A DNA stretch of 31,888 bases from a virus, in IMG/VR virus record IMGVR_UViG_3300020424_000014, positions 1 through 31,888 of that record; one strand, written 5' to 3'. Shown piece by piece: positions 1 to 31,888 of the stretch; position 1 is the stretch's first letter, and each line of letters opens with the position of its first letter. The position numbers were made by a program, and so were the translations under genes. The notes beneath the pieces are model-generated. The model was not told the DNA's origin, ran no database searches, and worked only from the letters and a program-made list of their open reading frames with translations.

Positions 1-588
1 GCAACTGCAACCATCTCTGGTGGTAAAGTAACTGGTATTACTGTTACTGGTGTTGGTTCTGATTATCAATCTGCACCAGCTGTAACAGTAGCTGCTCCTT
101 CTGGTTCTGGAAGTTTGAACCTTGCAAGTGGTTCTGTGTTAGTTGCTGCTGATGACGAGATTGTTATTCCATCTGCAATGTATGCTGTAATCTCAACTGG
201 TGAAGCAGTTACATATTCAGACGGTGGTGGAACTGCACCAACTGGATTAGTAGATGGTACTGTATATTTCTTAATCAAATCTGGAACTGCAAATAAAATT
301 AGTCTTGCTTCAACATATGCAAACGCAGTTGCTGGAACTAAAATAACACTTGCTGCTGGTTCAGTCGCTGGTTCTGCACATACATTTATCGGTGGAACTG
401 CTGCTGCTACTGCAATTCTTGGTTTAGGTCAAGATGGTGATAGTAACATTAGTGAAATCGCTCATGTTGGTTGGGTTAAGAAAACTGTAGGTACTGGTGG
501 TCGTGCTGGTAGAGTTCATTACGAAACTCTAGTTGCTGCTTCAAGTATTAGTGGTGATGCAGAGGATATCGCAACACCAGATAGTTAA
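1..588 (+). CDS. Virion structural protein, 5'-truncated
   Basis: The reading frame is open from the first base of the window, so the true start lies upstream and about 195 C-terminal residues are visible. The product is rich in Gly, Thr, Ala and Val. Near its start it carries the phrase ITVTGVGSDYQSAPAVTV, a beta-rich repeat common in tail or fibre-associated proteins of marine T4-like phages. The C-terminal part contains GWVKKTVGTGGRAGRVHYET followed by SISGDAED and ends in ATPDS, a tail I associate with structural proteins of cyanophage-type myoviruses. A second structural-looking gene follows at 871. The family assignment rests on recalled sequence style; which virion part it forms cannot be seen. 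Confidence 0.7.
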   Translation, partial: ATATISGGKVTGITVTGVGSDYQSAPAVTVAAPSGSGSLNLASGSVLVAADDEIVIPSAMYAVISTGEAVTYSDGGGTAPTGLVDGTVYFLIKSGTANKISLASTYANAVAGTKITLAAGSVAGSAHTFIGGTAAATAILGLGQDGDSNISEIAHVGWVKKTVGTGGRAGRVHYETLVAASSISGDAEDIATPDS

Positions 589-619
589 TTTATATAATTT
601 TTAATAATGGAGATATAAT

Positions 620-859
620 ATGTCAGCATTGACTGAAACTGAAATTAATATTCGTAAGCAAACCTTACAAGGTGATTTAGACAAAGTTAAGGATAGTCTA
701 AAAAAATTAGATGATGAAAGAGTAAATTTAGTTGCACAGCACCACGCAATAAGTGGTGCTATACAACAATGTGATTTATTCCTTGAAGATTTAAAAGTGG
801 TGTCGGAAACTACCGACAGTAGCATTCCCTCGAATGAAAATAAAAAAGAGGGTTCTTAG
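620..859 (+). CDS. Small coiled-coil protein
   Basis: A 79-residue protein preceded by GGAG at a normal distance. Residues 1-65 are heptad-like and highly charged, with KVKDSLKKLDDERVNL and HHAISGAIQQCDLFLEDL, which suggests one long helix or coiled coil. The C-terminus is an acidic, Lys-rich tail. It sits between two structural genes and is probably co-transcribed with them. I do not recognise a family. A small virion-associated or assembly protein is possible, but that is inferred from position only. Confidence 0.6.
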   Translation: MSALTETEINIRKQTLQGDLDKVKDSLKKLDDERVNLVAQHHAISGAIQQCDLFLEDLKVVSETTDSSIPSNENKKEGS

Positions 860-870
860 GAGAAAGATAA

Positions 871-1617
871 ATGGCAGATAAAAAGATTACTGCACTCACA
901 GACTTAGGTAATGCAATTGCATCTGGAGATTTACTTCATGTGATTGATGACCCAACTGGTACACCAGTTAATAAAAAAATTAGTATTGCAAACTTATTTC
1001 AAAATATACCATCATATATTGCATTAGATGGAACTGCACAAACCATTACTGGTTCAACAGCAGTTAATAATACTGCATCTGTAACATTACTTAATGGTGC
1101 AAGTTTTAGTGGTAGTGCAACTGGTGCTCTTGCAGCTGGAACTCAAGGACAGATTAAAGTTGTTATTATGTCCACTCAACCAACAAATGGAAGAACATAT
1201 ACTCTTACACCAGCAGCAAGAAATGGATATGATTCATTAACATTTGGTGCAGAGGGTGATGCAGCTACGTTGATGTTCCATAATAATGAATGGAATATTA
1301 TAGGAATGAGGGGTAATATAATTACACCACAAACTCTTACTGGTGCTGGTGCTGTAAGTTTAAATCACCCAATAACATATTTAGTTACAACTGGTTCAAA
1401 TGCAATCACTTTAGTTGATGGTGCAGTTGGACAAGTTAAAACTATTGTTATGAAAACAGACGGTGGAAATGCAACAATGACACAAGCTGGTGGTAATCTT
1501 CTTTCTTCTCAAGTTTCAACATCAATCGTATGGAATGATGTCGGAGATAGTGTAACCTTAGTATATACTGGTAGTGATTGGGTAGTTGCATCTTCAAATG
1601 GTGTTACAATTTCGTAA
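871..1617 (+). CDS. Probable virion structural protein, beta-rich
   Basis: A 248-residue protein with AGGAG before the ATG. The N-terminus ([20 protein letters not shown]) is typical of phage tail or fibre-associated proteins that begin with a 'KIT-LT-L' motif. The rest is rich in Gly, Thr, Asn and Val and low in charge, as expected of a beta-sheet virion surface protein. Two halves look related: residues ~45-150 and ~150-248 both contain a 'VTLLNGA / ITLVDGA ... GQ-K-V-MST/KTDG' pattern followed by a '[10 protein letters not shown] / [10 protein letters not shown]' strand, so an internal duplication is likely. The exact virion location is unknown. Confidence 0.7.
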
Positions 1618-1626
1618 GGAGTTATT

Positions 1627-1812
1627 ATGGTAGAACCAATTAGATATGGTGCTGGTGGTCAACCTATGGTCAACCAACCAAGAGAAATAAAAGTAGAACC
1701 AGTAGAGAAATCTGCAACGGTTAAAAAAGAAAAGAAAAAACCTCTTCAAGAAATCTATGGAGATGATGGGTTTGATGAAGAAATAGAGGGGAGTGTAAGT
1801 GATGGCTGTTAA
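1627..1812 (+). CDS. Small charged hypothetical protein
   Basis: A 61-residue protein with AAGGAG upstream of its ATG. It starts with a Pro/Gly-rich stretch, continues with a Lys-rich central segment and ends with an acidic tail (DDGFDEEIEGSVSDG). It looks disordered and contains no recognisable domain. Its end overlaps the next gene. The strong ribosome-binding site and tight packing support it as real. Confidence 0.55.
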   Translation: MVEPIRYGAGGQPMVNQPREIKVEPVEKSATVKKEKKKPLQEIYGDDGFDEEIEGSVSDGC

Positions 1813-2203
1813 ATCATTTAACGAATTTGTTGAAATTAAAAGAACAAATAATATCATTGACGAAGATGGTAATTTAAAAGATTTATCTGATGATTCTGTA
1901 GTAGAAAAACTTAATGCTTACGTTGGTAGTATCAACGATAGAGAATATCTAGTTGCAGAAAAACCAGTAAATGAGTTAAGACAAAAACTTATGAGAGTTG
2001 GACTTCATTTTGATGATGTACAATTTACTGGTGAAGAGGATGAAGTTTCATTACCTTTAGTTATGAACGGTGGAAAGTTTGGTAAGGCAGATGACTCTGC
2101 AATTGATGAGTTTATGAACGAACAAGATAGTGGTAGAAAAATAAACTTTGTATATTCAAAAACTGAAAACGGTACTCATAGGGTGATGGCTAAAATCGTT
2201 TAA
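1802..2203 (+). CDS. Conserved marine T4-like protein with CTS-like N-terminus
   Basis: About 133 residues. I chose ATG 1802, with GGGAG at 1788-1792, over the GTG one codon earlier. The N-terminus (MAVKSFNEFVEIKR) resembles the capsid-targeting signals of T4 internal head proteins, which have the form MKTYQEFI-E. The remainder is a mixed alpha/beta acidic protein with no motif I recognise. It overlaps the gene before it and shares one base with the gene after it (TAATG). Packaging into the capsid is inference. Confidence 0.6.
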   Translation: MAVKSFNEFVEIKRTNNIIDEDGNLKDLSDDSVVEKLNAYVGSINDREYLVAEKPVNELRQKLMRVGLHFDDVQFTGEEDEVSLPLVMNGGKFGKADDSAIDEFMNEQDSGRKINFVYSKTENGTHRVMAKIV

Positions 2204-2565
2204 TGTTTGAAAAGATAACAAATGATAATGTATTGTTATTTGCGTTAAAACATTACGATAATCCACAATGTGATGGTGAGAAAGAATTTTATGATGACAT
2301 GAAAAGATTTAAATATATTAAGAGACTTCTTAAAAAATATAAATCTGATGGAATTGTAAAAGAAAGATTATTGTTAAATCATATTATAGTTTTAAATAAT
2401 GTATTTGGTGCAGATGCGGCTTCTACTTTGTTACTATTTAAGATAGAACCAGAGTATTGGCCTCAACTTAAATCATTTCTTCAGTTCTTAAATATGTTAC
2501 CAGAGAATGAACTGAAAGATATACATGATGATACAAAGATTAAAAAGGTTTTAGAGAGTCTATAA
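2203..2565 (+). CDS. Conserved hypothetical protein of marine T4-like phages
   Basis: A 120-residue, mostly helical and charged protein beginning MFEKITNDN. The stretches YDNPQC, RFKYIKRLLKKY and LLLNHIIVLNNVFGADA match my recollection of a family widespread in T4-like cyanophages and pelagiphages with no known function. Start and stop overlap both neighbours by one base (TAATG), so it is translationally coupled in a series of head/tail-side genes. Confidence 0.6.
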   Translation: MFEKITNDNVLLFALKHYDNPQCDGEKEFYDDMKRFKYIKRLLKKYKSDGIVKERLLLNHIIVLNNVFGADAASTLLLFKIEPEYWPQLKSFLQFLNMLPENELKDIHDDTKIKKVLESL

Positions 2566-3200
2566 TGGGAAGAGCGATTGATTTATTTGTAACTTATCGT
2601 TTTATCAAGTTACTAGTTACACCCTTTGAAAAACAAGAGGCGTATAAACTTGGTATTATTGATAAAGATGGTAAACGAATATTACAGAAAGGTACAAATA
2701 GACCGACTGAATTAAATACGATTGCAGAAAGAAATGCATATACTGTTCTTCATAAACTGGTATTTAATATTAAAAAGATTTTTAGTAAGGTGCCTGGTTT
2801 AAGAACAAAGTTAGGAACATATGCAGCTGCATTGTTTTTATTAAAAGATACTTTTAAAGAAGATGTTGACACTAAAATGTGGGAAAAAGAATTCATGAAG
2901 TATCTTAGAGAAAATAATTATGAATTAGATGACACTATATCTGAAGAGGTAGATTTAGTTGACGGTGCATTACCGAAAGGTATATATAAATTAACAAATG
3001 ATATTACTTTTGATAAGGAAGATGCAGATACTCCAGATGCATTAGAGGGAGATGAGGTGCAAACTTTTGAAGATACTGCACCAGCTGATACAGTTTTAGG
3101 AGTTGACATATTTCCAGTTATTCACACACCAACACAATCTAAAATATTTGTTAGTGCAGAGGATATCAAAAAAGTAGGATTAGAGGACTTGGAATTATGA
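2565..3200 (+). CDS. Conserved hypothetical protein (GTYAAALFLLKD family)
   Basis: A 211-residue protein. The first ~110 residues are helical and basic, with MGRAIDLFVTYRFIKLLVTPF, KLGIIDKDGK and LGTYAAALFLLKD, strings I recall from conserved proteins of marine T4-like phages. Residues ~135-190 are acidic and Pro-rich, probably a linker. A short C-terminal part ends in LEDLEL. It is coupled to both neighbours by overlaps. No function is established; membership of a virion-assembly block is inferred from its location. Confidence 0.6.
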   Translation: MGRAIDLFVTYRFIKLLVTPFEKQEAYKLGIIDKDGKRILQKGTNRPTELNTIAERNAYTVLHKLVFNIKKIFSKVPGLRTKLGTYAAALFLLKDTFKEDVDTKMWEKEFMKYLRENNYELDDTISEEVDLVDGALPKGIYKLTNDITFDKEDADTPDALEGDEVQTFEDTAPADTVLGVDIFPVIHTPTQSKIFVSAEDIKKVGLEDLEL

Positions 3201-3703
3201 CACTAAAATTTAACGACATAATGAGAAAATACTATGAAGATGAAAAACTCGGAATCAAAAATGAAGATGCACCAGCTAATTCTGTCGCTGGGGGTGGAGT
3301 TGATTTATCTATTGATAAAAAGATTGATAAAGAAAAGAAGAAAAAGAAAAATTTATATGATGGAAGAACAAAAGAAGCAAGAGAGTTCATCAAAAGAATA
3401 GAACAACTTCGTGCAAAAAGAAATAGTACTTTTAGAGAAAAAGTAAAAGAGAATATTGAATCCTTTGGAAATGAATATCTTCTTGAAAACAATGTTGAAA
3501 TCCTTAAAAAGATAGTAAAAAGAAAACAGAATATGCCAATAAAGATGAAAGATGGTCAAATGAAAGTTGACTTATTCACAGCATCTGCATTTGTTCAAAA
3601 TCTTGATAAGTTAAGACCAGACAATAAGAAAAAGGTTGAAGATATGATTAATAATGGTACAAAGGCACAATTCCTTAAATTGGTAAATATATTCTTTAAA
3701 TAA
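3197..3703 (+). CDS. Conserved Lys-rich protein, 'APANSVAGGG' type
   Basis: A 168-residue protein overlapping the previous gene by four bases (ATGA). The N-terminal part contains EDAPANSVAGGGVDLS, a motif I associate with small virion or DNA-handling proteins in marine T4-like phages. It is followed by a very Lys-rich run (about residues 40-52) and two helical charged segments. The basic character would suit nucleic acid contact, but that is inference only. No enzyme motif is visible. Confidence 0.55.
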   Translation: MTLKFNDIMRKYYEDEKLGIKNEDAPANSVAGGGVDLSIDKKIDKEKKKKKNLYDGRTKEAREFIKRIEQLRAKRNSTFREKVKENIESFGNEYLLENNVEILKKIVKRKQNMPIKMKDGQMKVDLFTASAFVQNLDKLRPDNKKKVEDMINNGTKAQFLKLVNIFFK

Positions 3704-3704
3704 T

Positions 3705-3914
3705 ATGTTTCACGCATTTATATTGGTCTTAGTACTTGGTGGTGTTGAACAAAGAGGTAATCCAATGCTTTTTAAAAATATAAATGACTGTAATTATTTC
3801 GCATCAAAGTTAGTACTTCGTTATGATAACAATGGTGGTGAAATTCCAGAAAAATACAAAGTAATTGCTTTTTGTAAACCTACTTTAGTAAATGAAAATG
3901 CAAGGGTATACTGA
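3705..3914 (+). CDS. Small exported or membrane-anchored protein
   Basis: A 69-residue protein with a short hydrophobic N-terminus (MFHAFILVLVLGG) that could be a signal peptide or anchor, followed by a small polar domain with two cysteines (DCNYFAS, AFCKP). The layout (hydrophobic start, 'D-C' in a short helix, later Cys) resembles the gene at 21853, where the two Cys could form a disulfide outside the cytoplasm. It overlaps the next gene by one base. Function unknown. Confidence 0.5.
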   Translation: MFHAFILVLVLGGVEQRGNPMLFKNINDCNYFASKLVLRYDNNGGEIPEKYKVIAFCKPTLVNENARVY

Positions 3915-4813
3915 TGACTGATTACTTTGATTATAATCCCATAAAACCAGTAGCAGACTTAAACGCAATGAGATTAAATCTTGTTGGTAAAGTAACAAAG
4001 CGTATCGCAAGAAAAAAAGGTCAACATAGAAATAGTCCAAGTCATTCTGATTTATACACAGATGAAAATCCAAAAGGTACGATACATGGTCTAAAATTTG
4101 CAACTGTTCAAGATGCAAAAGATAGTGTTAAGAAAATAGAAAACTCTGGTAAAACTCATGCACATAAAATACAAGCTGCGATTGCAATGGAACAAAGAGC
4201 AAGAGTGATGGGTAAGACTGGCCCTGCTGATGTTTATCGTGCATATATCAATAAAATGAAAAAGATTACTAAACAAAGAAATGAAGATTTTACACAAAGA
4301 GATGTAAATGATTTAGAAAAGTTTGCAGATAGAATATTAAAAAAGTATGATATAGATGTTGAATTTACTAGACATTTTGTTGATAGATTAAATGACCCCA
4401 GAAATAGTCCAGAGATTAAAGTTTCAGAATTACAAAGATTCTTCAAAAAGATACAACGTAATAAAGGTAGAAATATAAGAAACAATCCAGACATAGAAGC
4501 AGTTTTGAAAGATATGTCAACAAACTTAAATCTACCAGTTGTTATCAAAACAAAGGGTGATGGTTTTGAGGTAACGAATAAAACCATAATGAGAAAACCA
4601 GATTTCAAGACTACAAGTAAAGTAATTAAATATGAAGATGTAAGACGTATGCCTGATGGTAGGTGGGGTGTCTATGCAGATAAATTTGTTAAAGGTAAAA
4701 GAGTAAAGACCCCAGGCGGTAAACACGCAAAAGAACTTAAAAAAGTTTATAGTAATCAAAAAGATGCAAATGATTACATGGCAGCTATCATGATTGCAAA
4801 AGGTGGTGGGTGA
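3914..4813 (+). CDS. Conserved protein of marine T4-like phages, two-domain
   Basis: A 299-residue basic protein. Residues ~45-120 carry GLKFATVQDAKDSVKKIE, HKIQAAIAMEQRARVMG and VYRAYINKMKK, a helical unit I recall as recurrent in large marine phages. Residues ~145-240 carry EFTRHFVDRLNDPRNSPEI, LQRFFKKI and a 'PVVIK...MRKPDF' strand pattern, also a repeated T4-like cyanophage theme. The C-terminal end is Lys/Gly-rich. No catalytic motif is certain. Co-location with CTS-like proteins hints at a capsid or DNA-ejection role, which is inference. Confidence 0.6.
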   Translation: MTDYFDYNPIKPVADLNAMRLNLVGKVTKRIARKKGQHRNSPSHSDLYTDENPKGTIHGLKFATVQDAKDSVKKIENSGKTHAHKIQAAIAMEQRARVMGKTGPADVYRAYINKMKKITKQRNEDFTQRDVNDLEKFADRILKKYDIDVEFTRHFVDRLNDPRNSPEIKVSELQRFFKKIQRNKGRNIRNNPDIEAVLKDMSTNLNLPVVIKTKGDGFEVTNKTIMRKPDFKTTSKVIKYEDVRRMPDGRWGVYADKFVKGKRVKTPGGKHAKELKKVYSNQKDANDYMAAIMIAKGGG

Positions 4814-4977
4814 TGAAAACATTCAAACAATTCTATGAAAAAGCACCTAACACATCTGATGCAATGAAGAGATATAAATCTGGTAAAGCAGGATTTACTG
4901 ATATTGCACATTTAAAAGCAAAGGGTCTAATCAAACGAAAAGACGGAAGTAAGAGAAAATCCGATAAATACAAATAG
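4813..4977 (+). CDS. Small basic protein with CTS-like N-terminus
   Basis: A 54-residue protein whose ATG overlaps the stop of the previous gene (TGATG). Its first residues, MKTFKQFYEKAP, closely resemble the T4 capsid-targeting signal (MKTYQEFI-E), which directs internal proteins into the prohead and is cleaved by gp21. The rest is strongly basic (GLIKRKDGSKRKSDKYK), which suits a DNA-condensing internal head protein. The role is inferred from this resemblance, not proven. Confidence 0.6.
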   Translation: MKTFKQFYEKAPNTSDAMKRYKSGKAGFTDIAHLKAKGLIKRKDGSKRKSDKYK

Positions 4978-4986
4978 GAGACTATT

Positions 4987-5148
4987 ATGATAAACTGGAT
5001 TAAAACAAGAATGAAAGAAAGAACTACATGGGATGGTGGTGTATTAATTGCACTTGGACTTATGATTTTATTTCTTGCACCTCTAGCTAAGATTGCAGCT
5101 GGACTTGCAATTGCATATGGTGTTTGGACTATTTGGAAATCTGAATGA
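4987..5148 (+). CDS. Small inner-membrane protein
   Basis: A 53-residue protein with AGGAG upstream. Residues ~17-48 form one long or two short hydrophobic segments, preceded by a basic stretch (KTRMKERTTWDGG). It is the first of three consecutive small membrane proteins just ahead of the spanin genes. A holin-like or membrane-associated lysis role is possible from context, but there is no diagnostic sequence. Confidence 0.55.
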   Translation: MINWIKTRMKERTTWDGGVLIALGLMILFLAPLAKIAAGLAIAYGVWTIWKSE

Positions 5149-5279
5149 GTTGTTGTAGTAGAAAAAGAAGTAAAAAAGATTTGTTATTCTTACCTATGGC
5201 AATTCTTTTCACAGTATTTGGTTTTGTATCACTATTAACGATTGAGATGAGTATTGCATATATGTTAGGATTAATATAA
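5145..5279 (+). CDS. Tiny transmembrane protein
   Basis: A 44-residue protein overlapping the previous gene by four bases (ATGA) and the next by one base (TAATG). A basic N-terminus with two adjacent Cys (MSCCSRKRSKK) is followed by a single long hydrophobic helix, residues ~13-43. The overlaps on both sides are the main evidence that it is translated. Function unknown; part of the small membrane gene run before the spanins. Confidence 0.5.
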   Translation: MSCCSRKRSKKDLLFLPMAILFTVFGFVSLLTIEMSIAYMLGLI

Positions 5280-5491
5280 TGACTGAAGAAAAAAAGAATG
5301 GAGTGGTCGTAAAAGATGACCACAATGAATTTGAGTTGATGTTAAGATTTTTTGGTAACGAGATACTTGCAATTAAATTAGCTGCATCAAACTTCAACGG
5401 TAAATTAATTATGTGGGCTATGGTAACTATGTTCTTTACTTTCATGCTTATGGAAGTTTTTGGTTTTAGTGCATGGTTAGGAATTACTTAA
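5279..5491 (+). CDS. Small membrane protein
   Basis: A 70-residue protein with an acidic/polar N-terminal half and a C-terminal hydrophobic segment at about residues 42-66 (LIMWAMVTMFFTFMLMEVFG). One N-in C-out transmembrane helix is likely. It abuts the i-spanin gene without spacing, so it probably belongs to the same transcript. A holin role is conceivable from size and position but not demonstrable. Confidence 0.55.
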   Translation: MTEEKKNGVVVKDDHNEFELMLRFFGNEILAIKLAASNFNGKLIMWAMVTMFFTFMLMEVFGFSAWLGIT

Positions 5492-5878
5492 ATGTTAAGA
5501 ATATATGGATTAATAGTAGTCTTAGGTTTACTTGCTGGTATTGGTTATGGTGCGTATTATTACTATAATGATACACAACAAAGACTTGCAACACTTCGTG
5601 ATAACAATGCGAAGTTAGAAGTTGCAAATAAACAAAACCAAGAAACTATTAAGATGATGAAAGAAAATTATGAAAAACAAACGAAATTAAATAATGAATT
5701 GTCTGCAAAATTAAAAGATGCAGAAGTATATGGTAATGAATTGAGAAAGAAATTAAGTAAGATAGATTTACCAGCTGCAAGTCTTAACAGACCAGAGGAA
5801 ACAGAAAAAAGGATAAATGATGCTTCACAGAAAGTTCTTGATATTCTGGAGTCTATTACTGCTCGTAAGTCTAAGTAG
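5492..5878 (+). CDS. Putative i-spanin (Rz-like)
   Basis: A 128-residue protein with an N-terminal transmembrane helix (residues ~4-24) followed by an extended periplasmic coiled coil (residues ~30-95: QQRLATLRDNNAKLEVANKQ and following). That is the topology of Rz inner-membrane spanins. Its end overlaps by 62 bases, in a different frame, a gene for a small lipoprotein, the classic nested Rz/Rz1-type arrangement. Spanins link inner and outer membranes and disrupt the outer membrane in the last step of lysis of Gram-negative hosts. The call rests on topology and arrangement; spanin sequences are hardly conserved. Confidence 0.75.
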   Translation: MLRIYGLIVVLGLLAGIGYGAYYYYNDTQQRLATLRDNNAKLEVANKQNQETIKMMKENYEKQTKLNNELSAKLKDAEVYGNELRKKLSKIDLPAASLNRPEETEKRINDASQKVLDILESITARKSK

Positions 5879-6191
5879 TTGTAGTTGGAAACCAGAAAAA
5901 GAAATCGTTGTTCAAACTAAAATAGTAAATCCAGTCATAGAAATAAAACAAAGACCCAAGGGAGTAAAAATGCTCCCAGTAAAATTCTATGTGGTTACTG
6001 AAAAAAATTATGAACAGTTCAAAGAAAAATTTAAAAAAGAAAATGGTGATTTTGTATTCTATGCAATGTCTGTTCCATCATATGAAAACCTCGCACTTGA
6101 CATGGCAGAATTAAGAAGGTATATTGAACAACAAAAAGAAATAATAATATATTATGAAAAGGCAGTAAAACCAAAAGAGGAGAAAGAATAA
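5817..6191 (+). CDS. Putative o-spanin lipoprotein (Rz1-like)
   Basis: A 124-residue protein with a lipoprotein signal: basic start, hydrophobic core (FLIFWSLLLLVS) and lipobox LSSC with the lipidated Cys at position 22. The start lies inside the i-spanin gene in another frame. ATG 5817 is used here; ATG 5820 is equally possible. After the Cys comes a polar region with Pro, then a charged helix (residues ~90-124) that could pair with the i-spanin. It is longer than classical Rz1 (~60 residues) but within the range of separated or overlapping spanins. Confidence 0.75.
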   Translation: MMLHRKFLIFWSLLLLVSLSSCSWKPEKEIVVQTKIVNPVIEIKQRPKGVKMLPVKFYVVTEKNYEQFKEKFKKENGDFVFYAMSVPSYENLALDMAELRRYIEQQKEIIIYYEKAVKPKEEKE

Positions 6192-6802
6192 TGGAATTTA
6201 TCTTAGGTTTAGCAAAACAGTTTTGGCCTATGACTATATTCATTTTTTTAGTTATCATAGGTTTTATAATTAATTTATTTGATAGAAAAAAAGGTAGTAA
6301 TATTAATTTTAAATATGATGATTATCCACATCTCAAACCAATAAGAATACCAACAAAAGGTAAAGGTTTTTGGGGTGCATTAAAGTTGTGGGTATTTGGT
6401 GTAAGACATTGGGAAGTGGTAAAAGACTTCCACTACTCTTTCGCTGGAAAAGATTTTATAATACCCAAAGGGTTTAAGTTTGATGGTGCAAGTGTACCAA
6501 AGTTTTTAGCACAATTTTTATCACCAGTAGGTGTATTATTAATTGGTGGACTTATACATGACTATGGTTATAAATATCAAACACTTTTACTCAATGATGG
6601 AAAAACCATTGGAAAGAAAAGTCAAAAGTGGATGGATGGTGTATTCAGAGATATTAATATAGAAATCAATGGATTTTATTTTTTAAATTATCTATCTTAC
6701 TGGGCGTTACGAATAGGTGGTTGGGTTGCATGGAATAAACATAGAGATGCAAATGAAAGTGTTCCAAAATATTTAAGTGGTAAAGGCAAAACTGACAAAT
6801 AA
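6191..6802 (+). CDS. DUF1353 family membrane protein
   Basis: A 203-residue protein. Residues ~11-30 form a transmembrane anchor, and the body matches the DUF1353 phage family: IIPKGFKFDGASVPKF (about residues 90-105), then GGLIHDYGYK (119-128) with the conserved His-Asp pair. The family is found beside lysis and tail genes in many phages and its function is not established; the conserved FDGAS and HDYGY motifs suggest an enzymatic or metal site. It overlaps the o-spanin stop (TAATG), supporting a lysis or envelope context. Confidence 0.75.
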   Translation: MEFILGLAKQFWPMTIFIFLVIIGFIINLFDRKKGSNINFKYDDYPHLKPIRIPTKGKGFWGALKLWVFGVRHWEVVKDFHYSFAGKDFIIPKGFKFDGASVPKFLAQFLSPVGVLLIGGLIHDYGYKYQTLLLNDGKTIGKKSQKWMDGVFRDINIEINGFYFLNYLSYWALRIGGWVAWNKHRDANESVPKYLSGKGKTDK

Positions 6803-6858
6803 TAAAGTCAAATAAAGATGACCGTCAAATTATTGACAAGAAATAAATAGTAGTAGAG

Positions 6859-7269
6859 ATGGCACAATTAGAAACTGAAATAGAACTTCTTAAAAGAGAT
6901 GTTACAGAGATGAAACAAATTCATCTTAGACTAGATACTGCAATTGAAAAGATTGCAGATGTATCATCATCTCTACACACTATTATGGCTGTCCATGAGG
7001 AAAAATTAATGCGACAAGAAGAAGCGTTAGACGGTCAAGAAAAAGAGTTTAGAGAGAATATTCAACAATTACACGATAGAATATCTACTAATTCAGACAA
7101 GACAACAAAACACATGAACGATATGGAAAAAAGAATATCTGACGAATTACAAAAAATTCGTGAAGAATTATCTAACAGAGTTGGTGTTCTTGAAAAATGG
7201 CGTTGGGTTATTATCGGTGGTTCAATTGTTGTAGGATTTATTATCACAAAATTACCTATCTGGTCTTGA
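6859..7269 (+). CDS. Coiled-coil protein with C-terminal membrane anchor
   Basis: A 136-residue protein. Residues 1-112 are a nearly continuous coiled coil and residues ~116-132 are a single transmembrane helix (WVIIGGSIVVGFIITKL). This layout resembles XhlA-type hemolysin/holin accessory proteins and is common in T4-like marine phages, but I cannot assign it firmly. The TGA stop lies inside the -35 box of the promoter driving the primase gene. Bases 6803-6858 upstream hold a weak palindrome GTCAA-atta-TTGAC and no convincing promoter. Confidence 0.6.
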   Translation: MAQLETEIELLKRDVTEMKQIHLRLDTAIEKIADVSSSLHTIMAVHEEKLMRQEEALDGQEKEFRENIQQLHDRISTNSDKTTKHMNDMEKRISDELQKIREELSNRVGVLEKWRWVIIGGSIVVGFIITKLPIWS

Positions 7270-7294
7270 CATAGACCAATAGTTCGTATATACT
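7266..7294 (+). promoter_or_regulatory. Sigma70-like promoter for primase
   Basis: TTGACA at 7266-7271, a 17-base spacer and TATACT at 7289-7294. The -35 box contains the TGA stop of the upstream gene. The predicted start of transcription (~7301) falls on or next to the primase ATG at 7302, so the message may be leaderless. Confidence 0.7.
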
Positions 7295-7301
7295 GCATAT
7301 C

Positions 7302-8312
7302 ATGTATATAGAACAAAAATACCTATTATTAGCATCTTCACGACTCCAACAGTTCAAGAGGAAAGGTGACTACCTCTGGAACTTTAGATGTCCTTATTGT
7401 GGTGATTCTAAAACAAATAAAACAAAAGCTCGTGGATATGTATTTCGTAAAGAATCGAATCTTATATATAAATGTCATAACTGTGGTATAGGTTCAAATT
7501 TAAATAATTTACTAAAACACCTAGACTCGCAGTTGCATGATGACTATATAAAAGAAAAGTTTTTAGATAATGGAAAAGAAAAAGAACAAGTGGTATATGA
7601 GAAGTTTACTACTCATGCACCATATCTAAAGGGTGAGTCACCCTTAAAATCTAAACTAGTGAAAAAGATATCCTCATTAGGATTGAATCATTATGCAAGA
7701 CAATATGTTTTAGATAGAAATATACCATCTGATAAACATTACCTCTTGTATCACACGGATTCGTTCAGTAAATGGTCAAATGAGTGGTGTCCTAAAAAAC
7801 TAGATGTTAATAATGATACTGCAAGGTTACTGATACCTTTGCATAATAGTGATAATAAATTCATTGCGTGTCAAGGAAGGTCTTATAATAAAAATGATAA
7901 ACTTAAATATCAAACAAGTAAAGTCCATGAGGACACGCAACTCGTCTTTGGTCGAGATAGACTTAATCCAAACATCCCAAAATTTGCAGTAGAAGGCCCG
8001 ATTGATTCACTTTTCGTGGATAATTGTGTCGCTGTTTTGGGATTTAATAAATTTAAGTTATTGTCTAAAGATTATACTATCATTCCAGATAATGATAGAA
8101 GAAATCCAGATGTATTGAAAAGTATGTCTAATCTTCTTGAAATGGGTTATAGTATGGTCTTATGGCCTGATGAAGTAAAAGAAAAAGATATTAACGAAAT
8201 GATAATGTCTGGAAGAACAAAAGAAGAGATTAAAAATATAATCGAAAAAAACACATATCAAGGTAATATGGCCTTGTTAAAATTTACTAACTGGAGAAAA
8301 ATAAATGTCTAA
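7302..8312 (+). CDS. 61: DNA primase, T4 gp61-like
   Basis: A 336-residue protein, close to T4 gp61 (342). An N-terminal zinc-binding domain has C30-x2-C33 (RCPYCGDS) and C58-x2-C61 (KCHNCG). A TOPRIM-like catalytic core follows, with EGPIDS at 231-236 and IPDNDRRNPD near 261-270. It synthesises RNA primers for lagging-strand replication together with the gp41 helicase, which is not in this window. It has its own early-type promoter that may give a leaderless message. The 3' end overlaps the reductase gene by 8 bases, linking primer synthesis to nucleotide supply. Confidence 0.9.
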   Translation: MYIEQKYLLLASSRLQQFKRKGDYLWNFRCPYCGDSKTNKTKARGYVFRKESNLIYKCHNCGIGSNLNNLLKHLDSQLHDDYIKEKFLDNGKEKEQVVYEKFTTHAPYLKGESPLKSKLVKKISSLGLNHYARQYVLDRNIPSDKHYLLYHTDSFSKWSNEWCPKKLDVNNDTARLLIPLHNSDNKFIACQGRSYNKNDKLKYQTSKVHEDTQLVFGRDRLNPNIPKFAVEGPIDSLFVDNCVAVLGFNKFKLLSKDYTIIPDNDRRNPDVLKSMSNLLEMGYSMVLWPDEVKEKDINEMIMSGRTKEEIKNIIEKNTYQGNMALLKFTNWRKINV

Positions 8313-10230
8313 TTTGTCAAATCAATTACCAACTCAATACCAACAGTTCATACACCTCTCAAGGTACTCTAGATGGTTACCAGATGAGGGTAGAAGAGAG
8401 TATTGGAGTGAAACCGTTTCAAGGTACTTCAATTTTTTTAAAGAACATTTAAAAGAAATGTGTAACTATGATTTAGATGAAAAGACACGAAATGAGTTAG
8501 AAGAAGCAATATTAGATATTAGGGTGATGCCTTCAATGAGGTGTTTGATGACTGCTGGGCCTGCATTGAAAAAAGAAAATATTGCTGGTTATAACTGTTC
8601 TTATGTTGCAGTAGATAGAGTTGCTGCTTTTGATGAAATCCTTTATGTATTGATGAACGGTACTGGTGTTGGTTTTTCTGTAGAAAGACAATATACTGCA
8701 AAACTTCCAGTTGTTGCAGAAGAGTTTTATTTGTCAGATACAATTATTCAAGTTGCAGATAGTAAATTAGGTTGGGCGAAAGCATTTAAAGAATTAGTTG
8801 GTATGTTGTATATCGGTCAGATTCCGAAGTGGGATTTGTCGAAAGTAAGACCAGCAGGAGCTCCACTTAAAACTTTTGGTGGTCGTGCATCTGGCCCAGA
8901 CCCACTAGAAAGTTTGTTTAACTTTACGGTTACTACATTTAAAAATGCAAATGGTCGTAGATTAACATCATTAGAGTGTCATGATATAGTCTGTAAGATT
9001 GCAGAAATTGTTGTGGTTGGTGGTGTTCGTAGAAGTGCATTGATTAGTTTATCTAATCTATCTGATGACAGAATGAGACACGCTAAGTCTGGTCAATGGT
9101 GGGAACAGAATAGTCAACGAGCACTTGCAAATAATTCTGCTTGTTATTCTGAAAAACCAGATATTGGTATCTTCATGGATGAGTGGAAATCTCTTTATGA
9201 TTCTAAGTCTGGTGAAAGAGGAATCTTCAATCGTGAATCTGCAAATAAGATGGCATCTAAAAATGGTAGAAGAATTGTTGAGGGATATGAGTTTGGTACA
9301 AACCCTTGTTCTGAAATCATCTTGAGAGATAGAGAGTTTTGTAATCTTTCAGAGGCAGTAATTAGAGTAACAGATTCAAAAGAAACTCTAAAAGAAAAAG
9401 TAAGAATTGCAACTATACTTGGTACATTTCAATCTACATTGACAAACTTTAAATATGTTTCAAATATGTGGAAAAAGAATTGTTCTGAAGAAAGATTACT
9501 TGGTGTTTCATTAACTGGTATTATGGATAATTCTTTGACAAACGGTAAGGAAAAGGGTTTAGAAAACTTATTAGATGAACTAAGAGAGGTTGCAGTAGAA
9601 ACTAATAAAAAGTGGTCTAAAAAGTTAGGTATTAATCGTGCAACTGCAATCACTTGTGTTAAACCAAGTGGAACTGTATCTCAACTTGTTGATGCAGCTT
9701 CTGGTATTCATGCAAGACATAATCCATATTATATCAGAACTGTTCGTGGTGATAAGAAAGACCCATTGACAAAGATGATGAAAGATGCTGGTTTTCCAAT
9801 TGAAGATGATGTAATGAATCCTAATCATACCTCTGTTTTTTCATTTCCAATGAAAGTCAATAAAGACTCTGTTTTCAGAACAGACATGACTGCAATAGAA
9901 CAATTAGAGTTATGGTTAGTGTATCAAAAACATTGGTGTGAACATAAACCATCTGTGACTATTTCTGTAAAAGAACATGAGTGGTTAGAAGTTGGTGCAT
10001 GGGTATATGACAACTTTGATTATATGTCTGGTGTATCATTCTTACCATTTAGTGAACACTCATATAAACAAGCACCTTATCAAGATTGTGATGAAAAGAT
10101 GTATAAAGAGTTACTAAATAAAATGCCTAAGATTGTGGATTGGTCAAAACTTGGTGATTATGAAAAGACTGATATGACTATTGGTTCACAAGAACTTGCT
10201 TGTACTGCTGCTGGTGGTTGTGAAATATGA
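8305..10230 (+). CDS. nrdJ: Ribonucleotide reductase class II (AdoCbl-dependent, monomeric)
   Basis: A 641-residue enzyme that reduces ribonucleotides to deoxyribonucleotides using adenosylcobalamin as radical source. Key residues match the Lactobacillus leichmannii RTPR type: C98 (YNCSY) and C346 (EFCNLSE) as the reducible pair, C335 in GTNPCSEI as the thiyl residue with E337 nearby, and a C-terminal redox motif CTAAGGC (C633, C639). It is shorter than RTPR (739) but lacks none of these. GGAG precedes the ATG and the start overlaps the primase stop. It probably feeds phage DNA synthesis together with ThyX and depends on host vitamin B12. Confidence 0.93.
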   Translation: MSNLSNQLPTQYQQFIHLSRYSRWLPDEGRREYWSETVSRYFNFFKEHLKEMCNYDLDEKTRNELEEAILDIRVMPSMRCLMTAGPALKKENIAGYNCSYVAVDRVAAFDEILYVLMNGTGVGFSVERQYTAKLPVVAEEFYLSDTIIQVADSKLGWAKAFKELVGMLYIGQIPKWDLSKVRPAGAPLKTFGGRASGPDPLESLFNFTVTTFKNANGRRLTSLECHDIVCKIAEIVVVGGVRRSALISLSNLSDDRMRHAKSGQWWEQNSQRALANNSACYSEKPDIGIFMDEWKSLYDSKSGERGIFNRESANKMASKNGRRIVEGYEFGTNPCSEIILRDREFCNLSEAVIRVTDSKETLKEKVRIATILGTFQSTLTNFKYVSNMWKKNCSEERLLGVSLTGIMDNSLTNGKEKGLENLLDELREVAVETNKKWSKKLGINRATAITCVKPSGTVSQLVDAASGIHARHNPYYIRTVRGDKKDPLTKMMKDAGFPIEDDVMNPNHTSVFSFPMKVNKDSVFRTDMTAIEQLELWLVYQKHWCEHKPSVTISVKEHEWLEVGAWVYDNFDYMSGVSFLPFSEHSYKQAPYQDCDEKMYKELLNKMPKIVDWSKLGDYEKTDMTIGSQELACTAAGGCEI

Positions 10231-10385
10231 AACTAATATTCTGCGAGTCATGTGATTCTGAATTCAAAATAAAACACAGTATGGATAGTTCTCTATATAA
10301 AATAGAGTACTGTCCTTTTTGTGGGAATCAGATAAATAATGATGAAGAATATATAGACGAAGATTTTGGAGAGGACTATGACTGA
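10227..10385 (+). CDS. Small zinc-ribbon protein
   Basis: A 52-residue protein whose ATG overlaps the reductase stop (ATGA). It has a complete four-Cys zinc ribbon: C6-x2-C9 (FCESC) and C29-x2-C32 (YCPFCG), then a strongly acidic tail (DEEYIDEDFGEDYD). Such mini-ribbons often mediate protein or nucleic-acid contacts. It is the first of three consecutive tiny Cys-rich genes. Specific function unknown. Confidence 0.65.
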   Translation: MKLIFCESCDSEFKIKHSMDSSLYKIEYCPFCGNQINNDEEYIDEDFGEDYD

Positions 10386-10488
10386 TTGTAAATGCATAAA
10401 ATGTGGTTGTGATTGTCATTGTAATGAAGATTGTGAAAGTTGTCCAAATGATGTTTGTACTGGTTGTGAGTGCGAGTGTTGTAGATGA
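10378..10488 (+). CDS. Metallothionein-like cysteine-rich peptide
   Basis: A 36-residue peptide with 13 cysteines (36%), at positions 4, 6, 9, 11, 13, 15, 19, 22, 27, 30, 32, 34 and 35, arranged as CxC, CxxC and CC motifs plus one His. That composition and spacing are typical of metal-thiolate clusters in metallothioneins. It overlaps the genes before and after it by 8 and 4 bases, so it is read as part of the nrdJ operon. Metal binding is inferred from composition; no homologue is asserted. GAGG lies just upstream of the ATG. Confidence 0.6.
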   Translation: MTDCKCIKCGCDCHCNEDCESCPNDVCTGCECECCR

Positions 10489-10634
10489 CGAAATGTAAAT
10501 TATGTGGGAACGATTCTCATTGTGATAAAGTATTAAAAGATGAACAATGTCATGGAGAACAGATGGAATTAATCTGTCCGAAGTGTCGTTGTGAAAATTG
10601 TGAAAAGGAATATGCAAGGTGGGTTCAAAATTGA
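10485..10634 (+). CDS. Small Cys-rich protein, probable zinc-binding
   Basis: A 49-residue protein with eight cysteines: C4-x2-C7, C13, C22, C31-x2-C34, C36 and C39. CPKCRCENC near the C-terminus is a compact metal-binding knot. It starts in an ATGA overlap with the metallothionein-like gene and its TGA stop overlaps the TTG start of the nuclease. The unbroken overlaps and conserved-looking Cys pairs support translation. Function unknown. Confidence 0.6.
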   Translation: MTKCKLCGNDSHCDKVLKDEQCHGEQMELICPKCRCENCEKEYARWVQN

Positions 10635-10969
10635 AAACTCAAAGTGCAAAAGCAAAAGGTAGAAGATTACAACAATGGGTTCGTGACTTACTAATAGAAA
10701 AATTAGAAGTTCATCCAGAAGATGTAGAATCAAGGTCAATGGGTGCTGGTGGTGAAGATTTAATTATGGCAAGAGCTGCGAGAGAGAAGTTTCCATATTC
10801 TATCGAATGTAAAAATCAAGAAAAAGTAAACATATGGGAATCATATTCTCAGGCAGTCGAAAATAGTAAAGACTATGAACCGATTGTGGTTTTGAAACGT
10901 AACAATCATAAACCATTAGTTCTAGTTGATGCAGAGTATTTTATTGGACTGCACAAAGATGAAATTTAA
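10631..10969 (+). CDS. Putative PD-(D/E)XK endonuclease
   Basis: About 112 residues from TTG 10631, chosen because it makes a TTGA overlap with the previous stop and yields MKTQSAKAKGRRLQQWVRD; GTG 10619 is the alternative. Residues ~38-43 (GAGGED) and 57-62 (SIECKN) fit the PD-(D/E)XK pattern with D43, E59 and K61. A Gln-containing helix (SYSQAVENS) follows, as in resolvase-like nucleases. I recall close relatives in cyanophages, usually described as endonucleases. A role in recombination or host DNA degradation is inferred. Confidence 0.7.
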   Translation: MKTQSAKAKGRRLQQWVRDLLIEKLEVHPEDVESRSMGAGGEDLIMARAAREKFPYSIECKNQEKVNIWESYSQAVENSKDYEPIVVLKRNNHKPLVLVDAEYFIGLHKDEI

Positions 10970-11288
10970 TCACAATAATTGTAGTATAATAATAAATGAC
11001 GGTGTTGGTACAGTTTATCGTGATGGTAAACTTATGTTCAAAGGTGATGGTTATATTGCAATAAAATATATGTTAAACTTTACTAACAATGCAGACGAGG
11101 TTAGACAAAGATTTCAATCACAATTATCAACCAGAGAAAAAACCAGATGGCAACAACAAGATGAAAAAGCAAAATTAGAAGCAAAAATGAAATCAGAAGC
11201 AACAAAAGCACAAGAGTCAATTGTTCAAAAGTCAAAAAAGAAACCAAGTAAAATTACACTTAAAAACCATTTTAAAATGACTAAATAG
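10959..11288 (+). CDS. Hypothetical protein with basic C-terminal helix
   Basis: About 109 residues from ATG 10959, overlapping the nuclease gene by 11 bases; an upstream in-frame ATG at 10926 is less likely. The first ~45 residues form a small beta-rich domain (CSIIINDGVGTVYRDGKLMFKGDGY). The second half is a long Lys/Gln/Glu-rich helix ending in a basic tail. No family recognised. Confidence 0.55.
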   Translation: MKFNHNNCSIIINDGVGTVYRDGKLMFKGDGYIAIKYMLNFTNNADEVRQRFQSQLSTREKTRWQQQDEKAKLEAKMKSEATKAQESIVQKSKKKPSKITLKNHFKMTK

Positions 11289-11336
11289 TTTCCCAAATGG
11301 AAATAATAATATTCCAAATCAAAACATAATTTCTTA

Positions 11337-11344
11337 TATAAATA
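11337..11344 (+). promoter_or_regulatory. T4-type late promoter for the cytochrome b cassette
   Basis: An exact TATAAATA box about 50 bases before the gene at 11396. The bases 17 upstream (CCAAAT) do not resemble a -35 box, which fits the T4 late class read by gp33/gp55/gp45. A weak TTTCC-caaat-GGAAA hairpin lies at 11289-11303. Confidence 0.6.
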
Positions 11345-11395
11345 TAATAGTAAGGAAACTTACACTTTCAAAAATTAATAAATAGGAGAATTTAG

Positions 11396-11644
11396 ATGTC
11401 AGTTGCAACGGCAGTCTATGTAGAGACTTGCAAAATATGTGAATCAATCAGTTTATGGTTTCAAAAAACAATCATTCAATTACAAAGAAGTAGACAATTA
11501 TCTGCGAATAGAGAGATAATTCATCAATTACCAGCGATTATGGCTGTAACTCAAAACAAAGAGTTAAACTATAATTTAGATAAAATGAATGACTTGACAA
11601 ATAAACTATATGATGATAAGTTAGATTCATTAGGAAAGAAGTAA
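11396..11644 (+). CDS. Hypothetical helical protein
   Basis: An 82-residue protein with AGGAG eight bases before the ATG. It is the first gene after the late promoter and therefore the lead gene of the cassette that ends with cytochrome b. The sequence is largely helical with two Cys (ETCKICES). The C-terminal half is charged. No family recognised. Confidence 0.6.
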   Translation: MSVATAVYVETCKICESISLWFQKTIIQLQRSRQLSANREIIHQLPAIMAVTQNKELNYNLDKMNDLTNKLYDDKLDSLGKK

Positions 11645-11649
11645 TAAAA

Positions 11650-11730
11650 ATGTTAAAATACTATATAATGTTGATTTGGTCTTTATCATTTTTAGGTGGA
11701 TTTATAACTGGTCAAAGTTTACTATTCTAG
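11650..11730 (+). CDS. 26-residue transmembrane peptide
   Basis: ATG 11650 to TAG 11730 encodes one hydrophobic helix (MLKYYIMLIWSLSFLGGFIT, then GQSLLF). It lies between two genes in the cytochrome b cassette and has no strong ribosome-binding site. It could be a small single-pass subunit or leader peptide, but translation is unproven. Confidence 0.35.
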   Translation: MLKYYIMLIWSLSFLGGFITGQSLLF

Positions 11731-11739
11731 GAGATAATC

Positions 11740-11835
11740 ATGTGGCCTTACACAGAAGAAGAAAACGAATATATAAGTGAACAAAAACAGTCTAAATCTG
11801 ATTGGGATTATGATACTTATGGACATGGTGCATAA
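11740..11835 (+). CDS. 31-residue acidic peptide upstream of cytochrome b
   Basis: ATG 11740 is preceded by AGGAG at a normal distance, which makes translation likely despite the size. The peptide begins MWPYTEEENEYISEQ and is acidic and aromatic, without a membrane helix. It ends 9 bases before the cytochrome b ATG, so the two are probably translationally linked. Function unknown. Confidence 0.5.
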   Translation: MWPYTEEENEYISEQKQSKSDWDYDTYGHGA

Positions 11836-11844
11836 GTATATCTG

Positions 11845-13080
11845 ATGTCTAAGAAAAAATTTAAGAATCCAGTAGTTAACTGGATAGACCATAGACTTGG
11901 TTTATTCAGTTTTCTCAATCACGAACTCACCGAATATCCGACACCAAAGAACCTTAATTATATGTGGAACTTTGGTAGTCTGAGTGGTATTACTCTAGTT
12001 ATTATGATAATAACTGGAATAGTACTTTCTATGCATTATACTGCTCATGTTGACTATGCATTTGACTCTGTAGAAAGAATCATGCGAGATGTCAATCATG
12101 GGTGGTTGATTCGATATATTCATATGAACGGTGCAAGTTTCTTTTTCATAGTAACATATATTCACATATTTCGTGGACTATATTATGGTTCATATAAAGC
12201 ACCAAGAGAACTTCTGTGGATACTTGGTGTACTAATATTATTACTGATGATGGCAACTGCATTTATGGGTTACGTTTTACCTTGGGGTCAAATGAGTTTT
12301 TGGGGTGCTACGGTTATTACTAATTTGTTTAGTGCAATACCTTTAGTTGGAGAACAATTTGTTACATGGTTGTGGGGTGGATTTAGTGTTGATAATGCGT
12401 TATTAAATAGATTCTTTAGTTTACATTTTGTATTACCATTTGTAATCGTAGGTGTTGTTATATTACATCTGATTGCATTACATAGGTTTGGTTCTAATAA
12501 TCCTATTGGAATAGATGTAAAAGGTAAACAAGACACAATACCTTTTCATCCATATTATACGATAAAAGACTTGTTTGGACTTGGAATATTTTTAACATTA
12601 TTCTCAGCAGCAGTATTTTTCTTTCCAAACTTCATGGGTCATCCAGATAATTATATTCCAGCAAATCCAATGGTTACACCACCACATATTGTTCCAGAGT
12701 GGTATTTCTTACCGTTCTATGCAATATTAAGAGCTGTACCAGATAAACTTGGTGGTGTTCTTTTTATGTTTGGTGCAATTATGGTTTTGTTTATTTTACC
12801 TTGGTTAGATAGACAACCAATCAGAAGTTCTAATTTTAGACCGTTATATAAAATATTCTTTTGGATATTATTTTTAGATTGTATTGCACTTGGTTATCTT
12901 GGTGCAATGCCTGCTGAGGGAATATATGTTGTATTAAGTAGGATTGCAACTGCTTATTACTTTTTTCACTTTTTAGTATTGTTACCTTTACTTCCAAAGT
13001 TTGAACCAACAAGACCATTACCAATTGGAATCGGTACACCAATACTTGAATCTAATAACCCTTTAATTAAAAAAAAGTGA
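11845..13080 (+). CDS. petB: Cytochrome b of the respiratory bc1 complex (complex III)
   Basis: A complete 411-residue cytochrome b with about eight transmembrane helices. It would carry quinol electrons across the inner membrane in complex III. The four haem ligands are present: H93 and H107 (14 apart) and H194 and H208 (14 apart). The second spacing marks the bc1 type; b6f has one residue more. The Qo-site motifs are intact: [14 protein letters not shown] (~153-166) and PEWY (284-287). GSNNP (216-220) also matches. No Rieske protein or cytochrome c1 is in the window, so it would have to join host subunits. It lies between phage genes, after a late promoter and before a terminator, and its codon style (GCA, GGT, AGA) matches its neighbours. 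Confidence 0.96.
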
Positions 13081-13123
13081 TTCGGTGATTCGCACCGATT
13101 CGCAAAACTTTAAAAAATATGCA

Positions 13124-13156
13124 CCCTTGTAAGTCCTTGATTTACAAGGGTTTTTT
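13124..13156 (+). terminator. Intrinsic terminator after cytochrome b
   Basis: CCCTTGTAA at 13124-13132 pairs perfectly with TTACAAGGG at 13142-13150 and is followed by TTTTTT. It closes the cytochrome b cassette. A smaller hairpin CGGTG-attcg-CACCG lies at 13083-13097, just after the stop, within three spaced GATTCG copies. Confidence 0.85.
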
Positions 13157-13164
13157 ATTGGGGG

Positions 13165-13193
13165 TTGACAATGTTCTCAAAACAATGTATAAC
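13165..13193 (+). promoter_or_regulatory. Sigma70-like early promoter
   Basis: TTGACA at 13165-13170, a 17-base spacer and TATAAC at 13188-13193, right after the terminator. The spacer holds TGTTCT-AAAACAATG, also found in the promoter at 16553, with a direct ACAATG repeat. It drives the small gene cluster from 13225. Confidence 0.75.
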
Positions 13194-13224
13194 TATAGAG
13201 TAACAATAGAGAGAAAGAGAAAAT

Positions 13225-13428
13225 ATGAGTAAGATAAAAAACTTTATGATGGATGTTCAAGAAACAGTTTGGGACTTTTTTGATGAAGATGGTAATTTTG
13301 TTGCTGATGCAAACATCAAGACAAAAGAAGATTTGATGACTACCATCAAAGAAAAGTTTGGTAACATGGGTGTTGAGATTGCAAAAGATGAAATCTTTGC
13401 AATTGAAACTGCTGACCACTTTAGTTAA
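13225..13428 (+). CDS. Small acidic hypothetical protein
   Basis: A 67-residue protein, first gene of an early-type unit. It is acidic with alternating helix and strand (DVQETVWDFFDEDGNFV ... IKEKFGNMGVEIAKDEIF). DEDGNFVADANI recalls a loop but is not a complete EF-hand. Being early, small and acidic, it is a candidate host-interaction protein, which is inference. No family recognised. Confidence 0.6.
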   Translation: MSKIKNFMMDVQETVWDFFDEDGNFVADANIKTKEDLMTTIKEKFGNMGVEIAKDEIFAIETADHFS

Positions 13429-13439
13429 TAGGAGAGAGT

Positions 13440-13574
13440 ATGGAAAAGTTAATGGAAATGATTGAGTTAGATTTAGAAAGAGCAATCTATTTAAGTTCTT
13501 CTTTGTTTTATGAAAAACAAGCTCTTAAAAAGATTAAAAAGTTAAAAAAATTAATGAAAGAGAAAAAGATATGA
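13440..13574 (+). CDS. Tiny Lys-rich helical protein
   Basis: A 44-residue protein, ATG 13440, preceded by AGGAG at 13430-13434. The N-terminal half is amphipathic (MEKLMEMIELDLERAIYLSS) and the C-terminal half strongly basic (KKIKKLKKLMKEKKI). It overlaps the next gene by four bases (ATGA). Function unknown. Confidence 0.5.
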   Translation: MEKLMEMIELDLERAIYLSSSLFYEKQALKKIKKLKKLMKEKKI

Positions 13575-13774
13575 AATCTGTGAAATATATTGTTTATACC
13601 CAAAACAATAAAATGGGTAAAGTCGGTGAGTTTGATAATGCAAAAGATGCTGTCAAATGGGCGAAAGATAATGTTTATGCATTTGATTACGTCAAAGAAA
13701 AGAAAGACGAATGGGAAGATTTGTTTTTTGAGTTGTTAGTTGGTATTGGAAAAGGAGATGTTAAGTATGTCTAA
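13571..13774 (+). CDS. Small hypothetical protein
   Basis: A 67-residue protein starting in an ATGA overlap. Its sequence (KYIVYTQNNKMGKVGEFDNAKDAVKWAKDN) suggests a compact beta-beta-alpha fold. It ends within the start region of the next gene. No family recognised; an early accessory protein by position. Confidence 0.55.
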   Translation: MKSVKYIVYTQNNKMGKVGEFDNAKDAVKWAKDNVYAFDYVKEKKDEWEDLFFELLVGIGKGDVKYV

Positions 13775-14066
13775 AAATTTTATTGCTTGTGATTCTATTG
13801 ACGTAAATGGAACTCACTTTCAAGGTGTTGTGAAAACAACTTATGATAAGATTGTAAAAGTATTAGGAGAACCTACTTCATATGATGCAAGTCCTTATGA
13901 AAAAGTAAATGCATCATGGTCTATTGAGATGAAAGATGAAGATAAAACTGTATTTACTGTTTACAATTGGAAAGATGGATATGTTCCTACTGAAGAGTAT
14001 GATTGGCACATAGGTGGGTTTGACGAAAATGCATACTTAACTGCATTAGACGTACTTGACAAATAA
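13767..14066 (+). CDS. Hypothetical protein with 'GEP' motif domain
   Basis: About 99 residues from ATG 13767, preceded by GGAG; an in-frame start 27 bases earlier lacks such a site. The pattern HFQGVVKTTYDKIVKVLGEPT, then WSIEMKDEDKTVFTVYNWKDG and YDWHIGG looks like a single alpha/beta domain that I recall from several phages with unknown function. The -35 box of the bS21 promoter lies in its last codons. Confidence 0.55.
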   Translation: MSKNFIACDSIDVNGTHFQGVVKTTYDKIVKVLGEPTSYDASPYEKVNASWSIEMKDEDKTVFTVYNWKDGYVPTEEYDWHIGGFDENAYLTALDVLDK

Positions 14067-14084
14067 AGAATTATCTGATACTAT
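14056..14084 (+). promoter_or_regulatory. Sigma70-like promoter for bS21 and RNase H
   Basis: TTGACA at 14056-14061, a 17-base spacer and TACTAT at 14079-14084. The -35 box is inside the last codons of the upstream gene. The predicted start is about 20 bases before the bS21 ATG, which has AAGGA upstream. Confidence 0.75.
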
Positions 14085-14110
14085 CCTACTAAATAATTAA
14101 AAGGATAACT

Positions 14111-14359
14111 ATGAGAAATTTTAAAAGGCGTGATAAAAACGCTAAAGAACCGAGCATGAAGATTTATGTTCGTAATAATGATATAAATGGTGCAATTAGA
14201 ATTTTGAAAAAGAAACTTATGAAAGAGGGTCTTTTTCAAGAACTGCGTGAAAGAACACATCACACCACAAGAGGTGAGAAACGAAGAAGAGCAAAAGCAG
14301 CTGGTACTCGTAGATTCCAAAGGAAGATGGAAAAAAGAAGGCAGGAGTTAGGATATTGA
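14111..14359 (+). CDS. rpsU: Ribosomal protein bS21 homologue
   Basis: An 82-residue basic protein. Residues ~16-65 match bS21 of the small ribosomal subunit: MKIYVRNNDINGAIRILKKKLMKEGLFQELRERTHH, then GEKRRRAKAAG. bS21 sits near the anti-Shine-Dalgarno end of 16S rRNA and affects initiation. Viral bS21 genes are known from marine phages, including pelagiphages, and are thought to replace or supplement the host protein to favour phage messages; that role is proposed rather than shown. It has its own early promoter and its stop overlaps the next TTG start. Confidence 0.9.
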   Translation: MRNFKRRDKNAKEPSMKIYVRNNDINGAIRILKKKLMKEGLFQELRERTHHTTRGEKRRRAKAAGTRRFQRKMEKRRQELGY

Positions 14360-14745
14360 ACGATAATATCATTAAATTTCCAAAAAAATTTAGAGGTAAA
14401 AAAGTTCCTAAAATAGTGAACGTAGACCCTAGTAGAGTTGCAGAGGATTTAGATTTCTGTGATAATCTTGCAGAGGGTTTAACTGTTACTATGATTCACA
14501 ATCTTGGTGAAAATGGTATTGATATAAAAAGTAAAAAATTTGTTGGTGATATGAGTTTTGTTAATGAAGTGATTAGAGGTATGTTATATCGTGATGTTGG
14601 ATTTAAACACCCTATTCAAGATTTCATTGATGACATAGTGCAAACTCAAGTAAATAAAGATAATACTATTGTAACTAAGGTTGATTTTAATTTACTACAA
14701 GGCGTTACTAAGTCAGATAACGATAAGGAAGATGATACTAGTTGA
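14356..14745 (+). CDS. Conserved hypothetical protein, TTG start
   Basis: A 129-residue protein. The TTG at 14356 overlaps the bS21 stop, gives MNDNIIKFPKKF and has GGAG upstream, so it is preferred to any later ATG. The protein has an N-terminal 'NIIKFP' phrase that I recall in cyanophage proteins of similar size placed before rnh, and a mixed alpha/beta body with an acidic end (NDKEDD). Function unknown. Confidence 0.6.
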   Translation: MNDNIIKFPKKFRGKKVPKIVNVDPSRVAEDLDFCDNLAEGLTVTMIHNLGENGIDIKSKKFVGDMSFVNEVIRGMLYRDVGFKHPIQDFIDDIVQTQVNKDNTIVTKVDFNLLQGVTKSDNDKEDDTS

Positions 14746-15586
14746 TATGAATCAAGTTACACTATCAAATTTGATGGTACAACTTGGTGGAAATAAAAAT
14801 GTAGAACCAGACTTTGTAAGACATATGGTTCTAAATTCTTTGAGAAGTTACAGAACTAAATTTGTAAATGAATATGGAGAACTAGTTCTTTGTTATGATA
14901 ACAAAGTAAATTGGAGAAGAGAATATTTTCCCAATTACAAATTCTCAAGACGAAAAGATAGAAAACAATCAAAGTTAGATTGGAATAAAATTTTTGATAC
15001 TTTACATATGATTCGTGATGAACTTACAGAATATTTCCCATACAAAGTTTTAGAAGTAGAAAATGCAGAAGCAGATGATATCATTGCATCTGTTGTTTTT
15101 CATGTTGCAAAAGAACCAAAGAATTACGAAAAAGTTTTGATACTATCAAGTGACAAGGATTTTATTCAGTTACAAAAGTATAATTTTGTATCTCAATATA
15201 GTCCTATTCAAAAACAATTTGTAAACGGTAAGTGTCCAGAATCTTATATAAAAGAACATATCTTAAAAGGTGATAGAAGTGATGGAGTTCCAAACTTTTT
15301 ATCACCAGATAATACTTTTGTAGATGAGTTAAGACAAAGACCTATATCAAAAAGAAAACTTGAAACTTGGATAGAATTACAACCAGAAGATTTTTGTGAT
15401 GAAAATATGTTAAGAAACTATCAGAGGAATAGAACACTCATAGACTTATCTTATATTCCAGATAATATAAGACAAGCTTGTATTGATACTTTTCTTAACA
15501 CAAAAATAGGTAGTCGTAAAGACTTACTAAATTATTTTATAAGAAATAAACTTAAATCCTTAATGGAAAATATTGGAGATTTTTAA
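14732..15586 (+). CDS. rnh: RNase H / 5'-3' exonuclease, T4 Rnh-like
   Basis: A 284-residue protein from ATG 14732 (MILVDMNQ); this start puts the first catalytic Asp at position 5. It removes RNA primers and adjacent DNA from Okazaki fragments. The flap-endonuclease acidic residues are in place: D5, D56 (LCYDN), E113, D115 and D116 (NAEADDI), D141 and D143 (SSDKDF), and D181 and D184 (GDRSDGVPN). Length is close to T4 RNase H (305). It overlaps the preceding gene by 14 bases. Confidence 0.9.
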   Translation: MILVDMNQVTLSNLMVQLGGNKNVEPDFVRHMVLNSLRSYRTKFVNEYGELVLCYDNKVNWRREYFPNYKFSRRKDRKQSKLDWNKIFDTLHMIRDELTEYFPYKVLEVENAEADDIIASVVFHVAKEPKNYEKVLILSSDKDFIQLQKYNFVSQYSPIQKQFVNGKCPESYIKEHILKGDRSDGVPNFLSPDNTFVDELRQRPISKRKLETWIELQPEDFCDENMLRNYQRNRTLIDLSYIPDNIRQACIDTFLNTKIGSRKDLLNYFIRNKLKSLMENIGDF

Positions 15587-16041
15587 TGGCGATTAAAACA
15601 TATACACCACTTATTTCAGAGGTATTATCAAAAGTGCATAAAGCAAAAACTAAAGCACAGAAGATTTCTATTCTGAAAGAAAATGATAGTGAAGCAATTA
15701 GAATGGTAATTAAATCATCTTTCGACCCAAAAATTAAATGGGTATTACCAGAGGGTGCAGTTCCTTACAAACCTAATGATGCACCAGATGGAACTGAACA
15801 TACATTATTGAGTCAAGAAGCAAAAAGATTATATCACTTTATTCAAGGTGCAGACAATGTTACACCTAGAGCTCAAAAAGAAAATATGTATATTCAAATG
15901 TTAGAGGGTTTGCATAGAGATGAAGCAGAAGTTTTAGTTTATGCAAAAGATAAAATTTTACATCAAAAATATAAAGGGTTATCTCACGAAGTTGTAAAGA
16001 CAGCTTTTGGTTGGAACTCTGATTATGTAAAAGCAAGTTAA
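15586..16041 (+). CDS. Conserved T4-like phage protein (DUF6433-like)
   Basis: A 151-residue, mostly helical protein coupled to RNase H by a TAATG overlap. Features are VLSKVHKAKTKAQKISILKEN, FDPKIKWVLPEG and PRAQKENMYIQMLEGLHRDEA. I recall this family (DUF6433-like) next to rnh in T4-like phages. The fixed position suggests a replication accessory role, but none is established. Confidence 0.6.
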   Translation: MAIKTYTPLISEVLSKVHKAKTKAQKISILKENDSEAIRMVIKSSFDPKIKWVLPEGAVPYKPNDAPDGTEHTLLSQEAKRLYHFIQGADNVTPRAQKENMYIQMLEGLHRDEAEVLVYAKDKILHQKYKGLSHEVVKTAFGWNSDYVKAS

Positions 16042-16235
16042 TGTTTTATGACGAAGAAAAACTTACTGAGTTAGAAAAGAAGTTATCTGAAAATCTTATG
16101 AGTGCAGATAATCATACTTGGAAAGATAGTCATAAACCTTATTGGGTAAACTATAGACATGATATTCCAAATTGTTTGATGGTGATAAGAGAGTATAGAG
16201 ATTTGTTGAGAACTTTACGAGTTAAATCTGAGTGA
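16041..16235 (+). CDS. Small hypothetical protein
   Basis: A 64-residue helical charged protein with one-base overlap with its upstream neighbour. HKPYWVNYRHDIPNCLMVIREYRDLL is the most distinctive stretch. It ends two bases before a promoter, so it is the last gene of the bS21-rnh unit. Function unknown. Confidence 0.5.
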   Translation: MFYDEEKLTELEKKLSENLMSADNHTWKDSHKPYWVNYRHDIPNCLMVIREYRDLLRTLRVKSE

Positions 16236-16236
16236 C

Positions 16237-16265
16237 TTGACAATATAAAAAAATTATGGTACAAC
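16237..16265 (+). promoter_or_regulatory. Sigma70-like promoter (weaker -10)
   Basis: TTGACA at 16237-16242, a 17-base spacer and TACAAC at 16260-16265, immediately after the TGA of the preceding gene. It appears to serve only the small gene at 16300. Confidence 0.55.
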
Positions 16266-16299
16266 ATAATAGTGAAATGAATTTGATTCGAGGTATATT

Positions 16300-16455
16300 A
16301 TGATTAGTTTTGTTATCGGTATGATGTTTGCAGTACTAGCAGCTGGGTGTGATGGAATAGACTCCTCTCTCTCTCAATTATTCCTTTATGCAACGCTGAG
16401 TATTGCTTTCATGACTCGTGGAATGTATGTAATGAACAAAAATGGTGATTTATAA
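16300..16455 (+). CDS. Small membrane protein or lipoprotein, monocistronic
   Basis: A 51-residue protein with GAGG before the ATG. The N-terminus is a hydrophobic helix ending in LAAGC (Cys17), similar to a lipobox although Ala at -3 is not ideal. A second hydrophobic segment follows (LFLYATLSIAFMTRGMYVM). It has its own promoter and strong terminator, unlike most genes here, which points to independent early expression. A surface or exclusion function is conceivable but unsupported by homology. Confidence 0.55.
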   Translation: MISFVIGMMFAVLAAGCDGIDSSLSQLFLYATLSIAFMTRGMYVMNKNGDL

Positions 16456-16477
16456 CATGATGCGAATCGTGGGAAAC

Positions 16478-16505
16478 TGGGGGGTTATGACCCCCCATTT
16501 TTTTT
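16478..16505 (+). terminator. Strong intrinsic terminator
   Basis: TGGGGGG (16478-16484) pairs perfectly with CCCCCCA (16491-16497) around a 6-base loop and is followed by eight T. In this AT-rich genome it is the most GC-rich hairpin outside the RNA gene. Confidence 0.92.
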
Positions 16506-16552
16506 GTTTATCCTCAAAAAAATCCAACAAAAACAAAGACTTAAAAATTGAC

Positions 16553-16582
16553 TTGACATTGTTCTAAAAACAATGGTATATT
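16553..16582 (+). promoter_or_regulatory. Sigma70-like promoter for the metalloprotein gene
   Basis: TTGACA at 16553-16558, an 18-base spacer and TATATT at 16577-16582. The spacer contains an inverted repeat ATTGTT-ctaaa-AACAAT, a possible operator. The predicted start (~16589) is only a few bases before ATG 16592. Bases 16506-16552 show no gene. Confidence 0.75.
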
Positions 16583-16591
16583 GTATATGTA

Positions 16592-17026
16592 ATGAGAAAA
16601 AAGATGACAGAAAAATATGTTCAAATTGATGGTGGAAAACACCAACAACAATTATTAGTTCAAGATATTGTTAATTGGTTTTCAAGTAAGTATTTCAAAA
16701 GATTTAAATCTTATACTATTGAGATTGATTTATTAGATATTGACGGTAAGGTCAATGGTTGGTGTTATGAACAAGAACCAAAATATTGTTGTGTCGAGAT
16801 TGACAAAAGACAAAAAGGTGATGATTTTATTACTTGTGTGTTACATGAGTTAGTTCATGTCAAACAGTATTTCAAGAAAGAGTTAAAAGATATTAACGGT
16901 GTTGAAATGAGATGGAAAGGTGAAACACATATTGGTATTGATTATTACAATCTGCCTTGGGAAAAAGAGGCATATGAGTTACAAGAGAGTTTATTAATTG
17001 AATATAAAAAACAGAGAGGTATATAA
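16592..17026 (+). CDS. HExxH zinc metalloprotease-like protein
   Basis: A 144-residue protein (or 140 from ATG 16604). HELVH at 85-89 is a zinc-protease motif, and the later PWEKEAYE (122-129) supplies a likely third ligand, E126, in an E-x-E-A helix as in SprT- or gluzincin-like small peptidases. The fold order (beta strands with Cys, then the HExxH helix, then the EA helix) fits a minimal metalloprotease widespread in phages. The substrate is unknown. The promoter lies so close that the message may have almost no leader. Confidence 0.7.
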   Translation: MRKKMTEKYVQIDGGKHQQQLLVQDIVNWFSSKYFKRFKSYTIEIDLLDIDGKVNGWCYEQEPKYCCVEIDKRQKGDDFITCVLHELVHVKQYFKKELKDINGVEMRWKGETHIGIDYYNLPWEKEAYELQESLLIEYKKQRGI

Positions 17027-17199
17027 TGAAGATAGAAGATTTAACAGTTGAGTCTATTGCACAAATGGATATGGGTCAAAGAGAAACATTTGTTTCGACC
17101 TTAGTTAAGAAGTGGCCTCATCTTGCAAATGACATCACAATAATGATTGAGTCACAATTACAAGATGAAGAAGTTAATAATCTAAAGAAAGTGAGTTAA
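17026..17199 (+). CDS. Small hypothetical protein
   Basis: A 57-residue helical acidic protein, ATG 17026, in a TAATG overlap with the metalloprotein gene. VESIAQMDMGQRETFVSTLVKKWPHLA resembles small helix-rich regulators of marine phages, but I cannot assign a family. It is followed two bases later by the next ATG. Confidence 0.5.
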   Translation: MKIEDLTVESIAQMDMGQRETFVSTLVKKWPHLANDITIMIESQLQDEEVNNLKKVS

Positions 17200-17201
17200 A
17201 T

Positions 17202-17492
17202 ATGAGAGATGCTAAAGAATATATGGATGTTGCAGTTATACATAGTTCTTTTGAAAAGAACCCTTTGACAGTTGCATTTGTTAAAGTTGATAAAGATTTA
17301 GATGATATTCAAAAATGTGAAGTTGCATATAAATTAACAAACACAATTGATGTACCTTGGTGGAAAGGTGATATGGTTATTCCAACTTTTCCAATATTTG
17401 ATAAAGGTTGCAGAAGTACAAGTGTTGGTGATTTTGTATTGATTGGAAACACAAAATATAAATGTGCATCATTCGGTTGGGAGAAAGTCTAA
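17202..17492 (+). CDS. Hypothetical protein
   Basis: A 96-residue protein with predicted beta strands (VAVIHSSF, LTVAFVKVD, DFVLIGNTKYKCASFGWEKV). No known motif. It shares one base with the following membrane protein and probably belongs to the 16592-22516 operon. Confidence 0.55.
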   Translation: MRDAKEYMDVAVIHSSFEKNPLTVAFVKVDKDLDDIQKCEVAYKLTNTIDVPWWKGDMVIPTFPIFDKGCRSTSVGDFVLIGNTKYKCASFGWEKV

Positions 17493-17659
17493 TGGAATGG
17501 CAACTTGCATGGGATATTTTATATCCACTTATCATACTAGGTTTTATTATTGGTATTGTGTTTATGGTAATCACAGGCGCTGTTAGACTTGGTTGGATGC
17601 TTGCACCTTATGTTTTTATAGGTGCATTATTATTATGGTTTTTTAATTTAGGGGGTTAA
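17492..17659 (+). CDS. Small membrane protein, two helices
   Basis: A 55-residue protein from ATG 17492, which forms a TAATG overlap; an upstream in-frame start would read through the previous gene. Two hydrophobic segments, residues ~10-27 and ~35-52, are separated by a short loop. Size and topology would suit a class II holin, and a SleB-like hydrolase is encoded two genes on. That link is inference. Confidence 0.55.
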   Translation: MEWQLAWDILYPLIILGFIIGIVFMVITGAVRLGWMLAPYVFIGALLLWFFNLGG

Positions 17660-17660
17660 T

Positions 17661-17924
17661 ATGACAATTGAAAAAACAAACTCTGATAGGATAATTATCA
17701 ATATAGATGGAGAAAAAGGTAATGCATTTTTTCTCATGGGTCAAGCTAAAGCGTTTGCAAAAGACCTAAGTTTAGATTCAAGTAAAATACTTGACGAGAT
17801 GCAAAGTGGTAATTACATAAATCTTCTCAAAGTATTCGACAGTTACTTTGGTGATTATGTGACTCTTCAAACTTCAAATGCAGAATATCTTGATGCATTT
17901 GGTTCTATGTGGACAGTAAAATGA
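17661..17924 (+). CDS. Conserved hypothetical protein
   Basis: An 87-residue protein with GGGGG upstream of the ATG. GEKGNAFFLMGQAKAFAKDLSLD is similar to small proteins I recall from many T4-like cyanophages. It looks like one alpha/beta domain. The stop overlaps the SleB-like gene start (ATGA). Function unknown. Confidence 0.6.
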   Translation: MTIEKTNSDRIIINIDGEKGNAFFLMGQAKAFAKDLSLDSSKILDEMQSGNYINLLKVFDSYFGDYVTLQTSNAEYLDAFGSMWTVK

Positions 17925-18433
17925 TTAAAGAAGTATTAGTATCATTTATGGTTGCAACAACCGCTGTGGAGAGTCCAGAGGTTGATAAATTTAGACTTAC
18001 AGAAGCAACTTGTCTTGCAAAGAATATGTATTTTGAAGCAAGAAATCAAGGACTTGCTGGACAACTTGCAGTTTCATTAGTTGTAATGAATCGTGTAAAA
18101 GATGAAAGATTTCCCAACACTATATGTGGAGTTATTGAACAAGGGCCTATAAGTAAATGGTGGTTGAAAGAAAAAGGTAAGATAGTTCCAATTAGAAATA
18201 GATGTCAGTTTAGTTGGTTTTGTGATGGTAAAAGTGATGACCCAAAAGAACCAACTACTTATGGTAGATTACTTGACATATCAAAAGATTTAGTGTATGG
18301 TCACTTAGACGTTGTAGATTTTACAGAGGGTGCAACACATTATCATGCAGATTATGTGTACCCTGCTTGGAGAAAACAAAAGAAGAAAACCGTTGAGGTT
18401 GCAGACCATATTTTTTATAGGTGGGAAAAATGA
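17921..18433 (+). CDS. SleB-like cell wall hydrolase
   Basis: About 170 residues from ATG 17921. Residues ~27-165 match the SleB/CwlJ hydrolase family (Hydrolase_2): MYFEARNQG with the probable catalytic Glu39, NRVKDERFPNTICGVI, CQFSWFCDGK (95-104) and GATHYHADYVYPAW near the end. These enzymes cut peptidoglycan. The N-terminal ~18 residues are mildly hydrophobic and may be an export signal. A separate GH108 endolysin occurs at 20632, so this one may act in entry, in the virion or as a second lysis enzyme; the sequence does not decide. Confidence 0.85.
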   Translation: MIKEVLVSFMVATTAVESPEVDKFRLTEATCLAKNMYFEARNQGLAGQLAVSLVVMNRVKDERFPNTICGVIEQGPISKWWLKEKGKIVPIRNRCQFSWFCDGKSDDPKEPTTYGRLLDISKDLVYGHLDVVDFTEGATHYHADYVYPAWRKQKKKTVEVADHIFYRWEK

Positions 18434-18708
18434 AAAAGTTCAAATATGAGTTCATGGTCATGGAAGGTTTCCAAGAAAAGAAAAAGATACATGATGGTGA
18501 CCAATGGTTATTTAAATATGACAATGGATACGGTGCATCCATAGTTCAACACTCTGGTTCTTATGGTAACGATAAAGGATTATATGAAATCGCTGTACTT
18601 GATTCTCATGGTGAGTTATGTTATGATACACCTATAACTGATGATGTAATCGGTTATGCAGATGAAATAAAACTATATGAAACATTGAATAGGATAAAAA
18701 CATTATGA
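18430..18708 (+). CDS. Hypothetical protein
   Basis: A 92-residue protein from ATG 18430 (ATGA overlap with the hydrolase gene). It is predicted beta-rich with many Gly and Tyr (DNGYGASIVQHSGSYGNDKGLYEIAVLD). No recognisable family. It overlaps the next gene by four bases, so all are co-translated. Confidence 0.55.
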   Translation: MKKFKYEFMVMEGFQEKKKIHDGDQWLFKYDNGYGASIVQHSGSYGNDKGLYEIAVLDSHGELCYDTPITDDVIGYADEIKLYETLNRIKTL

Positions 18709-19325
18709 ACTTTTTTTACTTAGATAAAGACCCATTTAAGTCAATAAAATATCATTGTGATAAACACATAGTCAAGATGCCTACAGAGTACAAACAGATG
18801 TTGTGTACTGCACATAGAGTTCTTGACGGTGAAATGTTTTATGACAAAACTGCAAGAGGTCATAAAATTAAAAGGTGGAAACTTGCAGATAGAAAGATGA
18901 ATAAACATCTTTATCTTGCTGGTCATGTAAATCATCCAACTAATATTTGGTTAAGAGAGTGTGCATCTAACTATATGTTGATGTTTACTTATTATCAACT
19001 TATTTGTAAGGAATATACATATAGGTATGGGAAAGAACATGGTGCAAAGGATTATTGGTGGTTACTTAGAAACCCACCAATGAATATTAATAAAACAAAA
19101 TCTCAAACACCAGTTCCTCAAGCTATGCAAGAGTTTCCACAATGTAAAGTTGAGGGTGATTCTGTTCAAGCATATCGTAACTTCTACAAAGTTGCAAAAA
19201 GGAGATTTGCTACATGGAAAAACAGACCGATACCAACTTGGTTCAAGACCCAGAGCCAGAACGATATTATGATTGGATGTTATGGAAACTTAGACAAGAA
19301 AAAACACTTGAAAGAAGTCGCATGA
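18705..19325 (+). CDS. Conserved phage protein of unknown function
   Basis: A 206-residue protein beginning MNFFYLDKDPFKSIKYHCDKHIVKMPTE... in a pattern I recall across T4-like marine phages: N-terminal 'YLD-DP', then H-CDKH-VKM, a central HPTNIWLRE, and 'VEGDSVQAYRNFYK' before a Trp-rich end. Conserved His, Asp and Cys residues suggest an enzyme, perhaps acting on DNA, but I know of no proven activity. The C-terminus overlaps the next gene by 112 bases in another frame. Confidence 0.65.
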   Translation: MNFFYLDKDPFKSIKYHCDKHIVKMPTEYKQMLCTAHRVLDGEMFYDKTARGHKIKRWKLADRKMNKHLYLAGHVNHPTNIWLRECASNYMLMFTYYQLICKEYTYRYGKEHGAKDYWWLLRNPPMNINKTKSQTPVPQAMQEFPQCKVEGDSVQAYRNFYKVAKRRFATWKNRPIPTWFKTQSQNDIMIGCYGNLDKKKHLKEVA

Positions 19326-19507
19326 AAATTATGACAAAAGAAGAGGTTTGGAAAAAAACTGTCGCAGATATGCAAACTGAAATTCATGAATTGCAAATGA
19401 TGGTGGTCAGACTTCAAGAAAAACTAAACAAGTTACAAATAAATAATAGTGAAAATGATTCTAATCCATTATCTGGGCCTGAATATAGACAGAGGTATCA
19501 TACATAA
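19214..19507 (+). CDS. Small coiled-coil protein overlapping its neighbour
   Basis: A 97-residue protein whose ATG, preceded by GGAG at 19201-19204, lies inside the end of the previous gene. Residues ~25-75 form a coiled coil (WKKTVADMQTEIHELQMMVV, RLQEKLNKLQ), then a polar tail. The long 112-base overlap is unusual here, yet the ribosome-binding site and the exact TAATG junction with the next gene support it. Confidence 0.55.
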   Translation: MEKQTDTNLVQDPEPERYYDWMLWKLRQEKTLERSRMKIMTKEEVWKKTVADMQTEIHELQMMVVRLQEKLNKLQINNSENDSNPLSGPEYRQRYHT

Positions 19508-19800
19508 TGCCTAATTATAATTTTAAGAATAAAAAAACTGGAGAAGAATGGGAAGAGTTTTTTACTATTAGTGGTAAAGAACAATTTCTAAAAGATAATG
19601 CAGATATCATACAAACACCATCTACTTTCAATATGGTTGGTGGTACTGGTGATAGAATAAAAAATGATGCTGGTTGGAAAGAAAATCTTTCAAGGATTGC
19701 AGAAGCTCACCCAGGCTCACCCCTTGCAGAACGACATGGTAAGAGTTCAATAAAGGATATAAATACTAAGAGAGTATTAAAGAAACATGGGGTTTTATAA
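19507..19800 (+). CDS. Conserved hypothetical protein, FmdB-like N-terminus without Cys
   Basis: A 97-residue protein starting MPNYNFKNKKTGEEWEEFFTIS, which resembles the opening of FmdB-type regulatory proteins but lacks their zinc-binding Cys. The end (SRIAEAHPGSPLAERHGKSS) is a phrase I recall upstream of phoH in marine T4-like phages. It overlaps phoH by one base. Function unknown. Confidence 0.65.
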   Translation: MPNYNFKNKKTGEEWEEFFTISGKEQFLKDNADIIQTPSTFNMVGGTGDRIKNDAGWKENLSRIAEAHPGSPLAERHGKSSIKDINTKRVLKKHGVL

Positions 19801-20498
19801 TGAAAAAGAAAGATTTAAAAATTGATGATTTGGTTAAAGTAAAACCTATTACTGATAATCAGAAGTTAGTATTTTCAGAATATAAAAAAGGACAAAATTT
19901 ATTTTTGCATGGTGCTGCTGGAACTGGTAAAACTTTTGTTTCGTTGTATCTTGCACTACAAGAAGTATTAGACCCATCTACACCTTATGAAACTGTATAT
20001 GTTGTTAGAAGTGCAGTTCCTACAAGAGAGATTGGTTTCCTGCCTGGGGATGAAGAAGATAAAACAGCATTGTTCCAAGTACCATATCAGAATATGGTAC
20101 AGTTTATGTTTGAACAACCATCTGACCAAGCGTTTAGTATGTTATATGATAGACTAAAAGCACAAGGTTCAGTCATGTTCTTGACAACTTCATTTCTTCG
20201 TGGTATAACATTAGATAATTGTATTATCATAGTTGATGAGTGTCAGAACTTGAACTTTCATGAATTAGATACAATTATGACTCGTGTTGGACAAGACTCT
20301 AAGATTATATTCTCTGGAGATTTTTTCCAGACTGATTTGAAACAAAATGGTGAGAAAGAGGGAATGGTTCACTTTATGGAAATATTAAACGATATGGAAG
20401 AGGTTTCATCTATTGAATTTAATATTGGTGATATTGTTCGTTCTGGATTAGTTCGTAGTTATTTGATTGCAAAAACTAAAAAAGGGATTGAAACATAA
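19800..20498 (+). CDS. phoH: PhoH-like ATPase
   Basis: A 232-residue P-loop protein. Walker A is GAAGTGKT at 38-45, Walker B IIIVDE at 142-147, and the sensor-like SGD lies at 172-174; NLNFHELDTIMTRVG between them is typical of PhoH. PhoH is very common in marine phages and in some hosts belongs to the phosphate-starvation regulon. Its activity is nucleotide binding with suspected RNA-related roles. The fit to the family core is complete. It is flanked by the small proteins that usually accompany it in such phages. Confidence 0.93.
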   Translation: MKKKDLKIDDLVKVKPITDNQKLVFSEYKKGQNLFLHGAAGTGKTFVSLYLALQEVLDPSTPYETVYVVRSAVPTREIGFLPGDEEDKTALFQVPYQNMVQFMFEQPSDQAFSMLYDRLKAQGSVMFLTTSFLRGITLDNCIIIVDECQNLNFHELDTIMTRVGQDSKIIFSGDFFQTDLKQNGEKEGMVHFMEILNDMEEVSSIEFNIGDIVRSGLVRSYLIAKTKKGIET

Positions 20499-20635
20499 TG
20501 CCTAAATTATTTAGAAGTGTTACTGCACATGAGCCTGTTAAAAAAGGTACTTCATTAGGAAGAAAACCAATTACTTCCACAATGAATAAAAACAAAAGAA
20601 AAAGTTTTAAAAAATATAGGGGACAAGGTAAATGA
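20498..20635 (+). CDS. Small basic protein between phoH and endolysin
   Basis: A 45-residue, very basic protein (MPKLFRSVTAHEPVKKGTSL; later NKNKRKSFKKYRGQGK). Start and stop overlap both neighbours (TAATG, ATGA). I recall a similar short Lys/Arg-rich gene at this place in T4-like cyanophages. It could bind nucleic acid. No function known. Confidence 0.6.
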   Translation: MPKLFRSVTAHEPVKKGTSLGRKPITSTMNKNKRKSFKKYRGQGK

Positions 20636-21177
20636 AAGAAAATTATGACCATTGTTTAGGTTTAATTTTACATCATGAAGGCGGTTATGTGAATCATCCA
20701 AAAGACCCAGGCGGTGAAACTAATAAAGGAATAACTAAAAGAGTATATGAAAATTGGTGTATAGAACAAGACCTTTTGACAAAAGATATGAAAGATTTAA
20801 AAGTAAGTGATGTTGCACCTATTTACAAACAGAATTATTGGGATAGATGTAAATGTGACTCGTTACCATCTGGTGTTGATTTATGTGTATTTGATTTCGG
20901 TGTTAATGCTGGTACTGGTAGAGGTGCAAGATTTTTACAGAAATGTGTTGGTGCAGTTGCAGATGGTGCTATCGGCCCTAACACTCTTAGACAAGTAGAT
21001 GAATGGATTAACACATTTAAGAGTACAGAGGATTTAATTACAGATTATTCTGATAGACGAAGAAATTATTATAGAAGGTTGAAAACTTTTTCAACATTTG
21101 GAAAAGGTTGGTTGAGAAGAGTAGATGAAACAGAAATCGAAGCACTCAGACTAGCAGGAGTTTATTTACAACATTAG
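20632..21177 (+). CDS. Endolysin, GH108 lysozyme family
   Basis: A 181-residue peptidoglycan hydrolase. Residues ~5-95 are the GH108 muramidase domain with catalytic Glu16 in HHEGGYVNHPKDPGGETNKG and the GIT turn. The C-terminal half matches the associated peptidoglycan-binding-type module: GVDLCVFDFGVNAGTGRGARF, then VADGAIGPNTL. No signal peptide is visible, so a holin would be needed to release it. With the spanins at 5492-6191 it gives a full Gram-negative lysis set. Confidence 0.9.
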   Translation: MKENYDHCLGLILHHEGGYVNHPKDPGGETNKGITKRVYENWCIEQDLLTKDMKDLKVSDVAPIYKQNYWDRCKCDSLPSGVDLCVFDFGVNAGTGRGARFLQKCVGAVADGAIGPNTLRQVDEWINTFKSTEDLITDYSDRRRNYYRRLKTFSTFGKGWLRRVDETEIEALRLAGVYLQH

Positions 21178-21185
21178 AGGACATT

Positions 21186-21893
21186 ATGACATTTATACAT
21201 GAACCAGTTGAAGTTACTGAATTGAAAACTAAAAATATTAATCGTAAAAGATTTTATGAAACCCCAGAGGGTAAACTTTATCCATCTATAACCACCGTTT
21301 TACAAAGAAAGAAAATGGAAGGTTTACAAGAATGGAGAAACAAAGTCGGTCATGACGTTGCAAATTACATTGCAAGAACAGCCGCAATAAGAGGTACAAA
21401 AGTTCATAAGATATGTGAAGATTTTTTGAACAATCAAAATCTTGAAGAACATAAAAAGAACTTTTTACCTTATACATTATTTGGTCAGATAAAGCCTTTC
21501 CTTATGCAAAAAGTGAATAACATTCTTGCACAAGAGTGCAGTCTTTATACTGATAAATATAAGGTAGCAGGAAGAGTCGATTGTATTGCAAAATACAACG
21601 GTGTTCCATCCATTATAGATTTCAAAACTTCTACAAAAGAAAGAAATGATGACTGGAATGAGTCCTACTATATTCAAGCGTCTGCATATGCAGAAATGTT
21701 TGAAGAACGAACTGGAATACCAATAAATCAAATTGTTATTTTAGTTGTAACCGAAGATGGAGTTGTCCAAGAATTTATTAAACAGAAAGATAAGTATATC
21801 CCTATGTTAATAGATGCAGTAGATGACTTCACTACTGATTGGGAAAAAGAAAATGAAATGGTTCATAGTAGTAATCATGATGTGGCAGTCTGA
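21186..21893 (+). CDS. RecB/MGME1-like PD-(D/E)XK exonuclease
   Basis: A 235-residue nuclease with AGAGGA upstream of the ATG. The RecB-type motifs are in order: LYPSITTVL (31-39), RGTKVH (69-74) with the His of motif I, GRVD (129-132), DFKTS (145-149) carrying the catalytic Asp and Lys, and YYIQASAYA with Gln164. The family includes mitochondrial genome-maintenance exonucleases and Cas4-like enzymes; in T4-like marine phages it is generally called an exonuclease. Likely roles are DNA recombination or breakdown of host DNA. Confidence 0.85.
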   Translation: MTFIHEPVEVTELKTKNINRKRFYETPEGKLYPSITTVLQRKKMEGLQEWRNKVGHDVANYIARTAAIRGTKVHKICEDFLNNQNLEEHKKNFLPYTLFGQIKPFLMQKVNNILAQECSLYTDKYKVAGRVDCIAKYNGVPSIIDFKTSTKERNDDWNESYYIQASAYAEMFEERTGIPINQIVILVVTEDGVVQEFIKQKDKYIPMLIDAVDDFTTDWEKENEMVHSSNHDVAV

Positions 21894-22107
21894 CGGTACT
21901 ACTCCGCTATGGATACCATTTGAAGCATTTGAAACCAAAGATGAGTGTGTTAGTTTTGTACAAGTAAACCAATATGGTTTATTTGAGAGAGCTATACAAC
22001 AATATGAAGGTAAAATACCACCACAACAAATATCTTGTGTTGACAGAGATAGATTAAAATCTGTTTTAGGGAATAAACCTTTTGTTGGGAGTGAAACTGG
22101 TGTTTGA
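21853..22107 (+). CDS. Small exported or anchored protein with two Cys
   Basis: An 84-residue protein from ATG 21853, inside the end of the exonuclease gene; another in-frame ATG exists at 21823. A hydrophobic start (MKWFIVVIMMW) is followed by a polar domain with 'FETKDECVSFVQ' and 'QQISCVDRD'. The pair of Cys may form a disulfide outside the cytoplasm. The layout resembles the protein at 3705. Its stop overlaps the GTG of the next gene. Confidence 0.5.
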   Translation: MKWFIVVIMMWQSDGTTPLWIPFEAFETKDECVSFVQVNQYGLFERAIQQYEGKIPPQQISCVDRDRLKSVLGNKPFVGSETGV

Positions 22108-22516
22108 GTATAAATGTAACTTGGTAAAAGTTGTTGACGGTGATACAGTTGATGTCGATATTGATTTGGGTTTTGGAGTGTGGTTACGAAAACAACGTAT
22201 AAGGTTGTACGGTATCGACACTCCAGAATCAAGAACAAGGGATAAAGTTGAAAAAGTTTATGGTTTAGCTGCAAAAGACTTTTTATCAAAAATGTTATCT
22301 ACTGGTGAAATGTCAATTAAAACACATAAAGATGCAAAAGGAAAGTTTGGTAGAATACTTGGAGAACTTTTTATGAAAACATCTGTTGGTGAGTTGAGTG
22401 TAAATCAATCTTTAGTAGAGAATAGTCATGCAGTTCGTTATTACGGACAATCCAAAGAAGTTTTGTTGTCAGAACATCTTACAAATAGAAAGATACTTAA
22501 CTTGACAACTGAATAA
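22100..22516 (+). CDS. Thermonuclease-like (SNase) protein
   Basis: About 138 residues from GTG 22100, chosen because GGGAG lies 8 bases upstream and it gives MFEYKCNLVKVVDGDTVDVD. The family residues are present: DGDT (13-16), Asp pair D20/D22, R35 and the run GIDTPE with D40, T41 and E43, plus R85 in GKFGRILGEL. SNase-type enzymes cleave single-stranded DNA and RNA with calcium. No signal peptide is seen, so an intracellular role such as host nucleic-acid turnover is likely. The -35 box of the tmRNA promoter is within its last codons. Confidence 0.85.
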   Translation: MFEYKCNLVKVVDGDTVDVDIDLGFGVWLRKQRIRLYGIDTPESRTRDKVEKVYGLAAKDFLSKMLSTGEMSIKTHKDAKGKFGRILGELFMKTSVGELSVNQSLVENSHAVRYYGQSKEVLLSEHLTNRKILNLTTE

Positions 22517-22532
22517 TAATCTGTTATAAATA
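22502..22532 (+). promoter_or_regulatory. Dual early/late promoter for tmRNA
   Basis: TTGACA at 22502-22507, a 17-base spacer and TATAAATA at 22525-22532. The -10 is therefore also an exact T4-type late box. The same combination precedes gp32. The predicted start is near 22537. Confidence 0.7.
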
Positions 22533-22536
22533 AAAC

Positions 22537-22884
22537 ATAATTTGTTGATACGATTCAACGCATGACTAGGACATGGGGGCAGTACCCATCACCTCCACCA
22601 TGAATACTTGTCCAGTACGAGGCCTTCGTAGACCTTTGTTGGTACATGGGTGGTTAGACATCTTAGGATTTATCGGTGCGGCCCACCGACAAGTATTCAT
22701 AATGGGGGTGAAATAGGTTCGACTGGTATGTAGAGATGAGAGTAGAATTATCGGTTGACTGCGTAATAGGTCAAAACTGTAAATGCAAACGATAACTTTG
22801 CACCTCAAGATTACGCCTTAGCTGCGTAATTGGATAGGGTTTCGGTAGGTTTCCTAGTAACAGAATAACCTACCAACTTTTTTT
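22537..22884 (+). ncRNA. ssrA: Circularly permuted two-piece tmRNA
   Basis: tmRNA frees stalled ribosomes and tags their products. In gene order the acceptor piece comes first. Its T-arm is ATGGG-GGCAGTA-CCCAT (22573-22589), followed by acceptor strand CACCTCC (22590-22596) and ACCA, with the mature 3' end at 22600. A 103-base spacer (22601-22703) follows, and then the coding piece, beginning GGGGGTG (22704-22710), which pairs with CACCTCC and has the G3-U pair used by alanyl-tRNA synthetase. The conserved GGTTCGACTGG follows. The tag reads ANDNFAPQDYALAA, GCA 22785 to TAA 22829. Helix 2 can form between 22724-22731 and 22560-22568 with one bulged G. Outer ends are approximate. Confidence 0.93.
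22844..22884 (+). terminator. 3' hairpin of tmRNA gene, probable terminator
   Basis: GGTAGGTT (22844-22851) pairs perfectly with AACCTACC (22867-22874) and is followed by seven T at 22878-22884. It may serve both as the last tmRNA hairpin and as an intrinsic terminator. Confidence 0.7.
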
Positions 22885-22896
22885 ATAGGAGATATT

Positions 22897-23268
22897 ATGA
22901 GAGAATTTATTTATGATAGTTGGAATGGAATAATGAACGCAGATATTAATCCATTAAGACATATACCAGATACAAATACAAGACATATGGTTCTTCAAGT
23001 CCTCGCATGGATGTGGTGCATTGTTTTTTCAATGTACATGGGAAGTATCTTTATCATGGGTATTTCAATGATTGCTCATGTTCTATTTTTAGCTGCAATT
23101 GTAATTACTGTTGCAACATTTGAAACTGCAAAAAATAAACCAAGTTTCTTTTTAAGATTAGAACAAAAGACAAATGGTTATCACACACCAAGTAGAAGTA
23201 GATATATGTATTATAATGGAAAAAGAATTCCATTAGATAAAAATGATGTTGGTGGAGAACACGAATAA
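22897..23268 (+). CDS. Conserved membrane protein
   Basis: A 123-residue protein with AGGAG before the ATG. Two hydrophobic segments at about residues 32-52 and 54-78 (VLQVLAWMWCIVFSMYMGSI, AHVLFLAAIVITVATFE) are followed by a polar cytoplasmic or periplasmic tail (KRIPLDKNDVGGEHE). I recall similar proteins ahead of gp33 in marine T4-like phages. Function unknown. Confidence 0.65.
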   Translation: MREFIYDSWNGIMNADINPLRHIPDTNTRHMVLQVLAWMWCIVFSMYMGSIFIMGISMIAHVLFLAAIVITVATFETAKNKPSFFLRLEQKTNGYHTPSRSRYMYYNGKRIPLDKNDVGGEHE

Positions 23269-23501
23269 TGGACATTGAATTTGAAAAATTAATGACACCT
23301 AAAAAGTTTTCTATTATGATAGAGAAGATTGCTAAAGATAGTGGTTGTAATCATATGGATGCAGTCATTGATTATTGTGAAAAGAACAAAATTGAACCAG
23401 AACAAATCAAACCTCTGGTTACTAAATCTCTAAAAGAAAAATTAGAGGTAAATGCAAGGGAACTTAACTTCTTACCAAAAGTTGCAACACTACCTATATG
23501 A
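23268..23501 (+). CDS. 33: Late transcription co-activator, T4 gp33-like
   Basis: A 77-residue protein directly before gp59 and gp32, as in T4. The pattern FEKLMTPKKFSIMIEKIAKD, MDAVIDYCEKNKIEPEQIK and NARELNFLPKVATLPI matches the short gp33 of marine T4-like phages; the hydrophobic C-terminal end is where T4 gp33 binds the sliding clamp. gp33 bridges RNA polymerase and the clamp to activate TATAAATA promoters, several of which occur in this window. T4 gp33 is longer (112). Confidence 0.8.
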   Translation: MDIEFEKLMTPKKFSIMIEKIAKDSGCNHMDAVIDYCEKNKIEPEQIKPLVTKSLKEKLEVNARELNFLPKVATLPI

Positions 23502-24103
23502 TGACTATGGAAGCTTATGATGCATACAAAATCTATATAGCACTTAAATCACATTTCAATGGTGACTATGATTTTGTAAAATATAATGGAAAGACAAACG
23601 TCAAAGTAGACTCATTTCTAAAAAGAGGTGATAGACCTTTTTTTGGTAGAGTTGCACGAAAATATCTTACATCAGAAAATGTCAAAAGATTTTTTATATC
23701 TAATTTTTTAGTAAACACTAAAGGTTGGATTGGTGACTTTAATGAACAAAATTATGTGGACTATAAGAAAAGAATAGAAAGTCTTAAATATAATTATAAA
23801 AATGAATTACAAGAGATATTAAGAAAAGTTAAATTACTTGATGAGATATTTTTAGTAAATGGTGGTCAACATCCTTTGTTATTAAAACAATTCCTCGCAA
23901 AGAAAATTAGTATAGAAACTATGTGTATACTAGAGTCTCTTATGGAATTTACACCATACTGGGATAAAAATATTACAGAGAAATACGTTTGGCCTGAACA
24001 AAAAAAATTAATAAAAAATTATCAATCTGTCTTGACTTTTGATAAAAGTTCGTATAAAGTAGAAACAATAAATATTGTAAAGGAGCATACTAATGAAGTC
24101 TGA
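23498..24103 (+). CDS. 59: gp59-like helicase loader
   Basis: A 201-residue, all-helical protein between gp33 and gp32, length close to T4 gp59 (217). AYDAYKIYIALKSHFNGDYDFVKYNGKTNVK, LVNTKGWIGDF and the end 'FDKSSYKVE' region fit the gp59 family, which loads the gp41 helicase onto gp32-coated DNA. It starts in an ATGA overlap with gp33. Confidence 0.85.
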   Translation: MMTMEAYDAYKIYIALKSHFNGDYDFVKYNGKTNVKVDSFLKRGDRPFFGRVARKYLTSENVKRFFISNFLVNTKGWIGDFNEQNYVDYKKRIESLKYNYKNELQEILRKVKLLDEIFLVNGGQHPLLLKQFLAKKISIETMCILESLMEFTPYWDKNITEKYVWPEQKKLIKNYQSVLTFDKSSYKVETINIVKEHTNEV

Positions 24104-24281
24104 AGTACTTTCAATCATGAAAGAAAGAGATTTCTACAACGCTAAAGTTGAAGAACAAAAGAAGTATATTCGTAAGTTAGAATATGATAATGCAGAACTC
24201 GTCAAGAGGGATAAAGAATTAAATACAAGGTTGAAAGAAATTTCAACTTATAGAAAACCGAAGAGATTTAATCGTGGGTAA
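24093..24281 (+). CDS. Small coiled-coil protein
   Basis: A 62-residue, highly charged helical protein with GGAG at 24082-24085 before its ATG. Residues ~10-50 form a coiled coil (EEQKKYIRKLEYDNAELVKR) and the end is basic (RKPKRFNRG). It sits between gp59 and ThyX. A replication accessory role would be guesswork. Confidence 0.55.
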   Translation: MKSEVLSIMKERDFYNAKVEEQKKYIRKLEYDNAELVKRDKELNTRLKEISTYRKPKRFNRG

Positions 24282-24471
24282 AACTGTCAAAGTTGTAAAA
24301 GCAAAATACACTACAGTACCTAAAGAGGGTAAACCATCAATTACTGTAACTGTTAAACCAGAGAGATATCATGTTTTATGTTATAAAGATGATAAGATTG
24401 TAAGGTTCTTGACAAGAAATAATCATTCAGATGCAAAGTTTGAGGCAAAAGAATATATCAATGCAAGTTAA
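24274..24471 (+). CDS. Small beta-rich hypothetical protein
   Basis: A 65-residue protein starting at GTG 24274 inside the end of the previous gene. It is beta-rich and basic (KTVKVVKAKYTTVP, SITVTVKPERYHVLCYKDDK). Its stop overlaps the ThyX start by 11 bases. No family recognised. Confidence 0.5.
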   Translation: MGKTVKVVKAKYTTVPKEGKPSITVTVKPERYHVLCYKDDKIVRFLTRNNHSDAKFEAKEYINAS

Positions 24472-25078
24472 AGTTATAGATGTTATGGGAACAGACCTTA
24501 CGGTTGTTAACGCAGCTCGTGTGTCTTTTAAAAAAGAACACATAAAGTTTGATAAGGTCAAAGATGAAAAACTAATTAAATACCTCGCAAAACACAATCA
24601 TTGGAGTCCTTTTGGTCATTGCAGTATGCAGTTTCACATAAAGGCTCCAATCTTTGTTGCAAGACAATTAGTTAAACATCAAGTAGGTTTAGTTTGGAAT
24701 GAAGTATCAAGACGATATGTAGATGATGAACCAGAGTTTTATGTTCCAGAAAAATGGAGATTGAAAGCAGATAATAAAAAACAAGGTTCATCAGAAGAAG
24801 AAATAGAATACCATCTTGGTTCAACTATGGAGTTTATAAAACAAACATATCAAAATATGTTGAAAGCAAATATTGCACCAGAGATGGCAAGAATGATTTT
24901 ACCACAAAACTTATACACAGAGTGGTATTGGTCTGGAACATTGATGGCGTTTGCAAGAGTTTGTAATTTACGTTGTGCAGAAGATACACAATGGGAAACA
25001 CAATCTCTTTGTAAACAAATTGATGATGAGTCCAGAAAATTATTTCCTACAAGTTGGAAATATTTAAGAGTGACTTGA
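24461..25078 (+). CDS. thyX: Flavin-dependent thymidylate synthase
   Basis: A 205-residue enzyme that makes dTMP from dUMP with folate and FAD. ATG 24461 is preferred to the in-frame ATG 30 bases earlier because it gives MQVKVIDVMGTDLTVVNAAR, the normal ThyX start. The signature region reads VKHQVGLVWNEVSRRY (71-86): the NE-S-RY half is canonical, but the RHR half is KHQ and seems one residue longer. I recall the same variation in marine phage ThyX. Its TGA stop lies in the -35 box of the gp32 promoter. Together with NrdJ it supplies dNTPs. Confidence 0.9.
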   Translation: MQVKVIDVMGTDLTVVNAARVSFKKEHIKFDKVKDEKLIKYLAKHNHWSPFGHCSMQFHIKAPIFVARQLVKHQVGLVWNEVSRRYVDDEPEFYVPEKWRLKADNKKQGSSEEEIEYHLGSTMEFIKQTYQNMLKANIAPEMARMILPQNLYTEWYWSGTLMAFARVCNLRCAEDTQWETQSLCKQIDDESRKLFPTSWKYLRVT

Positions 25079-25105
25079 CTTTTGAGTTACAATAGTGTAT
25101 AAATA
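25075..25105 (+). promoter_or_regulatory. Dual early/late promoter for gp32
   Basis: TTGACT at 25075-25080 (containing the thyX stop), a 17-base spacer and TATAAATA at 25098-25105. It would allow expression both early and late, sensible for a protein needed throughout replication. Confidence 0.75.
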
Positions 25106-25164
25106 CTTTAATATTATGAATATTGTGAAAATAATTTAACATACAATAGCATACGGAGAAAATT

Positions 25165-26049
25165 ATGTCTATATCGACACTTAGAAAGTCCAATACTTTG
25201 GACAAACTTCTTGCATCAGTTCAAGAAGAAAATGCACCCCAAGAAAAGAAATCTTATGTAGATGAAAGGTTGTGGAAACCAGAACTAGATAAATCTGGAA
25301 CTGGTCAAGCAGTCATTCGTTTTTTACCAGCAAAAGATGGTGAAGAACTTCCTTGGGTAAAAGTGTGGAAACACGCATTTCAAGGGCCTACTGGTAAATG
25401 GTTCATTGAAAATTCATTAACTACCTTAAATCAGAAAGACCCAGTATCAGAACACAACTCTCAGTTGTGGAACTCTGGACTTGAGTCTGATAAAGAGATT
25501 GCAAGGAAACAAAAGAGAAAGTTAGAGTACTACTCTAATATCTATGTTGTTAATGATTCAAAACACCCAGAGAATAATGGTAAGGTATTCTTATTCAGAT
25601 ATGGTAAGAAAATCTTTGATAAGATTATGGCTGCTATGCAACCAGAGTTTGAAGATGAGAAACCTATCAATCCATTTGACTTTTGGGAAGGTGCGAACTT
25701 CAAGTTGAAGATTCGTAAAGTAGACGGATTTTGGAATTATGATAAATCCGAATTTGATAGTGTGTCTCCACTATCAGATGATGATGGTGAATTAGATAAT
25801 ATATGGAAAAAACAGTATCCCCTTGCTGACTTTCATGCACCATCAAACTTCAAGTCTTATGATGAAATCAAGAAAAGACTTGATGACGTACTTTCTGGTA
25901 CGATTACTGCAAGTGCAGCTTCAATAGTAGATGAAGATGTTGTGGAAACACCTACTTTTAAGGAAGAACCTCAACCTACTATACCAACTACATCTACTGA
26001 AGATGATGATGATACCATGTCATATTTTCAGAAACTTGCAAAAGAGTAG
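25165..26049 (+). CDS. 32: Single-stranded DNA-binding protein, T4 gp32-like
   Basis: A 294-residue protein with GGAG before the ATG; T4 gp32 has 301. The basic N-terminal region for cooperative binding (MSISTLRKSNTLDKL), the OB-fold core (NGKVFLFRYGKKIFDKI, then FDFWEGANFKLKIRKVDGFWNYDKSEF) and the acidic C-tail (TSTEDDDDTMSYF) are all recognisable. The protein has no cysteine at all, so the structural zinc site of T4 gp32 is absent. Its own promoter and terminator make it an independent unit after gp33, gp59 and ThyX. Confidence 0.93.
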   Translation: MSISTLRKSNTLDKLLASVQEENAPQEKKSYVDERLWKPELDKSGTGQAVIRFLPAKDGEELPWVKVWKHAFQGPTGKWFIENSLTTLNQKDPVSEHNSQLWNSGLESDKEIARKQKRKLEYYSNIYVVNDSKHPENNGKVFLFRYGKKIFDKIMAAMQPEFEDEKPINPFDFWEGANFKLKIRKVDGFWNYDKSEFDSVSPLSDDDGELDNIWKKQYPLADFHAPSNFKSYDEIKKRLDDVLSGTITASAASIVDEDVVETPTFKEEPQPTIPTTSTEDDDDTMSYFQKLAKE

Positions 26050-26074
26050 ATAAAAAAATCTCTCTCGTAAACTT

Positions 26075-26100
26075 AAAAGGTGGGGTTTCCCACCTTTTTT
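26075..26100 (+). terminator. Intrinsic terminator after gp32
   Basis: AAAAGGTGGG (26075-26084) pairs with CCCACCTTTT (26089-26098) around GTTT and runs into a T tract. Confidence 0.9.
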
Positions 26101-26104
26101 GTTG

Positions 26105-26112
26105 TATAAATA
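26105..26112 (+). promoter_or_regulatory. T4-type late promoter
   Basis: Exact TATAAATA right behind the gp32 terminator with no -35 box at the usual distance. It would drive the two membrane-protein genes at 26131 and 26616. Confidence 0.65.
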
Positions 26113-26130
26113 CTATAGAGGGAGAAGTCA

Positions 26131-26625
26131 ATGATAGAAATAGCAGCAGCCATAAGTGCAGCTACAAGTGCATTTACAGCAATCAAAAAAGGTTTTGAAG
26201 TAGGCCGTGATGTTGAATCCATGTCAAAAGATTTAGGTCGTTGGATGGGTGCAGTATCAGATATTAATAAGGCTGAGCAATACAATAAGAAACCACCCTT
26301 ATTCAAAAAATTATTCGCTGCTGGTTCAGTTGAAGAAGAAGCTATGCAAATATTCATGGCAAAAAAGAAAGCAGAGGACATGAGAGGACAATTGAAAAAT
26401 ATCATCTCATTTACAAGAGGCCCATCTGCTTGGGAAGAACTTCTTAGAACAGAGGCAGACATTCGTAAGAAAAGACAGAAAGCAATATATGACCAACAAG
26501 AAAGACAAAAAGAAGTCTTAAATGCAATAGGAATAATATTCCTTGTATTACTTATAGCAGGAGTAATAGTATTTGGTCTATATACTGTAGTTCAAATTAA
26601 AGGACATCCATCTACATGGTTTTAA
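26131..26625 (+). CDS. Conserved C-terminally anchored membrane protein
   Basis: A 164-residue protein. The N-terminal part is Ala-rich and helical (IEIAAAISAATSAFTAIKKG), the centre charged and helical (FMAKKKAEDMRGQLKNIISF), and residues ~131-155 form one transmembrane helix (IGIIFLVLLIAGVIVFGLYT). I recall similar proteins in T4-like cyanophages after gp32. Under a late promoter it may be virion- or membrane-associated; function unknown. Confidence 0.65.
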   Translation: MIEIAAAISAATSAFTAIKKGFEVGRDVESMSKDLGRWMGAVSDINKAEQYNKKPPLFKKLFAAGSVEEEAMQIFMAKKKAEDMRGQLKNIISFTRGPSAWEELLRTEADIRKKRQKAIYDQQERQKEVLNAIGIIFLVLLIAGVIVFGLYTVVQIKGHPSTWF

Positions 26626-27011
26626 CTAAAGTGCAAAAGGCAGTCGTGTTCACGATTGTCTGGTGTATATTAGTATTTACCTTTGCAATATTATCTCATG
26701 CAAAGGGAAGAAATTATGAGAGTAAGATTGAACCGAAATACGGTGATAAGAAACAATATACACTCGAACAGAAAAAAAGAAAAGGATTGAAAGAGAATCC
26801 TAAGTATACAAGGTGTAGACTTGCAAAAATTGTAAAGACTAAAAGTGGTGTATCTGCTTGTATTTACAGAGGTGGTAATCAAACCTATGAATTGGTAGTG
26901 GAAAACAAATGTCCACGAAATCTTTTATGTAAATACAACCCATGGCAGAAAGAACCAAATATTGATGACATTGTAGATTCTCTTAACAATGCAATGAAAA
27001 AGAAGAAATAG
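26616..27011 (+). CDS. Exported or anchored protein with Cys-rich domain
   Basis: A 131-residue protein overlapping the upstream gene by 10 bases. Residues ~8-28 are a transmembrane or signal segment (AVVFTIVWCILVFTFAILSH). The basic exterior domain has five Cys beyond the anchor (TRCRLAKI, SACIYRGG, NKCPRNLLCKYNPW), probably disulfide-bonded. Its stop codon directly touches the stop of the convergent minus-strand gene. Confidence 0.6.
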   Translation: MVLTKVQKAVVFTIVWCILVFTFAILSHAKGRNYESKIEPKYGDKKQYTLEQKKRKGLKENPKYTRCRLAKIVKTKSGVSACIYRGGNQTYELVVENKCPRNLLCKYNPWQKEPNIDDIVDSLNNAMKKKK

Positions 27012-28745
27012 TTACTCGTATGCTAACATACCAGTACCATTAGGTCTATCTTTATTTTCATGACTTAAAGGCATTACAGTTGTTGATGTAGAATTATTAT
27101 TAACTACACTTGCATCTGTAACTGTGTTCATATTAGGTGGGCCACCTTGAGTATTTTGTTCTTTCATGTTGTTATTCATGTTTGCAAGTTGTTCTCGTAA
27201 CTTTGCAATCTCATCACCAACAAATTGACTTCTTTGTAATGTTCCAACCCCAGTAGTATCTAAACCCATACGTCTGAGTTTTGCCATCTCACGATTATTA
27301 ACACCACCTTTTGCAATTGCATCTAATCTATCAATTTGTTGTTGTATTTTATTTTTTCTTTTCTCAACTTCAGTTAAACCTTTTTCTTCTTCATCATCAA
27401 ATCCAAAGAATTTCATAAATCCTTTTTTTGCTTTACTGAATGATTTACCAAATGATTCAAAATCTTTACTCAAAGTTGTTTTCAATGCATCATATGATTT
27501 ATTAAATTTATCACCAATTTTTGTCAACCCTTTTGAAATTGTTTCTTGAGATACAAAACCAAAAGTTAATCCAGATGCGATACCAGCTAATGATTCTCTT
27601 GCAACTGACATTGCAGTAGAACCTTCTTTATTATATTCTTTTACACCAGCAGTAACACCATCTATAGCAGCCATTGTACCAGTAATTAATAAACCAACTG
27701 GGCCAGCAAACTTAGCAGCACCAGCAAGTAACTTTCCACCACCTTTAACAACACTACCTAACTTACTAAAAATACTTGTTCCTGCTTTATTACCTAGAGC
27801 ACCCATTTTACTTGCAGTTTTTGTAAGATTACTACCAACGGTATTGATACCATTCATAAGACTACTAATACCTTTTGATAGACCACTAAAAACTCTACTT
27901 GCTAAACCTTTTCCCCTTGCACCTAATCGACTTCCAATATTTTTAATACCATCAAATAATTTTGTTGACCCAAGTTTTACAAATTCAAATACTTTTGATA
28001 ACGCTGGGCCAGCAAAACGCTTCCCTAGACCAAATAGTCCTTTCACAAACGGACTTCCTATTTTAAATATTCCAACTAATGCTTTGAAAGCAAGACCCAC
28101 ACCAGTTGTAAGAATTGTTCTTATACCAAATGGATTAAACAATGCAATCAGAGCTGCAATTCCACCAATTAACAATCCATTATTACCAAATATGTTTAGG
28201 AAACCCATAAAAGTTGGATTTTCCATAAATGTTCTTACATCTTTTACAAGATTATCAAACATTGCACCAATCTTTGGTAACATATCTAATAACATATCAA
28301 AGTATGGACTATTTAAAAATGCCATAACACCAAGTAACAAACCACCTATCGCAAGTCCTTTAAGTGCCATTAGTCCACTATCTTTGAGTCTTTTAGTTGA
28401 GTCTGAAAAAAATGTTCTAAAGTTTTTTGTATTTTCTTTTAAAAATCCACCAATTTTATTAAAAATATTTTCTTGTTTTTGGTCTGATTCTTTTTTCTCT
28501 GCCTTCCCAGGCAAAAAACTTCTTATTTTTTGAAATGTTTTACCTAAAAATCCAAGTTTGTCATTTGTTTCATTTTGTCCGTCTATAACTGCATCATCAT
28601 TTTTTACTACTTCTGTATTTGTTTGTACCTCTACTTGTGCAGCTTCTTGTGTGCTTGTATTAGTTGCTGATATAATAGTAGTAAGTTTTTCTGTTTTTTC
28701 ATTCAGAGTTTTTAATTGATTGGTTACTTGGACTAAATCTGCCAT
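27012..28745 (-). CDS. Putative tail tape-measure / baseplate hub protein (gp29-like size)
   Basis: A 577-residue protein, close to T4 gp29 (590). The N-terminal ~90 residues are a coiled coil with Thr/Asn/Gln-rich spacers (QLKTLNEKTEKLTTIISATN). Long hydrophobic Gly/Ala segments occur at ~120-145, ~190-245 and ~335-370 (LLAGAAKFAGPVGLLITGTM), alternating with basic helical regions, followed by coiled coils near the C-terminus. This pattern and the position just downstream of a gp26 gene with a frameshift extension are typical of tape-measure proteins. The call rests on architecture and context rather than on sequence identity. Confidence 0.65.
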   Translation of the reverse strand: MADLVQVTNQLKTLNEKTEKLTTIISATNTSTQEAAQVEVQTNTEVVKNDDAVIDGQNETNDKLGFLGKTFQKIRSFLPGKAEKKESDQKQENIFNKIGGFLKENTKNFRTFFSDSTKRLKDSGLMALKGLAIGGLLLGVMAFLNSPYFDMLLDMLPKIGAMFDNLVKDVRTFMENPTFMGFLNIFGNNGLLIGGIAALIALFNPFGIRTILTTGVGLAFKALVGIFKIGSPFVKGLFGLGKRFAGPALSKVFEFVKLGSTKLFDGIKNIGSRLGARGKGLASRVFSGLSKGISSLMNGINTVGSNLTKTASKMGALGNKAGTSIFSKLGSVVKGGGKLLAGAAKFAGPVGLLITGTMAAIDGVTAGVKEYNKEGSTAMSVARESLAGIASGLTFGFVSQETISKGLTKIGDKFNKSYDALKTTLSKDFESFGKSFSKAKKGFMKFFGFDDEEEKGLTEVEKRKNKIQQQIDRLDAIAKGGVNNREMAKLRRMGLDTTGVGTLQRSQFVGDEIAKLREQLANMNNNMKEQNTQGGPPNMNTVTDASVVNNNSTSTTVMPLSHENKDRPNGTGMLAYE

Positions 28746-28746
28746 T

Positions 28747-29082
28747 TTACTTCTTCTTATCTACATATGCATTTGCACCGAAGTAAGCTGCAACTAATGC
28801 TGAGATTGCAACAAAATATGTAGGTGCAATATCACCAATAATTTTTGCAGTACCTTCGTATCCTAACATTGACGTAACTAAAATTCCTAATGGATATAAC
28901 AACATACCCATCAATGCAAACCATGTCATCTTACGCATTGCATCTCTACGAGCATCTGCATCTTCTAGTTCTTTTCTTTTAAATTCCAAATCCATCTCCA
29001 TTTCTTGTTTTGAAATGTGACCGTCACCATTTCTATCTTTAGCTGCGACCTCTGGGTCTACAGTTTTGATTTCTGCGTTCAT
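28747..29082 (-). CDS. EF-hand membrane protein
   Basis: A 111-residue protein. Residues 16-27 form a canonical EF-hand loop DRNGDGHISKQE (D16, N18, D20, G21, I23, S24, E27), so calcium binding is likely. A charged helix (30-50) and two transmembrane helices (~53-74 and ~85-107) follow. It sits between the gp26 extension and the tape-measure gene; its ATG overlaps the extension stop (TGATG). I recall similar proteins in marine T4-like phages. A role in ejection or membrane contact is inferred. Confidence 0.75.
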   Translation of the reverse strand: MNAEIKTVDPEVAAKDRNGDGHISKQEMEMDLEFKRKELEDADARRDAMRKMTWFALMGMLLYPLGILVTSMLGYEGTAKIIGDIAPTYFVAISALVAAYFGANAYVDKKK

Positions 29083-29279
29083 CAGTATCCCCTCTTTTCT
29101 GACTCTCTTCGCAATCTTTCATTCTCTTCTTTTATGTAGTTATCTAACATTCCTACATAAATTTCCCTTTCCCACGGTATCATACTATCTAATTCACCTA
29201 AACTATAATTAAAGTGTTGCATCATAGTAAAGTTTGTCTGATAATAATTACCAAGACTGTCATGAGAAAGGGCTACTCT
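29082..29279 (-). CDS. -1 frame extension of gp26 (GT-like tail chaperone domain)
   Basis: The 190 bases between gp26 and the EF-hand gene are not empty. In the -1 frame relative to gp26 they are open for 65 codons, ending at TGA 29082-29084, and encode RVALSHDSLGNYYQTNFTMM followed by QHFNYSLGELDSMIPWEREI and a charged helix. Slippage at 29279-29285 would give a 298-residue fusion. A separate start at ATG 29225 (47 residues) exists but has no Shine-Dalgarno site. The region lies upstream of the tape-measure gene, like the T domain of lambda GT. Confidence 0.75.
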   Translation of the reverse strand, partial: RVALSHDSLGNYYQTNFTMMQHFNYSLGELDSMIPWEREIYVGMLDNYIKEENERLRRESEKRGY

Positions 29280-29977
29280 AAAAAACTTTGCAGTCCTTCT
29301 ATTTCAATCTCACTTTCGACTTCAGTCTTGGGATTTTTCACTTTTACTTTATGAGATAATTTTGGTGTTCCCTCATAAAATTGTTGTATCTTTTCAAACT
29401 GTTCAGAGTTCAATGAATCGATAAAATCAGATAATTCCTCTTTTGTAAAGTCCTCATATACATTATCTTTATCATATATATTTTTTGTTGTTGATGCGAT
29501 AACATCAAAAGTAAGTTTGACTGCTGATGCATCTGTATCAATACCCATAAGGTCTTTTACTTTTGGATATGTTAATGTAATACCAATATCATCAGTCAGT
29601 TGTATTACCTCTTCTTTTTTAGGTTCACCCTTCAATTTAACATCATTTAAATCTATTTCAGTCATAACCCTAGTTTTTTCATCATCTGGACATAACAAAT
29701 TTAGAGTTACTTTGTCACCTACTGATTTACCTCTAATTTTTAAGAAGAGATATTCCATATCATAAGTTGGTAAATCTTCTGGTTTCCTAATCGCACCAAA
29801 GGTACAAGTTTTAACAATATCACTAGTTGCTTTAATTAAGTCAGATGATTTGTTTGTTTCTTGTGCCATCATCAATATTTTTTGTTCCTTGACTAAAAAA
29901 GGTCTGTAAGAAATCTTTTGTTTAGTCGAGGGTAAATTCAACTCATACGTTGGATTATTGAGTTGTGGTAAAGCCAT
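29273..29977 (-). CDS. 26: Baseplate hub / tail chaperone protein, T4 gp26-like
   Basis: A 234-residue protein of the T4 baseplate (gp26/gp51) family. YRPFLVKEQKILMMAQET, the short CTFGAIRKPEDLPTYDMEYL and FLKIRGKSVGDKVTLN followed by LLCPDD are the family core. It has AGGAG upstream of its ATG. T4 gp26 is 208 residues and acts in hub assembly. Here the end carries a slippery heptamer and a -1 extension, so two products are expected. Confidence 0.8.
   Translation of the reverse strand: MALPQLNNPTYELNLPSTKQKISYRPFLVKEQKILMMAQETNKSSDLIKATSDIVKTCTFGAIRKPEDLPTYDMEYLFLKIRGKSVGDKVTLNLLCPDDEKTRVMTEIDLNDVKLKGEPKKEEVIQLTDDIGITLTYPKVKDLMGIDTDASAVKLTFDVIASTTKNIYDKDNVYEDFTKEELSDFIDSLNSEQFEKIQQFYEGTPKLSHKVKVKNPKTEVESEIEIEGLQSFLE
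29279..29285 (-). other. Probable -1 ribosomal frameshift site
   Basis: Read on the minus strand this is T TTT TTA, a canonical X XXY YYZ slippery heptamer in the correct phase of gp26, two codons before its TAG stop (29273-29275). Confidence 0.75.
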
Positions 29978-29998
29978 ATTATAATCTCCTATCTAATA

Positions 29999-30745
29999 CT
30001 AAAATAATCGCCTTATTACTTGTGGAACTTTAATCTGTAATTGTCGTGCAACAGAATTCTTAATTAAGTCTGACAATGTACTTTCTGTTGGTGGTTTACT
30101 TGAAACCGACTCAGACGATAAGTTCCTAAAATACCTATATTTAAATCCTACTGAAACTGTGTTTACTGAAGATACTTTTTCATGACTAAATGCAACTGCA
30201 CCAACTGTATCTGGATATGCTTCCTCTAGTCTAACACCAAAAGTTCTTTCATCTTGTTCATTTAATGCAAAGATGTCAACACTTCCAACATACTCTTTGT
30301 AATAATTTAAATTGTAAGTTTCTGGATTGAATGTGCATTTTTGCCACTCTTCAAAGAAGTATCTCTCACCTAAATCTGTTCCAAGATAAAATACTGCTTG
30401 AACTGAACCATATGTTTGTTCTCTTACTATCTCATGAGAAGGCCCATATACGTTTGTATTTCTTGCACCAGTTAGTGTTCTATCTGGAATTGATATACTA
30501 CTACAACGAAATGATATTCGTCTAGCAACCTCTGAACCTAAATTTGAAGTAACATTTGTTGCAGATTTTCCAGCACCCATATCTCCAGATGCAGATTCAC
30601 CAGATGCACCAGATGGTAATCCTATAACAACTTCATAACGATTACCTTTTTGAAAACCCTCATCAGATGCATTATGTCTTAAAAAAGAATTAAGACTACT
30701 GAATACTGAACTTCCTAGTAAACTATTGAAATCAAATTTAGCCAT
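29999..30745 (-). CDS. Tail-tube-like baseplate protein (gp54/gp48-type candidate)
   Basis: A 248-residue protein. The N-terminus (MAKFDFNSLLGSSVFSSLNSF) is followed by a beta-rich body with NRYEVVIGLPSG, CSSISIPDRTLTGARNTNVYGPSHEIV, FFEEWQKCTFNPETYNLNYY and 'EEAYPDTVGAVAFSHE', then FKYRYF. This is the strand order of tail-tube folds, where 'YP-T-G' precedes the last strands. It sits next to gp26, so a baseplate tube initiator (gp54 or gp48 type) or tube protein is most likely. The exact member is uncertain. Confidence 0.65.
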   Translation of the reverse strand: MAKFDFNSLLGSSVFSSLNSFLRHNASDEGFQKGNRYEVVIGLPSGASGESASGDMGAGKSATNVTSNLGSEVARRISFRCSSISIPDRTLTGARNTNVYGPSHEIVREQTYGSVQAVFYLGTDLGERYFFEEWQKCTFNPETYNLNYYKEYVGSVDIFALNEQDERTFGVRLEEAYPDTVGAVAFSHEKVSSVNTVSVGFKYRYFRNLSSESVSSKPPTESTLSDLIKNSVARQLQIKVPQVIRRLF

Positions 30746-31263
30746 TAAATTATCTTCCTTGAGTCACCCCAAACTCTTGACTCTGATGCTTTCTTAAATC
30801 TCTGAACTGGTAACATGATTGCAGTCAAATTATCCTCTGTATCTATTCTTCTAAACATTGACCTAACATATCCAAACAAATATCTCTTTATAGTAGGTTT
30901 TGTAAGTGGACTTTTTTCAACTGCTTTAACACTTAACCTATTTTGACCAGCTGCATCTAAAAGTCTTGCTCTTAACGCATATGGTAAATAATGAAAATTT
31001 AGTCCATAAAAACCACCCTCTGCACCTCTAAGAAACATAATCAATGGAAAAGTATCATAATATGGTAATGTCTTTGCAAACTTAGGAGAATACACAAACA
31101 TATTTAGGAAACCAGCATGAGGTCTGTTTGCAAGTTGACCAGAACGCAGTAATTCTGGTACTGACGGTGTTCCAAGTTCTTTAATACGATTACGATACCA
31201 TTGATATGGTTCTTTACCAGTTTTAATTTGTGCAGATATTTGGTCAAAATAAGTTTCAGCCAT
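30745..31263 (-). CDS. Conserved virion-module protein of unknown function
   Basis: About 172 residues from ATG 31263 (MAETYFDQIS), which overlaps the stop of the DUF59 gene. FLNMFVYSPKFAKTLPYYDTFPLIMFL, GAEGGFYGLNFHYLPYALRARLLDA is a pattern I recall across marine T4-like phages and larger myoviruses; function unknown. Its place between gp4 and gp26 suggests a structural or assembly protein. Confidence 0.6.
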   Translation of the reverse strand: MAETYFDQISAQIKTGKEPYQWYRNRIKELGTPSVPELLRSGQLANRPHAGFLNMFVYSPKFAKTLPYYDTFPLIMFLRGAEGGFYGLNFHYLPYALRARLLDAAGQNRLSVKAVEKSPLTKPTIKRYLFGYVRSMFRRIDTEDNLTAIMLPVQRFKKASESRVWGDSRKII

Positions 31264-31559
31264 TATGTCCAACCCATCGCCATTTTAGTTTCTTCAGGCA
31301 CCATGTCCATAGAGAATGGTGGTTGAAAAGTACAGTTTGCAATACTTTCTTTTACACCATCAACCATACCAGCCTTTTGTATGTTTTGATTTATCTCATC
31401 TGCCATAGGACAAAATGCACTTGTAAGAGTATGTGTTATTTTTACCACAGTATTATTTTCTAATATTTCAATATCATATATCAGACCTAAATGTATAACA
31501 GAAATACTAGGCATCTCTGGGTCATAAACTTGTTCTAAGTTTTTGACAACTTGTGCCAT
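31263..31559 (-). CDS. DUF59 / MIP18-like protein
   Basis: About 98 residues from ATG 31559 (MAQVVKNLEQ). An in-frame ATG at 31583 lies where transcription would begin from the late promoter, so the shorter start is preferred. VYDPEMPSISVIHLGLIYDIEI and 'THTLTSAFCPMADEI' with Cys50 match the DUF59 fold (SufT/PaaD/MIP18), proteins linked to iron-sulfur cluster assembly. I recall DUF59 genes in cyanophage tail clusters. Whether it acts on iron-sulfur clusters or has become structural is unknown. Confidence 0.8.
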   Translation of the reverse strand: MAQVVKNLEQVYDPEMPSISVIHLGLIYDIEILENNTVVKITHTLTSAFCPMADEINQNIQKAGMVDGVKESIANCTFQPPFSMDMVPEETKMAMGWT

Positions 31560-31588
31560 AATTTTATTTCGTTCTTTATTCATAGTAA

Positions 31589-31596
31589 TATTTATA
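31589..31596 (-). promoter_or_regulatory. T4-type late promoter for the tail module
   Basis: TATAAATA on the minus strand, overlapping the end of the gp4 gene. No -35 box lies 17 bases upstream. It would drive the DUF59 gene through the tape-measure gene. Confidence 0.65.
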
Positions 31597-31888
31597 CCTT
31601 CAATTCATCTTCTGTTAGGATAATAAATTCCATATTTCTATCTTTACAAAACTCTATTGCGTTTTTCCACTTTGCATCATTGATGGCCCAGTTTCTAACT
31701 TCATTTAGATATCTTTTAGTTTTTCTTTTTGGAATTCTTGGTGGTCTAGTTTGTACTTTAGGTTTTACTTCAACAACCCATTTTTTAGAACCAGTTGGTG
31801 TTTTTACTTTTACATAGAAGTCTGGAAAGTATCTATGTATCTTTCCATCAAGAGGAGAACGATATGGTACAAAAAACTCTTCAGAACC
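31592..31888 (-). CDS. 4: Head completion protein, T4 gp4-like, 5'-truncated
   Basis: The last 98 residues of a protein that continues beyond the window. FFVPYRSPLDGKIHRYFPDF followed by YVKVKTPTGSKKWVVEVKPK and QTRPPRIPKRKTKRYLNE is the gp4 (gp50) core, which resembles a nuclease fold with D, E and K in the right order. gp4 completes DNA-filled heads before tail joining. Gene 4 near baseplate genes also matches T4 order. Confidence 0.85.
   Translation of the reverse strand, partial: GSEEFFVPYRSPLDGKIHRYFPDFYVKVKTPTGSKKWVVEVKPKVQTRPPRIPKRKTKRYLNEVRNWAINDAKWKNAIEFCKDRNMEFIILTEDELKV

Follow-up and report, generated by a model that had tools for sequence, protein, structure and literature searches.

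Introduction

In phage lambda, ribosomes slip at the heptamer G_GGA_AAG. The resulting pair of proteins, gpG and the -1 frameshifted gpGT, belongs to a system that is widely conserved in long-tailed phages (PMC5009743). In T4, gp26 and gp51 have been listed as hub assembly chaperones, and the final particle contains no gp51 (PMC3004832). For T4-like phages, TAC-N and TAC-NC were assigned by Vladimirov, Gautam and Davidson in 2022 (Virology 566:9-15), as cited in PMC10885494 and PMC12846349, and the title of that study emphasizes a mechanism other than frameshifting. The PRFect paper, citing this work, mentions separate short and long chaperone genes in some T4-like phages (PMC10885494), and the paper on phage Adele attributes to it the polyT slippery sequences of T4-like TAC-N genes (PMC12846349). 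For the TAC of Pakpunavirus Adele, Vandenendeviridae and Andersonviridae, the latter paper also proposes a -1 frameshift, on the grounds of a GTTTTT motif that is conserved and a -1 frame that is open. In addition, Sullivan et al. (2010) described gp51 of cyanophages and marine vibriophages as being without its first ~200 residues, with cyanophage gp51 at 20% length (PMC3037559).

A frameshift in gene 26 is therefore not categorically new, as T4-like tail chaperones with polyT slippery sites are already in the literature. An earlier note on the DNA studied here had treated such an arrangement in the T4 gp26/gp51 family as lying outside textbook knowledge. The window covers positions 1 to 31,888 of the IMG/VR virus record IMGVR_UViG_3300020424_000014. 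In this window, which comes from a marine T4-like phage, gene 26 very probably encodes a tail assembly chaperone in two forms, produced, as we infer from the sequence, through a -1 frameshift at T_TTT_TTA.

Gene 26 and its neighbors

The features of the locus are collected in Table 1. The zero-frame product of gene 26 belongs to PF12322, its profile score of 207.8 bits (E=2e-61) being above the curated cut-off of 24.5, and it aligns with positions 5-233 of phrog_150 (E=1e-62). An SD-like AGGAG precedes its start codon, and its 3' end reads CTG CAA AGT TTT TTA GAG TAG (...L Q S F L E, then stop), with TAG at 29275-29273. The earlier note had reported a T TTT TTA heptamer in phase just before this stop, a -1 frame open for 65 codons and a product of 298 residues, and all three are borne out: the heptamer is followed by GAG and then TAG, and the -1 reading continues to TGA. 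Upon slipping, base 29279 would be read twice, giving a 298-aa fusion with the predicted junction peptide ...GLQSFLRVALSHDSL.... The overlap of this TGA with the next ATG is consistent with ribosomes reading the -1 frame through to its end.

Table 1. Features at the gene 26 locus of the window, with coordinates of the whole stretch.
Feature	Position	Strand	Basis or remark
Tail tube-type protein, upstream of gp26	29999..30745	-	phrog_45, E=3e-27
Zero-frame gene of gp26, giving the short form (TAC-N-like, 234 aa)	29273..29977	-	PF12322, phrog_150
SD-like GAAGGA, candidate frameshift stimulator	29294..29299	-	9-14 nt upstream of the heptamer
In-phase slippery heptamer T_TTT_TTA, separated from TAG by one sense codon	29279..29285	-	Kept in 50/50 representatives and in both scans
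-1 frame extension (TAC-C-like, cyanophage 'gp51'), 65 codons and TGA	29082..29279	-	phrog_634, purifying selection
Weak predicted hairpin GTCT.GGTAA...TTATC.AGAC, possible stimulator	29236..29257	-	21 nt after the heptamer
-1 frame TGA, which overlaps in TGATG with the start of the next gene	29082..29084	-	
Candidate tape-measure gene, 577 aa	27012..28745	-	Position, length and hydrophobic segments only

The candidate tape-measure gene downstream is judged by its position and its length, 577 aa vs 590 aa for T4 gp29; its match to phrog_167 is not significant (E=0.49), and the search with T4 gp29 gave no match. Between the chaperone gene and this candidate lies a gene for a 111-aa protein (28747-29082, minus strand), coupled to the extension via TGATG; the protein has probable membrane segments and a motif weakly resembling an EF hand. 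Beside the tail and head genes, at 31263-31583 (minus strand), lies a gene for a 106-aa protein in which PF01883, an iron-sulfur cluster assembly domain, was recognized (E=6e-12).

The -1 frame extension

The extension alone matches phrog_634 (E=2e-25), which is the cyanophage 'gp51' family and is labeled 'baseplate hub assembly catalyst', as well as the last 46 positions of phrog_150 (235-280), and it is homologous to the gp51 C-terminus. The second domain claimed in the earlier note is thus present as a homologous domain, but it is not a new one, being that of the cyanophage gp51 family.

Relatives were gathered with patterns drawn from gp26 and not from the junction. Outside Ackermannviridae, about 170 contigs had a readable 3' end, and 50 representatives, non-redundant at 90%, were studied in detail. 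Read in the -1 frame, the extension has a median dN/dS (omega) of 0.14, vs 1.17 and 2.2 in the other frames. Over 48 codons, the -1 frame contains no stop in 39 of 39 marine representatives, the means in the other frames being 5.1 and 7.1. The downstream frame is open, under coding selection and without an independent start, a minority of distant relatives having an overlapping ATG.

In most GenBank records, the extension appears as a separate small gene ('gp51') translated from its own ATG (the MM at 29225/29222 in the window), the records of Mosig, P-SSM2 and Melnitz being among these. In the distant relatives phiN3, nt-1, Mendera, PhiW-14 and RHph_I1_9, codon 4 or 5 carries a TGATG or TAATG overlap that could indeed permit separate translation. 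Nevertheless, such a gene is a very unlikely account of the extension, as it leaves the heptamer unexplained and as T4 gp51 has the extension domain fused in frame. The first -1 frame ATG is usually found at codon 20-21, including in most marine relatives, and a product starting there would miss the conserved peptide FFRIALSHDSLxNYYKTNF, which lies between the slip site and the internal ATG and is under purifying selection in the -1 frame only; for the decisive stretch, codons 4-19, ahead of the first ATG in most relatives, pN/pS is 0.33 in the -1 frame vs 1.27 and 1.54. An SD is missing at the internal ATG in 35 of 37 genes and present at the gp26 start in 37 of 39. Up to codon 5, no ATG, GTG or TTG occurs in the -1 frame in 42/50 representatives, and no usable start lies ahead of the heptamer in 48/50; in L072, phiAS5 and Melnitz, it is only from the heptamer onward that the -1 frame is open. 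Accordingly, the separate start with a ribosome-binding site, which the earlier note had named as evidence against its reading, is not found in most relatives, and for these a gene with its own start was rejected on the late ATG, the missing SD and the selected peptide ahead of the ATG. The heptamer occurs together with a TGATG or TAATG overlap at -1 frame codon 4-5 in several distant relatives (L086, L088, L089, L091 and L095), in which frameshifting and re-initiation may both be at work.

Reading the extension as part of gene 26 also changes the annotation of hundreds of marine T4-like genomes, in which 'gp51' is either called as a short separate gene or missed. The public annotation of S-WAM1 misses the extension; in Mosig and P-SSM2 it is annotated from a downstream ATG, and conserved residues are cut off. 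In Mosig, gp26 runs on for 7 codons past the position at which the others stop.

Conservation of the slippery heptamer and its surroundings

A T TTT TTN sequence is present at the junction in every readable relative outside Ackermannviridae (about 170 contigs). TTTTTTN was found near the gp26 stop in 80/80 loci of the first scan and in all 77 readable distinct loci of the second, in which L160 was cut off. It is also present at the 3' site in 14 cultured phages, whose diverse hosts include Pelagibacter, Synechococcus, Methylophilales, Sinorhizobium, Rhizobium, Pseudomonas, Vibrio, Stenotrophomonas, Delftia, Cronobacter and Aeromonas. Conservation of the heptamer and of the -1 frame in relatives had been put forward in the earlier note as a check, and relatives lacking a slippery site as a sign against it; both heptamer and frame proved conserved. 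Two Ackermannviridae-type phages, SeSz-1 and K382, are without the heptamer. Ackermannviridae-type gp26 genes (L093 and L094) nevertheless keep an extension-like ORF in the -1 frame, and K382 has a TAATG overlap, so that another route to the extension is possible there.

This in-phase X_XXY_YYZ site before the zero-frame stop is conserved beyond codon need. Among the representatives below 80% identity, 36 of 36 have NNT TTT TT followed by A, C, T or G; background codon use is 70% TTT for Phe and 48% for T as third base, and the chance of NNT TTT in all 36 would be ~1e-17 if the representatives were independent, which they are not fully. A lone heptamer is within chance expectation, extra in-phase T6 runs being found elsewhere in ~1/5 of gp26 genes, and it is conservation that sets the 3' site apart from these. 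The window gene itself has a second in-phase T_TTT_TTA at 29900-29894 (minus strand), in a Pro-Phe-Leu near the N-terminus. TTTTTTN occurs at this conserved Pro-Phe-Leu in 2/37 genes; the second heptamer is not conserved and is thus a chance decoy and a useful control.

Upstream of the heptamer, the family consensus is GAGGG at h-14..h-10, which resembles the SD-like stimulator in dnaX-type -1 frameshifting; the window itself has GAA rather than the preferred GAG. The Glu of this element is encoded with GAG at 24:9 vs 177:629 across the same genes (p=2e-9), and the next Gly with GGG/GGC at 25:14 vs 46:250 (p=5e-10). Downstream, the predicted hairpin of the window is not significant (-5.7 kcal/mol; dinucleotide z=0.5, synonymous z=-0.6), whereas other clades have stronger hairpins close to this position. 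One conserved stimulatory structure was sought across the loci and not found: an 8-bp hairpin A located 5 nt past the heptamer (18 loci) and a 10-bp hairpin B further downstream (15 loci) are each confined to particular clades, and neither is a good match for the window. A putative pairing across the heptamer, between the upstream GAGGG and a downstream CCCTTTC, was spotted by eye.

The T run could also act during transcription, slippage on T6-T8 giving mRNAs with an altered T count. Runs of up to T8 do occur in relatives such as L063 and L069, but the majority do not exceed T6, and in many of them a C or A comes next; efficient transcriptional slippage requires longer runs. Moreover, the codon phasing and the upstream SD-like element fit ribosomal slippage instead, which makes a transcriptional origin highly improbable. 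Finally, that the run is a mere conserved Phe-Phe or Phe-Leu in AT-rich genomes (the window region has 33% GC) and the extension a decayed remnant was rejected and deserves next to no credence, since the control Pro-Phe-Leu is not TTTTTTN in 35/37 genes, T6 is retained in phages of 48-56% GC (RHph_I1_9, phiN3, Mendera and PhiW-14), and the -1 frame is under purifying selection.

Proposed route to two chaperone forms

Under ribosomal frameshifting, most ribosomes would terminate at TAG, and their product would be the short form of 234 aa. At T_TTT_TTA, a minority would slip back one base while tRNA-Phe and tRNA-Leu occupy TTT TTA, perhaps aided by the upstream SD-like sequence and, in some clades, by a downstream hairpin, and would read 65 further codons to yield a long form of 298 aa. 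If lambda gpG/gpGT is taken as a guide, the short form may be the abundant chaperone that coats the tape-measure protein, and the long form may be rare, its extension recruiting tube or baseplate-hub subunits. The slip and its low rate are our inference, and the roles are borrowed from lambda.

Relation to T4 gp26 and gp51

T4 gp26 (208 aa) spans positions 14-235 of phrog_150 and ends at the frameshift boundary. T4 gp51 (249 aa) spans positions 13-280, aligning in a single frame through the junction (hmmsearch), and it matches phrog_634 (E=1e-23). By these profile matches, T4 gp26 is the homolog of the short form and gp51 that of the full fusion. The two are separate, divergently oriented genes in T4. 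At the homologous codons of T4 gp26, TTC TTT replaces the T6 run, and the -1 frame runs into gene 25. With the short and long forms encoded as two genes, and the T6 run and the -1 extension gone, T4 has both forms without frameshifting.

In a tree of the gp26 domain, T4-type gp26 is placed among frameshifting Straboviridae (nt-1, LPCS28 and phiAS5) at a modest support of 82/80, and gp51 is on a very long branch. The tree is thus no more than a hint that T4-type gp26 originated within Straboviridae in which frameshifting persists. Whether the following broader history applies is an even question: frameshifting at gene 26 would be ancestral throughout the T4 superfamily, with pelagiphages and cyanophages as well as rhizobial phages and early-branching Straboviridae; in T4 and its near relatives, duplication of the gene into gp26 and gp51 would have taken its place, with loss of the slippery run thereafter; and the stimulators (the SD-like GAGGG and two alternative hairpins) would have turned over between clades.

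Comparison with known systems

The locus resembles lambda gpG/gpGT in combining a short protein with a predicted -1 frameshifted long protein, the first gene having its slip site near its 3' end, and in its place between a tail tube-type gene and a candidate tape-measure gene. It differs in its protein family (PF12322), its heptamer (T_TTT_TTA) and its shorter extension. Searches by sequence and by fold found no solved structural relative: the AlphaFold2 model (pLDDT 87) had no PDB match at E<=0.001 and matched viral gp26-type models only. The NCBIfam search gave nothing useful. As no solved TAC was matched, the protein is classed as TAC-like in its working and as a PF12322 member, rather than as structurally proven kin of lambda gpG. 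The earlier note's reading of a lambda-like arrangement in the T4 gp26/gp51 family is supported; the tape-measure identity of the downstream gene is judged by position and length only.

Compared with the TAC of Adele, Vandenendeviridae and Andersonviridae, which belong to other phage families than the window phage, the likeness is one of slip motif and open frame. The cyanophage 'gp51' of Sullivan et al. (2010) is a shortened separate gene in that study (PMC3037559), and here it is explained as the -1 extension of gp26; production of the extension by gp26 frameshifting would account for the stub in cyanophages and marine vibriophages and for its 20% length. T4 gp26 and gp51, whose roles in hub assembly have long been unclear, can be placed as the short and long forms of one tail chaperone, which would bring the lambda G/GT arrangement into the T4 family. 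T4 and the window phage share this family, T4 using two genes without a frameshift and the window one gene with a slip site, and together they offer a natural comparison between frameshifting and gene duplication as means of setting a protein ratio.
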